Source: Cryobacterium sp. PH31-L1 (lineage in GTDB: Bacteria; Actinomycetota; Actinomycetes; Actinomycetales; Microbacteriaceae). Taken from it: 64,000 nucleotides of DNA. A program made the position numbers and the translations under genes. Where the stretch lies: positions 496,001 to 560,000 of the forward strand of contig NZ_JASISM010000001.1 of NCBI RefSeq assembly GCF_030063145.1. The letters are read 5' to 3'. This document shows positions 1-64,000 of the stretch, piece by piece (within the stretch, counting starts at the first letter, position 1; every line of letters begins with the position of its first letter). The notes under the pieces are model-generated. The model saw nothing but the letters and a program-made list of their open reading frames with translations. It had not been told where the DNA came from and did not search any database.

Positions 1-720
1 GAGTTCGGTCAGGGTCTCGATCCGAAGAATACGGAGGCGCGAGGCGTCTATTCTGTCGGCCGGCGCAAGCGGGGCAGCGGATGCGACGGCGCGGTCGAGC
101 CAGACTCCCGTCAGTCCCGCAGCGGCCGCGCCCAGAGCATCGGTGCGGAGCCGGTCCCCGACATAGACCGCCTCTGACACGGGCACGCCGAACAGGGCGC
201 AGGCGTGCTCGAAGATGCGCGCGTCGGGCTTGGTGACGCCGAGCGCACCCGATGCAATGACGTGGTCGAACCGGTCAGCGAGGCCAACACGACGAATCTT
301 GTCCCCCTGAAACACCGGGTCGCCGTTCGTGATGAGGCCGAAACGAACTCCGGGAATCTGCTCGGCGAGGGCATCAAAGCAAGGAAGAGCGTCGTCGTGT
401 AGCCGCCAGCTGGCCCGGTAGCTCTCAAAGTATTGGTCGAACCAAACATCCGCTTGATTATCGGTCAGCGCGATGTCGAACGAAGCAGCGAAATCCTGGG
501 CGCGGGCGCGACGCTGGCCGGCAAAGTCCAAATCATTGGTGAGGTAAGAGTGATAATGCTTCTCCTCGAGGGCATCCCACAGCGCCGTCGACGCGCTCCG
601 GTCCCCGGTTGCTGAGGCACCACCTATTCGATCGAGGTGCAGCAGAATACCGTCAGCGACCGCGGCTCGGTGCGCGAACAGGGTGTCGTCGAGGTCGAAT
701 AGCACGACCCTTGGGGGCAT
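1..720 (-). CDS. HAD-family hydrolase (3' end off the window)
   Basis: The frame is open from the ATG at 718-720 to the left edge, giving 240 codons without a stop, so the C-terminus is missing. The haloacid dehalogenase core is clear: motif I DLDDTL at residues 9-14 (nucleophile D9, acid/base D11), a motif II region ending in LITNGD, a KPD lysine motif, and a late GDR aspartate motif. An alpha-helical cap lies between motifs I and II, as in the YjjG/phosphoglycolate phosphatase-like subfamily. It is probably a cytosolic Mg-dependent phosphatase of unknown substrate. Its ATG shares one base with the TGA of the GNAT gene upstream, so it is the last visible member of the xthA-trpS-GNAT-HAD operon. 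Family call is firm; substrate unknown. Confidence 0.85.
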   Translation of the reverse strand, partial: MPPRVVLFDLDDTLFAHRAAVADGILLHLDRIGGASATGDRSASTALWDALEEKHYHSYLTNDLDFAGQRRARAQDFAASFDIALTDNQADVWFDQYFESYRASWRLHDDALPCFDALAEQIPGVRFGLITNGDPVFQGDKIRRVGLADRFDHVIASGALGVTKPDARIFEHACALFGVPVSEAVYVGDRLRTDALGAAAAGLTGVWLDRAVASAAPLAPADRIDASRLRILRIETLTEL

Positions 721-1324
721 CACGGGGCCAGGGCCTCGGCAGGCCAGCCCGGCTGCGGAGCACGGTCGTCCCCGGCAGCGAGGTGACCCTGCCAGGAGTC
801 GGGGTAGCTTCCGTCCCGGTACAGGGCAACAGATGACCGCACCCCGGAGAACCGAAACCCCGACTTCCAGGCTGCACGCGCCGAGGCGACGTTGCCAAGT
901 AGGCACTCCCATTGCAGAACATCAATGATTCCGGACGAAAACGCCCAGTCCGCCACGAGCCGTTGCGCCTCAGGCATAAGGCCTCGGCCACGGTGCGGGG
1001 TACCCAACCAGAAGCCGATGGATCCCAGCCGGTGAACGGATGCGTCGGCCGCGACGGAATCGCCGGTCAGGCGCAGTCCGATCACGCCCAGAAGCTCCGC
1101 CCCGGGCGTATCGCGCAGCGCCCAGGTATATTCCCGATCCGACATCCATCCGGAGGGAACATACTCGTTGAGGAATCCGTCGGCATGCTCACGGTAATAC
1201 GGCCACGGAACGGTCAGAAAACGCTCGAAGATCGGGTCCTGACAGTACTCAAAGACCCGATCGGCGTCGCCGGCCACCGGATGATCGAGCACTACTAGGG
1301 GCGACGACAGCACGAACGGACGCA

Positions 1325-1325
<1 letters not shown>
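720..1325 (-). CDS. GNAT-family N-acetyltransferase (RimJ/RimL-like)
   Basis: This 201-residue protein has the layout of RimJ/RimL-type GNAT enzymes, which move an acetyl group from acetyl-CoA to an amine, often a protein N-terminus or small molecule. A strand with LLGVIGLRL is followed by SIGFWLGTPHRGRGLM, the acetyl-CoA pyrophosphate loop, and then by a helix with VADWAF. A later NVASARAAWKSGF segment matches the usual N-x-x-S helix of the family. The start overlaps the trpS stop by one base and the stop overlaps the HAD start by one base, so translation is probably coupled. The C-terminal 20 residues are proline-rich and lack family features. The substrate cannot be told. Confidence 0.85.
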
Positions 1326-3183
<1,858 letters not shown>

Positions 3184-3189
3184 GGGTCA

Positions 3190-3195
3190 AGTCTA
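3190..3195 (-). promoter_or_regulatory. -10 box of a leaderless promoter for xthA
   Basis: TAGACT on the minus strand, six bases before the xthA ATG. In actinobacterial leaderless genes the transcript starts at the A of the start codon, about seven bases after the -10 box; this spacing fits. No clear -35. Confidence 0.6.
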
Positions 3196-3228
3196 GTTAG
3201 GGCCACCGACAGTCCCGGCCCGTTCGCT

Positions 3229-4308
3229 TCAGTGCTCGGGAGCCCTCGCCGCGTCGTCCGCCGCTGCAAACTCCCGTACCCGGGACTCGGCCGCACCCAG
3301 CCGCCGCCGGGCGCTCCAGCGGGCGTACCAGGGCGAGGAATCGACGGCGGCCCTGGCTGCGGTGAGCTCGCCCCGCGCGGTCAGCCGCAGGGCGTCGTGC
3401 ATGCGTTTCGCCTGGTTTTCCGCTGCCTCATCGGCACTGAGCGTCTGGGGCGGAATCCCCGCATCGTTCATACCCACCGCAATCCACGACGCCGCGATCA
3501 GCGTGACCGTGCTTACGAGGTTGAACCAGATCAGCAGTCCGATGATCACCGCAAAGGTTGCCAGCAGCGGGTTGCGGCTGGCGCCGCCGAGCAGCGCACC
3601 ACCGAGAATCTTAAGCAGGCCGAGCGCCAACCCGCCGAGCAGTGCGCCGGAGAACAATCGCCGCACGGGAATGCGTACCCGCGACAACACCCGGAACAGG
3701 CCGGCCAGGGTGAGGGTGTCGATGACGAGTACGACCACCAGGCCGATGGCGCGGGCCGAGGCTTCATAGAAGAACGAGTCCTGCGGTATCTGAAAGATGC
3801 CAAAGAGCAGGCCGAGCAGCGCGGTGCTCGCGAGCGAGACGATCGCCGACAAAACGAGGGCCAGACCGAAGACCAGCCCGAGGCCGAGCTCGCGCAGCTT
3901 GACCAGCAGAAAAAACCTCGTCTGCTGCGGCATGTCAAAGACGGTGCGCACCGCTTGCGCCGTCGCCGAGAGCCAGCCGAGCGCGGTCAGCAGTAGACCG
4001 ATCAGGGCGATTGCGCCGGTCCAGGTGAGAATGCCGGCCGTCGCCAGCAGCTCGGGGTCGATGATGCCGTCCGTGCCGATCAGCCCCGGAATCGACTGGT
4101 TGATGATCGCGTAGAGCGCGTTCAGCAGGCCTTGATTGGCGGTCAGGAACAGCCCGGCGATGGAGAAGCCCACCCAGACGGCCGCGAAAATGGCGAAGAT
4201 CGCCTGATACGACATTCCGGCCGCGAGGATGCTGCCACCCACGCTTCCGAAGTGGGTGAGCACCCGCACGGGACGCCAGGCCTGAATGCGCTCTACCAAC
4301 TCTTTCAC
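3229..4308 (-). CDS. YihY/BrkB-family membrane protein
   Basis: A 359-residue integral membrane protein of the YihY/virulence factor BrkB family, once misnamed RNase BN. About six hydrophobic spans are visible between residues 25 and 270, including segments AGMSYQAIFAIFAAVWVGF and ILTWTGAIALIGLLLTALGW. The soluble C-terminal tail of about 80 residues is rich in Ala and Arg and probably faces the cytosol. The start is GTG, with TAAGCT exactly six bases upstream, so it has its own leaderless promoter. The family has no proven biochemical activity in bacteria; transport or envelope roles are only suspected. Confidence 0.9.
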   Translation of the reverse strand: MKELVERIQAWRPVRVLTHFGSVGGSILAAGMSYQAIFAIFAAVWVGFSIAGLFLTANQGLLNALYAIINQSIPGLIGTDGIIDPELLATAGILTWTGAIALIGLLLTALGWLSATAQAVRTVFDMPQQTRFFLLVKLRELGLGLVFGLALVLSAIVSLASTALLGLLFGIFQIPQDSFFYEASARAIGLVVVLVIDTLTLAGLFRVLSRVRIPVRRLFSGALLGGLALGLLKILGGALLGGASRNPLLATFAVIIGLLIWFNLVSTVTLIAASWIAVGMNDAGIPPQTLSADEAAENQAKRMHDALRLTARGELTAARAAVDSSPWYARWSARRRLGAAESRVREFAAADDAARAPEH

Positions 4309-4314
4309 ACTGTT

Positions 4315-4320
4315 AGCTTA
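4315..4320 (-). promoter_or_regulatory. -10 box of a leaderless promoter for the YihY gene
   Basis: TAAGCT on the minus strand, six bases before the GTG start codon. The spacing supports the GTG as both transcription and translation start. Confidence 0.55.
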
Positions 4321-4368
4321 ACCAGAGTCAAAGCGGCAGTTACGCCTTCCGCAAACGGATGCCGCCAC

Positions 4369-4470
4369 GCTCGCGGCACTCGTTACAGTTCGCGGCACCC
4401 CTACCTTCGGGTGCCGGCAGCGCTAATGAGTGCCGCGAGCCTCCGCGGACGCTATCGTCCGTGCCGCGAG
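4369..4470. repeat. Nested inverted repeats with a repeated GTGCCGCGAG motif
   Basis: In the 236-base gap between sdhB and the YihY gene, GCTCGCGGCACTC (4369-4381) and GAGTGCCGCGAGC (4428-4440) form a perfect 13-bp inverted repeat. Inside it GGCACCC (4394-4400) pairs with GGGTGCC (4409-4415). A third GTGCCGCGAG follows at 4461-4470, next to a small CGGACG/CGTCCG hairpin. The design resembles REP-type intergenic palindromes. No gene was found in this gap. Confidence 0.6.
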
Positions 4471-4494
4471 AGGCCGGCATCCGCTACACACGCA

Positions 4495-4527
4495 AAGACA
4501 CCCCCGTCGTATCGACGGGGGTGTCTT
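4495..4527. terminator. Strong hairpin terminator downstream of sdhB
   Basis: A perfect 15-bp stem, AAGACACCCCCGTCG (4495-4509) with its complement (4513-4527) and a three-base TAT loop, 18 bases after the sdhB stop on the minus strand. The 3' side ends in TCTTTG, with only a short T run. It is the likely end of the sdhCDAB transcript and would also work from the other strand. Confidence 0.8.
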
Positions 4528-4544
4528 CAGCGCAAAGAGGGCAG

Positions 4545-5306
4545 TTACGCCTTGCCACGCATGATGGCCTGCTTGACCTCGGCGATGGCCTGGGTCACCT
4601 GGATGCCGCGGGGGCAGGCATCCGTGCAGTTGAAGGTCGTGCGGCAGCGCCACACGCCCTCTTTGTCGTTGAGGATGTCGAGGCGCACGGCCGCATTCTC
4701 ATCGCGCGAGTCGAAGATGAAACGGTGCGCGTTGACGATGGCGGCCGGACCGAAGTACTGACCGTCGGTCCAGAACACCGGGCAACTCGACGTGCATGCT
4801 GCGCAGAGAATACATTTCGTCGTGTCGTCGAAACGCGCACGCTGGGCGACGGTCTGAATGCGTTCCTTGCCCTTCACCGGGGTGACGCTGTTCATCAGGA
4901 ACGGCTGCACCTCCTTGAAGGACGCGAAGAACGGCTCCATGTCAACGATAAGGTCCTTCTCCAGCGGCAGGCCCTTGATGGCCTCCACGTAGATGGGCTT
5001 CGTGACGTCGAGGTCCTTCATGAGCGTCTTGCAGGCGAGACGGTTGCGCCCGTTGATGCGCATGGCGTCCGAGCCGCAGATGCCGTGCGCGCAGGAGCGA
5101 CGGAAGGTCAGCGACCCGTCCTGCTCCCACTTGATCTTGTGCAGCGCGTCCAGCACCCGGTCGGTCGGGTAAAGCTGCACGTCGAAGTCCTGCCAGTGCG
5201 GCTCTTCGTCCACCTCCGGGTTGAAACGACGAACAATGAGCGTGACCGTGAAGGACTTTATCTCCTCGGGAACGACGGGCTTCTGGTCAATCGTGGCGTT
5301 GCTCAA
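4545..5306 (-). CDS. sdhB: Succinate dehydrogenase iron-sulfur subunit
   Basis: SdhB of 253 residues carries electrons from the flavoprotein to quinone through three Fe-S clusters on the inner face of the membrane. The [2Fe-2S] motif SCAHGICGSD has Asp in place of the third Cys, as in the E. coli protein, and continues to RNRLAC. Two C-terminal Cys motifs, CILCAACTSSCP and CRTTFNCTDACP, bind the [4Fe-4S] and [3Fe-4S] clusters. A longer open frame runs upstream but lies inside sdhA; the start chosen is TTG at 5304-5306, one base after the sdhA stop, with GAGAGGAAG about ten bases upstream. It is the last gene of sdhCDAB and is followed by the 15-bp stem terminator. Confidence 0.96.
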   Translation of the reverse strand: MSNATIDQKPVVPEEIKSFTVTLIVRRFNPEVDEEPHWQDFDVQLYPTDRVLDALHKIKWEQDGSLTFRRSCAHGICGSDAMRINGRNRLACKTLMKDLDVTKPIYVEAIKGLPLEKDLIVDMEPFFASFKEVQPFLMNSVTPVKGKERIQTVAQRARFDDTTKCILCAACTSSCPVFWTDGQYFGPAAIVNAHRFIFDSRDENAAVRLDILNDKEGVWRCRTTFNCTDACPRGIQVTQAIAEVKQAIMRGKA

Positions 5307-5307
5307 C

Positions 5308-7116
5308 TCAGTACTTCCTCTCCATCGGCTGGTAGCGGGTGATGACAACCGGTTTCCAGTCGAGCTTGATGTGGTCGGCGGCGTCCGCCGACATAGCGTC
5401 ACCCTTGAGGTACGCCATGGTGTGCTTGAGATAGTTCTCGTCGTCGCGCACGAGGTAGTCCTCGCGTTGGTGTCCGCCGCGGCTTTCCTTACGGTTACGG
5501 GCGGAGTAGACGACAACCTCGGCGAGGTCGAGCAGGAAGCCCAGCTCGACGGCTTCGAGCAGGTCGGTGTTGAACCTGCGCCCCTTGTCCTGCACTCCGA
5601 TGTTCTTGTAACGCTGACGCAGAAGGTGAATGGTCTCGGTGACAGAAGCCAAAGACTCGTCGGTGCGGAACACCTGGGCCTTCTTATCCATTTCTTCCTG
5701 CAGAATCTTGCGCAGCACTGCGATTCGTTCGGTTCCGGTCGATGAGCGGATGCCTTCCAGCAGTTCGCGCACCTCCCTGGCCGGGTCTTCCGGCAGCGGA
5801 ACGAATTCGGCCGTCTTGACGTATTCGACAGCGTTGTTACCGGCACGCTTGCCGAAAACATTGATGTCGAGCAGCGAGTTGGTGCCGAGGCGGTTCGAGC
5901 CGTGCACCGAGACGCAGGCGCATTCGCCGGCGGCATACAGGCCGGGAACGACGACCTCGTTATTGCGCCAGACTTCAGCCTTCACGTTGGTCGGGATGCC
6001 GCCCATCGCGTAGTGCGCGGTCGGCATGACCGGCACCGGCTCGGTGACCGGGTCGACACCGAGGTAGGTGCGCGCGAACTCGGTGATGTCGGGCAGCTTG
6101 GTCTCGAGCAGTTCCTTGCCGAGGTGCGTGCAGTCCAGGTACAGATAGTCCTTTTCCGGGCCGGCGCCGCGACCCTCCGCAACCTCCTTGAGCATGCAGC
6201 GCGAGATGATGTCACGCGGGGCGAGGTCCTTGATGGTCGGTGCATAGCGCTCCATGAAGCGCTCACCGGATGAGTTTCGCAGGATTGCGCCCTCGCCGCG
6301 GGCTCCCTCGGTCAAAAGGATGCCGAGACCGGCCAGGCCGGTCGGGTGGAATTGGAAGAACTCCATGTCTTCGAGCGGAAGGCCCTTGCGCCAGACGATA
6401 CCGACGCCGTCACCGGTGAGGGTGTGGGCGTTCGAGGTGGTCTTGTAGATCTTGCCGAAACCACCGGTGGCGAAGATGAACGCCTTGCCCTGGAACACGT
6501 GCAGCTCGCCGCTCGACAGGTCGAGGGCCACAACAGCCGACGGCTGGTCGACGCCGTCGACGTTGGTCATCACGAGGTCGAGAACGTAGTACTCGTTGAA
6601 GAAGTTGATGCCACGCTTGACGCAGTTCTGATACAGCGTCTGCAGGATCATGTGGCCGGTGCGGTCGGCGGCGTAGCAGGCGCGACGCACCGGGCTCTTG
6701 CCGTGGTCACGGGTGTGACCACCGAACCGACGCTGGTCGATCTTGCCCTCAGGCGTGCGGTTGAACGGCAGGCCCATGTTCTCGAGGTCGATGACCGCGT
6801 CGATGGCTTCCTTGGCCAGAATCTCAGCGGCGTCTTGGTCGACCAGATAGTCGCCACCCTTGATCGTGTCGAAGGTGTGCCACTCCCAGTTGTCTTCCTC
6901 GACGTTGGCGAGGGCCGCAGCCATCCCGCCCTGCGCCGCACCGGTGTGCGAACGCGTCGGGTAGAGCTTGGAGATCACGGCTGTGCTGGCGTGGGGTCCG
7001 GCTTCGATGGCGGCACGCATGCCGGCTCCACCCGCTCCCACGATCACGATGTCGAACTGGTGGTAGTGAACGCCATCCACGAGGGTGGAGGTGGGTACGG
7101 GTGCAGGTGTCGTCAT
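5308..7116 (-). CDS. sdhA: Succinate dehydrogenase flavoprotein subunit
   Basis: SdhA, 602 residues, oxidises succinate to fumarate with covalently bound FAD in the TCA cycle and respiratory chain. The N-terminal dinucleotide-binding motif is VGAGGAG near residue 27, and the flavin-linking His lies in [10 protein letters not shown] shortly after. [16 protein letters not shown] and PTAHYAMGG mark the capping domain and the dicarboxylate site. Length is normal. The ATG has GGAGACGC about a dozen bases upstream. It sits between sdhD (17 bases) and sdhB (one base), as usual in actinobacteria. Confidence 0.98.
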
Positions 7117-7133
7117 AAGGGTGTGAGCGTCTC

Positions 7134-7586
7134 CTAGAGAGTCTTACAGAACGAGGCAACCAGGTCGGCGGGTGCACCGGCGGGGCAGGGATCGAAGGTG
7201 AACACCACGAGGGTGCCGAGGGTGATCAGCGAGACGACGCTGACCAGGATCGCGACCTTCAGGATGCCGCGGCTGATGCGGGATGTGGCGTAGTCGTTGA
7301 CCAGCGTGCGCATGCCGTTGCCGCCGTGAATCAGGGCGAGCCAGAGCATGATGACGTCCCAGACCATCCAGAACGGGTTGGTCAGCTTGCCAGCGACGAA
7401 CGCGAAGTTCAGGGCGCTCACGCCCTCACCGATCATGAGGTTGACGAACAGGTGACCGAAGATCAGCACGACCAGCACGACGCCGGAAACGCGCATGTAG
7501 ATCCAGCCCCATTTTTCCCAGTTGATGCTGCTCTTTTTGGTCGAGCGGGTGTACGGGCTGCGGGGAGCGTCGATTGTTGAAGTCAT
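7134..7586 (-). CDS. sdhD: Succinate dehydrogenase hydrophobic membrane anchor subunit
   Basis: A 150-residue membrane anchor with three predicted spans: residues about 31-52 ([16 protein letters not shown], with a His that may ligate heme), about 70-90 ([17 protein letters not shown]) and about 110-130. It would hold SdhAB at the membrane and help form the quinone site. The frame is open further upstream, but the ATG at 7584-7586 is preferred since it has a GGGGGCG site five bases before it and the extra 24 codons overlap sdhC. Eleven bases separate it from sdhC. Confidence 0.9.
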
Positions 7587-7597
7587 TTTGTCGCCCC

Positions 7598-8011
7598 CTA
7601 GTGGCTGAACACGTTGATGAGGTGGCGCGGCGCGAAGCCCAGCATGGTGACGACCCACAGGCCGATGACGACGTAGAACAGCACCCGCTGGTACTTGGCG
7701 TTCCAGAAGTCGATCAGGATGATGCGCAGCCCGTTGAATGCGTGGAACACGATGGCGCCGACGAGTGCGACCTCACCGAGGCCCATGATCGGCGTCTGGT
7801 ATTGCGAGATGACCGCGTTGTAGGCTTCGGGGCTGACCCGAACTAGCGCCGTATCGAGAATGTGAACGAGCAGAAAGAAGAAAATTGCGACGCCGGTGAT
7901 GCGGTGCAATACCCACGACCACATGCCCGTGTTACCCCGATACAGGGTGCCGGCGGGGCGACGTGACGTCGTCTTCTGCTGAGAATCTAGGGTTCCTGCC
8001 GTCTGTGGCAT
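7598..8011 (-). CDS. sdhC: Succinate dehydrogenase cytochrome b556 subunit
   Basis: A 137-residue SdhC with the family start RPAGTLYRGNTGMWSWVLHR followed by the first membrane span and an HILDTAL heme-type His, then two further spans near residues 70-90 and 105-130. The ATG at 8009-8011 is chosen because AGGGAGGG lies six bases upstream; an in-frame TTG two codons earlier has no such site. First gene of sdhCDAB. About 73 bases of leader separate it from the TAGAAT -10 box at 8096-8091. Confidence 0.92.
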   Translation of the reverse strand: MPQTAGTLDSQQKTTSRRPAGTLYRGNTGMWSWVLHRITGVAIFFFLLVHILDTALVRVSPEAYNAVISQYQTPIMGLGEVALVGAIVFHAFNGLRIILIDFWNAKYQRVLFYVVIGLWVVTMLGFAPRHLINVFSH

Positions 8012-8081
8012 GAACAACCCTCCCTGGCTGAATAGTGGCTCTTTGGTGAGACCGAGAATGCGCTATGAGCACATGTCGTCA

Positions 8082-8096
8082 TTCTACAAGCGCGCC
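8082..8096 (-). promoter_or_regulatory. sdh promoter -10 box with a three-codon leaderless ORF
   Basis: On the minus strand TAGAAT (8096-8091) is followed after exactly six bases by ATG TGC TCA TAG (8084-8073), a three-codon reading frame encoding M-C-S. The spacing is the same as in the leaderless genes of this window, so the sdh mRNA may begin with a translated mini-ORF before the true sdhC site 73 bases later. Chance cannot be excluded for so short a frame. Confidence 0.45.
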
Positions 8097-8121
8097 ACCC
8101 ACTCGTGTCAGTTAGGGTTAC

Positions 8122-9294
8122 CTAACGTTGCATCGACGGCGGTACATGAGTGTCGGCGCGTACGGCCAGACGCTCGTCGATGGCCTGCTCGTAGTAGTCG
8201 ACCAGCTCGGCGCACACCGTCGGCCACGAGCGCCCAAGCACCGCGCGACGCCCGGCTTCTCCCATACGCGCCCGCAGCATCGGGTCGAGTGCAAGCTGGC
8301 AGACCCAGTGCCGAAGGTCCCGGTCGTCGTCCGGTCGAAACAGGTAGCCGTTCTCGCCGTGCGCCACCAGGTCGATCGGCCCGCCGGCGTGCGGGGCGAC
8401 GACGGGCAGCCCGGCGGCATGCGCCTCCTGCAGAGTCTGGCCGAAGGTCTCCTCGGTGCCGGCGTGCACGAACACGTCGAAGCTCGCGTAGGCGATGGCC
8501 AGTTCGCGGCCAGACAGCCGCCCCAGCCAGGTGACCGGCATGCCCGCGAGGGCGCGCTGTATAGAGGGTATGCTCGGTCCGTCTCCGACGAGAGCCAAAC
8601 GGATGCCCGGCACCCCGCGCAGCGCACGAAGCCGCTCCACCTGCTTCTCCGGGGCCATGCGACCGACGTAGCCCACGATCACATCGCGTTGGCCGTCCGT
8701 CCTGAGCGCGGGTGCGATCCGTTCCCGGAGCGCGGCGACCGCCGGATCGTTCTTCAGATTGGGGTGAAAACCGGTCAGGTCGACACCGCGGGTCCACATG
8801 GCCAGGCGGGGAACGCCGAGGCGCAGCAGGGCGGCCATCGACGACGATGATGGCACGAGGGTGCGGGTGGCGCCCTCGTGCACCCACTTCACGAATCGCC
8901 AAGCCAGGGCCGTGGCGGGACCGAGGTGGTTTCGGTGAGCGTAACCGGCGACATCCGTTTGAAAGATCGCGACCGAGGGGATGTCTAGCCGGTTGGCAGC
9001 GCTGATGCCCTGGGCGCCGAGCAGAAATGGCGAGGCGGCGTGCAGCACGTCGGGGCGAAAATCGGCGAGCAGCTTCTGCACCTGCGGGCTCGGCATTCCG
9101 ACCGGAAATTCGCGGTAGTTCACGGCGGAGACGGTGTGCACCGGAAAACCGGCATACTCGGCGGGGGCGCCGGAGGGGGCGATGACCATGGCCTCGTGTC
9201 CGGTGGCGGCCAGGTGATCGAGCACCTTGCACACGCTCGTGGTCACCCCGCTCACGGTGGGGAGAAAACTTTCGCTAATGACTGCGATCCGCAT
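8122..9294 (-). CDS. GT4 glycosyltransferase (probable GDP-mannose-dependent mannosyltransferase)
   Basis: A 390-residue GT-B fold enzyme. The N-terminus, RIAVISESFLPTVSGVTTSV, matches the acceptor-side start of actinobacterial mannosyltransferases of the MgtA/PimB' group. A YVGRMAPEKQVE segment opens the donor domain, and the E-x7-E donor motif is seen in EETFGQTLQEAHAAGLPVV, followed by GGPIDLV. It probably adds mannose to a lipid or glycolipid on the cytosolic face of the membrane. It is transcribed divergently from a mannose-1-phosphate guanylyltransferase that makes GDP-mannose, which supports the donor. The ATG has TAGCCT six bases upstream (leaderless). Exact acceptor unknown. Confidence 0.88.
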   Translation of the reverse strand: MRIAVISESFLPTVSGVTTSVCKVLDHLAATGHEAMVIAPSGAPAEYAGFPVHTVSAVNYREFPVGMPSPQVQKLLADFRPDVLHAASPFLLGAQGISAANRLDIPSVAIFQTDVAGYAHRNHLGPATALAWRFVKWVHEGATRTLVPSSSSMAALLRLGVPRLAMWTRGVDLTGFHPNLKNDPAVAALRERIAPALRTDGQRDVIVGYVGRMAPEKQVERLRALRGVPGIRLALVGDGPSIPSIQRALAGMPVTWLGRLSGRELAIAYASFDVFVHAGTEETFGQTLQEAHAAGLPVVAPHAGGPIDLVAHGENGYLFRPDDDRDLRHWVCQLALDPMLRARMGEAGRRAVLGRSWPTVCAELVDYYEQAIDERLAVRADTHVPPSMQR

Positions 9295-9300
9295 GATTCG

Positions 9301-9306
9301 AGGCTA
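9301..9306 (-). promoter_or_regulatory. -10 box of a leaderless promoter for the glycosyltransferase
   Basis: TAGCCT on the minus strand, six bases before the ATG of the glycosyltransferase. It shares the 96-base divergent region with the manC promoter. Confidence 0.55.
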
Positions 9307-9378
9307 AGTCGCGATGATTGCCGCCGGGTGACGCGCGCATGAACAGTGGTGTCCGGCACTCGCATTGGGGCCGCCCGA

Positions 9379-9384
9379 TAGTCT
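9379..9384 (+). promoter_or_regulatory. -10 box of a leaderless promoter for mannose-1-phosphate guanylyltransferase
   Basis: TAGTCT six bases before the ATG at 9391. No ribosome binding site is present, as expected for a leaderless mRNA. Confidence 0.6.
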
Positions 9385-9390
9385 GATCCA

Positions 9391-10512
9391 ATGATTACGT
9401 CCAGTGAGCCCATCGACCGCCTGTACAGCGTGATTCCCGCCGGCGGAATCGGCTCCCGGTTGTGGCCGCTGTCGCGAGCGGATGCCCCCAAATTTCTGCA
9501 CGACCTCACCGGCTCCGGCCACACCCTGCTGCGCGATACCTGGGATCGCCTGGTTCCGCTGTCGACCGAGGAGCGCATCATGGTCGTCACCGGGCGTGCC
9601 CACCGCGCTGCGGTCGAGCAGCAGCTGCCCGAACTGGCCGACCCGAACGTCGTTCTTGAAAGCGAACCGCGCGACTCGACCGCCGCGATCGGCCTCGCCG
9701 CGGCCATTCTGCAGCGGCGCGAACCCGGCGTGATCATCGGATCGTTCCCGGCCGACCAGGTTATCAAGGGCGACGCCCTGTTCCGCTCGGCGGTGACCGC
9801 GGCGGTTGCGGCAGCGGATGCCGGGTACATCGTCACGATCGGCATCCAGCCGACCGAGCCCGCGATCGGCTTCGGCTACATCAAAAGTGCGGCGTCCCTG
9901 CCGATCGACGGAGCCCCGACCGCCCTCGCCGTCGACTCCTTCGTCGAGAAGCCGAGCCCCGAGGTCGCTGAGCAGTACGTCGCCGATGGCAACTACCTCT
10001 GGAACGCGGGCATCTTCATTGCGCGCGCCGACCTGCTGCTGGCCGAGATCGCGTCGGCCGAGCCCGAGCTGCACGCCGGACTGATGAAACTTGCCGAAGC
10101 CTGGGACACCCCGGCGCGTGGTGCCGTCGTTGATCAGATCTGGCCGCGCCTCAAGAAGATCGCCATCGACTATTCGGTCGCCGAACCCGCCGCTGCTGCC
10201 GGAAAGCTCGTCGTGATTCCCGGCCAGTTCGACTGGGATGACGTGGGCGACTTCGCCTCGATTGCCAAGCTGCACTCCGGCGGACGCAAATCCAACCTGG
10301 CCATCCTCGGCGAGGGCGCGCGAGTGCTCGCCGACTCGTCGAGCGGCATCGTGGTCAGCCACACCGGTCGCATGATCGCACTCATCGGCGTCGAAGACAT
10401 CGTCGTGATCGACACCCCGGATGCCCTGCTGGTCACCACCAGCGCGAACGCCCAGAAGGTTAAAGCGGTCGTTGACGCGCTCAAGCTGTCCGGTTCCAGC
10501 GACGTGCTCTAG
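9391..10512 (+). CDS. manC: Mannose-1-phosphate guanylyltransferase
   Basis: A 373-residue nucleotidyltransferase that makes GDP-mannose from mannose-1-phosphate and GTP. The signature PAGGIGSRLWPLSR begins near residue 17, followed by PKF, the nucleotide-binding loop of the family. The product-side segment SFVEKPSPE and NAGIFIARAD are also typical. It lacks the C-terminal phosphomannose isomerase domain of bifunctional ManC, so only one reaction is expected. The symbol follows common usage; actinobacterial literature often calls it ManB. Divergent from a mannosyltransferase that would use its product. Confidence 0.92.
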   Translation: MITSSEPIDRLYSVIPAGGIGSRLWPLSRADAPKFLHDLTGSGHTLLRDTWDRLVPLSTEERIMVVTGRAHRAAVEQQLPELADPNVVLESEPRDSTAAIGLAAAILQRREPGVIIGSFPADQVIKGDALFRSAVTAAVAAADAGYIVTIGIQPTEPAIGFGYIKSAASLPIDGAPTALAVDSFVEKPSPEVAEQYVADGNYLWNAGIFIARADLLLAEIASAEPELHAGLMKLAEAWDTPARGAVVDQIWPRLKKIAIDYSVAEPAAAAGKLVVIPGQFDWDDVGDFASIAKLHSGGRKSNLAILGEGARVLADSSSGIVVSHTGRMIALIGVEDIVVIDTPDALLVTTSANAQKVKAVVDALKLSGSSDVL

Positions 10513-10524
10513 GCCCGACCTGAG

Positions 10525-10530
10525 TAGAAT
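10525..10530 (+). promoter_or_regulatory. -10 box upstream of the first BMP lipoprotein
   Basis: TAGAAT in the 44-base gap after manC. Transcription would begin near 10537 and give a short leader containing the AAGGGAG ribosome binding site. No convincing -35. Confidence 0.5.
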
Positions 10531-10556
10531 TCCAGTTCATGCTTAAGGGAGTGTCC

Positions 10557-11618
10557 ATGCGTCGCTTGATCACTGTTTCTGCCCTCGCGGCATCCGCTCT
10601 GCTGCTGGCCGGGTGCGCGCAGGCGCCGACCCCCACCGCAACAACGGATGCGAAGGCGCCCGACTATTGCGCCCGCATGGTCACGAACTCGGGCGGCCTC
10701 GAAGACCGGTCCTTCAACCAGTCCAGCTGGGAAGGGCTGCAGGAGGCCGCGACGAAGTACAGCATTGACACCGACGCGATCGTGTCGACCTCGGAGACCG
10801 ACCTGGCACCCAACGTGAGCCAGGCCGTTGCCACCGGATGCCAGTTCGTGCTCACGGTCGGCTTCGAACTGGCCGACGCCACCCTCGCCGAGGCCACCGC
10901 GAACCCCGACGTGCACTTCGCGATCGTCGACGAGGTCGTCGATGCCCCCAACGTGAAACCGATCGTGTTCGACACCGCCCAGGCCTCATTTTTGGCCGGC
11001 TACCTCGCCGCTGGCGTGACCAAGACCGACAAGGTGGCCACCTTCGGCGGCGGCAACCAGCCGCCCGTCACCCTGTTCATGGACGGCTTTGTCGACGGCG
11101 TCGCCATGTACAACGACAAGCACAAGGCTGCCGTGCAGGTGCTCGGTTGGAACAAAGACGCCCAGGACGGCAGCTTCACGGGCGACTTCGAAGACGTTAA
11201 CAAGGGTAAGGCCCTGGCCCAGTCCTTCATCGATCAGGGCGCCGACATCATTCTGCCGGTGGCCGGCCAGGTCGGGCAGGGCGCGGCGGCCGCCGCGATC
11301 GAAACCCCAGGCGTCTCCATCATCTGGGTCGACAACGACGGCTACGTGACCTTGCCGGAGCAATTTCAGTCGGTCGTGCTCACGAGCGTGCTGAAGAACA
11401 CCTCGGACGCCGTGGTGGAGACCATCGGGTCCGACCTGGACGGCACATTCGATAACACGGCTTTCGTGGGAACCCTCAAGAACGGGGGCGTCGAGATCGC
11501 CGACTTCCACGACCTGGCCGCGCTGGTGACGCCCGAGCTGAGCGACGAACTCGACCAGATCAGGGCCGCGATTATAGCCGGGATCATCAAGGTAGACGGC
11601 CCGAGTTCGCCCCAATAA
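10557..11618 (+). CDS. BMP-family nucleoside-binding lipoprotein (first copy)
   Basis: A 353-residue solute-binding protein of the BMP/Med (PnrA, NupN) family, the outer-face receptor for nucleoside ABC importers. The signal peptide ends in the lipobox LLAGC (Cys at residue 20). SGGLEDRSFNQSSWEGL is the family's ligand-site opening and FLAGYLAA, DGFVDG also match. The ATG at 10557 is chosen since AAGGGAG sits five bases upstream; an in-frame ATG 18 bases earlier would insert six residues before the signal peptide. It is a paralogue of the next gene, and the two stand before a single set of ATPase and permeases. Confidence 0.92.
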   Translation: MRRLITVSALAASALLLAGCAQAPTPTATTDAKAPDYCARMVTNSGGLEDRSFNQSSWEGLQEAATKYSIDTDAIVSTSETDLAPNVSQAVATGCQFVLTVGFELADATLAEATANPDVHFAIVDEVVDAPNVKPIVFDTAQASFLAGYLAAGVTKTDKVATFGGGNQPPVTLFMDGFVDGVAMYNDKHKAAVQVLGWNKDAQDGSFTGDFEDVNKGKALAQSFIDQGADIILPVAGQVGQGAAAAAIETPGVSIIWVDNDGYVTLPEQFQSVVLTSVLKNTSDAVVETIGSDLDGTFDNTAFVGTLKNGGVEIADFHDLAALVTPELSDELDQIRAAIIAGIIKVDGPSSPQ

Positions 11619-11703
11619 GGGGAGAATTGTTTCGGCAATGTCGCGGCTTGGTAACGACTCGCCCGCGCACGCACAATGCTCATCTGCGCAGCGTCACATT
11701 CGG

Positions 11704-11733
11704 TAACGTGGATCGCACGACGCCCGTGCGATC
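11704..11733 (+). promoter_or_regulatory. Promoter with a perfect inverted repeat at the likely start site, before the second BMP gene
   Basis: TAACGT (11704-11709) is a possible -10 box, placing the start near 11716. This lies inside a perfect inverted repeat, GATCGCACG (11711-11719) and CGTGCGATC (11725-11733) with a five-base centre. The position suits a repressor operator better than an RNA hairpin, because the left arm would be only partly transcribed. Which regulator binds is unknown. Confidence 0.45.
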
Positions 11734-11760
11734 GCGCTGGGCAGCACACTGGAGGTCCTC

Positions 11761-12867
11761 TTGACAATTTCGACCCGTAAGACCGTACTTGCCGGTCTTG
11801 CAATGTTCGGCACCGTGGCGATGCTCGCGGCCTGTGCCCAGGCTCCCGCCGCCACCGATGACACCAACGCCGCCGCCGCTAACGACTTTCTCCCCTGCAT
11901 GGTGTCTGACGAGGGTGGATTCGACGACCAGTCCTTCAACCAGCTCGGCTTCGAGGGCCTCAACGAGGCCGCAGCCGACCTCGGCGTGACGCCGAAAACG
12001 GTCGAATCCGCCGCGGAGACCGACTACCAGTCGAACGTGCAGAACCTGGTTGACCAGGGCTGCAACCTCATCGTCACCGTCGGGTTCAACCTCGCCGCCG
12101 CGACCGTTGAGTCGGCCCTCGCGAACCCCGAAGTAAACTACGCCATCATCGACAACGATGCCGACCTCGACTTCGACGGCAAGGTCGACGCCCCGAACAT
12201 CAAGCCCATTCTGTTCGACACCGCCCCCGCTGGTTTCATGGCCGGCTACGCCGCTGCCGGGTACAGCAAGACGGCCGTTGTCGGCACCTACGGTGGACTG
12301 CAGATCCCGCCGGTCACCATCTTCATGGACGGCTTCGCTGACGGCGTCGCGTACTACAACGAGAAGAACGACACCGCCGTTCAGACCATCGGCTGGGACG
12401 TCGCCTCGCAGACCGGTTCCTTCACCGGTGGCTTCGCTGCCGGTGTTGACTCCCTCGCCAAAGCGCAGGGCCTCATCGACCAGAACGCCGACGTGCTCCT
12501 GCCCGTTGGTGGACCGATCTTCCTGAGCGCGATCGAAGCGATCAAGAGCTCGGGCAAGGACATCGCCATGATCGGTGTTGACGCCGACCTGTTCGAGACC
12601 AATCCGGCCGGTTCCAGCCTGTTCCTCACCAGCATCCTCAAGGACATCAAGCTCGCCGTATCCGACGTGGTGACCGCCTCCGGCTCCGGCACGTTCGACG
12701 CGAATGCGTATGTCGGAACCCTCGAGAACGACGGCGTGGGCATTGCACCGTTCCACGACTTCGAGTCCAAGGTTCCCGCAACCATGACCGATGACGTCGA
12801 CGCCATCAAGGCCGGCATCATCGACGGTTCGATCACGGTCGAATCGCCCGCTTCGCCCAAGCAGTAA
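11761..12867 (+). CDS. BMP-family nucleoside-binding lipoprotein (second copy)
   Basis: A 368-residue paralogue of the preceding lipoprotein, with lipobox LAAC (Cys 25), the ligand-site segment GGFDDQSFNQLGFEGL, and the matching FMAGYAAAG and DGFADG segments. The start is TTG, supported by GGAGG six bases upstream. It has its own promoter region and is followed by a strong 17-bp hairpin before the ATPase gene. That arrangement usually allows a binding protein to be made in excess over the membrane parts. Having two receptors for one transporter suggests different nucleoside preferences, an inference. Confidence 0.93.
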   Translation: MTISTRKTVLAGLAMFGTVAMLAACAQAPAATDDTNAAAANDFLPCMVSDEGGFDDQSFNQLGFEGLNEAAADLGVTPKTVESAAETDYQSNVQNLVDQGCNLIVTVGFNLAAATVESALANPEVNYAIIDNDADLDFDGKVDAPNIKPILFDTAPAGFMAGYAAAGYSKTAVVGTYGGLQIPPVTIFMDGFADGVAYYNEKNDTAVQTIGWDVASQTGSFTGGFAAGVDSLAKAQGLIDQNADVLLPVGGPIFLSAIEAIKSSGKDIAMIGVDADLFETNPAGSSLFLTSILKDIKLAVSDVVTASGSGTFDANAYVGTLENDGVGIAPFHDFESKVPATMTDDVDAIKAGIIDGSITVESPASPKQ

Positions 12868-12877
12868 TAGGCTATTT

Positions 12878-12913
12878 GAAATGGGGAGGCCGAATTTTCG
12901 GCCTCCCCATTTC
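12878..12913 (+). terminator. 17-bp hairpin between binding protein and ATPase genes (attenuator)
   Basis: GAAATGGGGAGGCCGAA (12878-12894) pairs perfectly with 12897-12913, leaving a minimal loop. It follows the lipoprotein stop by 10 bases. Only a TTTC follows, so it may act as a partial terminator or as a 3' mRNA stabiliser that sets a high receptor-to-transporter ratio. Confidence 0.7.
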
Positions 12914-12961
12914 ATTACCCTCGTGCAGTCCCGCCGTGCTCGACTCAAGAATTCAGGATGA

Positions 12962-14482
12962 ATGAAGCTCGAACTCCGCGGCATCACCAAACGCTTTGGT
13001 GCGTTGGTCGCCAACAACAACATCTCCCTCACCGTTGAGTCGGGTGAAATTCACGCCCTCCTGGGTGAGAACGGCGCCGGCAAGTCAACCCTGATGAACG
13101 TGCTGTACGGCCTGTACATCGCCGAAGAGGGCGAAATTCTGCTCGACGACGTGGTGCAGAAATTCGCCGGTCCTGGTGATGCCATGAACGCGGGAATCGG
13201 CATGGTGCACCAGCATTTCATGCTCGTTCCGGTGTTCACCGTCGCCGAGAATGTCGTGCTCGGCCACGAACAGACCACCTTCGGCGGACGCCTGGATCTC
13301 AGTGCGGCCCGCGCCAAGGTGCGCGAAATTTCCGACCGGTTCGGCTTCGATATCGATCCGGACGCCCTGATCGAAGATCTACCGGTCGGTGTGCAGCAGC
13401 GGGTGGAGATCATCAAGGCCCTCTCGCAGGATGCGAAGGTGCTGGTGTTCGACGAACCCACCGCCGTGCTCACGCCGCAAGAGACCGACGAGCTTATGAT
13501 CATCATGCGCCAGCTCGCCGAGTCCGGCACGTCAATCGTGTTCATCACGCACAAATTGCGGGAGGTGCGCGCCGTCGCCGACCGCATCACCGTCATCCGC
13601 TTGGGTACCGTTGTCGGTGAAGCTTCGCCGACCGCGACTAACGCCGAGCTGGCCTCACTCATGGTGGGTCGTGCCGTCGAACTGACCGTGCACAAGAACG
13701 CGCCGGAGCTTCGTGGTACCGCACTGTCGGTGAAAAATCTTACGGTCATCGACGCTCGCAACCAGGTCGTCGTCAACAATGTGAGCTTCGACGTGCAGGC
13801 CGGTGAGGTGCTTGCCATTGCCGGCGTTCAGGGCAATGGCCAAACCGAACTGACCGAAGCGCTGATCGGGCTGCAGCACCACGTGACCGGGTCGATCGAA
13901 CTCGACGGAAAACCGTTGCGCGGCCACAGCGTGCGGCACATTCTCGATTCCGGTGTCGGGTTCGTGCCCGAGGACCGCACCGAAGACGGCCTCGTCGCCG
14001 ACTTCAGTATCGCTGAGAACCTCATGCTCGACCGCAGCTCCGGTGCACCGTTCGTGAAGGGCGGAAACCTCCAGTTGGGATTTCGAGCCAAATTCGCCGC
14101 CGAGAAGATTCACGAATTTGATATTCGTTCGCAGGGCAGTGACATGGAAGCTGGCCGGCTCTCCGGTGGCAACCAACAGAAGGTCGTGCTGGCACGAGAA
14201 CTCAGCCGGGACCTGCGCCTGTTCGTGGCGGCGCAGCCGACCCGCGGGCTCGACGTCGGCTCGATCGAATTCGTGCACACCCGCATTATTGAAACCCGTG
14301 ACTCCGGAATTCCGGTGATTGTGGTCTCCACCGAGCTCGACGAGGTCGTCGCTTTGGCTGACCGCATCGCGGTGATGTATCGAGGAGAAATCGTTGGAAT
14401 CGTGCCCGGTACAACCCCCCGCGCCACTCTCGGCCTCATGATGGCCGGCGAACACGCTCCGGCAACGGAGGCCGTACTGTGA
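12962..14482 (+). CDS. Nucleoside ABC transporter ATP-binding protein
   Basis: A 506-residue double-domain ABC ATPase of the sugar/nucleoside importer class (RbsA/NupO-like). Domain 1 has an intact Walker A GENGAGKST near residue 37 and Walker B VLVFDEPTAVLTP. Domain 2 has the usual degenerate Walker A GVQGNGQTEL, a good LSGGNQQKV signature, and LFVAAQPTRGLDVG in place of a normal Walker B, which is typical of this class. It would power the two permeases that follow in the cytosol. The start is ATG with AGGA upstream; its end overlaps the first permease by four bases (GTGA). Confidence 0.94.
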   Translation: MKLELRGITKRFGALVANNNISLTVESGEIHALLGENGAGKSTLMNVLYGLYIAEEGEILLDDVVQKFAGPGDAMNAGIGMVHQHFMLVPVFTVAENVVLGHEQTTFGGRLDLSAARAKVREISDRFGFDIDPDALIEDLPVGVQQRVEIIKALSQDAKVLVFDEPTAVLTPQETDELMIIMRQLAESGTSIVFITHKLREVRAVADRITVIRLGTVVGEASPTATNAELASLMVGRAVELTVHKNAPELRGTALSVKNLTVIDARNQVVVNNVSFDVQAGEVLAIAGVQGNGQTELTEALIGLQHHVTGSIELDGKPLRGHSVRHILDSGVGFVPEDRTEDGLVADFSIAENLMLDRSSGAPFVKGGNLQLGFRAKFAAEKIHEFDIRSQGSDMEAGRLSGGNQQKVVLARELSRDLRLFVAAQPTRGLDVGSIEFVHTRIIETRDSGIPVIVVSTELDEVVALADRIAVMYRGEIVGIVPGTTPRATLGLMMAGEHAPATEAVL

Positions 14483-15771
14483 GCGACCTGACGGCATCGG
14501 CAGCACCGGCTCCGGCCGCTCCGGCTGCCGAACCTGGCCGGAAGGATGGGTCTGATCGCTGGACCCAAACCCTGCGCGATATCACCGGCGGCAGCGCGAT
14601 GATCTCCATTCTCGCCGTCGTGTTCGCGCTCGTGGTCGGCGCCATTTTGATCGCTTTCACCAACGAACGCGTGCAGGAGACCGCCGGGTATTTCTTCTCC
14701 CGGCCGGCCGACCTGCTGCAGGCCGTCTGGGACGCCGTCGCGGGCGCCTATTCCGCCCTGTTCCAGGGCTCGATCTACAACTTTCGGTCCAAGAACTTTC
14801 TCACCGCAATACGTCCGCTGACCGAAACCCTCACCTTCGCCACGCCGCTGATCGCGGCCGGCCTCGGCGTCGGGCTCGCCTTTCGGGTCGGAATGTTCAA
14901 CATCGGTGGTCGTGGGCAGATGCTGATCGCTGCCGGGGCCGCTGGCTATGTTGCTTTTGCGGTCGAGCTGCCGGCCGGCATCCATTTGATTGTCGCCATT
15001 CTGGCCGGACTGCTCGGCGGTGCCATCTGGGGCGGAATCGTGGGCCTGCTCAAGGCTCGCACCGGTGCCCACGAGGTGATCGTCACGATCATGCTCAACT
15101 TCGTGGCGCTCTATCTCATTCAGTTTCTGCTCCGCACGCCGGGCGCCCTGCAGGCGCCCGGGAGCAACAACCCGAAGACTCCGGCAATGTTGCCCACCGC
15201 GGTGTTTCCCGACCTGTTTGGCCCCCGGTACAACCTGCACGCCGGTTTTCTCACCGTCATCGCCGCCACGATCTTCGTCTGGTGGCTGCTCAGCCGCTCC
15301 AACCTCGGGTTCCAGTTTCGCGCAGTCGGTCAGAACCCGAACGCGGCCCGCGTCGCCGGCATCAACGTGAAGAACGTTTACATGTACGCCATGGCCATCT
15401 CGGGCGCGCTCGTGGGTTTGGCCGGCATCAACCAGGTACTCGGCACGGTGACCACCGGCTTCGGTGCCGGCATCGACGCCGGCATCGGCTTCGACGCCAT
15501 TACCGTCGCCCTGCTCGGGCGGTCCAAGCCGTGGGGTATCTTCGCCGCCGGCATCCTCTTCGGAGCGTTCAAGGCCGGTGGCTTCGCCATGCAGGCCGCT
15601 GAGGGCGTGCCGATCGATATCGTCGTGGTCGTGCAGGCCCTGATCGTGCTGTTCATCGCGGCGCCGCCGCTGGTGCGTGCCATGTTCCACCTGCCCACAC
15701 CGGGCACCACCAAGAAGCCGAAAATCCGCGCCGTCAAATCGCGCAAGACTAACGAGGTGGTGGCCAAATGA
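14479..15771 (+). CDS. Nucleoside ABC transporter permease (first)
   Basis: A 430-residue membrane permease of the BPD_transp_2 family (BmpB/NupP type). A cytosolic Ala/Pro-rich N-terminus of about 40 residues precedes roughly ten hydrophobic spans. NIGGRGQMLIAAGAAGY and AVGQNPNAARVAGINV are family landmarks, the second being the loop that touches the ATPase. It starts at GTG overlapping the ATPase stop by four bases and ends overlapping the next permease by four, so the subunits are translated in step. Confidence 0.93.
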   Translation: MSDLTASAAPAPAAPAAEPGRKDGSDRWTQTLRDITGGSAMISILAVVFALVVGAILIAFTNERVQETAGYFFSRPADLLQAVWDAVAGAYSALFQGSIYNFRSKNFLTAIRPLTETLTFATPLIAAGLGVGLAFRVGMFNIGGRGQMLIAAGAAGYVAFAVELPAGIHLIVAILAGLLGGAIWGGIVGLLKARTGAHEVIVTIMLNFVALYLIQFLLRTPGALQAPGSNNPKTPAMLPTAVFPDLFGPRYNLHAGFLTVIAATIFVWWLLSRSNLGFQFRAVGQNPNAARVAGINVKNVYMYAMAISGALVGLAGINQVLGTVTTGFGAGIDAGIGFDAITVALLGRSKPWGIFAAGILFGAFKAGGFAMQAAEGVPIDIVVVVQALIVLFIAAPPLVRAMFHLPTPGTTKKPKIRAVKSRKTNEVVAK

Positions 15772-17066
15772 GCACTCTGACAGAGGGCACGGCTCCGGTT
15801 CCGGCCTCGGCTCCGATCGTGAAACCGACGGTGAAAATTCGCAGCTGGAAGATTCCGATTACTTTCGGCGGCTTCGCGGTTCTGTCGCTGATCTTGTTCG
15901 TCGGGCTCGGACGAGGCCAGCGCGGCGAGCTCAGCACCTTCCGACTGTCCGAAGGTCGCGATCTCATCCAGCTGCCCGAGGTGGCCCTGCCGACCTTCGT
16001 TACCGGTGTGTTTGTCGCGATCGTGCTCGTGCTGCTGGCCGCGGTGTCGGCCTGGCTGGTGTACAGCCACCGCAAGATCTCGATCGTGCTGACCATTCTG
16101 TTCGCCCTTCTGTTCCTGGTCGGGTTTCTGGCCTGGGCGGCATCGGGTTCGACCATTCCGGTGCCCGGGCTGCTCATCGGTACGGTCACCCTGAGTGCCC
16201 CGCTCATCTTCGGTGCCCTCGGCGGAGTGCTGTCTGAGCGGGCCGGCGTCGTGAACGTGGCCATCGAGGCGCAGCTGCTGGCCGGGGCGTTCAGCTCAGC
16301 GGTCGTCGCCTCCGCAACGGGCAACCCGTACATCGGCCTGCTCGCCGCAATGGTGGCCGGTGCGCTCGTTTCCATGGTGCTCGCCGCGTTCGCGCTCAAG
16401 TATCTCGTCGACCAGGTCATCGTCGGTGTCGTGCTCAACGTGCTCGTGATCGGGCTCACCAGCTTTCTCTACTCGCAGGTGCTCGCCCCCAGTGCCAACC
16501 TCAACTCACCGGACGTCTTTCCCCGACTCAACATTCCGCTGCTCAGCGAAATCCCGATCATCGGCCCGGTGCTTTTCCGCCAGACCATCATCGTCTACGT
16601 CATGTATGTAGCCGTTGCCGTGGTGTATTTCGGCCTGTTTCGCACCAAGTGGGGCCTGCGCGTGCGGGCTGTGGGTGAGCATCCGCAGGCCGCCGACACG
16701 GTCGGCATCAACGTGAACCGCACCCGTTTCGTTGCCGTCACTCTCGGTGGCGTCATCTCGGGCTTCGGCGGAGCGTACTTCACCCTCGGCGCTGTCGGCG
16801 CGTTCAACAAGGAGATGACCAACGGCATGGGCTTCATCGCCCTCGCCGCGGTGATCTTCGGCCAGTGGCATCCGATCAAGGCAACCCTCGCGGCCCTGTT
16901 GTTCGGCTTCGCCACCAACCTGCAGAACGTGCTGGGCATCATCGGATCGCCGGTGCCGAGCGAATTCATGCTCATGCTGCCCTACGTCGTCACGATCTTC
17001 GCCGTTGCCGGGTTCGTCGGCCGCTCCCGGGCACCCGCCGCCGACGGAAAACCGTACATCAAGTGA
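15768..17066 (+). CDS. Nucleoside ABC transporter permease (second)
   Basis: A 432-residue partner permease (NupQ type) with roughly ten spans. GGVLSERAGVVNVAIEAQLL and AVGEHPQAADTVGINV are the conserved segments, and GMGFIALAAVIFGQWHP is the family's late loop. A ~120-residue N-terminal extension with two spans precedes the core, longer than in typical Gram-negative homologues. ATGA overlap with the first permease, and its AAGTGA end overlaps the cytidine deaminase GTG start. Confidence 0.93.
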   Translation: MSTLTEGTAPVPASAPIVKPTVKIRSWKIPITFGGFAVLSLILFVGLGRGQRGELSTFRLSEGRDLIQLPEVALPTFVTGVFVAIVLVLLAAVSAWLVYSHRKISIVLTILFALLFLVGFLAWAASGSTIPVPGLLIGTVTLSAPLIFGALGGVLSERAGVVNVAIEAQLLAGAFSSAVVASATGNPYIGLLAAMVAGALVSMVLAAFALKYLVDQVIVGVVLNVLVIGLTSFLYSQVLAPSANLNSPDVFPRLNIPLLSEIPIIGPVLFRQTIIVYVMYVAVAVVYFGLFRTKWGLRVRAVGEHPQAADTVGINVNRTRFVAVTLGGVISGFGGAYFTLGAVGAFNKEMTNGMGFIALAAVIFGQWHPIKATLAALLFGFATNLQNVLGIIGSPVPSEFMLMLPYVVTIFAVAGFVGRSRAPAADGKPYIK

Positions 17067-17488
17067 GTTCGGTGACCGTCGACTGGGCAGCGCTGCGATT
17101 GCAGGCCCTCGCCGCCATGAAGACCGCCTACGTGCCGTACTCCAAGTTTCCGGTGGGCGTCGCGGCGTTGGTCGATGACGGACGAGTGATCAGCGGATGC
17201 AACGTGGAGAACGCGTCCTACGGCCTCACCCTCTGCGCCGAGTGCGGTCTGGTTTCCGCTCTGCACCGGAGCGGCGGCGGCCACCTCGTGGCCTTCACCT
17301 GCGTCGACGGCAACGGCGGCATTCTCATGCCGTGCGGTCGCTGCCGGCAGCTTCTCTATGAACACTCCGCGCCGGGCATGCTGCTCGAGACCATCTCCGG
17401 CGTGAAAACCATCGACGAGGTGCTGCCGGACGCCTTCGGGCCCCGCCAGCTCGCCGAGTATCAGGCTGTAAAGGAAGACACGGAATGA
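17063..17488 (+). CDS. cdd: Cytidine deaminase
   Basis: A 141-residue zinc enzyme that turns cytidine and deoxycytidine into uridine and deoxyuridine in pyrimidine salvage. The catalytic CAE motif is at residues 58-60 and the zinc-binding PCGRC at 90-94; NVENASYGLT is the substrate loop. Length is normal for the homotetrameric class. The open frame extends upstream into the permease, so the start chosen is the GTG at 17063 that overlaps the permease stop (GTGA). It ends in an ATGA overlap with deoA, linking uptake with breakdown. Confidence 0.95.
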   Translation: MSSVTVDWAALRLQALAAMKTAYVPYSKFPVGVAALVDDGRVISGCNVENASYGLTLCAECGLVSALHRSGGGHLVAFTCVDGNGGILMPCGRCRQLLYEHSAPGMLLETISGVKTIDEVLPDAFGPRQLAEYQAVKEDTE

Positions 17489-18789
17489 CCACCATCGAAG
17501 CGTTCGACGCTGTCGACCTCATCCACACCAAGCGCGACCGCGGCGAACTCAGCGAAGCGCAGATCAACTGGCTGATCGACGCCTATACGCGCGGTTATAT
17601 CGGTGACGAGCAGATGGCCGCTATGACCATGGCCATCTTTCTCAACGGCATGAGCCGGGGCGAGATTCGAGCCCTCACCATGGCGATGCTCGCGAGCGGC
17701 GAACGCATGAGCTTCGACGGGCTCGGCAAGCCGACCACCGACAAGCACTCCACCGGCGGCGTCGGCGACAAGATCACCCTTCCGTTGATGCCCCTGGTCG
17801 CGGTGTTCGGCGCGGCTGTACCGCAGCTCTCCGGCCGGGGCCTCGGGCACACCGGCGGAACCCTCGACAAGCTCGAATCGATTCCGGGGTGGCGCGCCAA
17901 CCTCAGCAACGCCGAGATGCTCAAGCAGTTGCAGGAGATCGGCGGCGTGGTCTGCGCGGCCGGCAGCGGCCTGGCTCCGGCCGACGGCAAGCTCTATGCT
18001 CTGCGCGACATCACCGGAACGGTCGAGGCGATCCCGCTGATCGCCTCCTCGATCATGTCAAAGAAGATCGCCGAGGGCACGGGGGCCCTCGTACTCGACG
18101 TGAAGTTCGGCTCCGGCGCCTTTCTGAAAGACATCGAGCGGTCACGGGAGCTGGCCCGCACCATGGTGGAGCTCGGCGAGGATGCCGGGGTGGCGACATC
18201 CGCTCTGCTTACCAACATGAACGTGCCGCTCGGTTTTGCTATCGGCAACGCCAATGAGGTGCGCGAATCGGTCGAGGTGCTCTCCGGCGGCGGGCCGAAA
18301 GACGTGGTCGAACTCACCGTGGCGCTGGCCGAGGAGATGCTTTCACTGGCCGGAATCACCGGCGTCGACGTGGCGGCTGCCCTGAACGATGGTCGGGCCA
18401 TGGACAAGTGGCGCGCCGTGATTCGGGCGCAGGGCGGCGACCCGGATGCCGCGTTGCCGGTCGCCCGCGAAACCCACGTCGTACTCGCCGAGCGAAGTGG
18501 TGTGCTGGTGGAACAGCAGGCCCTGCCGTTCGGCATCGGGGCCTGGCGGCTCGGCGCTGGCCGGGCGCGCAAGGAGGATCCGGTGCAGCACGCCGCCGGC
18601 ATCGACCTGCACGCCAAGCCCGGCGACGCCGTGGTCAAGGGGCAGCCCCTGTTCACGCTCAGCGCCGATGAGCCCGCGCGGTTCGCCCGTGCGCTCGAGG
18701 CCGTCGCGGGAGCCTGGCGCATCGGCGACCCGGGGGCACCCGTGCAGGATGGCGGTCCGCTGATCGCGGAGCGCATCGGGGGCCGCTAG
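17485..18789 (+). CDS. deoA: Thymidine phosphorylase
   Basis: A 434-residue pyrimidine-nucleoside phosphorylase that splits thymidine or deoxyuridine with phosphate into the base and (deoxy)ribose-1-phosphate. The glycosyltransferase family 3 signature is seen as KHSTGGVGDK at 87-96 and SGRGLGHTGGTLDKLE at 116-131. The C-terminal PYNP domain ends near DGGPLIAERI. It follows cdd with a four-base overlap, so deoxycytidine taken up by the ABC system can be deaminated and cleaved. Its TAG stop forms the first three bases of a possible downstream -10 box. Confidence 0.95.
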   Translation: MTTIEAFDAVDLIHTKRDRGELSEAQINWLIDAYTRGYIGDEQMAAMTMAIFLNGMSRGEIRALTMAMLASGERMSFDGLGKPTTDKHSTGGVGDKITLPLMPLVAVFGAAVPQLSGRGLGHTGGTLDKLESIPGWRANLSNAEMLKQLQEIGGVVCAAGSGLAPADGKLYALRDITGTVEAIPLIASSIMSKKIAEGTGALVLDVKFGSGAFLKDIERSRELARTMVELGEDAGVATSALLTNMNVPLGFAIGNANEVRESVEVLSGGGPKDVVELTVALAEEMLSLAGITGVDVAAALNDGRAMDKWRAVIRAQGGDPDAALPVARETHVVLAERSGVLVEQQALPFGIGAWRLGAGRARKEDPVQHAAGIDLHAKPGDAVVKGQPLFTLSADEPARFARALEAVAGAWRIGDPGAPVQDGGPLIAERIGGR

Positions 18790-18849
18790 GCTCATTGCAT
18801 GCGCGGCCATTCGGGGGTCGGTGCGGCTTGGCCAGGCCGACCACGATGA
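18787..18849 (+). promoter_or_regulatory. Possible promoter and 16-codon leaderless ORF before the PfkB gene
   Basis: TAGGCT (18787-18792), whose first three bases are the deoA stop codon, stands six bases before an ATG at 18799. The frame encodes 16 residues (MRGHSGVGAAWPGRPR) and stops at 18849, 32 bases before the kinase start. The spacing copies that of leaderless genes here. It could be a leader peptide or a chance frame. Confidence 0.35.
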
Positions 18850-18881
18850 ATTCCGGTCGGCACTAATTCAAAGGGGATATC

Positions 18882-19739
18882 TTGAGCGATGGTGCACGGC
18901 CACGCGTCGTGGTGTTCGGCGACGTCATCGACGACATCGTGGTGCAACCGCATCTGGAGCCGCTGGTCGACACCGACACGCAGTCATCAATTCGTCAGGT
19001 TCCGGGCGGTGCGGCGGCCAACGTGTCGGCTTGGCTCGGAAGTACCGGGGTAGCTGTGGACTTCATCGGCCGGGTCGGCGCCATTGACTGTGACTACCAC
19101 GCCGCCTTTCTCGCTGATTTTGGTGTGCGGGCTCACCTCACTCCCGACGCGACCCGTCCTACGGGCACGATCATCGTCATTGTGGATGAGAACGAGGGCC
19201 GCACCGTGCTGATCGAACGCGGTGCCAACCGGGTTCTGACTCCGAACGACGTGCCCGACTCCCTGCTCGATGGCGCTGCGGCGCTGTACTTCCCCCAACA
19301 CCTTCTGGGTCGGTGCCGTGAGCGCGGCGTTCCCGTCGTCGTGGACCCGGGTTCGGGTGGTCAACTGGCGGAGTTCGGTGTGGCGCATTTCTTGCGGGCG
19401 GTGGCGGGGGCATCCGTTCTGTTGCCCAATCTTCCCGAGGGGCGTGCCCTCACCGGGCTCGACGATCCGTTCGACGTTGCGACGCGTCTCGCCGAGAGTT
19501 TTGGGCTGGTCGCACTCACCATGGGGGCAGAGGGCGCGGTCGTGGTAGTCGACGGACAGCCTCCGGTGATGGTTCCGGCCGCAGGCGGTGACCGGACCGA
19601 CGCGTCAGGGGCCGGCGATGCCTTCGGTGCCGGCTTCGTCGCAGCGTGGCTTGAGGGTGCGTCGATGACGTCAGCAGCGGATGCCGGCAGTCGCCTCGCC
19701 GCCCGCGCCATCGCGATCGTCGGCGGTCGCCCGGTCTGA
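18882..19739 (+). CDS. PfkB-family carbohydrate/nucleoside kinase
   Basis: A 285-residue ribokinase-fold kinase. Family signature 1 appears as PGGAAANVSAWLGSTG and signature 2 as DASGAGDAFGAGF, with D as catalytic base in GAGD. Start is TTG with AAGGGGA seven bases upstream. It follows the nucleoside salvage genes by 92 bases, so ribose, a nucleoside or pseudouridine are reasonable substrates. Compared with usual members (300-320 residues) the stretch between ALYF and HLLGRC looks about 12-20 residues short, where other kinases have a strand and helix after the conserved LHxSGY-like segment. It may be a functional variant or a decaying enzyme. Confidence 0.82.
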   Translation: MSDGARPRVVVFGDVIDDIVVQPHLEPLVDTDTQSSIRQVPGGAAANVSAWLGSTGVAVDFIGRVGAIDCDYHAAFLADFGVRAHLTPDATRPTGTIIVIVDENEGRTVLIERGANRVLTPNDVPDSLLDGAAALYFPQHLLGRCRERGVPVVVDPGSGGQLAEFGVAHFLRAVAGASVLLPNLPEGRALTGLDDPFDVATRLAESFGLVALTMGAEGAVVVVDGQPPVMVPAAGGDRTDASGAGDAFGAGFVAAWLEGASMTSAADAGSRLAARAIAIVGGRPV

Positions 19740-19791
19740 GCACCGTCAGGCCGGGCACGAAATTGTCCCGGCACCCAAGCCACCCGATGCC

Positions 19792-19797
19792 TAAGCT
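19792..19797 (+). promoter_or_regulatory. -10 box of a leaderless promoter for the aldo/keto reductase
   Basis: TAAGCT six bases before the ATG at 19804. Confidence 0.55.
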
Positions 19798-19803
19798 GGA
19801 GCT

Positions 19804-20790
19804 ATGCACAAGCGCACCCTCGGACGAACCGGCCGCACCGTTTCTGTGATCGGCCTCGGAACCTGGCAGCTCGGCGCCGATTGGGGCGCCGTGTCTGATG
19901 CAGAGGCGACCGGGGTGCTGGCGGCATCCGCTGATGCGGGAATCACCTTCTTTGACACAGCGGATGTCTACGGTGACGGCCGCAGCGAGCGGCTGATCGG
20001 GCAATTTCTTGCGAATGACGCCCCGGGCGCTGAGATCACGGTCGCCACCAAGATGGGGCGCCGCGCCGAACAACTCGCTGAGAATTTTGTGCTCACCAAT
20101 TTTCGCTCCTGGACCGACCGCTCGCGCACGAACCTGGGCATGGACACCCTCGATCTCGTACAACTGCACTGCCCGCCGAGCGCGGTCTTCGACTCCGGCG
20201 AGGTCTACGACGCACTCGACACCCTCGTCGATGAGGGCGTCATCAGTAACTACGGGGTGAGCGTGGAGACCTGTGATCAGGCGCTCGCCGCGATCGGCCA
20301 CCCCGGCGTCGCCACCGTACAGATCATCCTGAACGCGTTTCGGCTCAAGCCGCTCGACGAGGTGCTGCCGGCCGCGCGTGCGGCCGGGGTCGGCATCATC
20401 GCGCGGGTTCCATTGGCCAGCGGACTGCTCACCGGCAAATATTCTCGCGAAACCGTGTTCGCCGAGAGCGACCACCGCAACTTCAACCGTGACGGCAGCC
20501 ACTTCGACGTAGGCGAGACCTTCTCCGGCGTCGACTTCGAGGTGGGCCTTCAGGCCGCCACCGAATTCGCCGCCCTGGCTCCGGCCGGCCTGACCCCGGC
20601 GCAGGCAGCGCTGGCCTGGGTCGCCCAGATCGACGGCGTGAGCGCCGTCATTCCCGGGGCTCGCTCGGTCGCGCAGGCGCAGGGCAATGCCACGGCGGGC
20701 GTTGCCGAACCACTCGACCTCGCTTTCAACGAGGGCGTGCAAGATATCTACGATCGGCTCCTGCGGGAGCAGATTCACCCGCGCTGGTGA
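19804..20790 (+). CDS. Aldo/keto reductase (IolS/YajO-like)
   Basis: A 328-residue TIM-barrel NAD(P)H oxidoreductase. The catalytic tetrad is D51, Y56 (FFDTADVYGDG), K83 (ATKMG) and H122 (LVQLHCPP). The C-terminal cofactor-binding helix is seen in AVIPGARSVAQAQGN. It belongs to the longer, IolS-like branch and not to the AKR5 branch of the other two reductases here. Followed directly by an MFS transporter with a TGATG overlap, so the pair may import or export and reduce the same carbonyl compound, an inference. Confidence 0.9.
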   Translation: MHKRTLGRTGRTVSVIGLGTWQLGADWGAVSDAEATGVLAASADAGITFFDTADVYGDGRSERLIGQFLANDAPGAEITVATKMGRRAEQLAENFVLTNFRSWTDRSRTNLGMDTLDLVQLHCPPSAVFDSGEVYDALDTLVDEGVISNYGVSVETCDQALAAIGHPGVATVQIILNAFRLKPLDEVLPAARAAGVGIIARVPLASGLLTGKYSRETVFAESDHRNFNRDGSHFDVGETFSGVDFEVGLQAATEFAALAPAGLTPAQAALAWVAQIDGVSAVIPGARSVAQAQGNATAGVAEPLDLAFNEGVQDIYDRLLREQIHPRW

Positions 20791-22055
20791 TGCGGCGTCG
20801 CCTGTCGGGCGGCCTCGGGCCTGCCTTCAACAACCTGTTCACGGCGAGCCTCGCGAGCAATCTTGGGGACGGTATCGCGCGTACGGCGCTGCCCCTGCTC
20901 GCGGCGCGGCTCACCGACGATCCTCTGCTGATCGCCGGTATCGCTGCCATGGCCATGCTGCCCTGGCTGCTCTGCGCCATCCCGGCCGGAATTCTGGTCG
21001 ACCGAATCGACCGTCGGATCGCGCTCGCGCTCGCCAACACCGTGCGCATGATCCTCGCCGTCGCCCTCTGCGTGCTCACCGCGACGGATGCCCTCACCAT
21101 CGTCTGGCTGTACGCCCTCATATTCATCTATGGCGCGTTCGAGACCGTGTATGACGGGGCGACCCGCGCGGTCGTTCCCAGCATCATCGGCCGCGCCGAC
21201 CTGCCCCGGGCCAATTCCCGCATCGAGGCCGGCGAGCTCCTGGTGCAGAATTTTCTGGCCGGACCGCTCACCAGCCTGCTGTTCGCCGTGTCAGTGCTCA
21301 TTCCGCTCGGTGCGAATGCGCTGGCTTTTCTGGTCGCTGCAGCGCTGGCGCTGTTCCTGCCCAAGATTGCGTCGGGCCGGCAGCACGCTCTGGTCGGCGA
21401 CAGAAGCGAAGCGGCCTGGTATCGCCAGTTCGTCGACGGCTACCGGTTTATCGTGAAGAGCCGCATGCTCGTGATTCTCTGGTTGCTGAGCACGGTGGTT
21501 GGGCTGGCGTTCTCGTTCGCCACGGCCAGCTTTGTATTGTTCGTGCTGGGACCGCTCGAGGTGCCGGAGGCCTGGTTCGGAGTTTTCATGCTGAGCGGCG
21601 CGATCGGCGGCATCGTCGGATCCGTTCTCACCGCTACGCTCAAGAACCGCCTGAATGCCGGGCCGACCATGGCGATCATGCTCGTCCTGAGCGGCCTGGC
21701 GTTCCTGATTGTTGGCCTCTGGCCCAACCTCTGGGTGACCGTGATCTTCTTCGCGGTCAGCAGTGGCGCGGTGACTGTCTGGAACATTCTGGTGATGTCC
21801 CTGCGGCAGAGCATCATCCCCGGACACCTGCTCGGGCGCGTGCACGGTACCTGGCGCACCCTGCTCTGGGGAGCGACACCGATCGGGAGCGTGCTCGGCG
21901 GCTTGGTCGGGCGCATCGATCTTGCCTTGCCGTTCATCATCGGCGGCGTGGTCGCGACGGTGCTCGGCCTCGTGTTCTACCGGTTTGTCAGCCGGCTGCC
22001 GAACGCCGAAGACGTGCCAGACCCGCTTGGGCCGGACGCCCTCGTTCCCCTCTAG
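20790..22055 (+). CDS. MFS transporter
   Basis: A 421-residue major facilitator with about twelve spans. The loop between spans 2 and 3 carries the motif A-like GILVDRIDRRIALAL, and the second half starts after a loop near residue 200. Start is the ATG sharing one base with the reductase TGA; a GTG one codon earlier gives a four-base overlap. It resembles the MFS_3/enterobactin-exporter-like group. Its substrate is unknown. The stop is only three bases from the stop of a convergent reductase gene. Confidence 0.85.
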   Translation: MRRRLSGGLGPAFNNLFTASLASNLGDGIARTALPLLAARLTDDPLLIAGIAAMAMLPWLLCAIPAGILVDRIDRRIALALANTVRMILAVALCVLTATDALTIVWLYALIFIYGAFETVYDGATRAVVPSIIGRADLPRANSRIEAGELLVQNFLAGPLTSLLFAVSVLIPLGANALAFLVAAALALFLPKIASGRQHALVGDRSEAAWYRQFVDGYRFIVKSRMLVILWLLSTVVGLAFSFATASFVLFVLGPLEVPEAWFGVFMLSGAIGGIVGSVLTATLKNRLNAGPTMAIMLVLSGLAFLIVGLWPNLWVTVIFFAVSSGAVTVWNILVMSLRQSIIPGHLLGRVHGTWRTLLWGATPIGSVLGGLVGRIDLALPFIIGGVVATVLGLVFYRFVSRLPNAEDVPDPLGPDALVPL

Positions 22056-22058
22056 GGC

Positions 22059-22874
22059 TCAATCGAGGTCGTCGGGATCCTTGCCGGTGCGTTCGCCGCT
22101 CTCCAGACCGGCAATGGCCGCCAGGTCGTCGGCGTCGAGCCGAATGTCGAACACATCGATGTTGGCGCGAATGCGCGCCGGTGTGACCGACTTGGGAATG
22201 ACCACGTTGCCAAGCGCGAGATGCCAGGCGATCACGATCTGCGCGGCCGACTTGCCGTGTTTGGCACCGATCGCATCAAGGGCCCGGTTGCCGATTGCAC
22301 GCCCGCGAGCCAGCGGCGACCACGCTTCGGTCAGGATGCCGTGGGCCGCGTCATACGCGCGCACCCCCGCCTGCGGAAGCCACGGGTGCAACTCCACCTG
22401 ATTGAGCACCGGCACTATCTCGGTCTCATTCAGCAGTCGGTCGAGATGGTGCGGATGAAAGTTCGACACACCGATCGAGCGGGCGCGGCCCGTGGCCCGG
22501 ATGGCCTCGAGCGCCCGATAGGTCTCGACGTAGCGATTCTGGGTCGGGGCCGGCCAGTGGATCAGATAGAGGTCGACGTAGTCGAGGGCGAGTTTGGCCA
22601 GGCTCTCGTCGAACGCTTTCAGCGTCTCGTCGTAGCCGTGGCGATCGTTCCACACCTTGGTGGTCACGAACACGTCCTCGCGGGGCACGGCCGAGCGCGC
22701 GAGCCCCTGCCCGACGCCGACCTCGTTCTCGTAGAGGGCTGCGGTGTCGACGTGGCGGTACCCGGCGGCCAAGGCGACCTCGACGGTGTCGGCGGCGAGG
22801 GCATCCGCTACTTTGTAGACCCCGAGACCGAGCTGGGGGATCAGGTGGCCGTCATTGAGGGTGAGGGAGGTCAT
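22059..22874 (-). CDS. Aldo/keto reductase (AKR5, 2,5-diketo-gluconate reductase-like)
   Basis: A 271-residue NADPH-dependent reductase with catalytic D43, Y48, K73 and H106 (TKVWND and [10 protein letters not shown]). IPKSVTPARIRAN is the 2'-phosphate-binding segment that favours NADPH. It reads as a normal AKR5 member and is a close paralogue of the reductase at 38.8-39.6 kb. Its -10 box TAACAT lies six bases before the ATG and its first three bases are the stop codon of the MFS gene upstream. Confidence 0.9.
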   Translation of the reverse strand: MTSLTLNDGHLIPQLGLGVYKVADALAADTVEVALAAGYRHVDTAALYENEVGVGQGLARSAVPREDVFVTTKVWNDRHGYDETLKAFDESLAKLALDYVDLYLIHWPAPTQNRYVETYRALEAIRATGRARSIGVSNFHPHHLDRLLNETEIVPVLNQVELHPWLPQAGVRAYDAAHGILTEAWSPLARGRAIGNRALDAIGAKHGKSAAQIVIAWHLALGNVVIPKSVTPARIRANIDVFDIRLDADDLAAIAGLESGERTGKDPDDLD

Positions 22875-22880
22875 CCCTCA

Positions 22881-22886
22881 ATGTTA
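22881..22886 (-). promoter_or_regulatory. -10 box of a leaderless promoter overlapping an upstream stop codon
   Basis: TAACAT on the minus strand, six bases before the aldo/keto reductase ATG. The TAA is also the stop of the MFS gene at 22884. Confidence 0.5.
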
Positions 22887-24092
22887 GGAGACCTGAATCT
22901 GAATGGGCTCGGTGTCGGGGATGGGGCTCACGTCGCGGCCGCGCAGGTCGGGGTGCCAGCGACGGCCTAGCGCGGGAATGATGCAGCCGAGGGCGGCGAA
23001 ACTCGCGGCGACGTAGATGGCCGAGACCGGGCCGGAGTGGTCGATCGAGAACCCGGCGATGGCGGAGCCCATGGCGGCGCCGATCAGCTGGCCGGTGCCG
23101 ACCCAGCCGTAGGCTTCGGCGGTGTCGCTGAACTTGACGCTCGCCGAGACGATGCCGAACAGAACGGCGAAGGCGGGGGCGATGCCGACCCCGGCCAGGA
23201 GCAGGGCAAAGGACAGCCACCAGAAGGTGAGCCACAGGCTGGCCAGGGCGAGGCCGATCGTGACGATGAGCATGCGGGCAGCGAGCGCCCACGGGCCGAT
23301 CGGGGCGTGGCCGAGCGCGAGCCCGCCAATGAGCGAACCGATCGCGAAGATGCCGAGTACCCAGCCAGCGTCGGCGCTGCCGTGACCGAATACCGCGACG
23401 ACCCCCGCCTCTACCGCGGCGCAGGCCGCGACCAGCGTGAACCCGACTATGGTGCTGAGCAGTACCTCGGGCTTTTTGAGCACGACGCCGAGCTTGCGCC
23501 GGCTGCGCGGGATGCGGACCCGGCCGACCTCGGGCAGCGAGACGAACCAGATTCCGCCGGCCACCAGAAAGAATGCGGCGAGCAGGATGCCGGCGGTCGT
23601 CGATACCTGCAGCGCCACGAAGGTCGCGATCACCGGCCCGAGCACCCAGATGATCTCCTGCGCCGAGGCGTCGAGCGAGAACAGCGGCGTGAGCTGGCGG
23701 GAGTTGACGATCTTGGGGTAGATCGTGCGCACGGCCGGCTGGATCGGCGGGGTCGACAGCCCGGCGACGAATCCGATGAGCATCAGGCTCAGCACCGACA
23801 GCGGAACGAGGGCCATGACCACGATCGACACGGCGCAGATGAACATGGTCGCGATGATGACGGGGCGCATGCCCAGCCGGCCCATCAGCCGGCTGGTGAG
23901 GGGACCGGCAATGGCCTGGCCGATGCTCATCGCGCCGAGAACGAGCCCCGCTGCACCGTACGAATCGAAGATGCGCTCGATGTGAATGAGAAAGGCGAGG
24001 GAGAGCATTCCAAAGGGAAACCTCGCCGTCAACTGCGCGCCGATCAGGCGGGATACGCCCGGAGTGCGCAGAAGAGTCCAGTAACTTTTCAC
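22884..24092 (-). CDS. MFS transporter near the siderophore locus
   Basis: A 402-residue major facilitator with about twelve spans and the short motif GPLTSRLMGRLGMRPVI in the 2-3 loop. The start is GTG; TAGACT lies nine bases before it, so any leader is very short. The gene is divergent from the siderophore-interacting protein, and the iron box at 24163-24181 lies in the 77-base region between them, so it may be iron controlled. A siderophore exporter is a fair guess, but the sequence itself does not show the substrate. Confidence 0.82.
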   Translation of the reverse strand: MKSYWTLLRTPGVSRLIGAQLTARFPFGMLSLAFLIHIERIFDSYGAAGLVLGAMSIGQAIAGPLTSRLMGRLGMRPVIIATMFICAVSIVVMALVPLSVLSLMLIGFVAGLSTPPIQPAVRTIYPKIVNSRQLTPLFSLDASAQEIIWVLGPVIATFVALQVSTTAGILLAAFFLVAGGIWFVSLPEVGRVRIPRSRRKLGVVLKKPEVLLSTIVGFTLVAACAAVEAGVVAVFGHGSADAGWVLGIFAIGSLIGGLALGHAPIGPWALAARMLIVTIGLALASLWLTFWWLSFALLLAGVGIAPAFAVLFGIVSASVKFSDTAEAYGWVGTGQLIGAAMGSAIAGFSIDHSGPVSAIYVAASFAALGCIIPALGRRWHPDLRGRDVSPIPDTEPIQIQVS

Positions 24093-24157
24093 AATGATTT
24101 CAGTCTAGGGTCGGTCGGTCACTTTGCGTCCGACCCCCACCGTGAGGCCAGGCATGC

Positions 24158-24181
24158 CATACTAAGGTAATGCTTACCTTA
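24158..24181 (+). promoter_or_regulatory. DtxR/IdeR iron box overlapping the start codon of the ferric-siderophore reductase
   Basis: TAAGGTAA and TTACCTTA (24163-24170 and 24174-24181) form a perfect palindrome with a three-base centre and fit the 19-bp DtxR/IdeR consensus. The ATG at 24170 lies inside the operator. CATACT at 24158-24163, six bases before the ATG, is the likely -10 box. Iron-loaded repressor would therefore cover the -10, the transcription start and the start codon. Confidence 0.85.
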
Positions 24182-25147
24182 CCGATCGTGACCGGTCCCG
24201 GCGCTACGGCGGTCGCCGACCGCCCGGCCTACCGCCCCTATCGCGCGACGGTCGTCGGCATCCGCTTATTGAGTGAACATTTCACCCGGGTGACCTTCTT
24301 CGGTGCGCACTTCGACACCTTCGGCACGGCCGGGCTCGACCAGCGCGTCAAGATCGTGTTTCCGCTTCCGGGCCGGGGTCTCTCCGACATCGGCGCCGAC
24401 CACGAGGAAACCATTGCCACGGGCCGCTGGTATGACCGCTGGCGTGCGCTGCCCGACGCCGATCGCAACCCGTTTCGCACCTACACGATTCGTGCCGTGC
24501 GCCCCGAGCAGCGTGAACTCGACGTGGACTTCGTCACCCACGCCGGTCACGGCCCGCTCGGCCCGGCCGCGAGTTGGCTACAGGCCGTTTCCATCGGCAG
24601 TGACGTTCTCATCGTCGGGCCCGACGAGCGCAGCCCGGGCCGGGCGATCGGCCTCGACTGGCACCCGGGCCAGGCGACCGACCTGCTGCTGGCCGGCGAC
24701 GAGACCGCCGCCCCCGCCATCTGCAGCATCCTCGAAAGCCTGCCTGCCGGCCGCCGCGCCCGCGCCTTCATCGAGATGCCCACCGGGGCGGACGCCCTGC
24801 CCCTCGTTCCGCCCGCGGGGTGCGAGATCACCTGGCTGGCCCGCGATCGGGCACCGCACGGAGAGCGCCTCGACGCCGCCGTGCGTGGCTGGGTCGCGAG
24901 CAATCGCGCCCTGGTCGAGGCCGCGGTCGCGGCGGCTGCGCAGCCGCTCGCCGAGGTCGACGTGGACTGTGACCTGCTCTGGGAATCGCCCACCGAAGAG
25001 AACGGGGCCGGGTTCTACGCCTGGCTCGCCGGAGAATCCTGCACGATCAAACTCCTGCGACGCTTTCTGGTTAGCGAGACCGGCATCGACCGCTCGAGGG
25101 TGGCTTTCATGGGCTACTGGCGGCTCGGCCGGTCCGAAGCTCAATGA
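24170..25147 (+). CDS. Siderophore-interacting protein (ferric-siderophore reductase)
   Basis: A 325-residue flavin reductase of the ViuB/YqjH family, which releases iron from imported ferric siderophores using NAD(P)H. The FAD-binding motif is RTYTIRAVRPEQRELDVDF, followed by GPLGPAASWL, the pyridine-nucleotide strand LAGDETAAPAICSIL, and the family C-terminus FYAWLAGES and VAFMGYWRLG. It appears leaderless, with the iron box over its start. It overlaps the first permease by four bases (ATGA), so reduction and uptake are co-made. Confidence 0.94.
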   Translation: MLTLPIVTGPGATAVADRPAYRPYRATVVGIRLLSEHFTRVTFFGAHFDTFGTAGLDQRVKIVFPLPGRGLSDIGADHEETIATGRWYDRWRALPDADRNPFRTYTIRAVRPEQRELDVDFVTHAGHGPLGPAASWLQAVSIGSDVLIVGPDERSPGRAIGLDWHPGQATDLLLAGDETAAPAICSILESLPAGRRARAFIEMPTGADALPLVPPAGCEITWLARDRAPHGERLDAAVRGWVASNRALVEAAVAAAAQPLAEVDVDCDLLWESPTEENGAGFYAWLAGESCTIKLLRRFLVSETGIDRSRVAFMGYWRLGRSEAQ

Positions 25148-26193
25148 CCCTGGCTCTCGAACGACCCGTGGCCGTGCCCGTGTCACCGCGCGCCCGCCCG
25201 CGTCGGGTCGTCATCGGCTTCGCGCTCGCCGTCGTGTTGCTCGCGCTCAGCGTGGCCGCATCGCTCCTGGTCGGCACCCGCGATATCGCGCCCGGCATCG
25301 TGTGGACCGCCCTGTTCAGCCCGGACCGCACCCTGACCGACCATGTCGTCATCTTGGACTTGCGGGTACCGCGTACCGTCGTCGGCCTGCTCGCCGGCCT
25401 CGCCCTCGGCCTGGCCGGCGCCCTCATGCAGGGCGTCACGCGCAACCCCATCGCCGACCCGGGCCTGCTCGGCGTCAACGCGGGCGCCTCGCTGTTCGTC
25501 GTCGCCGGGATCGCCTGGTTCGGCGTGACGTCCTCCCTGGGCTACGTCTGGTTCGCCTTCGCCGGCGCCGCAGTGGCTGCCACCATCGTGTATCTGATCG
25601 GTTCGCTCGGCCGTGAAGGCGCGACGCCGGTCAAGCTCGCCCTGGCCGGAACCGCGCTCACTGCAGCATTCACCTCGCTCATCACCATCGTGCTGCTCGC
25701 CGACACCGAAACCTTCGACCGCTACCGGTTCTGGGCGGCCGGCTCCCTCGTGGCACGAGGCCTCGACGCGGCCCTGCCGCTCGCGCCGTTCATCGTGGTC
25801 GGTCTGGTGCTGGCGATTGTGGCCGCCCGCATGCTCAACGCCCTCGCGCTCGGCGACGATCTCGCCCGCGGCCTCGGCCAGAACCTCGTGGTCGCCCGAA
25901 TCGTCTGCGCCGTCGCCATCGTGCTGCTCTGCGGCGCGGCGACGGCGATGGCCGGCCCGATCGTGTTCGTCGGCCTCGCAGTGCCGCACGTCGCGCGCTG
26001 GATCACCGGCCCCGACTACCGGCTGATCATCGCGTTCTCGGCGCTGTTCGGCCCGACCCTGCTCGTGGCGGCCGACGTGCTCGGACGCCTCATCGCCCAG
26101 CCCGGCGAAATCGAGGCAGGTCTCGTCGTCGCGTTCCTCGGCGCGCCGGTGCTGATCGCTCTGGTGCGTCGCGTGAAACTGGCCGGCCTGTGA
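25144..26193 (+). CDS. Iron-siderophore ABC transporter permease (FecCD, first)
   Basis: A 349-residue FecCD-family permease with about nine to ten spans. The family landmarks GALMQGVTRNPIADPGLLGVNAGA and GLAVPHVARWITGPDYR are present, the latter near the ATPase-coupling region. It would form a heterodimer with the next permease. ATGA overlap upstream and GTGA or TGATG overlap downstream. Confidence 0.94.
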   Translation: MTLALERPVAVPVSPRARPRRVVIGFALAVVLLALSVAASLLVGTRDIAPGIVWTALFSPDRTLTDHVVILDLRVPRTVVGLLAGLALGLAGALMQGVTRNPIADPGLLGVNAGASLFVVAGIAWFGVTSSLGYVWFAFAGAAVAATIVYLIGSLGREGATPVKLALAGTALTAAFTSLITIVLLADTETFDRYRFWAAGSLVARGLDAALPLAPFIVVGLVLAIVAARMLNALALGDDLARGLGQNLVVARIVCAVAIVLLCGAATAMAGPIVFVGLAVPHVARWITGPDYRLIIAFSALFGPTLLVAADVLGRLIAQPGEIEAGLVVAFLGAPVLIALVRRVKLAGL

Positions 26194-27272
26194 TGACACT
26201 GCCGCAGAAAGCGGATGCCGCCCTGCGCGCCGTCCCCCCTCGCGCCGTCCCCCTTCTGGCCCACGCGCGCGCCCAGCGCGGCCGGCGCAGCCGGAGCGTC
26301 GTGCTCGTACTTCTGGCTGCCCTCGTGGTTGTCGCGGCGTTCAGCCTCGCCGTCGGCGCGTACTCGCTCAGCGTTCCCGACCTGCTGCGAACCCTGACCG
26401 GTCAGGGAACCCAGAGCGAGAATTTCATCGTGCTCTCGCTGCGCCTGCCCCGACTGACCCTGGCAGTGCTCGTCGGTGTGGCGTTCGCGCTCTCCGGCGC
26501 CGTGTTCCAAACCGTGTTGCGCAACCCGCTCGCCAGCCCGGACATCATCGGAGTCACCGGGGGAGCGAGCGCCGCCGCCGTCTTCGGCATGCTCATCCTC
26601 GGCTTTGGAAGCGTCGCCACCTCCCTCGCCGCCTTCGCCGGAGCTATCATTGTCGCCTGCGCCATCTACCTGCTGGCCTGGCGCGGCGGCGTGGTCGGCT
26701 ACCGCTTCGTGCTGATCGGCGTGGGCGTCGCCTTCATGGTGCAGGGCCTGCTCGGCTACCTGCTGTCGCGCGCCGACCTGAACGACGCCCAGGGCGCGCT
26801 GCTCTGGCTGGTCGGCAGCGTCAGCGGCGCCCGCTGGCAGGACATCGCCGTCGTGGCCCTCGTTCTGCTCGTGTTGCTGCCGGTTATTCGCCTGCTCAGC
26901 GGGCCTCTGCGCGCCCTGCAACTCGGCGATGACCTGGCCTCGAGCCTCGGCGTCGGGGCCGAACGCACCCGACTCCTGCTGCTCGTGATCGCCGTGGCCC
27001 TCGCTGCGACGGCCACCGCGGCGGTCGGCCCGCTCGCCTTCGTGGCCTTCGTGGCGGCTCCGATCGCCCGACGAGTCCTCGGCACCGGCGGCCTCGCCCT
27101 CATTCCCGCGGCACTGATCGGAGCGCTCATCACGGCCGTGGCCGATTTCACGGCCCAGCACCTGCTGCCCGGGCAGCTCGAACTCCCCGCCGGAATCATC
27201 ACGGGCGCGATCGGCGCACCCTATCTGCTCTGGCTGCTCGCCACCAGCAACAAAACCGGAAAGGGTGCCTGA
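26193..27272 (+). CDS. Iron-siderophore ABC transporter permease (FecCD, second)
   Basis: A 359-residue FecCD permease. GAVFQTVLRNPLASPDIIGV and GPLAFVAFVAAPIARRVLG are the conserved segments; the second replaces the usual VGPIAFVGLxxPH with a variant lacking His. An N-terminal basic stretch of about 30 residues precedes span 1. ATG at 26193 is chosen; the GTG one codon before would overlap the previous gene by four bases. It shares one base with the ATPase gene (TGATG). Confidence 0.93.
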   Translation: MTLPQKADAALRAVPPRAVPLLAHARAQRGRRSRSVVLVLLAALVVVAAFSLAVGAYSLSVPDLLRTLTGQGTQSENFIVLSLRLPRLTLAVLVGVAFALSGAVFQTVLRNPLASPDIIGVTGGASAAAVFGMLILGFGSVATSLAAFAGAIIVACAIYLLAWRGGVVGYRFVLIGVGVAFMVQGLLGYLLSRADLNDAQGALLWLVGSVSGARWQDIAVVALVLLVLLPVIRLLSGPLRALQLGDDLASSLGVGAERTRLLLLVIAVALAATATAAVGPLAFVAFVAAPIARRVLGTGGLALIPAALIGALITAVADFTAQHLLPGQLELPAGIITGAIGAPYLLWLLATSNKTGKGA

Positions 27273-28135
27273 TGACCCCGCGACTGCGCGCCGAAGGCAT
27301 TACCCTCGGCTACGACCACACGCCCATCATCGACGGCCTCGATCTCGAGGTTATCCCCGGTGCGATCACGGTCATTGTCGGCGCCAACGCCTCCGGCAAA
27401 TCCACCCTGCTCAAGGGACTCTCCCGATTGATCAAACCGGATGCCGGCCAAGTCACCCTGGATGGCCGCAACATCGCCGCGCTGCCCGGAAAAAAGGTTG
27501 CGACCGTCGTCGGACTGCTGCCGCAGCAGCCCGTCGCTCCCGACGGCATCACCGTGGCCGACCTGGTCGGCCGCGGTCGCTACCCGCACCAGGGCTGGTT
27601 TCGGCAGTGGTCGAGCACCGGCGACGAGATCGTCGCCGCGGCGATGGTCGCCACCAACACGCACGAGCTCGCTGCCCGCCGCCTCGAAGACCTCTCCGGC
27701 GGGCAGCGGCAGCGGGTCTGGATTGCCATGGCCCTCGCCCAGGACCCGGAGATTCTGCTGCTTGACGAACCCACGACATTTCTCGACGTGACCCACCAAA
27801 TAGAGGTGCTCGACCTGCTGCTCGAGCGCAACCGCGAACACGGAACGACCGTCGTGATGGTGCTGCATGACCTCAACCTCGCCGCCCGCTACGCCGACCA
27901 CCTCGTCGTCATGCGCGCCGGCAAAATCGTCGCGACTGGCGCGCCCGCAGACACGCTCACCGCCGAGATCGTGCGCTGTGCCTTCGACCTAGAGGCACGG
28001 ATTGTGCCAGACCCGGTCTGTGGTGCGCCCATGGTCGTTCCGATCGGCCGGTTCCATGGGCGAGCGGCCGACACTGATCCAGCGCCCGTCGATCCTGCAC
28101 CGTCGACTCGTTCCCGGGTACAGCAGCAGGTATAA
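27272..28135 (+). CDS. Iron-siderophore ABC transporter ATP-binding protein
   Basis: A 287-residue FecE-type ABC ATPase. Walker A is GANASGKST near residue 38, the signature LSGGQRQRVWIAMAL follows, then Walker B ILLLDEPTTFLD and the switch His in VLHDLNLAARY. Q-loop LLPQQPVAP is intact. About 30 extra C-terminal residues are Asp/Pro-rich. It completes the importer with the two permeases and the binding protein 50 bases downstream. Confidence 0.95.
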   Translation: MTPRLRAEGITLGYDHTPIIDGLDLEVIPGAITVIVGANASGKSTLLKGLSRLIKPDAGQVTLDGRNIAALPGKKVATVVGLLPQQPVAPDGITVADLVGRGRYPHQGWFRQWSSTGDEIVAAAMVATNTHELAARRLEDLSGGQRQRVWIAMALAQDPEILLLDEPTTFLDVTHQIEVLDLLLERNREHGTTVVMVLHDLNLAARYADHLVVMRAGKIVATGAPADTLTAEIVRCAFDLEARIVPDPVCGAPMVVPIGRFHGRAADTDPAPVDPAPSTRSRVQQQV

Positions 28136-28137
28136 AT

Positions 28138-28166
28138 TTAGGGTAGGCTAGCCTAAGTAATAAAGT
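28138..28166 (+). promoter_or_regulatory. DtxR/IdeR iron box and promoter for the siderophore-binding protein
   Basis: TTAGGGTAGGCTAGCCTAA (28138-28156) matches the 19-bp DtxR/IdeR consensus closely. TTAGGG at its left end can serve as -35, with a 17-base spacer to TAAAGT (28161-28166) as -10. The box therefore covers the -35 and most of the spacer. It gives the receptor a second iron-controlled promoter. Confidence 0.85.
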
Positions 28167-28185
28167 TAACGAACTGGAGAACTTC

Positions 28186-29193
28186 GTGTCCCGACGCCTG
28201 ACCATCACGCTCGCTGCCGCAGCGAGCATCCTCGCTCTGGGGCTCGGCGGATGCACCGCCGCCGATGACCCGACGGCTGGCGCCGCCGACGCCGCGGCAT
28301 CCGGCAGCTTTCCCGTCACCATCGAGCACGCCTTCGGCGAGACCACGATTGACGAGCAGCCGACCCGCGTCGTGGCCTGGGGCTGGGGAAGTGCCGATGA
28401 CGCGATCGCGCTCGGCGTGACGCCGGTGGCGATTCCGTTCCAGAGCTACGGCGGCGACGAGGACGGCCTACTGCCATGGATCGCCGATGCGCTCAAGGGC
28501 GAGGAAATGCCGGTCGTTCTGCCCGACACCGAGGAGCCGCCCTACGAGGACATCGCCGCGGCCGCACCCGACGTGATTCTCGCCGCGTATTCCGGTATCA
28601 CCGAAGAGGAATATGACCTGCTCAGCAAGATCGCTCCGGTCGTCGCCTACCCGGGTGAGCCCTGGGCCACTCCGTGGCGCGACCTGATCGAGATCACCGG
28701 CACCGCACTCGGCAAGAGCACCGAGGCGACCGCTCTGCTCGCGTCGATCGACACCGAAATCGCCGACCAGGCCGCCGCGCACCCCGAATTCGTCGGCAAG
28801 ACCATCGCCCTGACGAGCGACAGCGACGGAACCTTCTACGTCTATAAGAAGGAAGACCCGCGCGTCGCGTTCACGCTCGGCCTTGGCTTCGTCAGCGCCC
28901 CCGCCGTGGACGAGCTCGCCACCGACGAGGCCAGCTTCTACTACACGCTCAGCTACGAACAGCTCGATCGGCTCTCCAGTGATTTGCTGGTCAACTTCGG
29001 CTCCACTCAGGAACAGTCGGATGCGTTCCTGGACGCGAGCTACTCCCAGGCGATGATGCAGGTGCAGGCCGGCACGGTCGCCAGCCCGGTCGGCGCCGCG
29101 TTCATCAGCTCGGTCTCGCCGCCCACAGGGCTCTCGCTGAGCTGGGGCCTCGACGACTACGTCACCCTGCTCGCGGCCGCCGTCAACCAATAG
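28186..29193 (+). CDS. Iron-siderophore-binding lipoprotein
   Basis: A 335-residue FecB/FhuD-type receptor. The signal peptide ends at lipobox LGGC (Cys 23) after a GTG start with GGAGA upstream. The peripla_BP_2 fold is seen in RVVAWGWGSADDAIALGVTPVAI and in EDIAAAAPDVILAAYSGITEEEYDLL. WATPWRDLIEITGTALG is the inter-lobe helix region. It is anchored outside the membrane and hands ferric siderophores to the FecCD permeases encoded just upstream, under its own iron box. Confidence 0.94.
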   Translation: MSRRLTITLAAAASILALGLGGCTAADDPTAGAADAAASGSFPVTIEHAFGETTIDEQPTRVVAWGWGSADDAIALGVTPVAIPFQSYGGDEDGLLPWIADALKGEEMPVVLPDTEEPPYEDIAAAAPDVILAAYSGITEEEYDLLSKIAPVVAYPGEPWATPWRDLIEITGTALGKSTEATALLASIDTEIADQAAAHPEFVGKTIALTSDSDGTFYVYKKEDPRVAFTLGLGFVSAPAVDELATDEASFYYTLSYEQLDRLSSDLLVNFGSTQEQSDAFLDASYSQAMMQVQAGTVASPVGAAFISSVSPPTGLSLSWGLDDYVTLLAAAVNQ

Positions 29194-29205
29194 CGCATCT
29201 CGAAT

Positions 29206-29246
29206 GCGGATGCCGCGGCGCCTACCGGGCGCGCGGCATCCGCTTT
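29206..29246. terminator. Hairpin terminator between convergent genes
   Basis: GCGGATGCCGCG (29206-29217) pairs perfectly with 29232-29243, and the loop holds a further GCGCC/GGCGC pairing. A short T run (CTTTG) follows. It lies between the siderophore receptor and the convergent GNAT gene and could serve both. It is also built from two inverted copies of the CGGATGC heptamer. Confidence 0.7.
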
Positions 29247-29289
29247 GCATATGGCTGCGCCCATATCAAGCCGTCGACAGGACCAGTAC

Positions 29290-29814
29290 CTAGAAGTCTG
29301 ACTCGCCCGACTCGTCGACGACGTCGAGGCGCTTCTGAAACTCCAGGTACCCGATCGCTTCCCAGTCCTTGTCCAGGTCGAACTGCGGTTCGTAGCCGAG
29401 CGCGCGGTAGAGCGCTACGGCCTCCGGCTGGCGTGCACCGGTGGTCAGCACGATCGAGCGGATGCCGCGCCGCCGGCCTTCCGCCTCCAGCTCGGCCATC
29501 ACCAGGCGGGCCAGCCCCCGGCGGCGGTGCGCGGAGTGCGTCCACACCCGTTTGACCTCGACCGAGTCAGGTTCATCGGCCCGCATGAATGCTCCGCCGG
29601 CCACCGCCTGCCCGTTTTCGACCAGGAGCAGAAAAGTGCCGCCGTCAACCGGCTGAAATCGCCGCGCCGGATACCGGCTGAGTTCGACCGACGACGGAAC
29701 GCCGTCGTTCAGACCGTAGCGCTCGTCGTACTCCCGTGACAGCTCGGCCACCAGGGGAGCGGCGAGCGGGTCGGTGGGGGAGGTAAACAGAATATTCGGT
29801 CTGGGGGTGGGCAC
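29290..29814 (-). CDS. GNAT-family N-acetyltransferase
   Basis: A 174-residue acetyltransferase. EVKRVWTHSAHRRRGLARLV carries the acetyl-CoA pyrophosphate loop (HRRRGLA), and TTGARQPEAVALYRALGY the late helix typical of the fold. The frame is open up to 29868, but the GTG at 29812-29814 is preferred because TATCGT lies exactly six bases before it, the same leaderless spacing as in many neighbours; it also removes 18 residues without family similarity. Substrate unknown. Convergent with the siderophore receptor. Confidence 0.83.
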   Translation of the reverse strand: MPTPRPNILFTSPTDPLAAPLVAELSREYDERYGLNDGVPSSVELSRYPARRFQPVDGGTFLLLVENGQAVAGGAFMRADEPDSVEVKRVWTHSAHRRRGLARLVMAELEAEGRRRGIRSIVLTTGARQPEAVALYRALGYEPQFDLDKDWEAIGYLEFQKRLDVVDESGESDF

Positions 29815-29820
29815 TACTCG

Positions 29821-29826
29821 ACGATA
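29821..29826 (-). promoter_or_regulatory. -10 box deciding the GNAT start
   Basis: TATCGT on the minus strand, six bases before GTG 29814. This places the start inside the longer open frame. Confidence 0.5.
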
Positions 29827-29899
29827 GATCCCGGGCATCCGCTCGTCAAAATTTCGACCTACGGGCACACTCTCGAATCTGGTGCGTACGAGGGTGCAC

Positions 29900-29946
29900 T
29901 AGGCTCGTTAGGTCTTATCCGCGTGCGGATTCACTGGCGAATCCGC
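29900..29946 (+). promoter_or_regulatory. Promoter and leader hairpin of the amino-acid-binding protein
   Basis: TAGGCT (29900-29905) is a possible -10 box. About 20 bases later GCGGATTC (29925-29932) pairs with GAATCCGC (29939-29946) in the 66-base leader before the AGAAGGAAG ribosome site. The hairpin may stabilise the mRNA or bind a regulator; the function is not known. Confidence 0.4.
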
Positions 29947-29977
29947 GCATTTTCGAACACATATAGAAGGAAGTGCC

Positions 29978-30868
29978 ATGCGCGCACGCTACATTGTTCC
30001 GGCATTCGCCGCCGCAGCCGTTCTGCTGCTGACCGGCTGTGTCGACAACTCCACTCCGGCGGCCACCACCACGGATGCCGCCGCCACCATTGACGCGGAC
30101 GCCACCGCGGTCGCGCTGCTCCCCGCCTCGATCAAGAGCGCGGGCGTGCTCATCATCGGCACCGATGCCGCGTACCCGCCGAACGAGTTCAAAGACGAGT
30201 CGGGCGCCCCGATCGGCTGGGGGATTGAACTCTCCGACGGTATCGCCGCCAAACTCGGCCTGACGACCAAGTACCAGATCGCGTCGTTCGACAACATCAT
30301 TCCGAGCATCACCGGCGGCACCGTCGACATCGGCGAATCGTCGTTCACCGACAACCTCGAGCGCGAGAAGCAGGTCGACTTCGTCAACTACTACAACGCC
30401 GGCATTCTCTGGGCCTCGCCCACCGGAACGACCGTCGACCCCGACAACGCCTGCGGCCTGACCGTCGCTGTGCAGTCGGGCACGGTCGAATACACCGACG
30501 AGCTCCCCGCCAAGAATGATGCCTGTCTGGCCGCCGGCAAGGAAAAGATCGAGGTTCTGCCCTATGGTTCGCAGGACGAAGCGACCAACGCCGTCATTCT
30601 AGGCAAGGCCGCCGCCCTCAGCGCTGACTCGCCCGTCACCCTGTACGCCATCTCCAAGGCCGACGGCAAGCTGGAGCCGGCCGGCGAGAGCTTCGACACT
30701 GCTCCCTACGGCATCACCGTCAACAAGGGTTCCGACCTGACCAAGGCCGTGCAGGCTGCCCTGCAGTCGATGGTTGACGACGGTTCCTACGGCAAGATCC
30801 TCGACAAGTGGGGCGTCACCGATGGTGGCATCGACACCATAACCATCAACGCCGCGTCCAACGGCTAG
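29978..30868 (+). CDS. Amino-acid ABC transporter substrate-binding lipoprotein
   Basis: A 296-residue SBP_bac_3-type receptor with lipobox LLTGC after a short signal peptide and a Thr/Ala-rich linker. GTDAAYPPNEFKDESG and GWGIELSDGIAAKLGL are the family's first ligand segments, and IIPSITGGTVDIGESSF follows. GGAAG stands just before the ATG. It would capture a polar or glutamine-like amino acid outside the membrane for the permease and ATPase that follow. The ligand cannot be deduced. Confidence 0.92.
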   Translation: MRARYIVPAFAAAAVLLLTGCVDNSTPAATTTDAAATIDADATAVALLPASIKSAGVLIIGTDAAYPPNEFKDESGAPIGWGIELSDGIAAKLGLTTKYQIASFDNIIPSITGGTVDIGESSFTDNLEREKQVDFVNYYNAGILWASPTGTTVDPDNACGLTVAVQSGTVEYTDELPAKNDACLAAGKEKIEVLPYGSQDEATNAVILGKAAALSADSPVTLYAISKADGKLEPAGESFDTAPYGITVNKGSDLTKAVQAALQSMVDDGSYGKILDKWGVTDGGIDTITINAASNG

Positions 30869-30885
30869 AGAGCGCGAATTTCATC

Positions 30886-31869
30886 ATGACTGACACTGCC
30901 GTGAGCGGCGGCAAGACGGAACCCGGAATTAAGGCGATTCGCCTGCGCCACCCGTGGCGCAATACGTTCGCGGTTGTGTTACTGCTCATCGTTGCGCTGT
31001 TCGTCGTCGATGCGGCGATGCGACCGGCCTACGACTGGCCGGCGGTCGGCAAGTACCTGTTCGACCAGCGCATCTCGCAGGCGGCTTTCGTCACCCTGCA
31101 GCTCACCGTGTACTCCATGATCATCGCGATCATCCTCGGCGTGACGCTCGCCATCATGCGGCTGTCGCCGAACCCGGTGGTCAACAGCATCGCCTGGGTC
31201 TACCTCTGGGTGTTCCGCGGAACCCCGGTGTACGTGCAGCTGGTGTTCTGGGGCCTGATCGGAACTATCTACCAATCCATCGATATCGGGCTGCCGTTCA
31301 CAGAACCCTGGGTGTCGTTTCCGACCCGGGTTGCGCTGTCCGCCTTCGTCCTCGCGATCGTCGGGCTCGCGCTCAATGAGGCCGCCTACATGGCCGAAAT
31401 CGTGCGTGCAGGGCTGCTCTCGGTCGACAGTGGCCAGGAAGAAGCCGCGACAGCGCTCGGCATGAGCTGGTTCCAGACAATGGTGCGCGTCATCGTTCCG
31501 CAGTCGATGCGGGTGATAATCCCGCCGGCGGGCAACGAGGTCATCTCGATGCTGAAGACCACCTCGCTCGTGACGGCCATCCCGTTCACCCTCGAGCTCT
31601 ACACCCGCTCCCGCGATATCGCCGCCGTGACCTTCGAGACCGTTCCGCTGCTGATTGTCGCGTCGATCTGGTACCTGTTTTTCACCTCCATTCTCATGGT
31701 CGGCCAATACTTTCTGGAGAAGCGCTTCGCGCGCGGCATCGGCGATCGCCGCCCGGACAAGAAAGCGGATGACGCCACCGCCGCCATGACCGGCGTCACG
31801 CCGGTCGTCGGCAGCGGTCAACCCACCGTAGTGCTGCCGCCCACCGACCCGCACAAGGGAGACCGCTGA
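30886..31869 (+). CDS. Amino-acid ABC transporter permease
   Basis: A 327-residue HisM/GlnP-type permease. [16 protein letters not shown] and [20 protein letters not shown] are the two hallmark segments, and the EAA loop reads [21 protein letters not shown]. Cytosolic extensions of about 30 residues at each end lengthen it beyond the usual 220-250. Start is ATG at 30886, 17 bases after the receptor stop; the open frame further upstream overlaps the receptor. It has the same length as the paralogous permease at 61.2 kb. Confidence 0.93.
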
Positions 31870-32636
31870 TGCCCGATACCCCGATGGTGGTCGCCGACCG
31901 CGTCTCCAAGAGCTTCGGCTCCAACGAGGTGCTCAAGAGCATTTCGCTCGAGGTGAAGCGGGGCGAGGTCATGTGTCTGGTCGGGCCCAGCGGTTCGGGC
32001 AAGTCCACCTTTCTGCGCTGCATCAACCACCTCGAGGTCGTCTCGGCCGGTCGGCTCAGCGTCGACGGTGAGCTCATCGGCTACCGCGAGGCCAATGACA
32101 AGCTCTACGAGATGCGCCCGAAGGAGGCCGCCCGGCAGCGCCGCGACATCGGTATGGTGTTCCAGCGGTTCAACCTGTTTCCGCACATGACCGCGCTGCA
32201 GAACGTCATGGAAGCACCCATCCGCGTCAAGGGCCTGTCCAAGGCCGGGGTCGAAGCCAACGCGCGCGCCCTGCTGGCCAGGGTCGGCTTGGCTGAACGT
32301 GCCGACTACTACCCGGCGCACCTCTCCGGCGGCCAGCAGCAGCGGGTTGCGATTGCGCGTGCCCTCGCCATGGAACCCAAGCTGATGCTGTTCGATGAGC
32401 CCACCAGTGCGCTCGACCCCGAGCTCGTCGGCGAGGTGCTCGACGTCATGCAGGGCCTCGCCCGCGACGGCATGACCATGATCGTGGTCACCCACGAGAT
32501 GGGATTCGCCCGTGAAGTCGCCGATTCGCTCGTCTTCATGGACGGCGGAGTCGTCGTGGAGAGCGGCGTTCCCACCGAGGTGCTCGCGAACCCCCAGCAC
32601 CATCGCACCCAGGCCTTCCTCTCCAAGGTGCTCTAG
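31869..32636 (+). CDS. Amino-acid ABC transporter ATP-binding protein
   Basis: A 255-residue GlnQ/HisP-type ATPase: Walker [10 protein letters not shown] near residue 39, Q-loop [16 protein letters not shown], signature [15 protein letters not shown], Walker [14 protein letters not shown] and switch His in [12 protein letters not shown]. It begins at an ATG sharing one base with the permease stop. An insertion with [17 protein letters not shown] between Walker A and the Q-loop is shared with the 62-kb paralogue. Confidence 0.95.
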
Positions 32637-32651
32637 CCCCGCGCTCATTAC

Positions 32652-32724
32652 TTTCCGGGCCCGGGCCCGGAAAGTGGGCCCATGATAGAGCATGGGCCCG
32701 GTTCCATAAGGTGGGCCCGGGCGG
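32652..32724. repeat. GGGCCC-rich palindromic element, copy 1
   Basis: This 73-bp unit starts with a perfect 22-bp palindrome (TTTCCGGGCCC and its complement, 32652-32673). It continues with GGGCCCATG-ATAGAG-CATGGGCCC, a nine-bp stem with six-base loop (32676-32699), and ends in GTGGGCCCGGGCGG. It differs from copy 2 at one base (T at 32675). It lies in the convergent gap between the ABC ATPase and hrpA. No coding role is likely. Confidence 0.85.
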
Positions 32725-32801
32725 GCTCGGAGCTCCAGCGGGTGCGCCGGCCGGTGGTGCGGGTCCGGGTCGTGCCTTGTGTGCTCGCAGGGCTCGTTCA
32801 T

Positions 32802-32874
32802 TTTCCGGGCCCGGGCCCGGAAAGCGGGCCCATGATAGAGCATGGGCCCGGTTCCATAAGGTGGGCCCGGGCGG
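32802..32874. repeat. GGGCCC-rich palindromic element, copy 2
   Basis: A direct copy of the 73-bp unit exactly 150 bases after the first, with C instead of T at 32825. The palindromes are at 32802-32823 and 32826-32849. The 77-base spacer between copies is GC-rich and carries no visible gene. It ends 24 bases before the hrpA stop. Confidence 0.85.
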
Positions 32875-32898
32875 CAGAACACCCGGCCGGGCGGCTAC

Positions 32899-35800
32899 TT
32901 AGCCGGCGAGCACCTTCTGAATGCGTTGCAGTGACACGCTCTCGGCGGCCTTCAGCTCCTGCGCGAACAGGCTGATGCGCAGTTCCTCGATCATCCAGCG
33001 GGCGCGCAGAACCGGCGCCGCGGCATCCGCTTTGAGCGGCATGGTGCCGCCGGCGTTCTCGAAGCGGGTGGTCGCCGCCTGGGTCTCGTTCATCCAGACC
33101 CGGTCGCGGCTGGGGTTGTCGACCAGTTTCGGCACCCGTGCGCTGATGCCGCTGAGGTACCGCGGCAGGTGGCGCAGCTGTGCCAGGCCGGTTTCGCTCA
33201 CGAATCCGGGATAAACCAGGGCGGTGAGTTGCTGGCGGGCGTCGCTGATTCCGGGCAGCAGCGCCATGCTGGTCGCGGCCTTGAGTGCTTTGTCGGCCAG
33301 ACGTTGAGCCGTGAGAATGCGGGCCACCAGCCCGACGGTTTCGAACATGGAATCCATCACGACGCCGGACACCCGGTCGCGAATGGTGTCGAACTCGGCC
33401 TTCATGAACACCTGCCCGTCGGGACGTACCCGAAACAGCACGTCGTCGACCGCGGCGGCGAGGCAATCCTCGAACAGGGCCTGGGTCGACCTGTATGGGC
33501 CGGTGGCGAGGCTGAGTTTCTCGGTCGCAGTCAGGTGCTGCTGCACGTACGCGGCCGGCGACGGCGTCGCGAGCAGCAGCAGACGCCGCACCCCGAGGGG
33601 CAGTGATCGGGCCTGCTCCAGCTCGGTGCTCATCATGCGAATAGAAACTGATGCCCCGTCATCGACCAGCGTCGGATACCCGCGAATCGTGTTGTCACCC
33701 TGCTTGGTGTCCAGAAAGCGCGGGAGTTCGCCGAGGTCCCACGTGGTGATTCCGCCGCGCTCGATCGCATTGCTGGGCGCCGCGGCGCTCGTCGCCTTCG
33801 CAACGCTCTCCCGCACCCGGGTGACCAGGCGGCGCTGCAGGTCGGTGAGGTCCTTGTCGGCGGCGACCGTGCGCCCGCGCTCGTCGGTGACCACAAAGGT
33901 CATGCGCAGGTGCGACGGGACCCGGCCGAGCTCGAAGTCGCGTGACGAAACCGGCACATAGGTGAGCTTCTGAATCAGGGCGGCGAGCGTCTCAGCGAAC
34001 GAAGCCTCGGGTACCGGCGTCGGCAGGGTCTCCACGATCCCGGGCTCGCCCGGCAGCTCGCCGAGGAGTCGAGCGGCCCAGTCGGCGGCTGGAACGACGT
34101 TGCGCCGGATGCTTTTCGGCAGCGACTTGATCATGGCTGTCACGAGCTCGGCGCGGAGGCCCGGCACCTGCCAGTCGAAACCGTGCGGCGACAGGCGGGC
34201 CAGCAGCGCGAGCGGAATACGCACGGTCACACCGTCGTCTTCTTCGCCGGGTTCGAAGCGGTAGCCGAGCGTCAAACGCTGATCACCCTGCTGCCAGCTC
34301 GGCGGAAACAGCCCCTCGTCGATCTCGGGGGAGTCCTCGGCGACGAGAGCGTCGGCCGTCATGGTGAGCAGGTCGGGGGTGTCGAACCGGGCCGTGCGCC
34401 ACCAGCCCTCGAAGCTCTTGGTCGACGAGACGTCGGCCGGAATCCGCCGCTGGTAGAAGTCGAAGACAGCCTCATCATCAACGAGGATGTCCCGGCGCCG
34501 GGTGCGCTCCTCCAGCTCGGCGAGTTCCTCCCGCAGCCGCGCATTGGCGCGCTCGAACGCCCACATGCCGGGGTCTCCGATTTGGCCGGGCCTTCCGCCG
34601 CGGCTCGCGCTGGAGCCGACCGCGGGGGCGCCGCCGGACCCGCGCCCGCCGGAGGCGTCGCCCCCATCGACCGAGATGCTCACGCGTTCGTTGCGGGACG
34701 GCCCCCGACCACCGCGATCGGCTTCCTTCTCCGCCGCCACCGATTGCGGCCCCGATGCACGGTCCCACTCGCCCTCGACCAATGCGTGCCGAATGAACAG
34801 CTCGCGGGCATAGGCCGGGTCGATGCGGGAGAACTGCACGCGGCGCCGCGCCACGATCGGCACGCCGTACAGGGTGACACGTTCGTACACGACGGCGGCG
34901 CCCTGCTTCATCTCCCAGTGCGGTTCGGAATAGCTGCGCTTGCACAGGTCGCCGGCGAGCGACTCGGCCCAGGCCGGGTCGACGACAGCGTTCATGCGGG
35001 CGAACAGTCGGCTGGTCTCGACCAGTTCGGCGCTCATCACCGCGTTTGGCTGCTTCTTGGCCAGAGTCGAGCCGGGAAACAGCACGAACCGCTGCTGCCT
35101 CGCCCCGACGTAGTCCTTCTTGGCGACGTCCTTCAATCCGATGTGGGAAAGCAGGCCGGCCAGGAGCGAACGGTGCACGCCGTCGGGATTCGCACTCGGC
35201 TCGCCCAGGTGCAGGCCGAGCGGCTTGGCGAGCTGACGCAACTGGCGCAGCACGTCCTGCCATTCGCGCACCCGCAGATAGTTGAGGTACTCGTTCTTGC
35301 ACAACCGCCGAAAGGCGCTCGAGCCCAGCTCGGACTGCTGCTTCTCAAGGTAGTTCCAGAGGTTGAGCAGGCTGAGAAAGTCGCTCGTGGGGTCGGCGAA
35401 CCGAGCGTGAAACTGGTCGGCCTGAGCCCGACGCTCCAGCGGACGCTCCCGCGGATCCTGAATGGTGAGCCCGGCCACGATCGCCATGACTTCCCGGCTG
35501 GTGCCCTGCGTTTTCGACTCGATCACCATGCGGCCAAACCGCGGGTCGATCGGCAGTTGCGCGAGCTGTTGGCCGATGCGGGTCAGGCGCGGGGTGGCCG
35601 GGCCGGCCGGGGCCGCGGCATCCGTTGCCCCGCGGCCGCTCTTGGTGCGGCCGGCTCCCTCGGCCTCGATGGCGCCGAGTTCGGCGAGCAGATCGAGGCC
35701 GTCCTTGATATTGCGGGAGTCCGGCGGAGTCAGGAACGGGAACGAGGCGATGTCGCCGAGGCCGAGTGAGATCATCTGCAGAATGACCGCGGCGAGGTTG

Positions 35801-36966
35801 GTGCGCAGAATTTCCGGCTCGGTATATTCCGGACGTCGCATATAATCTTCTTCGGAGTACAACCGAATCGCAATACCGTCACTCGTGCGGCCGCTGCGGC
35901 CGCTGCGCTGGTTGCCTGAGGCCTGCGAGATGGCTTCGATTGGCAGACGCTGCACCTTGGAGCGCACGCTATAGCGGCTGATGCGCGCGGTTCCGGCGTC
36001 GATCACGTAGCGGATGCCCGGCACCGTCAGGCTGGTCTCAGCCACGTTCGTCGCGAGCACGATGCGCCGTTTGACCCCGGCCACGGTCGACGGCTGGAAC
36101 ACCCGGTGCTGGTCCGCCGACGACAGTCGGCCGTACAGCGGCAGCACCTCGGTCGGGTTGCGGCTGGCCGAGGAGGCGTATTTGCCCTGCAGCGCGTCGG
36201 CGGCATCGCGAATCTCGGTCTCGCCGGAGAGAAAGACCAGCACGTCGCCGTTCGACTCGCGTTCGAGCTCGTCGAGGGCCGTGGTGATGCCCTCGATGTA
36301 GTCGCGGTCGACCGGAGGAGCGGCATCCGTGGTGTCGTCATCATCGTCAATGCCGGGCTCGGCGACGAGCGGCCGGTAGCGAATCTCGACCGGGAAGGTG
36401 CGCCCGGAGACCTCGACGACCGGCGCCGGGGTGCCGTCGGCCGCCGCGAAATGCTTCGCGAAACTGGCCGGGTCGATGGTGGCCGAGGTGATGATGAGCT
36501 TGAGATCCGGTCGCTTCGGCAGCAGCTGCCGCAGGTAGCCAAGCAGAAAGTCAATGTTCAGGCTGCGCTCGTGCGCCTCGTCGATGATGATCGTGTCGTA
36601 CTTGCGCAACATGCGGTCGCGGTGGATCTCGTTCAAGAGGATGCCGTCGGTCATCAGCTTGATCCGGGTGTCGGCACCGACCTTGTCCGTGAACCGCACC
36701 TGGTAGCCGACCAGCTGCCCGACCTCCTGGCCGAGTTCCTCGGCGATTCGTTCGGCGATGGTGCGCGCGGCGAGCCGGCGCGGCTGGGTGTGGCCGATGT
36801 TCTTGCGGCCGAGCTCGAGGCAGATCTTGGGCAGCTGGGTGGTCTTGCCCGACCCGGTCGACCCGGCGACGATCACCACCTGGTGGTCGCGAATGGCGCG
36901 GGCGATGTCCTCCCGGCGCTGGCTGACCGGCAGTTCGGGCGGGAAGGTGATGTTGACGGAGTCCAT
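32899..36966 (-). CDS. hrpA: ATP-dependent RNA helicase HrpA
   Basis: A 1355-residue DEAH-box helicase, of the usual HrpA size. Walker A is GSTGSGKT at 35-42 and DEAH at 129-132. TSAT, the QASGNQRSGRSGRTSDG motif VI and the helicase-associated and OB-fold regions follow; a long C-terminal DUF3418 region completes the chain. Residues near 760-800 form a Gly/Ser/Ala-rich linker. In E. coli HrpA acts on ribosomes and mRNA. The ATG has GGAAAG upstream and TACGAT nine bases upstream of it. Confidence 0.95.
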   Translation of the reverse strand: MDSVNITFPPELPVSQRREDIARAIRDHQVVIVAGSTGSGKTTQLPKICLELGRKNIGHTQPRRLAARTIAERIAEELGQEVGQLVGYQVRFTDKVGADTRIKLMTDGILLNEIHRDRMLRKYDTIIIDEAHERSLNIDFLLGYLRQLLPKRPDLKLIITSATIDPASFAKHFAAADGTPAPVVEVSGRTFPVEIRYRPLVAEPGIDDDDDTTDAAPPVDRDYIEGITTALDELERESNGDVLVFLSGETEIRDAADALQGKYASSASRNPTEVLPLYGRLSSADQHRVFQPSTVAGVKRRIVLATNVAETSLTVPGIRYVIDAGTARISRYSVRSKVQRLPIEAISQASGNQRSGRSGRTSDGIAIRLYSEEDYMRRPEYTEPEILRTNLAAVILQMISLGLGDIASFPFLTPPDSRNIKDGLDLLAELGAIEAEGAGRTKSGRGATDAAAPAGPATPRLTRIGQQLAQLPIDPRFGRMVIESKTQGTSREVMAIVAGLTIQDPRERPLERRAQADQFHARFADPTSDFLSLLNLWNYLEKQQSELGSSAFRRLCKNEYLNYLRVREWQDVLRQLRQLAKPLGLHLGEPSANPDGVHRSLLAGLLSHIGLKDVAKKDYVGARQQRFVLFPGSTLAKKQPNAVMSAELVETSRLFARMNAVVDPAWAESLAGDLCKRSYSEPHWEMKQGAAVVYERVTLYGVPIVARRRVQFSRIDPAYARELFIRHALVEGEWDRASGPQSVAAEKEADRGGRGPSRNERVSISVDGGDASGGRGSGGAPAVGSSASRGGRPGQIGDPGMWAFERANARLREELAELEERTRRRDILVDDEAVFDFYQRRIPADVSSTKSFEGWWRTARFDTPDLLTMTADALVAEDSPEIDEGLFPPSWQQGDQRLTLGYRFEPGEEDDGVTVRIPLALLARLSPHGFDWQVPGLRAELVTAMIKSLPKSIRRNVVPAADWAARLLGELPGEPGIVETLPTPVPEASFAETLAALIQKLTYVPVSSRDFELGRVPSHLRMTFVVTDERGRTVAADKDLTDLQRRLVTRVRESVAKATSAAAPSNAIERGGITTWDLGELPRFLDTKQGDNTIRGYPTLVDDGASVSIRMMSTELEQARSLPLGVRRLLLLATPSPAAYVQQHLTATEKLSLATGPYRSTQALFEDCLAAAVDDVLFRVRPDGQVFMKAEFDTIRDRVSGVVMDSMFETVGLVARILTAQRLADKALKAATSMALLPGISDARQQLTALVYPGFVSETGLAQLRHLPRYLSGISARVPKLVDNPSRDRVWMNETQAATTRFENAGGTMPLKADAAAPVLRARWMIEELRISLFAQELKAAESVSLQRIQKVLAG

Positions 36967-37006
36967 GGACTTTCCATCGTACTTCTCACCCGAGGTCCAG
37001 GGCCGC

Positions 37007-37012
37007 TAGGTT
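37007..37012 (+). promoter_or_regulatory. -10 box of the ABC exporter operon
   Basis: TAGGTT in the 74-base divergent region with hrpA; transcription would start near 37019, leaving a short leader with AGAGAGA before the ATG at 37041. Confidence 0.45.
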
Positions 37013-37040
37013 GACAGGTACGACCAGAGAGAGAAAACGG

Positions 37041-37949
37041 ATGCCCACCCTTGCTCGGTTTGACCACGTCACGCGCCGCTTCGGCCAGGTTCTCGCTGTT
37101 GACGACGTGAGTCTCACCATTGAATCGGGCACCATTCTCGGCCTGCTCGGTCCGAACGCCGCCGGCAAGACCACCCTGATCTCGCTGCTTGAAGGACTTC
37201 GTCGGCCCAGCAGCGGAACCGTTGAGCTGTTCGGTGGCTCCCCGGCGGACTACCGCAATCGGCAGCGGCTCGGCAGTACGCCGCAGGAGACCGCACTGCC
37301 CTCGACCCTGCGGGTGGGCGAGGTCATCGACTTCGTCAGCAAACACTTTGAGAACCCGCTTCCGAAGGCGGCCGTCGCCGAAGAATTCGGCCTCGGTGAT
37401 CTGCTGAAACGTCAAACGGGAGCCCTGTCCGGCGGTCAGAAACGCCGGCTCAGCGTGGCGCTCGCCTTCGTGGGGCAGCCGGAGCTTGTGCTCCTGGACG
37501 AGCCGACGACCGGACTGGACGTGGATGCCCGCCGCACCCTCTGGGATGCGCTGCGCCGGCAACACGAGCGTGGTGCCACGGTCGTGGTCACGAGCCACTA
37601 CCTCGAGGAGATCGAAGCCCTCGCCCAGCGCGTCGTCGTGATGGGCCAGGGCCGCATCCTCGCCGACGACACCCTGCCGGCGATTCTCGCCCAGGTGGGG
37701 CTGCGCCAGGTGCGACTCACCTCCGACGAAGCGGATCGCATCGGTCGACTGCCCGGTGTGGTGCGCCAGGAGCTTACGGGAGACGGGACCACGACCTTCT
37801 ACGTGCAGGATTCGGACGCCATGATCGTCGAGTTGGTGCGATCGGGCATCCGCTTCACCGGTCTGACCGTGCGCGGAGCCACCCTGGAGGAAGCGTTCCT
37901 CACGCTGACCGAACCGAAACCCCAGAGCCAGGCGGAGGTCGTTCGATGA
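37041..37949 (+). CDS. ABC transporter ATP-binding protein (DrrA/CcmA-like)
   Basis: A 302-residue exporter-type ATPase: Walker A GPNAAGKTT near residue 37, signature LSGGQKRRLSVALA, Walker B LVLLDEPTTGLDVDAR and switch His in TSHYLEEIEAL. The C-terminal 80 residues match the accessory domain of drug/lantibiotic exporters. The chosen ATG at 37041 follows GAGAGAAAACGG; an in-frame start ten codons earlier lacks support. It overlaps the permease gene by four bases. Confidence 0.92.
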   Translation: MPTLARFDHVTRRFGQVLAVDDVSLTIESGTILGLLGPNAAGKTTLISLLEGLRRPSSGTVELFGGSPADYRNRQRLGSTPQETALPSTLRVGEVIDFVSKHFENPLPKAAVAEEFGLGDLLKRQTGALSGGQKRRLSVALAFVGQPELVLLDEPTTGLDVDARRTLWDALRRQHERGATVVVTSHYLEEIEALAQRVVVMGQGRILADDTLPAILAQVGLRQVRLTSDEADRIGRLPGVVRQELTGDGTTTFYVQDSDAMIVELVRSGIRFTGLTVRGATLEEAFLTLTEPKPQSQAEVVR

Positions 37950-38698
37950 GCACGCTGTCCCTCACGTTCGTGCATGCCAGGTACAACCTGATCGAGACCG
38001 CGCGCATCCCGGTCGCGTTGATCGGTTCGCTCGTGTTTCCGGCGCTGGCATTGCTCTTTTTCGTGGTTCCGCAGCGCACGGTCGCCGACAATCCGGACTT
38101 CGCCACCCAGGCGGTCGTCTCTCTGGCCGTCTTCGCCATCATGTCGAATTCCCTGTTCAGCTTCGGTCTCAATATCGCCGAAAACCGGGAGAAACCGTGG
38201 GACCCGTATCTGCGCACCCTGCCGGCGCCCGGACTAGCCCGCGTTTTCGCCCAGGTGTTCTCCACCGGCACGTTGGGTGTGGCCGCGATCATTCCCGTGA
38301 TCGTGATCGGCGGCCTGTTCACGGCGGCGTCGGCATCCCTGCCGCACATTCTGCTCGGCCTCGTGGCCTTGTCGGTCGGGGCGCTGCCGTTCATGCTGAT
38401 CGGCATTTGCATTGGCTACGCACTGTCAGCCAAGGCCGCGATCGCCGTGGTGCAGGTGGTCATGTTCGCCCTGGCCTTCGCCGGCGGGCTCTTTCTGCCG
38501 CCGGTGTTGTTCGCCGACTGGTTGAACACGCTGTCGAAGTTTCTGCCGTCCCGGCAGGCGCGCGAACTCGTGATCTGGGCCGTGCAGGGCGGCACGCTCG
38601 AACCGTGGGTCTGGATCGGCGTCGTGGTCTGGACCGCGCTCATGCTCGGGCTAGCCCTGTTTCTCTTTCGCCGAGACGAAGGTCACCGCTTTCGCTGA
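37946..38698 (+). CDS. ABC-2 type transporter permease
   Basis: A 250-residue ABC-2 membrane protein with six spans, including LIGSLVFPALALLFFVVP and FALAFAGGLFLPPVLFADW. With the ATPase it forms a two-gene exporter for an unknown drug, lipid or peptide. ATGA overlap with the ATPase gene. No immunity or biosynthetic genes stand next to it. Confidence 0.9.
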   Translation: MSTLSLTFVHARYNLIETARIPVALIGSLVFPALALLFFVVPQRTVADNPDFATQAVVSLAVFAIMSNSLFSFGLNIAENREKPWDPYLRTLPAPGLARVFAQVFSTGTLGVAAIIPVIVIGGLFTAASASLPHILLGLVALSVGALPFMLIGICIGYALSAKAAIAVVQVVMFALAFAGGLFLPPVLFADWLNTLSKFLPSRQARELVIWAVQGGTLEPWVWIGVVVWTALMLGLALFLFRRDEGHRFR

Positions 38699-38762
38699 GT
38701 CGCGCGCTTTCGCGGTCAGTGAACATTGGGCGTTTGGGGGGTAGGTCACGACGCGCGGCCAA

Positions 38763-38768
38763 TATGGT
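38763..38768 (+). promoter_or_regulatory. -10 box of a leaderless promoter for an AKR5 reductase
   Basis: TATGGT six bases before the ATG at 38775. Confidence 0.5.
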
Positions 38769-38771
38769 TGA

Positions 38772-39608
<837 letters not shown>

Positions 39609-39625
39609 CCCAAGCATCCGTTTGA

Positions 39626-39652
39626 GTGGCCCCGCAGACTCTGCGGGGCCAC
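39626..39652 (+). terminator. Hairpin terminator after the AKR5 gene
   Basis: GTGGCCCCGCAGA (39626-39638) pairs with 39640-39652, a near-continuous GC-rich inverted repeat 18 bases after the stop. No T run follows, as is common in high-GC genomes. Confidence 0.7.
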
Positions 39653-39690
39653 CGCTCTGTCATCGGGCCGCAGAGGCCCGGGCAGCGGCG

Positions 39691-39735
39691 TAGATTGGAC
39701 GCGCCGCGCTTCGTTAGGCGCGGCACATGCCGCGC
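39691..39735 (+). promoter_or_regulatory. pnuC promoter and leader with two competing hairpins
   Basis: TAGATT (39691-39696) is a good -10 box. In the leader GCCGCGC (39703-39709) can pair with GCGCGGC (39718-39724), while GCGCGGCA (39718-39725) can instead pair with TGCCGCGC (39728-39735). The two stems exclude each other, and the second ends seven bases before AGAAAGA. This could be a regulatory switch, but GC-rich repeats also arise by chance. Confidence 0.4.
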
Positions 39736-39751
39736 GCGCAGAAAGATCCCC

Positions 39752-40426
39752 ATGAATCCGATTGAATGGCTGTTCGACGCCCAGTTACAGATCGGTACCC
39801 AGACCATTCTCTGGCGCGAGGTCGTCGGTAACGTCTTCGGCATCGCGAGCGCGGTCGGCGGCATGCGGCGCAAGATCTGGGCCTGGCCGGTGGGCATCAT
39901 CGGCAACGCCCTGCTGTTCACCGTTTTTCTCGGTGCGGTGTTCGGTACTCCCAACCCGGTCAACCTGCTCGGGCAGGCCGGACGGCAGATCATGTTCATC
40001 GTCGTGTCGATCTTCGGCTGGGTACAGTGGCAGCGCAGCCGCAATTCGGCGGTGCACGTTGCCGTCGCCCCGCACTGGGCTGGTAGCCGCACCCGCATTC
40101 TGCTGGGGCTCGGGCTCGTCGCCGGTACGCTCGTGCTCACCCCCATCTTTCGCGCCCTCGGCTCGTTCGAACCGGTCTGGGCCGATGCCTGGATCTTCAC
40201 CGGATCGCTGCTCGCCACCTACGGAATGGCCAAGGGGTGGACCGAATTCTGGCTGATCTGGGTGGCCGTCGACGTGGTCGGCGTGCCTCTGCTGATCAGC
40301 GCCGGCTACTACGCCTCGGCCGTGCTCTACCTGTTCTACGGCGCCTTCACCCTCGTGGGTTTCGTGGTCTGGGTGCGGGTTCAACGCCGCCGAAACGCTC
40401 TGCTCGAGGCTGTCCAGCTGCCCTGA
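39752..40426 (+). CDS. pnuC: PnuC-family nicotinamide riboside transporter
   Basis: A 224-residue membrane protein of the PnuC family, which takes up nicotinamide riboside by facilitated diffusion for NAD synthesis. About seven spans are present. GNVFGIASAVGGMRRKIWAWPVGIIGN and FGWVQWQRSR resemble the family's substrate-site segments (with the W-x-x-W-like pattern), and WADAWIFTGSLLATYGMAKGWTEFW marks the second half. Start is ATG 39752 after GAAAGA. Thiamine or other vitamins are possible alternative substrates; no NAD kinase or NadR stands beside it. Confidence 0.88.
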   Translation: MNPIEWLFDAQLQIGTQTILWREVVGNVFGIASAVGGMRRKIWAWPVGIIGNALLFTVFLGAVFGTPNPVNLLGQAGRQIMFIVVSIFGWVQWQRSRNSAVHVAVAPHWAGSRTRILLGLGLVAGTLVLTPIFRALGSFEPVWADAWIFTGSLLATYGMAKGWTEFWLIWVAVDVVGVPLLISAGYYASAVLYLFYGAFTLVGFVVWVRVQRRRNALLEAVQLP

Positions 40427-40451
40427 CCTCTCCCGCCCGGGTAACCGGGCG

Positions 40452-40457
40452 CACAAT
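40452..40457 (+). promoter_or_regulatory. -10 box of a leaderless promoter for the DUF255 gene
   Basis: CACAAT five bases before the ATG at 40463, within the 36-base gap after pnuC. Confidence 0.4.
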
Positions 40458-40462
40458 GGAGT

Positions 40463-42436
40463 ATGCCCAACCGCCTCGCCGACGCCATCAGCCCCTACCT
40501 GCGCAGCCACGCCGATAACCCGGTCGACTGGTTCGGCTGGGGCGATGAAGCCTTCGCCGAAGCCCGCGAGCGCGATGTGCCCGTGCTGGTGTCGATCGGC
40601 TATTCCACCTGCCACTGGTGCCACGTGATGGCGCGCGAAAGTTTCAGCGACCCGGCGATCGCCGAGTATCTCAACATCCACTTCGTCAACATCAAGGTCG
40701 ACCGGGAGGAGCACCCCGAGGTCGACGCGAGCTATCTCGCTGCCGCGAGTGCCTTCATTGAGGGACTCGGCTGGCCGCTCAACGTGTTCGTCACCCCCGA
40801 CGGGCAGGCGTTTCACGCGGGAACGTACTTTCCGCCGGTGGCCATGGCGGGGCATCCGTCCTTTCGCGACGTCCTGACCGCGGTGACGACGGCCTGGCAG
40901 ACCCGGCGCGCTGAGGTCACGGCCGGCGCCGCCAAGGTGGCCGACCTACTCGCCGAATCGGCGAGCGAGCTCGCGTCCGACTCCGAGGTGATCGCCCGGC
41001 CCAGCACGGCAGTGCTCGACCGGGCGGTCGCCGACCTGGTCGGTTATGAAGACGCCAGCTTCGGTGGCTTCGGCGGTGCACCAAAGTTTCCGGTGGCCCC
41101 TGCCGTCTCGTTTCTGCTCGCGCACGGAGAGGCGAACGACGACGGGCCCATGCTCGCGCTGCGCACGCTGAAGCTCATGGGCGCGTCACCGCTCCGCGAC
41201 CCGATCGAGGGCGGTTTCTTTCGCTATGCGGTCAACCGGGACTGGAGTGACCCGCATTACGAACGGATGCTCTACGACAACGCTCAGCTGCTCGGCCTCT
41301 ACACCCGCGCCTGGATGCTCACCGGCGCACCGTGGGCACGCCACGTCGCCGAGGGAATCGCCCGCTTTCTCTGTGACATCATGCAGCTGCCGGGGGGCGG
41401 TTTTGCCAGCGCCCAGGATTCGGAGAGCACGGTCGACGGCCATCGGGTCGAGGGCGGCTACTACGCCCTCGAACTGGACGACCGCCTGCGGCAGACCCCG
41501 CCGGCCTTGGACGAGAAGGTACTCACCGGCTGGAATGGACTCGCGATTCAGGCTCTCGCCCGGGCCGGCTTCGCCTTCGACCAGCCCCGTCTCATCGACG
41601 CGGCCCGCCGCGCGGCCGACTACCTGCGCGAGCACCACGTCGGCCTCGACGGGACCCTCGTTCGCGCCTCCGTTGCCGCACGCACCTCCACAGCGAACGC
41701 CACGCTGGAGGACTACGGCATGTACGCACGCGGACTCCTCGAACTCGCACTCGTCACCGGTGACGTTTGCTACGCCACCCAGGCTCGTCACCTGCTCGAC
41801 AGCACGCTACCGGCAGCCCCCGACACCGATACGGGCACGCCCGCCTTCCGCTCTCCGAACGGCGCGGATCCCGTGCTCAGCAGGCAGGGACTGGTTAGCG
41901 CCATCGACCCATCCGAGGGCGCCTACCCCTCCGGGCTCTCTGCCACAGCCGACGCCGCGCTTCTGTTGCACAGCCTCATCGGCGACGACCGCTATCGTTT
42001 GGCCGCGCAGGTCGGCCTCGGCCTCGTCGCAACTCTGGCACCGAGCCGGCCACTGGCCTACGGCGCCGCCCTGCGCCTGTTCGACGAACTCAACGCCCCG
42101 ATCGATCAGCTCGTGATCGTCTCGCCCGACCAGTTCGGTGCCACCGCGGCAAACCGCCCGGGCATCACCCTGCACGACCTCGCCCGACGCCACGCGGCGG
42201 GAGTGGTCACATCCGTTTCAGAGTCACAGGCGCAAGCATTCGCGGCGGCCGGATTCGACCTGTTCCTGGCGCGGACGGCCAAAGCAAACCAGCCCACCGC
42301 GTACCTCTGCCGCGACTTCGTCTGCCAGCTGCCGATCACTGACCCGGCCCAGCTGCCGCCGATCGCGGGCACGGCCAGGCTCCTGACCGAAATTGCCGCC
42401 GACACGCAACAATCTGTGCGGCCGCACAAGCACTAA
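40463..42436 (+). CDS. DUF255 thioredoxin-domain protein (YyaL/SSP411 family)
   Basis: A 657-residue protein of the YyaL/spermatogenesis-associated 20 family. The N-terminal thioredoxin-like domain has STCHWCHVM with a C50-H-W-C53 pair and the family pattern NPVDW and [12 protein letters not shown]. The rest is an alpha/alpha barrel like that of N-acylglucosamine 2-epimerases, for example [19 protein letters not shown] and [16 protein letters not shown]. It is cytosolic. The family is common, but its reaction is not established; a redox or sugar-related role is only assumed. Confidence 0.9.
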
Positions 42437-42519
42437 CATCGGGGTACAACCTCGCCCCTCACTCTCGTTTCGCATCTCTCGGCGGTCCGGCGCCGCAGTA
42501 AACTACCGACGTCGCGACG

Positions 42520-42525
42520 TACACT
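42520..42525 (+). promoter_or_regulatory. -10 box upstream of the Stealth gene
   Basis: TACACT in the 271-base gap after the DUF255 gene. Transcription would start close to 42532 and give a leader of about 175 bases to the ATG at 42708. The gap holds no other gene. Confidence 0.45.
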
Positions 42526-42707
42526 AAAGACAAATGCCCCCCCGCGTTTCACCAAACGCCAGTCGCTCATCGAGAACCTCGTCACTTCTCGAGAAGATCG
42601 TCGCTGCGAAACACTCTGAACCATTCACGCCGGCAGTTTCGGCCGCACTCCTCGGTTTCAGCCCCCGGCTGCTAACGCTGGAGTGCTCCACTTTCTCAAG
42701 GAGGACC

Positions 42708-44504
42708 ATGGCGACACGCGATATCCCGGACGCACAACCGGAGACCGGCGAGCACGGCTACCCCGACTCGTTCGGCGGTGACATTTTCGACACCGACGCC
42801 TTTCGCCCCGACTCCGTGGGCTACGACTCCAGCGAACCCGAACCACCCACGAATACCGGCCTGATCCGGACGCTCTCGCTCAGCAGCGAGCCGGAGCTGG
42901 TGCTGATCACACCGGATGCCCGTACGCGCCGGTTCGACCGCGACGACCTCGTCGTGCGCAAGGGTGAGATCGCACTCATCAACGGTCATTACACTCCGCA
43001 CGAGTCCATGGTCAAGGACCTCGTGGCCGTCTACGACGCCCTCACCAACGCCGGCATCGACTTTTTGCTCGTGCGGGGCGACCACAACCGTCCGGTGATT
43101 GCCGTCGACCGCAAGCGTCGCAAGGAAATCACCAAGGTCCTGACTGCGGCATTCGCCAACGAGCCGTTCTACGCCAAGCCGCTCGATGGCAACGTCGGCC
43201 AGCAGTTTCTGCTCGCCGACGGCGCGCTCATGACGCTGCGAAAGTCGTCCGTTTTTCGCGTCTACCGGCCGCGCATCGAACCGATCGGCCGCCTGCGCTA
43301 CGGCGCCCAGACCGCGTTCCAATTTGAGCTGTGGCGTTTCGGCGAAGATGAAATCATCGCTCCGGTCGAAAACGCGCTCATGCGCACCCGGCTGCCACGT
43401 TCCGAGGCCCGCGAAACCACCATCGACCTGTATGGGCGTACCTGGCTGACCTTGCAGAACATGTTTGACGACCTGGCCAGCGACGTGTCCTTCGACATCG
43501 ACCTGGTATTCAGCTGGGTCGACGGCTCGAGCGACGAGTTTCAGCGGGAACGTGCCAAGCGTATGAAGGCCTATGTCGTCGGGGAGGGTGACGATTCCGA
43601 CGCCCGTTTTCGCCAGATCGACGAGCTCAAGTACGCCCTGCGAAGTGTCTACATGTTCGCGCCCTGGATTCGCCGCATCTTCATCGCCACCGACTCGCCG
43701 GCGCCGGAGTGGCTCTCCGAGCATCCCCGCGTCACCATCATGCGCAGCGAGGACTTCTTCGTCGACACGAGCGTGCTGCCCATCCACAACTCGCACGCCG
43801 TGGAAAGCCAGCTGCACCATATTCCCGGGCTCGCCGAGCACTTTCTCTACTCCAACGACGACATGTTCTTCGGTCGTCCGGTCGGTCCGGAGCTGTTCTT
43901 CTCACCCGGCGGGGTGACCAAGTTTGTGGAGGCAGCCACTCGGATCGGCCTCGGCGAGAACGATCCGACCCGCAGTGGGTTCGAGAACGCCGCTCGCGTG
44001 AACCGGGCGCTGCTGCGTGGGCGCTTCGGCAAGGTCACCACCCGCCACCTCGAGCACACGCCGGCTCCCATGCGCAAGAGTGTGCTGCTCGAGTTGGAAC
44101 AGGAATTTCCCGAGGACTTCAGCCGCACCGCGGCGAGTCGTTTTCGTTCGGCGACCGACATCTCGGTCACCAACTCGCTGTACCACTATTACGCCTTGAT
44201 GACCGGCCGTGCTGTCGCCCAGACCCAGGTGCGTTCGCTCTACATCGAGACGACACTGCGCATCGCCCTGCGCCAGATGAATCACCTGCGCAAGCGTCGA
44301 GATCAGGACATGTTCTGCCTGAACGACGGCAGTCACCCGGAGATTTCCACCGAGGTGCGCCGCGCTGCGGTCACCGAATTTCTGGAACTGTACTTTCCGA
44401 TCGTGGCACCGTGGGAACGGGCCAGTGTTGCCACTACCGCAGAACTGGGATCGGTCGGGTCATTGGCGGCTCACGCAGTGCGGGCAGAGTCTCCGATGGC
44501 GTGA
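42708..44504 (+). CDS. Stealth-family sugar-phosphate transferase (CpsY-like)
   Basis: A 598-residue Stealth protein. These enzymes move hexose-1-phosphate to build phosphate-linked capsules or teichoic-like polymers (CpsY, SacB; human GNPTAB is related). CR1 is [15 protein letters not shown] near residue 263, CR2 [20 protein letters not shown] from about 304 continuing to [14 protein letters not shown]3 contains [10 protein letters not shown] near 383, and CR4 holds FCLND near 537. About 200 residues before CR1 include a repeated strand-rich region. ATG 42708 is chosen because AAGGAGG lies just upstream; the frame stays open to an ATG at 42534, but that stretch is full of rare codons. The end overlaps the convergent gene by 71 bases. 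Confidence 0.9.
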
Positions 44505-45372
44505 TCTCGACGCCGGAAGCGCGCAGACGACGCGCGCTTTCGGCGGCGTCGACGTAGTCGAGCGTTGGATAGTGGCCGAGCGGCACCACGGAGTGCAGCA
44601 CGGTCCACGGGTAGACGTGCACGAGGTTGAAGGCTCGTGCGCCGTCGCGACCCAGGGTGCCGCCCACCGGAACGTTCAGGTCCTGGGTGTAGCAGGTGGC
44701 CGACGACACCGACACGGGGATGCCGGCGAACATGGCCATGGACGAGTAGTGCAGGTGTCCGGCGATGATGCTGCGCACGTCCGTGCCGCGGAGCACGCTG
44801 GCGAGGCGACCCTGGTCGCGCAGCTCCACCGCGTTGGCCAGGTCGAGCACGCTCGGAATCGGCGGGTGGTGCATGGCGAGAATCGTGCCGTCGGGCGCCG
44901 GCACCCGCAGCTCGTCGGCGAGCCAGAGCAGCTGCTGGTCGCTCACCGCGCCGTGATGGTGGCCGGGCACCGAGGTGTCGAGGGTGATCAGGCGCAGGCC
45001 GTTGAGGTCGTAGGACCGGTCGATCGGGGCCTCGCTCGGCAGCTGGTCGAGCAGCTCGGCGCGAAACGCCGAACGATTGTCGTGATTGCCCATCACCCAG
45101 ATGACGCGGGCACCAAGCCTGGCCGCGGCCGGCTCGACGATTTCGCGCAACAGCTCGTAGGCACCCGGTTCGCCCTTGTCGGCGAGATCACCGGTGAAGA
45201 CGATGGCTTCGGGGCGGGCTCCGGATGCCTCGACCTCGGCGAACAGATCGGCCAGGTGTGCTTCAACGTTAACGCTGCCATAGAGCTTCGAGCCTCCCGC
45301 CAGCAGGTGGGTGTCGCTCAGGTGTAACAGGAAGTGGTCCGGCCGGGGGTACTCAGCCGTTCGAATGCTCAC
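44434..45372 (-). CDS. Rv0805-like class III cyclic-nucleotide phosphodiesterase
   Basis: A 312-residue metallophosphoesterase whose motifs and length follow the mycobacterial Rv0805/CpdA type, which hydrolyses 2',3'- and 3',5'-cyclic nucleotides. Two-metal motifs are [37 protein letters not shown] and [16 protein letters not shown] and [11 protein letters not shown] are also typical of this subgroup. Start is GTG. The last 23 codons overlap the Stealth gene on the other strand. The true substrate is not proven; several members act better on 2',3'-cyclic nucleotides. Confidence 0.93.
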
Positions 45373-45551
45373 GGAGCGTCCATTCGTTTGTCGGGTGCAC
45401 GCTGTTTCGGCGCGCCCTTTCGGTAGTAGAGACCATTCGATCAGAAGTTCTTGAACAACGGGTGTACGCCACGCATCAATCGTGCATCAGTTGGGGTAAA
45501 TGGGCAAGGCAAGCGGTGATGACGTCGAACTGTGACGTGCGGGCGTGCCTC

Positions 45552-45557
45552 TAGGCT
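45552..45557 (+). promoter_or_regulatory. -10 box of a leaderless promoter for the NADPH oxidoreductase
   Basis: TAGGCT six bases before the ATG at 45564. The rest of the 191-base divergent gap holds no recognised feature. Confidence 0.55.
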
Positions 45558-45563
45558 GTCGGC

Positions 45564-46481
45564 ATGGCGCGATACGTACGCATTGACGAATTTGGTGGCC
45601 CCGAGGTGCTGAGCATCGTGCACGATGAGCAGCCGCAAGCCGGGCGCAGTGAGGTGCGGGTGCGCGTTCGCGTCGCGGGCCTCAACCCGGTCGACTACAA
45701 GATCTTTCACGGCGGCCCGGCTGCCCTGCGCTACGAGGCGGTTCCGCCGTGCGGTAACGGTAACGACTTCTCCGGCGTCATCGATGAGCTCGGCGACGGC
45801 GTCACCGGTTTTGCGCTGGGGGACGCGGCGTTCGGCGGCAAGCGGATGCACGCCCAGGCCGACTTCGTCGTCGTCGACACCTCCCGCATCCGTAAAAAGC
45901 CAGCTGCACTCAGCTTCGAGCAGGCCGGCGGCCTGGACATCGCCGGGCGCGCCGCCTGGGCCAGCGTCGCCTCGATCGGCCTCACCGCTGACGACACCGT
46001 GCTGATCGGGGCTGCAGCGGGCGGCGTCGGCATCTTGGCCTGCCAGCTGGCCCTCCGCACCGGTGCCACCGTGGTGGGTACCGCTAGCCCGGTCAATCAC
46101 GACTTTCTGCGCGGACTCGGCGTCGTTCCGATCGCCTACGGCGACGGACTCGTCGACCGGGTACGTGCCGCCGTTCCGACGGTTACCGCAGCCCTCGACT
46201 ACAACGGTGCAGCCACGATCGACGCGGCCCTCGAGCTTGGGGTGCCCGGCACCCGCATCAATACAATCGCGGCACGCGGCCATAGGTCCGGCGCGGGCGT
46301 GACCGAGGTGGGCGGACAGTTCGCGGACCTCAATGATCTCGAGGCGCTCGCCACGCTGGTTGCAGACGGTGAGATCGTGCTGCCGATCGACCGGGTGTTC
46401 CCGCTCGACCAGGTACAGGACGCCTACCGCTACCTCATGGCGGGCCACCTGCGCGGCAAAGTCGTTCTCGCAACCCGGTAG
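45564..46481 (+). CDS. NADP-dependent quinone oxidoreductase-like protein (MDR family)
   Basis: A 305-residue medium-chain reductase without zinc ligands, of the quinone oxidoreductase type. The N-terminal catalytic domain has RVRVAGLNPVDYKIFHG and GNDFSGVIDELGDGVTGFALGD. The Rossmann domain shows AAAGGVGILACQLALRTGATV, the NADPH loop. It likely reduces quinones or enones with NADPH in the cytosol. Single gene with a leaderless promoter; followed by a PAP2 gene 63 bases on. Confidence 0.91.
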   Translation: MARYVRIDEFGGPEVLSIVHDEQPQAGRSEVRVRVRVAGLNPVDYKIFHGGPAALRYEAVPPCGNGNDFSGVIDELGDGVTGFALGDAAFGGKRMHAQADFVVVDTSRIRKKPAALSFEQAGGLDIAGRAAWASVASIGLTADDTVLIGAAAGGVGILACQLALRTGATVVGTASPVNHDFLRGLGVVPIAYGDGLVDRVRAAVPTVTAALDYNGAATIDAALELGVPGTRINTIAARGHRSGAGVTEVGGQFADLNDLEALATLVADGEIVLPIDRVFPLDQVQDAYRYLMAGHLRGKVVLATR

Positions 46482-46544
46482 CGGGCCCCAAAAACCGCGG
46501 GCCCAGAAGCCGCGTCTCACAGAAACACTGTGGCATGCTAGATC

Positions 46545-47450
46545 GTGCGCACATGGCCCCCTCGAAGCTCCCTAAAACAGGGTTCGCTCGGGTATGTTGC
46601 CGGGGCCGCGCTTACCACCGTGGCTTTCATCGGTCTCTACCTGTTCTTCGTGCGCAGCCATGCCGGCCAGGAAGCCGACCAGCTTGCCTATGACGGCGCC
46701 GAATTCGGCCGTCGCAGCATCACCCCGTTCACCGGTCGGGTGCTCGACTCCGTTCCAGACATCGCCGTGGCATTCGGCGTGGTGCTGACCGCCGTCATCG
46801 CGCTCGTGCGCCGCAACTGGCGCACCCTCGTGGTTGCCCTGGTCGCGGCTGGGGCGGCCACTGCCTCGGCCCAACTGCTGAAGTACGGCATCCTGTCCCG
46901 TCCCGACCTCGCGGTCGAGGGCTACGCCGGAAACTCCTTCCCGTCGGGGCATACGACGGTGGCGGCGGCATCCGCTCTGGTGGTTTTTCTGGTCGCGAGC
47001 CCGCGCATGCGCCCGATGGTCGCCGGGTGGGGTACCGCCTTCGCCGTGCTTGCCGGTGTGGCTACGCTCGCCAACCAGTGGCATCGTCCGAGCGACGTGA
47101 TTGCCGCCCTGCTCTGGGTCGCATTCTGGGGGTGCCTTGCCGGGGCGGTGCTGGCCTGGCCGCCGGTAGGTGTCGTGCCGCAAACTGATGCTGCCGCCCC
47201 CAGCTCACGATGGCCAGCCTTTACCGGGCTGCGACAGTCGACGATTCGCGTGGTGCGCTGGCTGTCGATCGGGTGCGGGGCGATCTCCGCCGTGGCGTTC
47301 ATCGCGACTCTCGTTCTAGACAGCAGCCTGTTCGAGCGCGTCGGCACGCTCGGCACCGTCGTGGCTTACCTGGGCGGGGTTGCGGCCATCGTGACCGCCG
47401 GACTACTGCTCGCGCTCAGTGGAACCCGGCTGTTCGCTCGACTGCCCTAG
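46545..47450 (+). CDS. PAP2-superfamily membrane phosphatase
   Basis: A 301-residue integral membrane protein with about eight spans. PAP2 motif 1 is K113...R119-P120 (LLKYGILSRPD), motif 2 is PSGHT at 133-137, and motif 3 ends in H180...D184 (WHRPSDV). The Arg that normally sits six residues before the motif 3 His is Thr174 here, a change in a phosphate-binding position. Likely a lipid-phosphate or polyprenyl-phosphate phosphatase facing outside, though the altered motif may mean reduced or different activity. Start GTG with CATGCT five bases upstream. Confidence 0.86.
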   Translation: MRTWPPRSSLKQGSLGYVAGAALTTVAFIGLYLFFVRSHAGQEADQLAYDGAEFGRRSITPFTGRVLDSVPDIAVAFGVVLTAVIALVRRNWRTLVVALVAAGAATASAQLLKYGILSRPDLAVEGYAGNSFPSGHTTVAAASALVVFLVASPRMRPMVAGWGTAFAVLAGVATLANQWHRPSDVIAALLWVAFWGCLAGAVLAWPPVGVVPQTDAAAPSSRWPAFTGLRQSTIRVVRWLSIGCGAISAVAFIATLVLDSSLFERVGTLGTVVAYLGGVAAIVTAGLLLALSGTRLFARLP

Positions 47451-47508
47451 ATTCGCCAAAGCCCCCAGATTCGGCCTCGGAGGGGTGTACTCAATCGAAG
47501 CCACGTGC

Positions 47509-47514
47509 GACACT
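47509..47514 (+). promoter_or_regulatory. -10 box of the type III PKS operon
   Basis: GACACT five bases before the ATG at 47520, within a 69-base gap. Weak match at its first base; leaderless start inferred. Confidence 0.35.
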
Positions 47515-47519
47515 AACTC

Positions 47520-48725
47520 ATGGCCGTCACGCTGAGAGCGCTCCAGACCGTAGTTCCCCCGACGATTCTGATCCAGGAGCAGGTGCGGGACATTTTCGCC
47601 GCCCAGCCCGGACTCAGTCGACTGGCGCAACGGCTGGTCAGCACGAGTTTCAACGTGTCGGGTATTGAAACCCGACATACCGTGATCGCCGAGCTCACCG
47701 TCGACAACGATTCGGCCGATCCGCAGTTCTTCGATGCGCGGCAGCAACTTCTGCTGGTGCCGAGTACCCGGGTGCGTAACGAGCTCTACATCACGGAAGC
47801 GACCAAACTCTTTGTCGAGGCTGGCCGCCGGGCGCTCGCCGCCTGCCCCGACATTCGCCCGGAAGATGTGACCCACGTCGTCACAGTCTCCTGCACCGGG
47901 TTCTACGCCCCGGGCCCCGACTACATGCTCGTTCGCGAACTCGGCCTGAATGCCAGCACCCAGCGCTACCACCTGGGATTTATGGGCTGCTACGCCTCCA
48001 TGCCTGCCCTCCGAACCGCGAAGCAGTTCGTCGAGGCCGACCCGAATGCGGTCGTTCTCGTGGTCAGCGCCGAACTCTGCTCGCTGCACCTGCGCACCTC
48101 GAGCGACCCGGACACCATCGTCGCCTCGTCGCTGTTCTCCGACGGCGCGGCCGCCGGCATCGTCAGCTCCCGGGTGCCGCTGCCGGGGGAGAAAGCTCTC
48201 GGCCTCGACCTGTTCGAAACGGTCATCACCCCGGTCGGTGAGGGCGACATGGCCTGGAAAATCGGCGATGAGGGCTTCGAAATGATTCTGAGCACCTACG
48301 TCCCGCACATCATTGACGAACACATCGAGGGTGCCCTCGCGCCCCTGTTTGCCCGCGACGTGTCGATCACTGGGCAGCTCGCGGCCGTCCCCTTCGAAGC
48401 GGATGCCGCAGCCAGCGCAGCCCCGGTTCTCACGCTCGCGCCGCCGGCCACGCTCAGCTCGGTGATCGAGCACTGGGCGATCCACCCGGGCGGGCGGAGC
48501 ATTCTCGACAAGACCGAGGCCAAACTCCAACTTCGCCCGGACCAGCTGCTGCCTTCGCGCGAGACCCTGCGCACCAACGGCAATATGAGCAGCGCGACCA
48601 TTCTCTTCGTCATGAAGGCCATTCTCGACGGCCCCGCCACCGCCGACGGTGAACGGGTCTGCGCCATGGCGTTCGGACCGGGTCTCACCGTGGAGTCCGG
48701 CCTGATGACCGTGATCGAGGGCTGA
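47520..48725 (+). CDS. Type III polyketide synthase
   Basis: A 401-residue homodimeric chalcone synthase-fold enzyme that extends an acyl-CoA starter with malonyl-CoA units and cyclises the chain. The triad is C157 (GFMGCYAS), H322 (WAIHPGG) and N355 (TNGNMSSAT). Typical segments are TVSCTGFYAPGPDYMLV and SDGAAAGIV. A stretch of about 30 residues rich in Ala and Pro (near 290-312) lies before the His motif and is longer than in plant enzymes. It leads a three-gene operon with a methyltransferase and FAD monooxygenase, as in alkylresorcinol loci. Product unknown. Confidence 0.94.
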   Translation: MAVTLRALQTVVPPTILIQEQVRDIFAAQPGLSRLAQRLVSTSFNVSGIETRHTVIAELTVDNDSADPQFFDARQQLLLVPSTRVRNELYITEATKLFVEAGRRALAACPDIRPEDVTHVVTVSCTGFYAPGPDYMLVRELGLNASTQRYHLGFMGCYASMPALRTAKQFVEADPNAVVLVVSAELCSLHLRTSSDPDTIVASSLFSDGAAAGIVSSRVPLPGEKALGLDLFETVITPVGEGDMAWKIGDEGFEMILSTYVPHIIDEHIEGALAPLFARDVSITGQLAAVPFEADAAASAAPVLTLAPPATLSSVIEHWAIHPGGRSILDKTEAKLQLRPDQLLPSRETLRTNGNMSSATILFVMKAILDGPATADGERVCAMAFGPGLTVESGLMTVIEG

Positions 48726-49424
48726 ATGGCCCTTCCGTCACTGCGCGTGCGGGCGCATGGGGCCCGCGAGATCATGGATTCCCCCCAGTGCGACCCGGCC
48801 ATGCTCACCCGCACCTACCAGGATTTTCGGGTGGTCAATGCGGTCGTATCTGGCTGGCCGGGGATCTACCGCCGCAGCATCCGCCCGACCCTGTCCACCA
48901 CCACCGAGACGACGCTGCTCGACGTTGGCTCCGGCGGCGGCGATGTCTCGCGCTCGCTGGCCCGCTGGGCGGCGCGTGACGGACTGCGGCTCACCGTGAC
49001 CGGCATCGATCCGGATGCCCGGGCGCACGTTTTCGCTACCAGCCAGTCGAAGATCGCCGGCCTGTCGTTTCGGCGAGCACTCAGCTCTGATCTCGTCGCG
49101 GAGGGCGCGCGCTTCGACTTCGTGGTGTCCAATCACGTGCTGCACCATCTGAGCGCGGACGAGCTGAAGGGGCTGCTGGCGGACTCGGAGGATCTCGCCC
49201 GGGTGCGCGTGCTGCACGCCGATCTGGAGCGTTCCAACTACGCCTACCTCGGGTTCGCGGCGGCGACCTGGCCGTTTTTCCGGCACTCCTATATTCGCCC
49301 GGACGGGCTCACCTCGATTCAACGCAGCTACACGGCCGTCGAGCTGCGGGCGGCGGTGCCCGCCGGGTGGACGGTATCGCGCGGCCTGCCGTCGCGGCTC
49401 GTGCTGGGCTGGGACGCCGCCTGA
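48726..49424 (+). CDS. Class I SAM-dependent methyltransferase of the PKS cluster
   Basis: A 232-residue soluble methyltransferase. SAM motif I is LLDVGSGGGDVSRSL, followed by VTGIDPDARAHVF and FVVSNHVLHHLSADEL. It starts directly after the PKS stop and ends in a TGATG overlap with the FAD gene, so the three are co-translated. It probably O- or C-methylates the polyketide product. In the Streptomyces srs locus the methyltransferase is a membrane isoprenylcysteine-type enzyme, so this soluble one is a different solution. Confidence 0.88.
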   Translation: MALPSLRVRAHGAREIMDSPQCDPAMLTRTYQDFRVVNAVVSGWPGIYRRSIRPTLSTTTETTLLDVGSGGGDVSRSLARWAARDGLRLTVTGIDPDARAHVFATSQSKIAGLSFRRALSSDLVAEGARFDFVVSNHVLHHLSADELKGLLADSEDLARVRVLHADLERSNYAYLGFAAATWPFFRHSYIRPDGLTSIQRSYTAVELRAAVPAGWTVSRGLPSRLVLGWDAA

Positions 49425-50548
49425 TGCGTGACGTCATCATCGTGGGTGGCGGCCCGGTCGGCACCATGCTCGCCTGCGTACTCGCCGTCGGCGGGCTCGA
49501 CGTTGAGGTGCTGGAGCAGCGTGAGACACCGTCCCTCCGGTCGCGGGCGATCGGTATTCACCCTCCGTCGCTCGCCGCCCTCGCCGCCATCGGCATCACC
49601 GACGCCCTGCTCGAGCGGGCCGTGCGCATTCGCACGGGAGAGGTGCGCTGCGATTCGCGCAGGCTCGGGCAGATGTCGTTCGAGAAGGCCGCTCCGGCGT
49701 ATCCGTTCGTGGTCGCCCTGCCGCAATACGAGACGGAGGCCCTGCTGCGCGATCGGTTCGAGCGACTCCGCCCCGGCCGGTATCGCAGCGGCGTGACGGT
49801 GACCGGGATGTCCGATCGCGGCGACGCCCTGAAACTCACGACCGACGCCGGCCCGATCGAGGCCCGCTACGTGATCGGCGCGGACGGCGCGCGCAGCCGC
49901 GTGCGTCAGGCGGCCGGCATCGCCTGGCGGGAGCTCGGCCGGCGTGAAACGTATCTCATGGGTGACTTCGCCGATCCTGACCCCAGAGATACCGACGCGG
50001 TGCTCTACTTCGAGCGCGGCGGTGTGGTTGAGTCCTTTCCGCTGCCCGGCGATCGGCGTCGATGGGTGGCGATGACGGATTTTCTCGCAACGGATGCCGA
50101 CAGCGCCGACCTCGCCGCGCTCATCCGTCACCGAACGGGAGTCAGCGTTGCCGAGCCGCTCGGCGCTGCCAGCGCCTTCGCCGTGCAGCAGCGGCTCGCG
50201 GGGAGCATGCGCGCGGGCCGCGTGGTGCTGGCCGGCGATGCGGCGCACCAGATCAGCCCCATCGGTGGGCAGGGCATGAACCTCGGCTGGCTCGACGCTG
50301 TGGCCCTCGCGCCGGCGCTGCAGCGGGCGCTTCTCGAACCGTCAGCGGCGGCATCCGTTTTGGCCCGCTTCGACCGCACGCGCCGCCGCGCCGCCCGGCG
50401 AGCGGCCCTGCAAGCCGGATTCAACATGGAGATGGGCCGGCCAGCCCACGGTCTGCGACTCGGCGTTCGCAACGCCGTCGTGCGCAGTCTCACGCTGCCG
50501 CCGGCCAACGAATTGGTGGCCCGGGCGTTCACCATGCGTTGGTTGTGA
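49424..50548 (+). CDS. FAD-dependent aromatic monooxygenase of the PKS cluster
   Basis: A 374-residue group A flavoprotein hydroxylase. The N-terminal FAD motif is VGGGPVGTML, the ribityl-binding motif is GADGARSRVRQ, and VLAGDAAHQISPIGGQGMNLG is the second FAD motif. It would hydroxylate the phenolic or pyrone product of the PKS using NAD(P)H and oxygen, forming a hydroquinone or quinone. Start is the ATG that shares one base with the methyltransferase stop; the longer open frame lies inside that gene. Confidence 0.9.
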   Translation: MRDVIIVGGGPVGTMLACVLAVGGLDVEVLEQRETPSLRSRAIGIHPPSLAALAAIGITDALLERAVRIRTGEVRCDSRRLGQMSFEKAAPAYPFVVALPQYETEALLRDRFERLRPGRYRSGVTVTGMSDRGDALKLTTDAGPIEARYVIGADGARSRVRQAAGIAWRELGRRETYLMGDFADPDPRDTDAVLYFERGGVVESFPLPGDRRRWVAMTDFLATDADSADLAALIRHRTGVSVAEPLGAASAFAVQQRLAGSMRAGRVVLAGDAAHQISPIGGQGMNLGWLDAVALAPALQRALLEPSAAASVLARFDRTRRRAARRAALQAGFNMEMGRPAHGLRLGVRNAVVRSLTLPPANELVARAFTMRWL

Positions 50549-50574
50549 CCGCGCGCATCGAGTTGAATAGAACC

Positions 50575-52185
50575 GTGACTCCTGCAACTCTCGTTCCCCG
50601 CCTCCGCACCGACCTCGCCGCCGCTCATTTCTCGGTTCCTGGCCTGACCGGACTGTGGGGCATTGAAGCGGATGCCGCCCTCCGCCGGAATCAGCGGGTC
50701 CCGGCCCAGCGGGCACTCGCCACGCTCGCCGCCAAACTGGGCCGGAATGAGCCCGCCGCGACCCTGGCCCGGCTGTTCCTGCTCGGGGACGCGGTGCCGC
50801 GTGCCGATTTCGATGCCGCGCTGCCGACCCTCGGGGCAGCCGGAGCTGAACGACTCGGGCTCGTGGCCGCCGTCGATGCGCTCGTGCGCCCGCTCGTCGA
50901 CCTCCGTCCGTACAGCTTCATCGACGCGCACGGTGCCGGCAGCTGGTGGATCGTGAGCGATCTGGGGGAGCTGGCGCTCGGGCATCCGCTTGGCGAAACG
51001 CACGTTCTCGGCATCGGCGGCGCCTCGCGCACCCTGAGCGGGCTCATGATGCCGCACGCGGTTGAGCGGGCGCTCGACATTGGCACCGGCTGCGGAATCC
51101 AGGCGATGCACGCCTCCCGGCACGCCGAGCATGTCGTTGCGACCGACATCTCGGTGCGTGCGCTCGAGCTCGCGGCGCTGAACGCCGAGCTCAATGAGAT
51201 CGACAACATCGAGTTTAGGTTCGGCAGCCTGTTCGACCCGGTGGCGGGGGAGCGGTTCGACCACATCATCTCGAACCCGCCGTTCGTGATCACCCCGCGG
51301 GCCGAGGGAGTGCCGAGCTACGAGTACCGCGACGGCGGAATGGTCGGTGACGCCCTGGTCGAGGCGGTTGTGCGCGGGGCCGCCGAGCACCTCACTCCCG
51401 GCGGAGTTGTTCAGCTGCTCGGAAACTGGGAATACCACGGTGAAACGGATGCCTTCGAGCGGCTCGAGCGCTGGCTCACGCCGGTTGCTGGGGCGGCCGC
51501 AGAATCGAACGCTTCGGATTCGGTTGATCCGACGGTCGGCGCGCCGGCCGCACCTGTCGCATCCGCTCCACCAGCGCTCGACGCCTGGATCATCGAGCGC
51601 GAAGTGCAGTCGCCGGGCGAATACGCCGAGACCTGGATCCGCGACGGCGGCACGCGCCCCGGCCCCGACTTCGACCGCCTGTACGACGCCTGGCTGAACG
51701 ACTTCGAGGCGCGCGGAGTGAGCCGGGTCGGCTTCGGCTACCTGCTGCTGCGCCGGCCGTCCGCTGCACCGACCCTGCGCCGGCTTGAGCGGATGCCCGA
51801 TGCCCTGGGCCATAACCCGGCCGGCCTCGGCTCGCACCTCGCGGAGTGTCTCGCCGCGCACGACTGGCAGGCGGCAACGGATGACGCGCGCCTGTTCCGC
51901 ACGAATCTCACGGTGGCCTCCGACGTCACCGAGGAGCGCCACTATTGGCCCGGACAGCAGGATCCGACGCTCATGACCCTGCATCAGGGCAGCGGATTCG
52001 GCCGCTCGGTGCCGCTCGACACCGCCCTGGCCGGGCTGGTCGGTGCCTGCGACGGTGAACTCGCCGTCGGCGCCATCATCGGCGCCCTCGCCCAGCTGCT
52101 CGACGCCGACGAGGCAGCGCTGAGCGCCGAGCTACTCCCGAAGGTGCGCGCCCTCTTAGCCGATGGCTTCCTGACCGTGCCGTAG
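50575..52185 (+). CDS. Multidomain class I methyltransferase (actinobacterial DUF7059-type)
   Basis: A 536-residue protein. An N-terminal region of about 130 residues of helical character precedes a SAM-binding core with DIGTGCGIQAMHAS at 168 and SNPPF at 233-237. NPPF is the active-site motif of N-methyltransferases that act on Gln or on bases (HemK, RsmC). A C-terminal region of about 230 residues follows, with an Ala/Pro linker near 310-330. It resembles large actinobacterial methyltransferases of unknown target. GTG 50575 is chosen; GTG 50545, overlapping the upstream stop, is possible but gives ten codons with rare AGA, AAT and TTG. Confidence 0.85.
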   Translation: MTPATLVPRLRTDLAAAHFSVPGLTGLWGIEADAALRRNQRVPAQRALATLAAKLGRNEPAATLARLFLLGDAVPRADFDAALPTLGAAGAERLGLVAAVDALVRPLVDLRPYSFIDAHGAGSWWIVSDLGELALGHPLGETHVLGIGGASRTLSGLMMPHAVERALDIGTGCGIQAMHASRHAEHVVATDISVRALELAALNAELNEIDNIEFRFGSLFDPVAGERFDHIISNPPFVITPRAEGVPSYEYRDGGMVGDALVEAVVRGAAEHLTPGGVVQLLGNWEYHGETDAFERLERWLTPVAGAAAESNASDSVDPTVGAPAAPVASAPPALDAWIIEREVQSPGEYAETWIRDGGTRPGPDFDRLYDAWLNDFEARGVSRVGFGYLLLRRPSAAPTLRRLERMPDALGHNPAGLGSHLAECLAAHDWQAATDDARLFRTNLTVASDVTEERHYWPGQQDPTLMTLHQGSGFGRSVPLDTALAGLVGACDGELAVGAIIGALAQLLDADEAALSAELLPKVRALLADGFLTVP

Positions 52186-52204
52186 CCTCGCGCGTGCCCC
52201 CTGC

Positions 52205-52275
52205 GCCGAGATGCTCTTTTTCTGCCGAGAGTCCGCGTTCGAACGGGGACTCTCGGCACAAAGGGGGACTCTGGG
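52205..52275. repeat. Palindromic repeat at the 3' side of the endonuclease-like gene
   Basis: The core at 52223-52258 is a 36-bp palindrome with a single mismatched pair: TGCCGAGAGTCC, a G, the inner palindrome CGTTCGAACG, a G, then GGACTCTCGGCA. It is preceded by GCCGAG...CTTTTT and followed by AAAGGGGGACTCT. A related, more degenerate copy in the same orientation lies at 53421-53490. No T run follows, so it is not a typical terminator. Confidence 0.8.
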
Positions 52276-52292
52276 AGCCGCAGCGGGCGTTC

Positions 52293-53321
52293 TCACTCCG
52301 GGCGCAGGCCAGCCTGAAGCAGCAGAGCGCGCAGCCGATCAGCGCGCAGCGCGGTGTCCCACAGCCACCGAGCCATACCGTGGCCCGAGGTGAGTCGAAC
52401 GCGATCTTCGCGCACTTTCTCGTTCCAGACCACTTGGTCCATGGTGCGGCCCCGCAAATACTCACCGCGGGTGTATTTGACGAAGCCGTCGAATTCTCCG
52501 AGAAGTTTGACGGTGCGCAGCTCCTGACGCTGAATCCAGCGAAAGTCGACGGTGTCGTTGTGCCCATCGTTGCTTGCAAAAGTAACCTGCAAATCGGGGG
52601 CCGGAAAATGGCACAGGTGGATTTGGCCACGGCTCAGCGATTCTCCAGGTGAATCGGAGCGGTTGTCGCTGAATGAGATCGCCTCGAAGGCGGCCCGACT
52701 GCCGCGGCGTGGTCCGGCCTGATTAAGCCGATCCAGCAGCTCCTCTTTTGACACTCCGGCGACGACAGATCGGTTCGGCAGGATCAATTTTGCGGTAGTG
52801 CCGTGATCGAGGCTGGCCACAGCGGAGAGAAACGGTGTGGTGCGCGCCAGATCTAATAGGGTGCGCACCAAACTGGTCACGAGCATCCCGTCAATTGTGA
52901 CGACATCTTCGTCGGTGAGTACGTCGTGATGCCAGATCACACCATTTTTGGAATGCGCGGATCGTGGGGCACCCACCATGAGATGCACCGCGTCGGGCCA
53001 ACGGCCAACGATCGGGAGCCCCCAGAGCACGGCCGCCGATTGGTGCGAGAAGACCGGTTGTGCACGTCGGGTGGCGGCAACGGCGCGCATCCGCAGCAGG
53101 TATTTCTCCACGGCCTGGAGCTCGTCCCACCCGGCCGCGTTCACCACCACGCCACGACGCAAACGGATGCTGTCGCCCGCCGCCACCGAGCGGTTGAGAG
53201 CACGGCCGTCGGCACCAACGAGGTCCAGGTCCCGGCGCAGCTGCAATGGCAGCCAGCCCTTCATGGCAGCATCCGCAACCCCGGGTGTATCCTCGGATGC
53301 TGATCCTTGAGTCGGTGTCAT
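52293..53321 (-). CDS. AbiEi-like/DUF559-like protein with putative endonuclease fold
   Basis: A 342-residue protein of a type often annotated in actinobacteria as AbiEi-like antitoxin domain or endonuclease-domain protein. The N-terminal 150 residues resemble AbiEi-like proteins (FSHQSAAVLWGLPI, VTSLVRTLLDLART). The C-terminal part resembles a small PD-(D/E)XK nuclease: D259 in DTVDF, then GEFDGFVKY with E276, D278 and K282, and an EKVREDRVR helix. No AbiEii partner toxin is present. ATG 53321 is chosen over an upstream start since AACGAT lies six bases before it. The flanks carry related palindromic repeats, unlike any neighbouring gene. Confidence 0.7.
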   Translation of the reverse strand: MTPTQGSASEDTPGVADAAMKGWLPLQLRRDLDLVGADGRALNRSVAAGDSIRLRRGVVVNAAGWDELQAVEKYLLRMRAVAATRRAQPVFSHQSAAVLWGLPIVGRWPDAVHLMVGAPRSAHSKNGVIWHHDVLTDEDVVTIDGMLVTSLVRTLLDLARTTPFLSAVASLDHGTTAKLILPNRSVVAGVSKEELLDRLNQAGPRRGSRAAFEAISFSDNRSDSPGESLSRGQIHLCHFPAPDLQVTFASNDGHNDTVDFRWIQRQELRTVKLLGEFDGFVKYTRGEYLRGRTMDQVVWNEKVREDRVRLTSGHGMARWLWDTALRADRLRALLLQAGLRPE

Positions 53322-53420
53322 ACGCCCATCGTTACCGCTTACCGCCTGGTCGGGGCGGTGCCGCCTCACTCCGTGCACAACGCATCCACTTACCGCGTGT
53401 GGAGGAGGGCGTCCGACCGT

Positions 53421-53490
53421 GCCGAGGTACCCCCTTTTTGCCCAGAGTCCTCGTTTGAACAGGGACTGTCGGAAAAAGTAGGGCCTCTCG
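53421..53490. repeat. Degenerate palindromic repeat at the 5' side of the endonuclease-like gene
   Basis: The core 53439-53474 matches the 52223-52258 palindrome at 30 of 36 positions in the same orientation, with several pairings lost. The preceding GCCGAG...CTTTT and following AAAG...GGGCCTCT also match. It lies 100 bases upstream of the endonuclease-like start and 37 bases before the SDR gene. Confidence 0.75.
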
Positions 53491-53514
53491 GCGATCGGCC
53501 GACCGCGCGGGCGC

Positions 53515-53520
53515 TAACCT
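53515..53520 (+). promoter_or_regulatory. -10 box of a leaderless promoter for the SDR
   Basis: TAACCT six bases before the ATG at 53527. Confidence 0.55.
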
Positions 53521-53526
53521 GACGCA

Positions 53527-54327
53527 ATGACTCCTGCACCGGCGCTCCCGGCCGCCTTCGACCTCGGCGGGCGTACAGCGCTCGTCACCGGGGCGGGCAG
53601 CGCCACGGGTATCGGCTTTGTTGCCGCACGGATGCTCGGTGAACTCGGCGCCCGGGTGATTCTCACTGGTACGACAGTGCGGGTACACGACCGAGCGCGG
53701 GAACTCACCGCAGACGGCCTCGACGCTGTCGGAATCGTCTGCACCCTCGACTCGGACGCCGGCGCCGCGGAACTTCAGGCGGCCCTCGCCTCGGGCGGGT
53801 TCGAACCGACGGTCCTCGTGAACAACGCGGGCATGGTCGCGGTCGGCGACGCCGAGATGGGTCACGGAGATATCCTGACCAGTCCGGCCGAGTGGGAACA
53901 CGGCCTCGCCATCAACCTGTCCACAGCATTTCATGCCACTCGCACGGTGATCGGGTTCATGCGCGCGGCCGGATGGGGCCGCATCGTGATGGTGTCGAGC
54001 GTGAGCGGGGCGATCATGGCCAGCCGCAATGATGTCGCCTACGCCGCAGCGAAGGCCGGGCTGGTCGGGCTGGTGCGGGCGCTCGCCGTGGACGAGGCCG
54101 AAGTGGGCATCACGGCGAACGCCGTCGCACCTGGCTGGATCGCGACCGGCTCCCAACTCACGAGCGAGGCACTGGAAGGTGCGCTCGTACCCGCCGGGCG
54201 CAGCGGAACGCCGGGGGAGGTTGCATCCGTTATCGCGTTTCTTGCCTCGCCAGGAGCCGCCTACGTCACCGGGCAGGTGATCGTCGTCGACGGCGGTAAC
54301 TCCGTGGCCGAGGAGCGCCGCCGGTAG
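53527..54327 (+). CDS. Short-chain dehydrogenase/reductase
   Basis: A 266-residue SDR of the classical type. Cofactor loop TGAGSATGIGF near residue 21, NNAGMVAVGD, catalytic Ser in VSSVSGAIMAS and Y-x-x-x-K in VAYAAAKAGLV are all present. Lack of a basic residue after the loop and TTVRVHDRA leave NADH versus NADPH open. The segment AEMGHGDILTSPAEWEHGL is somewhat long. Substrate unknown; the C-terminus is the usual VTGQVIVVDGG. Confidence 0.9.
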   Translation: MTPAPALPAAFDLGGRTALVTGAGSATGIGFVAARMLGELGARVILTGTTVRVHDRARELTADGLDAVGIVCTLDSDAGAAELQAALASGGFEPTVLVNNAGMVAVGDAEMGHGDILTSPAEWEHGLAINLSTAFHATRTVIGFMRAAGWGRIVMVSSVSGAIMASRNDVAYAAAKAGLVGLVRALAVDEAEVGITANAVAPGWIATGSQLTSEALEGALVPAGRSGTPGEVASVIAFLASPGAAYVTGQVIVVDGGNSVAEERRR

Positions 54328-54371
54328 CCTGCTCCCGTAGAGAAGAAAATGTCAACCGGCACGGTCTGCGG

Positions 54372-54455
54372 TAGTTTGGTCTCATGACTGGCGCCGTACT
54401 GAACCACTGCGGGCGCGCGCCCGAGATCCGCCGTTCTGAAGCAGACCGATCGTGA
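54372..54455 (+). CDS. Possible 23-residue leaderless leader peptide coupled to the amine oxidase
   Basis: TAGTTT (54372-54377) is six bases before an ATG at 54384, the spacing of leaderless genes here. The frame encodes 23 residues, beginning MTGAVLNHCGRAP, and its TGA (54453-54455) overlaps the GTG start of the amine oxidase by the GTGA arrangement. The oxidase has no ribosome binding site, so re-initiation after this small frame is a simple way to translate it. The coordinates include the -10 box; the coding part is 54384-54455. No homologue is known to me. Confidence 0.5.
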
Positions 54456-55861
54456 AGCGGCGCACTTTTCTGCTCGGCACAGCGTCGGGTTTTTCCGTGT
54501 TGGCCCTCGCGGCGTGCGTGTCCCCGGCGCCGGTTCCGACGACATCCCCGACGCCAACCACGCTCACCCCCTCGCTGGTTCCGCAGCCGCTCACGGTCTC
54601 CAGAACCAACTGGTCGGCCGACCCTTTCTCCCGCGGATCCTTCAGCTACGCCGCTGTCGGTGCCACCCCAGAGCACCGAGCCGCGCTCGGCCAGGCCGTC
54701 GACGCCCGAGTGTTCTTCGCGGGCGAAGCGACCGCGGCTGATGAGCCCGGCACCGTGCAGGGTGCCCGCGCTTCTGGTCTGCTGGCGGCCAGCCAGGTGA
54801 GGGACGTCGCGGCTCCGGGGGAACGCATCACGATTGTCGGTGCCGGAATTGCCGGGATAACGGCGGCCCGTCAACTCGTCAACGATGGCTTCAACGTGGT
54901 CGTGATTGAGGCGCGCGACCGCATCGGTGGGCGTATCGACACCGTCAGCGACGACTGGCCCTTTCCGATCGAACGTGGTCCCTCGTTCGTACACAACACC
55001 TCGGACAATTTCTTGGATGACGAGCTCACGGCCCTCGGGGTCAAGCTGCTGCCGTTCGTGCGCACGCCCGAGGTGCGAACCCGAGCCGGGGCGATCGTCG
55101 AGGTGTCACCACTCGGCACCCAGGCCGTGGCCGGAGCCCTCAGCTGGGCGGCCAATCAGCAGCAGGATGTCTCGGTTGAACGTGCCCTGGTCGATTCGGG
55201 CGAAGCCAGCCTGTCGAAGACCCCGAACGCCGAAGGCCTCTCGGATGCCGACTGGCTCGAGTACGAGATCGCCACGAAACTCAAGGTCGGGACCGGGGCC
55301 ACACCGAGCCAGCAATCGGCCTGGTACACGGCCGACATCGCGAGCACCGACGACGACCAGCTCGTGGTGGGCGGCTATTCGACCCTGCTGGCGAGTGACG
55401 CGGAGGGCCTCGACCTGCTGCTGTCGAATGTGGTCAACCGTGTCGCCCATGATGACCGTGGTGTGAGCCTGCGCCTCGGCACCGGTGAATCGCTGTCGGC
55501 CGATCGGGTCATCGTGACGGTGCCACTCGGTGTCTTGAAAGACGCGGCGATCGAATTCTCGCCGGCCCTGCCTTTTGCCCACCGGGGGGCGATCGGCGCG
55601 CTCGGTATGGGCGTGGTGGACAAGATCTGGTTGCGCTTCGACGTGCCGTTCTGGGATACCGAGGCACGGCTCTGGACCATCGTCGGTGAAGACGCCGACT
55701 TTGCGGTCTGGGTCAACATGATGCCGCTCACCGGCGAACCGGTGCTCATGGGTCTGATCGCCGCCGAAAACGCGACGAGACTGAGCGAGCTCGACGATGA
55801 CGAGTTTCTTGCTGCGGCCCTCACCGCGCTCGAGCCGTTCCTCGCGGTCCCCGGCCAGTAG
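54452..55861 (+). CDS. Circularly permuted flavin amine oxidase, lipoprotein or Tat-type signal
   Basis: A 469-residue flavin amine oxidase with its parts in swapped order. Residues 1-22 form a signal with twin Arg (KRRTFLLG) and lipobox LAAC. Residues 51-117 (NWSADPFSRGSFSYAAVG, FFAGEAT, GTVQGARASG) are what normally forms the C-terminal FAD-binding end of polyamine/monoamine oxidases. The Rossmann start GAGIAG comes only at 130-135, followed by EARDRIGGR at 153-161. The chain stops just where a normal enzyme would continue into the DPF..GSYS segment. It would be an outward-facing amine or amino-acid oxidase producing aldehyde, ammonia and peroxide. GTG start overlaps the small upstream ORF. 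Confidence 0.88.
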   Translation: MKRRTFLLGTASGFSVLALAACVSPAPVPTTSPTPTTLTPSLVPQPLTVSRTNWSADPFSRGSFSYAAVGATPEHRAALGQAVDARVFFAGEATAADEPGTVQGARASGLLAASQVRDVAAPGERITIVGAGIAGITAARQLVNDGFNVVVIEARDRIGGRIDTVSDDWPFPIERGPSFVHNTSDNFLDDELTALGVKLLPFVRTPEVRTRAGAIVEVSPLGTQAVAGALSWAANQQQDVSVERALVDSGEASLSKTPNAEGLSDADWLEYEIATKLKVGTGATPSQQSAWYTADIASTDDDQLVVGGYSTLLASDAEGLDLLLSNVVNRVAHDDRGVSLRLGTGESLSADRVIVTVPLGVLKDAAIEFSPALPFAHRGAIGALGMGVVDKIWLRFDVPFWDTEARLWTIVGEDADFAVWVNMMPLTGEPVLMGLIAAENATRLSELDDDEFLAAALTALEPFLAVPGQ

Positions 55862-55877
55862 CGGTGTCCGCGGCAGC

Positions 55878-56531
55878 TCAGGCGCGCCAGGGCGGAAGCA
55901 GGTGGCGGGGCATCCGCTTTAAGCGGGTTATCCAGGTGAGCAGGGCTGCGATGCCGGTGATGATTCCCACGATGATCAGGCAGTAGAACACGGTCTCGCC
56001 CGGGCCGCTCACCTGGCGGGCGTCGAGAAAGAAGTATGGGTACCAGCCCACGATGGGCCCTCGAACCAGGGTGAAGACCAGCCAGAACAGCGGAAAGACG
56101 ATGGCCCAGCCGAGATACCTCCACGGCAGGCGGGCTTTGAACGGGTCGACGATCCAGTCGATGAGGGCCAGGACCGGAATCACGAAGTGCAACAGCTGGC
56201 TCGACCACGGCACCTCGATCGAATAGTTCGCGCTCGACGACTGCCAGACGATGATGCCGTAGACGACCCCGGAGACCAGAATGTAGGTCGTCACCATCGC
56301 CCGCAACATGTCGAGCCAGGGCGGGTCGGTCGGGCGCCGCAAGGCGACGATCGCGGCGGTCAGAAAGACGAAAATCGATGCGATGGCGCTCTGCACCGTG
56401 AAGTAGCTGAAGAAGTTCGCAATGGCGAAGGTGGTCACTCCGAGGGTGTATTCAAAGTAGCCGATCAAGGCCACGAGTTCGACCGAGGTCAGGCCGAGGC
56501 GCGCCACACCGAACGCGGTGCGCGCCCTCAT
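55878..56531 (-). CDS. Pr6Pr family membrane protein
   Basis: A 217-residue protein with six to seven spans, fitting the Pr6Pr (FAR-17a/AIG1-like) family. Landmarks are NFFSYFTVQSAIASIF, LLHFVIPVLALIDWIVD with conserved His, and WYPYFFLDARQVSG. The last spans end in an Arg/Lys-rich tail. The animal relatives AIG1 and ADTRP hydrolyse fatty-acid esters of hydroxy fatty acids with a Thr and His; whether the bacterial members do so is not known. It converges on the amine oxidase with 16 bases between stops. Confidence 0.85.
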   Translation of the reverse strand: MRARTAFGVARLGLTSVELVALIGYFEYTLGVTTFAIANFFSYFTVQSAIASIFVFLTAAIVALRRPTDPPWLDMLRAMVTTYILVSGVVYGIIVWQSSSANYSIEVPWSSQLLHFVIPVLALIDWIVDPFKARLPWRYLGWAIVFPLFWLVFTLVRGPIVGWYPYFFLDARQVSGPGETVFYCLIIVGIITGIAALLTWITRLKRMPRHLLPPWRA

Positions 56532-56603
56532 TCCCGTCCCCCGGCGGGGCTCGTGCGCGCGGTCATAGGCTAACGCTACGCCAGCGCCGGGCGGCCCCTG
56601 ACC

Positions 56604-56873
56604 TCAGTCGGTGATCTGAAACTGGCTCTCGCCGGTTACGGCGACATCACTCACCTCGACGGCGGTCACGACGGCATACCGCGGGCCGGTTTCCAACCAG
56701 AGCAACATGCGCGAAACGGATGCCTCCCGCCCCTCGATCTCGAGTTCCACCGACCCGTCGGGCCGGTTCCGAACGTACCCGACCAGCCCGAGGTGCAGCG
56801 CATGGGCCCGGGCGTGGTAACGAAACCCGACGCCCTGCACCTCGCCGCGGGCGAGCACTCGTTTGCGAATCAC
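56604..56873 (-). CDS. acyP: Acylphosphatase
   Basis: An 89-residue acylphosphatase that hydrolyses carboxyl-phosphate bonds such as in carbamoyl or acetyl phosphate. The signature ARGEVQGVGFRYHARAHA contains catalytic R18, and GYVRNRPDGSVELEIEG contains N36. A longer frame runs upstream into the PucR gene, but GTG 56871-56873 gives the normal length and has CACAAT six bases before it, so the mRNA is probably leaderless. Small cytosolic enzyme; physiological role unclear in bacteria. Confidence 0.93.
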   Translation of the reverse strand: MIRKRVLARGEVQGVGFRYHARAHALHLGLVGYVRNRPDGSVELEIEGREASVSRMLLWLETGPRYAVVTAVEVSDVAVTGESQFQITD

Positions 56874-56910
56874 CTCACTATTGTGCGCCCGGTGGGCGCT
56901 GGCGCAACAG

Positions 56911-58131
56911 CTAGTCGGCCACGCGCAGGCTAAGCCATAGCATGAGCGTGTCGTCGGCGTGGTCGAGGTTGGTACCGAACAGCTCATGCACCCGGCGCAA
57001 GCGGTAGCGCAGTGTGTTCTGGTGCACCGACAGCGATGCGGCCGTTCTGGCCGAGTCCCGCCCGCAATCAAGGTAGGTACGCAGGGTGAGTGCGTACTCG
57101 GTGCCCGAACGCTCATCCAGATCGAGAACGGCGCGTGCCTGGGACGAGAACAACCGCGGAGTGTCCCGCAGCACTTGTCCGAGTTCGAGCAGGCTCAGCC
57201 GACTGCCCACATTGCGCGCACTCACGACCGGGCCAGCCGGATCCGTCAGCAAGAGGACAAGATCGGCATCCCGCCGTGACCGGGCGATCGTGTCGACTCC
57301 GGTCACCAGCGATCCAACGGATGCCCGCAGCGCGATCCGCATCGCAATGGTCGCCCGTGCGACCAGACGAGCGGCCATCGCTTCGATGCTGATCAACTGT
57401 GCATCATTCAGCTGCCGGCCGAAGAACAGTGCATAAACCGTGGTGCCGATGGCGACACACTCGGTGCCGCTCTGGTGCGCCTCGCAGGCCATCGCCACGA
57501 GGTCGACCAGCCGATTCATTCGCAGTTCATCGCCGGCGGGGCCGAACTGTGGTTGAAAAGCGAGGGCCACGAACTGACCGCCCGGGTCGAGGCCGAGCTG
57601 GGCGGCGACGAGGCGGGCATCCGTGTCACCGTCGAGCAGTCGCCGCAGCAGCACCGCGCGTTGCGCCCGGGCTAAGTCGGCGGCGCTGCGGGCACGCAGA
57701 ATATGCAGCGCGGCGATGTCTGCTGCGCGTTCCAGTTCGGCCGCGGCAGCGGCGTCCAGCTCCCCAGTGGCGTCGACCACCCAGATCGATCCGAGCGGCT
57801 CGGTGCCCGCCCGCACGGCGACCGCCAGCCGAGCCAATCCCACCGGTACCGCCGGTTCACCAGGCAGGTTCGACGTCATGGCCCCGGGCAGCCGCACGGC
57901 GCCGCGCGCCCGAAACAGCGAGGCATAGGCCTCATCATTGTCGGGCAGGTCGGGCACCTGACGGCCCAGAATGCCATCGCGCCGGGTGTCGTCGATGGGC
58001 TGGTCGGGAAGTGTCGAATAGGCCAGCACCCGGGTCTGCACGTCTTCGATCGCTGTCGCTCCGCCGACCATCGCGGCGATGGCGTTGGCCAGGGCGAACA
58101 GGTCGCCGACCGGCAGTCCCAGGGAAGTCAT
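56911..58131 (-). CDS. PucR-family transcriptional regulator
   Basis: A 406-residue regulator. The N-terminal 130 residues look like a GAF-type sensory domain (DLFALANAIAAMVGGATAIEDV), a central GGDEF-like domain follows, and the C-terminal PucR helix-turn-helix is ARTAASLSVHQNTLRYRLRRV. PucR-type proteins often control catabolic or uptake operons for purines, amino acids or related nitrogen compounds. It is divergent from the racemase/ABC operon, with 105 bases between, and is its obvious candidate controller. ATG 58131 has TACGGT exactly six bases upstream, which favours it over a start 12 codons earlier. Confidence 0.92.
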   Translation of the reverse strand: MTSLGLPVGDLFALANAIAAMVGGATAIEDVQTRVLAYSTLPDQPIDDTRRDGILGRQVPDLPDNDEAYASLFRARGAVRLPGAMTSNLPGEPAVPVGLARLAVAVRAGTEPLGSIWVVDATGELDAAAAAELERAADIAALHILRARSAADLARAQRAVLLRRLLDGDTDARLVAAQLGLDPGGQFVALAFQPQFGPAGDELRMNRLVDLVAMACEAHQSGTECVAIGTTVYALFFGRQLNDAQLISIEAMAARLVARATIAMRIALRASVGSLVTGVDTIARSRRDADLVLLLTDPAGPVVSARNVGSRLSLLELGQVLRDTPRLFSSQARAVLDLDERSGTEYALTLRTYLDCGRDSARTAASLSVHQNTLRYRLRRVHELFGTNLDHADDTLMLWLSLRVAD

Positions 58132-58137
58132 CCGTCC

Positions 58138-58143
58138 ACCGTA
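58138..58143 (-). promoter_or_regulatory. -10 box deciding the PucR start
   Basis: TACGGT on the minus strand, six bases before the ATG at 58131. Confidence 0.55.
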
Positions 58144-58224
58144 GCGAACCGGCATTGTGCTCGACAACCATAAACAACCAAGTTATTTGTGCTGAACGCT
58201 AAAGATCGCGACCTGCGAGGCGGC

Positions 58225-58230
58225 CACACT
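58225..58230 (+). promoter_or_regulatory. -10 box of the racemase operon
   Basis: CACACT six bases before the ATG at 58237. The divergent gap of 105 bases between this box and the PucR start would hold the operator; no clear palindrome was found beyond an AT-rich stretch near 58165-58185. Confidence 0.5.
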
Positions 58231-58236
58231 GGGCAG

Positions 58237-59103
58237 ATGTCGCCCTCCCACACCCTCGCCGCCGTCACGGAACAGGCTCAGGCCGCAGCCCGGGTGGCGG
58301 CCGAATCGGCCGGCGTGAAGGTGAGCGACGAAAACAGCCTCGCCGGCTTTCTCGAGATTGAAGCCCTGTTCAACCGGGTCTGGCTCCTGCCGCCAGGCGA
58401 GAGCGCAATCCCCTCCGAACTGCTGCGCAGCATTAGCCACGCCGGCTGTAACGTGACCGCAGCCCGCGACCCGGCCGGCCGGCTGGTCGGTGCCGCCGCG
58501 GCCATCGTCACGCCGCAATCGACATCGATGTACTCCCTGATCGCCGGTGTTCTCCCTGGCATCAGCGACCGCGGAGTGGGGTTCGCCCTTAAACAGCACC
58601 AGCGTGCCTGGGGCCTGGCCCGCGACCTGACTGAGATGACCTGGACCTTCGACCCCCTGGTCAGCCGAAACGCCCGGTTCAACCTCACCAAGCTCGGCGC
58701 TCAGGTGAGCGAGTACGCCGTCGATTTTTACGGCCCCATGCAGGGCGAGATGAATGCCAACGATGAAAGTGACCGTCTGGTGGCCGTCTGGCCGCTCACC
58801 AGTGACGAGTCAGCTGCCTGCAGCGACGACCGCCCGATCGCGGTCGAACGTCCTGACTTCACCCCGAACGACGTGCTGAAAATCGGCCCAGACGGTGACC
58901 CCGTGCTCGTGGCAGCCGACGGCGACCTGTGGTGCCGGGTTCCCGCCGACATCGTGGCATTGCGTGGGCAGAACCCGCAGCTCGCGGCCGAGTGGCGACG
59001 TAGCATCCGCTCCATTTTTACCGACATATTCGCTTCCGGGCATATAGCCCGCGGGGTCAGCCGTGACGGCTGGTACCGACTCGCACCAGGAGGAACAGCA
59101 TGA
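58237..59103 (+). CDS. GNAT-family acyltransferase linked to the racemase
   Basis: A 288-residue GNAT-like protein. VGAAAAIVTPQSTSMYSLIAGVLPG and GVGFALKQHQRAWGLA represent the core strand and the acyl-CoA loop (G-x-G-x-A variant), followed by WTFDPLVSRNARFNLTKLG. GNAT proteins of this size stand beside N-succinylamino acid racemases, where a partner enzyme is known to succinylate D-amino acids. ATG 58237 is used in place of a start 16 codons earlier because CACACT lies six bases before it. Overlaps the racemase gene by four bases. The acyl donor, acetyl-CoA or succinyl-CoA, cannot be read from sequence. Confidence 0.85.
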   Translation: MSPSHTLAAVTEQAQAAARVAAESAGVKVSDENSLAGFLEIEALFNRVWLLPPGESAIPSELLRSISHAGCNVTAARDPAGRLVGAAAAIVTPQSTSMYSLIAGVLPGISDRGVGFALKQHQRAWGLARDLTEMTWTFDPLVSRNARFNLTKLGAQVSEYAVDFYGPMQGEMNANDESDRLVAVWPLTSDESAACSDDRPIAVERPDFTPNDVLKIGPDGDPVLVAADGDLWCRVPADIVALRGQNPQLAAEWRRSIRSIFTDIFASGHIARGVSRDGWYRLAPGGTA

Positions 59104-60209
59104 AAATCGAGACCATCGAGCTACGCCGCGTGCACATGCCGCTGGTGCGGCCGTTCCGCACCTCGTTTGGCACGTCCACCGAGCGGGAAGTCACCGTGGT
59201 GCGCGTGATCACAGCGGATGCCGAGGGTTGGGCCGAGTGCGCCGCGGACGCCCACCCCCTGTACAGTTCAGAATTTCTGGACGCCAGCGACCTGGTCATT
59301 CGCGACCACCTCGTGCCTCGGCTTCAGGCGCTCGGCGACCGGCTCAGCGCCGAACTGGTTGCGACCGCGCTCGAACCGGTCAAGGGCCACATGATGAGCA
59401 AGGCCGTGCTCGAAACGGCCATTCTCGACGCGCAACTCAAGACCACCGGCGTCTCGTTCGGTAGTCACCTCGGCGCGGTGCGCGACAGCGTACCGGCTGG
59501 CGTCTCGGTCGGCATCATGGACTCCATCCCCGAACTGCTCGATGCCGTCGCAGGCTACCTCGCCGAGGGCTACCTGCGCATCAAACTGAAAATCGAACCC
59601 GGCTGGGACCTCGAACCTGTCAAAGCCGTGCGCGAGAAATTCGGCCCCGACATGCTGCTACAAGTCGACGCCAACACGGCCTACACCCTCGCCGATGCCC
59701 GCCACCTCTCCGTGCTCGACCCGTTCGACCTGCTGCTGATGGAACAGCCGATGAAGGAAGACGACATGCTCGGCCACGCCAACCTGGCCAAGCTCATTCA
59801 GACGCCGATCTGCCTCGATGAGTCGATTGAATCGGCCCGCGACGCTGCGACGGCGATTACGCTCGGCGCCTGCAGCATCATCAACGTGAAGCCCGCCCGA
59901 GTCGGCGGCTACCTCGAGGCTCGGCGCATCCACGACGTCGCGGCCGCCCACGGCGTGCCGGTCTGGTGCGGCGGCATGCTCGAAACCGGCATCGGCCGGG
60001 CCGCCAATGTGGCCCTCGCCGCCCTGCCGAACTTCGTGCTGCCGGGTGATACCTCGGCGTCGAGCCGGTACTTCGCGCAGGACCTCACCGCACCTTTCGA
60101 GCTCGAGAACGGGCACCTGCGCGTACCGACGGGCCCCGGCATCGGTGTGGAGGTGCTGCCCGACGTCTTGGCCAGCGTCACCGCCAGCACCGACAGCATC
60201 CGTTTCTAG
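59100..60209 (+). CDS. N-acyl/N-succinyl amino-acid racemase or o-succinylbenzoate synthase (enolase superfamily)
   Basis: A 369-residue enolase-superfamily enzyme of the MenC/NSAR subgroup. Catalytic K164 lies in IKLKIEP and K264 in INVKPARVGG; metal ligands are D190 (LLQVDAN), E215 (LLLMEQPM) and D240 (ICLDESI). All are one position later than in the well-studied Amycolatopsis N-acylamino acid racemase. GGMLETGIGR is the capping-site loop. The context (GNAT, amino-acid ABC transporter, no men genes) favours racemisation of N-acyl amino acids over menaquinone synthesis. AGGAGG precedes the ATG inside the GNAT gene. Confidence 0.9.
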   Translation: MKIETIELRRVHMPLVRPFRTSFGTSTEREVTVVRVITADAEGWAECAADAHPLYSSEFLDASDLVIRDHLVPRLQALGDRLSAELVATALEPVKGHMMSKAVLETAILDAQLKTTGVSFGSHLGAVRDSVPAGVSVGIMDSIPELLDAVAGYLAEGYLRIKLKIEPGWDLEPVKAVREKFGPDMLLQVDANTAYTLADARHLSVLDPFDLLLMEQPMKEDDMLGHANLAKLIQTPICLDESIESARDAATAITLGACSIINVKPARVGGYLEARRIHDVAAAHGVPVWCGGMLETGIGRAANVALAALPNFVLPGDTSASSRYFAQDLTAPFELENGHLRVPTGPGIGVEVLPDVLASVTASTDSIRF

Positions 60210-60235
60210 CTTTTCCCGAACCAGAGGAGACCGCC

Positions 60236-61183
60236 ATGACCTTGCACCTGAACACAGTTTCGCCCCGCCCGCGCTGGCAACTGCTCGCGTCGGTCGGCCT
60301 CGTCGCCGGCCTCGCCCTCAGCGGATGCTCCGCCGCCGTTGACAGCACCGGCGACAGCTCCGATCCTGCCGCGGTCGCGGGTGACGTCGATGCGGTGGCA
60401 GCTGCCGCCCTGCCGGAGTCGTTCAAGAAGGCCGGAATCATCAAGGCCGCCTCGGATATCCCGTACCCGCCCATGGAAATGTACGACGCCGAGCAGAACA
60501 TCACGGGCTTCGACCACGACCTCGCCGAAGCCCTCGGCGTGAAGCTCGGCGTGAAGTTCGAACTGCAGAAGCAGGCGTTCGCCACCGCGATTCCGTCGCT
60601 TCAGGCCGGCAAGAACGACGTGATCATGTCGGGCATGAACGACACCAAGGAACGTCAGGGCACCCTCGACTTCGTCGACTATTTCCACGCCGGATTCTCG
60701 ATTCTCGTGCTCGCCGGCAACCCCGACAACATCACCGGAGTGCTCGACCTCTGCGGTAAGGACGTGGCGGTGCCCAAAGCCACCGTGCAGGCCGACATTT
60801 TGCGCAGCTACGACGAGGAATGCACGGCGGCCGGCCCCGGCCCGGTGATCATCTCCGAACTTCCCGGCGAAACCGAGGTGCAAACCGCAGTGCGGTCCGG
60901 CCGCGCCGTGGCCGAGGTCGTTGACTCGGCCGTCGCGGCGTATACCGCGCAGACCGCCGGTGACGGAACGATGTTCGAGGTCGTCACCGACGACGCCAAC
61001 CCCAACGGGTACAGCCCGGTCTACAGCGGAATCGGCATTCTCAAGGAGAACAGTGATCTGAGTGAAGCCATCCGCCTCGCGCTGGTCGCGACCATCGCCG
61101 ACGGCACCTACGCGGAGATTCTGGCCAAGTACGACCTCACCAACTACGGGCTCGACGAGGCCGGCTTCAACCTCGGTGCGTGA
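60236..61183 (+). CDS. Amino-acid ABC transporter substrate-binding lipoprotein (racemase operon)
   Basis: A 315-residue SBP_bac_3 receptor with lipobox LSGC after a basic start. SDIPYPPMEMYDAEQNITGFDHDLAEALG is the ligand-domain opening with the usual Asp, followed by AIPSLQAGKNDVIMSGMNDTKERQ. GAGGAGA lies before the ATG, 26 bases after the racemase. It is paralogous to the 29.98-kb receptor. The neighbours suggest it may bring in D-amino acids or N-acyl amino acids; this is inferred from context only. Confidence 0.92.
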   Translation: MTLHLNTVSPRPRWQLLASVGLVAGLALSGCSAAVDSTGDSSDPAAVAGDVDAVAAAALPESFKKAGIIKAASDIPYPPMEMYDAEQNITGFDHDLAEALGVKLGVKFELQKQAFATAIPSLQAGKNDVIMSGMNDTKERQGTLDFVDYFHAGFSILVLAGNPDNITGVLDLCGKDVAVPKATVQADILRSYDEECTAAGPGPVIISELPGETEVQTAVRSGRAVAEVVDSAVAAYTAQTAGDGTMFEVVTDDANPNGYSPVYSGIGILKENSDLSEAIRLALVATIADGTYAEILAKYDLTNYGLDEAGFNLGA

Positions 61184-61187
61184 CCTG

Positions 61188-62171
61188 ATGCCGAATCTTC
61201 CGCTCGTGCGGCCCGGCCCGACGGCCCCACCCGCCGCAGTGCCGGCCGGCAGCGACCCCGATGACATCGATGCGGTTCCGCTGCGGCATCCGTGGCGCTG
61301 GGTCATCGCGATGCTGCTCCTCGTCGTCTTCGCTGCCGTAGCCGTTTCGCTCTGGCAGAACGACAACGTGAACCATCCCTCGATCAGCGAGTTCATCTTC
61401 GACCGGCGCATTCTCGACGGCGTCGTGCTCACCCTCGTGCTCACGATCGTGTCGATGGCCGTGTCAACCGTGTTCGCGGTGCTGCTGGCGGTCATGCGCC
61501 TGTCCAACAACCCGGTGATGAACGCCCTGTCCTGGCTCTACATCTGGGGTTTTCGCGGCACGCCGTTGCTCATTCAGATCGTGTTCTGGGGCTACCTCGG
61601 GTTGCTGTATGCGCAGATCACCCTGGGGATTCCGTTCACCGACTTCAGCCTGTTTTCGGTGGACACCAACACGCTCATCCCGGCATTCACCGCCGGGCTG
61701 CTCGCCCTCACGCTCAATCAGGCCGCGTACTCGGCCGAAATCGTGCGGGCCGGCATGCTCTCGGTTGACGAGGGCCAGTACGAAGCCGCCTACTCGGTCG
61801 GCATGAGCCCCACCTTCACCCTGTTCAAGGTGGTGCTGCCGCAAGCCATGCGGGTGATCATCCCGCCGATGGGTAACGAGACCATCTCGATGCTCAAGAA
61901 CACTTCTCTCCTCTCCGTCATCGCTGTGCTCGAGGTGTACACCGTCGCCACCCAGATCTCCTCGCAGAACCTACGCCAGGTGGAACTGCTCGTCGTGGTC
62001 AGCTGTTGGTACCTGTTTCTCACCTCGATGCTGTCGATTCCGCAGTATTACCTCGAGCGTCATTACGGCCGCGGCAACGCCCGCACCCTGCCACCGACGC
62101 CGCTCGCCCGGGTATGGGCGGCCCTGCGTCCAACGCAACGCCCCACCACCAACAGAGCGGATGCCCCGTGA
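61188..62171 (+). CDS. Amino-acid ABC transporter permease (racemase operon)
   Basis: A 327-residue permease with IWGFRGTPLLIQIVFWGYLG, LNQAAYSAEIVRAGMLSVDEG and the EAA loop YEAAYSVGMSPTFTLFKVVLP. It has the same length and domain layout as the permease at 30.9 kb, including the LRHPW-containing cytosolic start. ATG 61188 is chosen, four bases after the receptor stop; GTG 61176 would overlap the receptor by eight. Overlaps the ATPase by four bases (GTGA). Confidence 0.92.
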   Translation: MPNLPLVRPGPTAPPAAVPAGSDPDDIDAVPLRHPWRWVIAMLLLVVFAAVAVSLWQNDNVNHPSISEFIFDRRILDGVVLTLVLTIVSMAVSTVFAVLLAVMRLSNNPVMNALSWLYIWGFRGTPLLIQIVFWGYLGLLYAQITLGIPFTDFSLFSVDTNTLIPAFTAGLLALTLNQAAYSAEIVRAGMLSVDEGQYEAAYSVGMSPTFTLFKVVLPQAMRVIIPPMGNETISMLKNTSLLSVIAVLEVYTVATQISSQNLRQVELLVVVSCWYLFLTSMLSIPQYYLERHYGRGNARTLPPTPLARVWAALRPTQRPTTNRADAP

Positions 62172-62971
62172 CCGACACAACGCGCGAACCGGACCCGACG
62201 GCATCCGCTCCTAAACCGCTGCTGAGCGCCCGCAAGGTGCGCAAGAGCTTCGGCGGTGTCGAGGTGCTCAAAGGCATCTCCCTCGACGTTGCGGCCGGCC
62301 AGGTGATGTGTCTGCTCGGGCCGTCCGGCTCGGGCAAGAGCACGTTTCTGCGCTGCATCAACCACCTGGAACGCATCGACGGCGGTCGCATCTCGGTCGA
62401 CGGCGAACTGGTCGGCTACGCCGCCAGGCACGGACGCATCTTTGAGATGAACCGGCGCGAGGTTGCTCGGCAGCGCGGCGGGATCGGAATGGTGTTTCAG
62501 CGCTTCAACCTGTTTCCGCACATGACCGCCCTCGAGAATATCACGGCGGCGCCGATCGGCGTACGAGGAGTGCCGAAACCGGCTGCCCTGTCGCGAGGCC
62601 GCGCGCTTCTCGACCGGGTCGGCCTGGCCGACCTCGCGCAGTCCTACCCGGCTCAGCTCTCCGGCGGGCAGCAACAGCGCGTCGCGATCGCACGTGCACT
62701 CGCGATGGATCCCAAGCTGCTCCTGTTCGACGAGCCGACCAGCGCGCTCGACCCGGAGCTGGTTGGAGACGTGCTCGACGTCATGCGGGCGCTGGCGGCA
62801 GACGGCATGACGATGGTCGTGGTCACCCATGAGATCGGCTTCGCCCGGGGCGCGGCCGATGAGGTTGTTTTCATGGACGCCGGGGTAGTGGTGGAGAGCG
62901 GGCCGCCGGCGAGCGTGCTGGACAATCCGCAGAACCCGCGCACGAAGGCCTTTCTCGACAGCGTCATGTGA
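62168..62971 (+). CDS. Amino-acid ABC transporter ATP-binding protein (racemase operon)
   Basis: A 267-residue GlnQ-type ATPase: Walker [11 protein letters not shown]-loop [16 protein letters not shown], signature [15 protein letters not shown], Walker [14 protein letters not shown], switch His in [14 protein letters not shown] start at 62168 overlapping the permease stop; a longer open frame upstream is permease sequence. Shares the insertion with [14 protein letters not shown] with the 31.9-kb paralogue. Confidence 0.94.
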
Positions 62972-63026
62972 CACCGAGCGGTATTCCCGGGGCCTACTCT
63001 GGAAGCAACGCAACCCTGGAGGAACA

Positions 63027-63494
63027 ATGACCGTGTTGACCGCCGATTTGTACGACGAGCGTGGCGACGAGCTGCAATCCGTACCACTGCAGTTTCAGAC
63101 GATCGGCGGGCGAGCCCAGTTCGGCGGCCCGATTCGCACGGTCACCTGCTTCGAAGACAACGCCCTGCTCAAGTCGATCCTGTCCACGCCCGGCGACGGC
63201 GCCGTGCTCGTCATCGACGGCGGCGGCTCTCTCAACTCGGCGCTGATGGGCGATATGATCGCCGACCTCGCCGTCGCGAACGGCTGGTCCGGCGCCATCA
63301 TCAACGGTGCCGTGCGTGACCGGGTCGCCATCGGCGCCCTCGACCTCGGCGTGAAAGCTCTCGGCAGCAATCCGCGCAAGAGTTCCAAGACCGGTTCCGG
63401 CACAGCGGATGCCGTGGTCGAGTTCGCCGGCGTGACCTTCACGCCCGGGCGCACCGTCTATTGCGACGAAGACGGCATTCTCGTCGAACGCTAA
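63027..63494 (+). CDS. RraA-like protein (possible HMG/oxaloacetate aldolase-decarboxylase)
   Basis: A 155-residue RraA-family protein. The conserved core reads [18 protein letters not shown], followed by [29 protein letters not shown], with the Arg-Asp pair (AVRD) that in 4-hydroxy-4-methyl-2-oxoglutarate aldolases holds metal and substrate. E. coli RraA itself inhibits RNase E. GGAGGA lies six bases before the ATG. Standing 55 bases after the ABC ATPase, it may belong to the operon and handle a keto acid; a role in RNA decay cannot be ruled out. Confidence 0.85.
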
Positions 63495-63514
63495 CCCTTG
63501 CTCGAGTGTGGCTG

Positions 63515-63628
63515 TTACTGCTGAACGTCGTCGATGCGCACGACGACAAAGTTGGCGTCGAGCTCTACGTCGCGGTCGCTTCCGTTGTCGAGGGTGACCT
63601 CAACCTCGTAAACGTGGTCCGGGGGCTG
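63515..63628 (-). pseudogene. PepSY-like C-terminal fragment without a start codon
   Basis: On the minus strand 37 codons read ...DHVYEVEVTLDNGSDRD and VELDANFVVVRIDD before a TAA at 63515-63517. The pattern of alternating acidic and hydrophobic residues and the VELDANF step resembles the end of a PepSY domain. Upstream the frame meets TAG at 63629-63631 and has no ATG, GTG or TTG in a suitable place. It may be the remnant of a gene whose front was lost, or the result of a frameshift with the gene at 63657. No other coding is seen between 63495 and 63656. Confidence 0.4.
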
Positions 63629-63656
63629 CTACCGCGGCGCTCGCGCGACCGATCGG

Positions 63657-64000
63657 TCAGAGGTGATTCAACGCATCCGTTGCGGCGAACTGTTCGAGCA
63701 CCGCCCGCACCTGGATCGACGCCTCGGTGCGCCCCGATCGTACGTCGGGAATGCGCAGAGCCGGCAGCTCGCTCGGCGTCGGAAAATTCGTGTAGGCGTC
63801 GCGCATGAATTGGTCGAGGCGCTCGCCCACCTTTGGATCCTCCGTCCATAACCGCGGCAGCCGAGCCGGCTCGGTGAGTGGATCGAACCCGAGCAGGGCG
63901 ACCCGGTTTGCGGATCCCGCTGCTAGGTCGGAGTCGTCCGTGGGTAGTGGGCGAGCCATTCGTGCTCCGGCGAAGACCACTCCGGCACCGAGCAGTAGCC
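63657..64000 (-). CDS. Unidentified membrane-anchored protein (5' end off the window)
   Basis: The frame runs in from the right edge with LLLGAGVVFAGARMARPLP, which looks like the end of a membrane segment or signal anchor, and continues about 95 residues to DALNHL and TGA at 63657-63659. An ATG at 63959 exists, but the upstream hydrophobic residues argue that the true start lies beyond 64000. The soluble part is rich in Pro and acidic residues, with no motif I recognise. Family unknown. Confidence 0.6.
   Translation of the reverse strand, partial: LLLGAGVVFAGARMARPLPTDDSDLAAGSANRVALLGFDPLTEPARLPRLWTEDPKVGERLDQFMRDAYTNFPTPSELPALRIPDVRSGRTEASIQVRAVLEQFAATDALNHL

Follow-up and report, generated by a model that had tools for sequence, protein, structure and literature searches.

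The protein encoded by the open reading frame (ORF) at 54452-55861 of a 64,000-nucleotide stretch of the Cryobacterium sp. PH31-L1 genome (here called the window) is a circularly permuted member of the flavin amine oxidase family. The evidence presented below shows that this is a circular permutation, neither a duplication nor an assembly error. With a probability of about 0.85, we interpret the protein as a natural circular permutant of the PF01593 fold acting next to a Pr6Pr family protein as an amine oxidase that is loaded with FAD, exported by the Tat system, and tethered to the membrane by a lipid; the loading, export, activity, and partner role are predicted features of this reading.

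The permuted gene and its parts

The gene lies on the forward strand (54452-55861), starts with GTG, and encodes 469 amino acids in which PF01593 is present as two swapped pieces. Its parts, all on the same strand, are as follows: (i) a putative twin-arginine lipoprotein signal (54452-54517; VKRRTFLLG...LAAC, with Cys22), recognized from the sequence and from pattern counts in permuted ORFs; (ii) a Pro/Thr/Ser-rich stretch that probably tethers the permuted domain to the lipobox (54518-54574); (iii) the displaced C-terminal segment that closes the FAD site in canonical enzymes (54575-54802; residues 42-117), matching positions 344-417 of a hidden Markov model (HMM) of the canonical family; (iv) a short linker from the former C terminus to the former N terminus (54803-54820), for which an alignment with LSD2 places the joined ends at query residues 116 and 124 (i.e., approximately 7 residues in the permutant); and (v) the Rossmann/FAD and substrate-binding core (54821-55858), which is also defined by structural matches of the model core. 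Positions 365-442 of the PF01593 profile match the start of the ORF and positions 1-366 match the remainder, and the Pfam scan likewise reported two stretches in this swapped order. The PF01593 score of the ORF was 222.7 bits against a curated cutoff of 19.8, and in the NCBIfam scan no model reached its own cutoff among the matches listed (the best 25 of 54).

The original prediction held that the motifs of the C-terminal segment precede the Rossmann motif GAGIAG, and both the translation and the PF01593 pieces confirm this: DPFSRGSFSY is located at residues 57-66, FFAGEAT at 88-94, GTVQGARASG at 100-109, and GAGIAG at 130-135. The Rossmann dinucleotide motif and the C-terminal FAD motif are thus both present in the window protein. 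The chain also ends, as predicted, where a normal enzyme would enter the FAD-closing segment, with the TAG stop codon (55859-55861) at this very point. A downstream in-frame copy of the segment, which the prediction had named as one of the findings that would overturn it, is absent, and there is no space for one, because the next gene, which is convergent, ends only 17 bases beyond the ORF (at 55878). The window protein does not have the usual family order (i.e., Rossmann part first and FAD-closing segment last), and because its parts are swapped, we class it as a variant and not as an ordinary PF01593 member. Of the paralogs in the same genome, the two for which the positions of both parts could be assigned (L001 and L002) have the normal order; three others (L004-L006) gave partial core matches only.

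Rotation restores a continuous canonical domain

Alignment with canonical enzymes in both the original and the reordered form had been proposed as a check on the permutation. We built an HMM from 19 canonical sequences, restored the parts of each permuted sequence to the usual order, and compared the best single-domain scores. The window domain scored 84.9 and 250.5 bits as two swapped pieces versus 346.8 bits as one piece, so that rotation yielded a single continuous match. Over 41 permuted rows, the mean best single-domain score rose from 224.6 to 306.2 after rotation, with a higher score in 39 rows and no rise in 2. Conservation extends to the cofactor motifs of both parts: the G and E of AGE are invariant in 41/41 permuted rows, and the GAG and G of the Rossmann motif are invariant across the 43 rows of alignment A1.

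The order of parts in each ORF was called with blastp and with two HMMs derived from the permuted alignment, one for the segment (counted at E < 0.01) and one for the core. In the ORFs examined in this way, the segment stood either before or after the core, and we saw neither intermediates nor a segment at both ends. This agrees with the predicted single copy of each part and hence with a rearrangement. Duplication was rejected as an explanation, the segment being present once with no remnant at its old place. Within the genus, both parts are under purifying selection, with median dN/dS values of 0.22 for the segment and 0.26 for the core (30 sequences; 404 and 424 pairs, respectively, with dS of 0.1-1.5).

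Structure models

AlphaFold2 with an alignment of 14 close relatives gave a pLDDT of 35.7. A model of the permuted chain from a 27-row alignment reached a pLDDT of 69.7 and a pTM of 0.72; this alignment includes canonical oxidases from viral contigs that were cut into core and segment rows, so it partly told the model how the pieces match. Model residues 41-120, which run from the rear part of the segment through the linker into the first Rossmann elements, had block pLDDT values of 87-94 with one block at 68, and residues 1-40 (the front half of the segment) had values of 50-83. The model core (residues 84-435) superimposed on LSD2 residues 376-745 with a Z score of 21.0 and a root mean square deviation of 3.8 over 343 residues, and it also matched LSD1 and polyamine (including maize) and monoamine oxidases, with Z scores of 17.8-21.0 among the 50 matches listed. 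The best Foldseek hit had a TM score of 0.63 over the query. These structural alignments omit the N-terminal segment, as expected of a permutant when the alignment is bound to chain order, and do not fix the position of the segment.

Distribution of the permuted order

A search of related genomes for the same order had also been suggested with the original prediction, and it found the permuted order in 57/57 Cryobacterium genomes and in 100/299 sampled genomes of the family Microbacteriaceae. The 57 include the genome of the window; the 56 other matches were 51-96% identical, the Cryobacterium flavum gene at 96%. Nearly all matches in the genus were a single hit over approximately query residues 1-464, with variants in G008 (28-467) and G052 (1-413 plus 413-464). 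A sequence scan of genome contigs gave 13 loci, all from Cryobacterium.

The family sample, which follows GTDB, includes six Cryobacterium genomes, that of the window among them. A tblastn match at an E value of 1e-20 was found in 134 of the 299 genomes, and the 100 genomes counted as permuted (about a third of the sample) were those in which the best tblastn hit begins at query residues 1-7. Matches not counted as permuted include G068 (281-463 only), G243 (100-462), G261 (22-463 through five stops), G103, G305, and G328 (internal stops), and those with the canonical pattern (approximately 126-461). An ORF-level check of 50 of the 100 genomes found all of them permuted. In one of these (G274; locus L166), the core of the permuted gene is split over two ORFs, and the gene is likely frameshifted or decaying.

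Permuted ORFs also occur beyond the family: in the same taxonomic order (families f15 and f16; L094-096 and L098), in further families of the same class (f21, f126, f133, f137, f140, and f142), and in two other classes of Actinomycetota (f45 and f86; f37). The remaining permuted loci outside the family are L103-105, L111, L127-132, L134, L137, L140, and L145. At the strict threshold, this distribution is patchy: permuted genes occurred in 3 of 148 genomes in one class, in 1 of 119 in another, and, in the class of the window, in 10 genomes from other families (296 genomes of this class were sampled in all). These counts are lower bounds, since the thresholds used outside the family (1e-36, and 1e-55 as the strict one) miss weaker members; several weak hits resolved at the ORF level proved to be permuted (G463, G539, G395, and G462) or canonical (G381 and G821). 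ORFs with the canonical order comprise L001, L002, L097, L099-102, L106-108, L112, L113, L115, L133, L135, L136, L138, L139, and L141-144.

The search covered Actinomycetota genomes and, beyond this phylum, plasmid and viral records only. Five plasmid matches covered the core only (query residues 140-461 or 140-460). Six IMG/VR viral contigs (L146-149, L153, and L156) carry flavin amine oxidases in the canonical order, with no permuted order among them; in L158, the core is followed by a weak, partial segment match, and L150 has just a fragment of the core. One of the canonical viral-contig oxidases (L148:2782-4206) starts like a Tat lipoprotein.

Alternative explanations and origin of the permutation

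That the swapped order arose from an assembly or sequencing error, or marks a decayed pseudogene, has a negligible probability: the identical part order recurs in many independent genomes, dN/dS in the genus is well below 1, and the ORF has no internal stops. Nothing in favor of this explanation was found for the window gene itself, although one relative (the G274 gene described above) looks frameshifted. A different question is whether the displaced segment closes the FAD site within its own chain or completes that of a second molecule in a domain-swapped dimer. Permutants with short linkers can domain-swap, and the joining linker is short here (approximately 7 residues against LSD2). The single-chain model speaks, weakly, for closure within one chain, given the confidence noted above for residues 41-120 and for the front of the segment, and we consider a swapped dimer quite improbable.

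As to the history of the rearrangement, a single origin of the permutation is neither shown nor rejected. In a maximum-likelihood tree built from 60 rows of the rotated alignment (without the long-branched L001), the order of parts changes at least 4 times, with weak deep branches; a 61-row tree including L001 also has 4 changes, and a single change was seen in 0% of 200 bootstrap trees. These trees, together with the absence of a lipobox pattern or a credible twin-arginine signal in the f15/f16 sequences, would fit several independent origins, i.e., one each for the main Microbacteriaceae clade and its relatives, the f133/f137/f140/f142 clade, the f15/f16 clade, and L105. Against such a history, a tree uniting all permuted rows in one clade was not rejected (p-AU, 0.196), the starred branches force one change only, and the breakpoint is alike in all groups, with a gap of 0-12 residues between segment and core in the 90 permuted ORFs and 1-22 residues beyond the core match (64 in L088). 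On balance, we give several origins a little less than an even chance. An origin of the segment in a different amine oxidase gene, with a foreign tail fused to the front and the native tail lost, is unlikely. Such a fusion would account for the nearest canonical rows differing between segment and core in many permuted rows, but the segment has only about 80 residues, and, across all rows, pairs with a more similar segment also tend to have a more similar core (Spearman coefficient of the pairwise identities, 0.61). This is a weak argument, because the pairs are not independent and the correlation mostly reflects descent after the event.

Predicted export and membrane tethering

The predicted signal with twin arginines and a lipobox is present in the sequence, with RR at residues 3-4 and LAAC ending at Cys22. 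The original prediction of a secreted enzyme is better rephrased as one of an exported and lipid-anchored enzyme. Both patterns recur in the permuted ORFs: a twin-arginine pattern occurs in 85 and a lipobox in 78 of 90 distinct ORFs. These counts come from a regular expression that was matched at any position before the segment within the stop-to-stop ORF; such a search is not a signal predictor, misses some signals (e.g., ERRTFL in L055), and can count chance matches (L096). Among the f15/f16 sequences, L094, L095, and L098 have neither pattern and L096 has only a chance-like one; these four sequences also form a long branch and are possibly cytoplasmic proteins of separate origin.

Given the twin-arginine lipoprotein signal, the enzyme is probably exported together with its FAD and tethered by its new front end. 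By eye, twin-arginine starts are also visible in 10 of the 19 canonical relatives. Export may thus have been a feature of the ancestor, with the segment landing between the signal and the Rossmann strand.

Active-site lysine

Lys391 (55622-55624), identified by its motif and by the lysine in the canonical rows, corresponds to the conserved lysine near flavin N5, and we take it to be the counterpart of Lys305 of monoamine oxidase A (MAO A). This lysine is present in 19/19 canonical rows. Among the 90 distinct permuted ORFs, it is kept in 31/31 Cryobacterium sequences, in 8/41 sequences from other Microbacteriaceae, and in 17/18 from outside the family. Accordingly, 33 of the 41 non-Cryobacterium Microbacteriaceae sequences are without the lysine linked to O2 reactivity, which the window protein retains.

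In the parts of PMC8009472 that concern this residue, the K305Q variant of MAO A had activity equal to that of the wild type, and K305M and K305S lowered kcat by 200- and 100-fold, respectively, while amine oxidation persisted. Considered with these mutants, the loss of the lysine suggests that O2 may not be the acceptor in some relatives. For the window protein, the fold family and the retained lysine together suggest an oxidase.

Linkage with a Pr6Pr family membrane protein

The convergent neighbor (55878-56531, reverse strand) encodes a six-helix membrane protein of the Pr6Pr family (NF038065; 129.9 bits against a cutoff of 30), and the two genes are linked across the family. Of the 100 family genomes that carry the permuted oxidase, 93 have a Pr6Pr gene within 3 kb downstream of it in the opposite orientation (i.e., tail to tail), with a median gap of 86 bp and a largest gap of 1,050 bp. 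Among the others, the end of a convergent Pr6Pr gene is present in G230 and cut by the contig end, the contig stops approximately 30 and 330 bases past the permuted gene in G100 and G259, and the 0.9 to 2.3 kb of downstream sequence available for G303, G340, G094, and G272 showed no Pr6Pr gene. At least five genomes (L167/G081, L168/G132, G157, G194, and G265) have a second Pr6Pr gene on the other side of the oxidase. The 94 best-ranked Pr6Pr hits all came from genomes with the permuted oxidase, and genomes without it gave weaker homologs. A model built from the linked Pr6Pr genes, which could miss remote ones, found no match in the flanks (approximately 1.5 kb) of 12 canonical loci or of the 18 permuted loci from other families.

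Thr45 and His115 of Pr6Pr are invariant in 91/91 sequences, which suggests a site like that of a membrane hydrolase. ADTRP, according to parts of PMC8123165, uses T47 and H131, and the six-helix membrane hydrolases of the ADTRP/AIG1 type share with Pr6Pr one invariant Thr and one invariant His; this is a likeness only. Pr6Pr had no match to the FAR-17a/AIG1/ADTRP Pfam profile up to an E value of 5, in a search whose filters drop most weak matches. The name Pr6Pr was not found in the open-license PMC literature searched.

The other neighbors of the oxidase gene, which include a short-chain dehydrogenase/reductase (SDR; 53527-54327), a methyltransferase (50062-52185), an acylphosphatase, and a PucR-type regulator, accompany it mainly inside the genus. 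An ORF of 361 residues on the reverse strand (52293-53378) had no Pfam match at an E value of 1e-5 and was found only in L073 among the loci compared.

Proposed working of the permuted enzyme

In the permutant, the last approximately 75 residues of an ordinary enzyme, which close the FAD site, lie between the twin-arginine lipoprotein signal and the Rossmann strand; the short linker connects the former ends, and the new ends fall in what ordinary relatives have as a short connection. In the mechanism that we propose, the chain would fold and bind FAD in the cytoplasm, leave the cytoplasm folded through the Tat system, become lipidated at Cys22, and stay on the outer face of the membrane, where it would oxidize a substrate that probably bears an amine. 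The Cryobacterium version, which keeps Lys391, would use O2 as the acceptor, and the Microbacteriaceae version probably works with the adjacent Pr6Pr membrane protein. Through the permutation, the enzyme would be tethered at the start of the FAD-closing segment and no longer at the Rossmann strand. A bolder proposal, which we regard as rather unlikely, is that the permutation aims the active site at the membrane and Pr6Pr, that the lysine-less Microbacteriaceae versions are amine dehydrogenases feeding a membrane acceptor, and that Pr6Pr is a hydrolase or electron partner. If so, the oxidase and Pr6Pr would constitute a two-gene redox module at the cell surface.

Comparison with known systems

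The well-studied family of monoamine, polyamine, and histone-lysine oxidases thus appears to include a natural rotated lineage that has kept its FAD motifs, is under selection, and has its gene linked to that of a membrane protein. Such a lineage offers a natural experiment on the effect of part order on folding, Tat export, and orientation at the membrane, as well as a natural series in which the lysine linked to O2 reactivity is kept or lost. It is also a warning that profile-based annotation can label permutants as ordinary or partial-domain proteins. The original prediction described permutation as not commonly reported in amine oxidases. In the open-license PMC literature, none of the matches listed describes a flavin amine oxidase with a permuted chain. 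In the parts that bear on the subject, PMC2876114 and PMC4432964 name other cases of permutation or only count permuted domains.

Like the PF01593 family (LSD1/LSD2 and the polyamine and monoamine oxidases), the permutant has both FAD-binding parts, the GAG.AG start of the Rossmann part, the W..DP..RGS.S, F.AGEAT, and G..SG..AA motifs, and, in the window protein, the flavin lysine; it differs from this family in its swapped parts, its new termini, and the loss of the lysine in many relatives. In LSD2, which supplied all three best sequence matches in the PDB, the segment follows the core, unlike in the window protein. The same contrast holds for canonical homologs from Actinomycetota that resemble Tat lipoproteins (L097, L107, L108, L112, L113, L115, L133, L136, and L139), which, within the sets searched, belong to the closest relatives with canonical order and, by eye, have twin-arginine starts and lipobox-like cysteines; in these, the core comes first and the segment last. 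Other natural circular permutants, such as glutathione synthetase, which is named in PMC2876114, likewise combine the same fold with a rotated chain, in an unrelated family.
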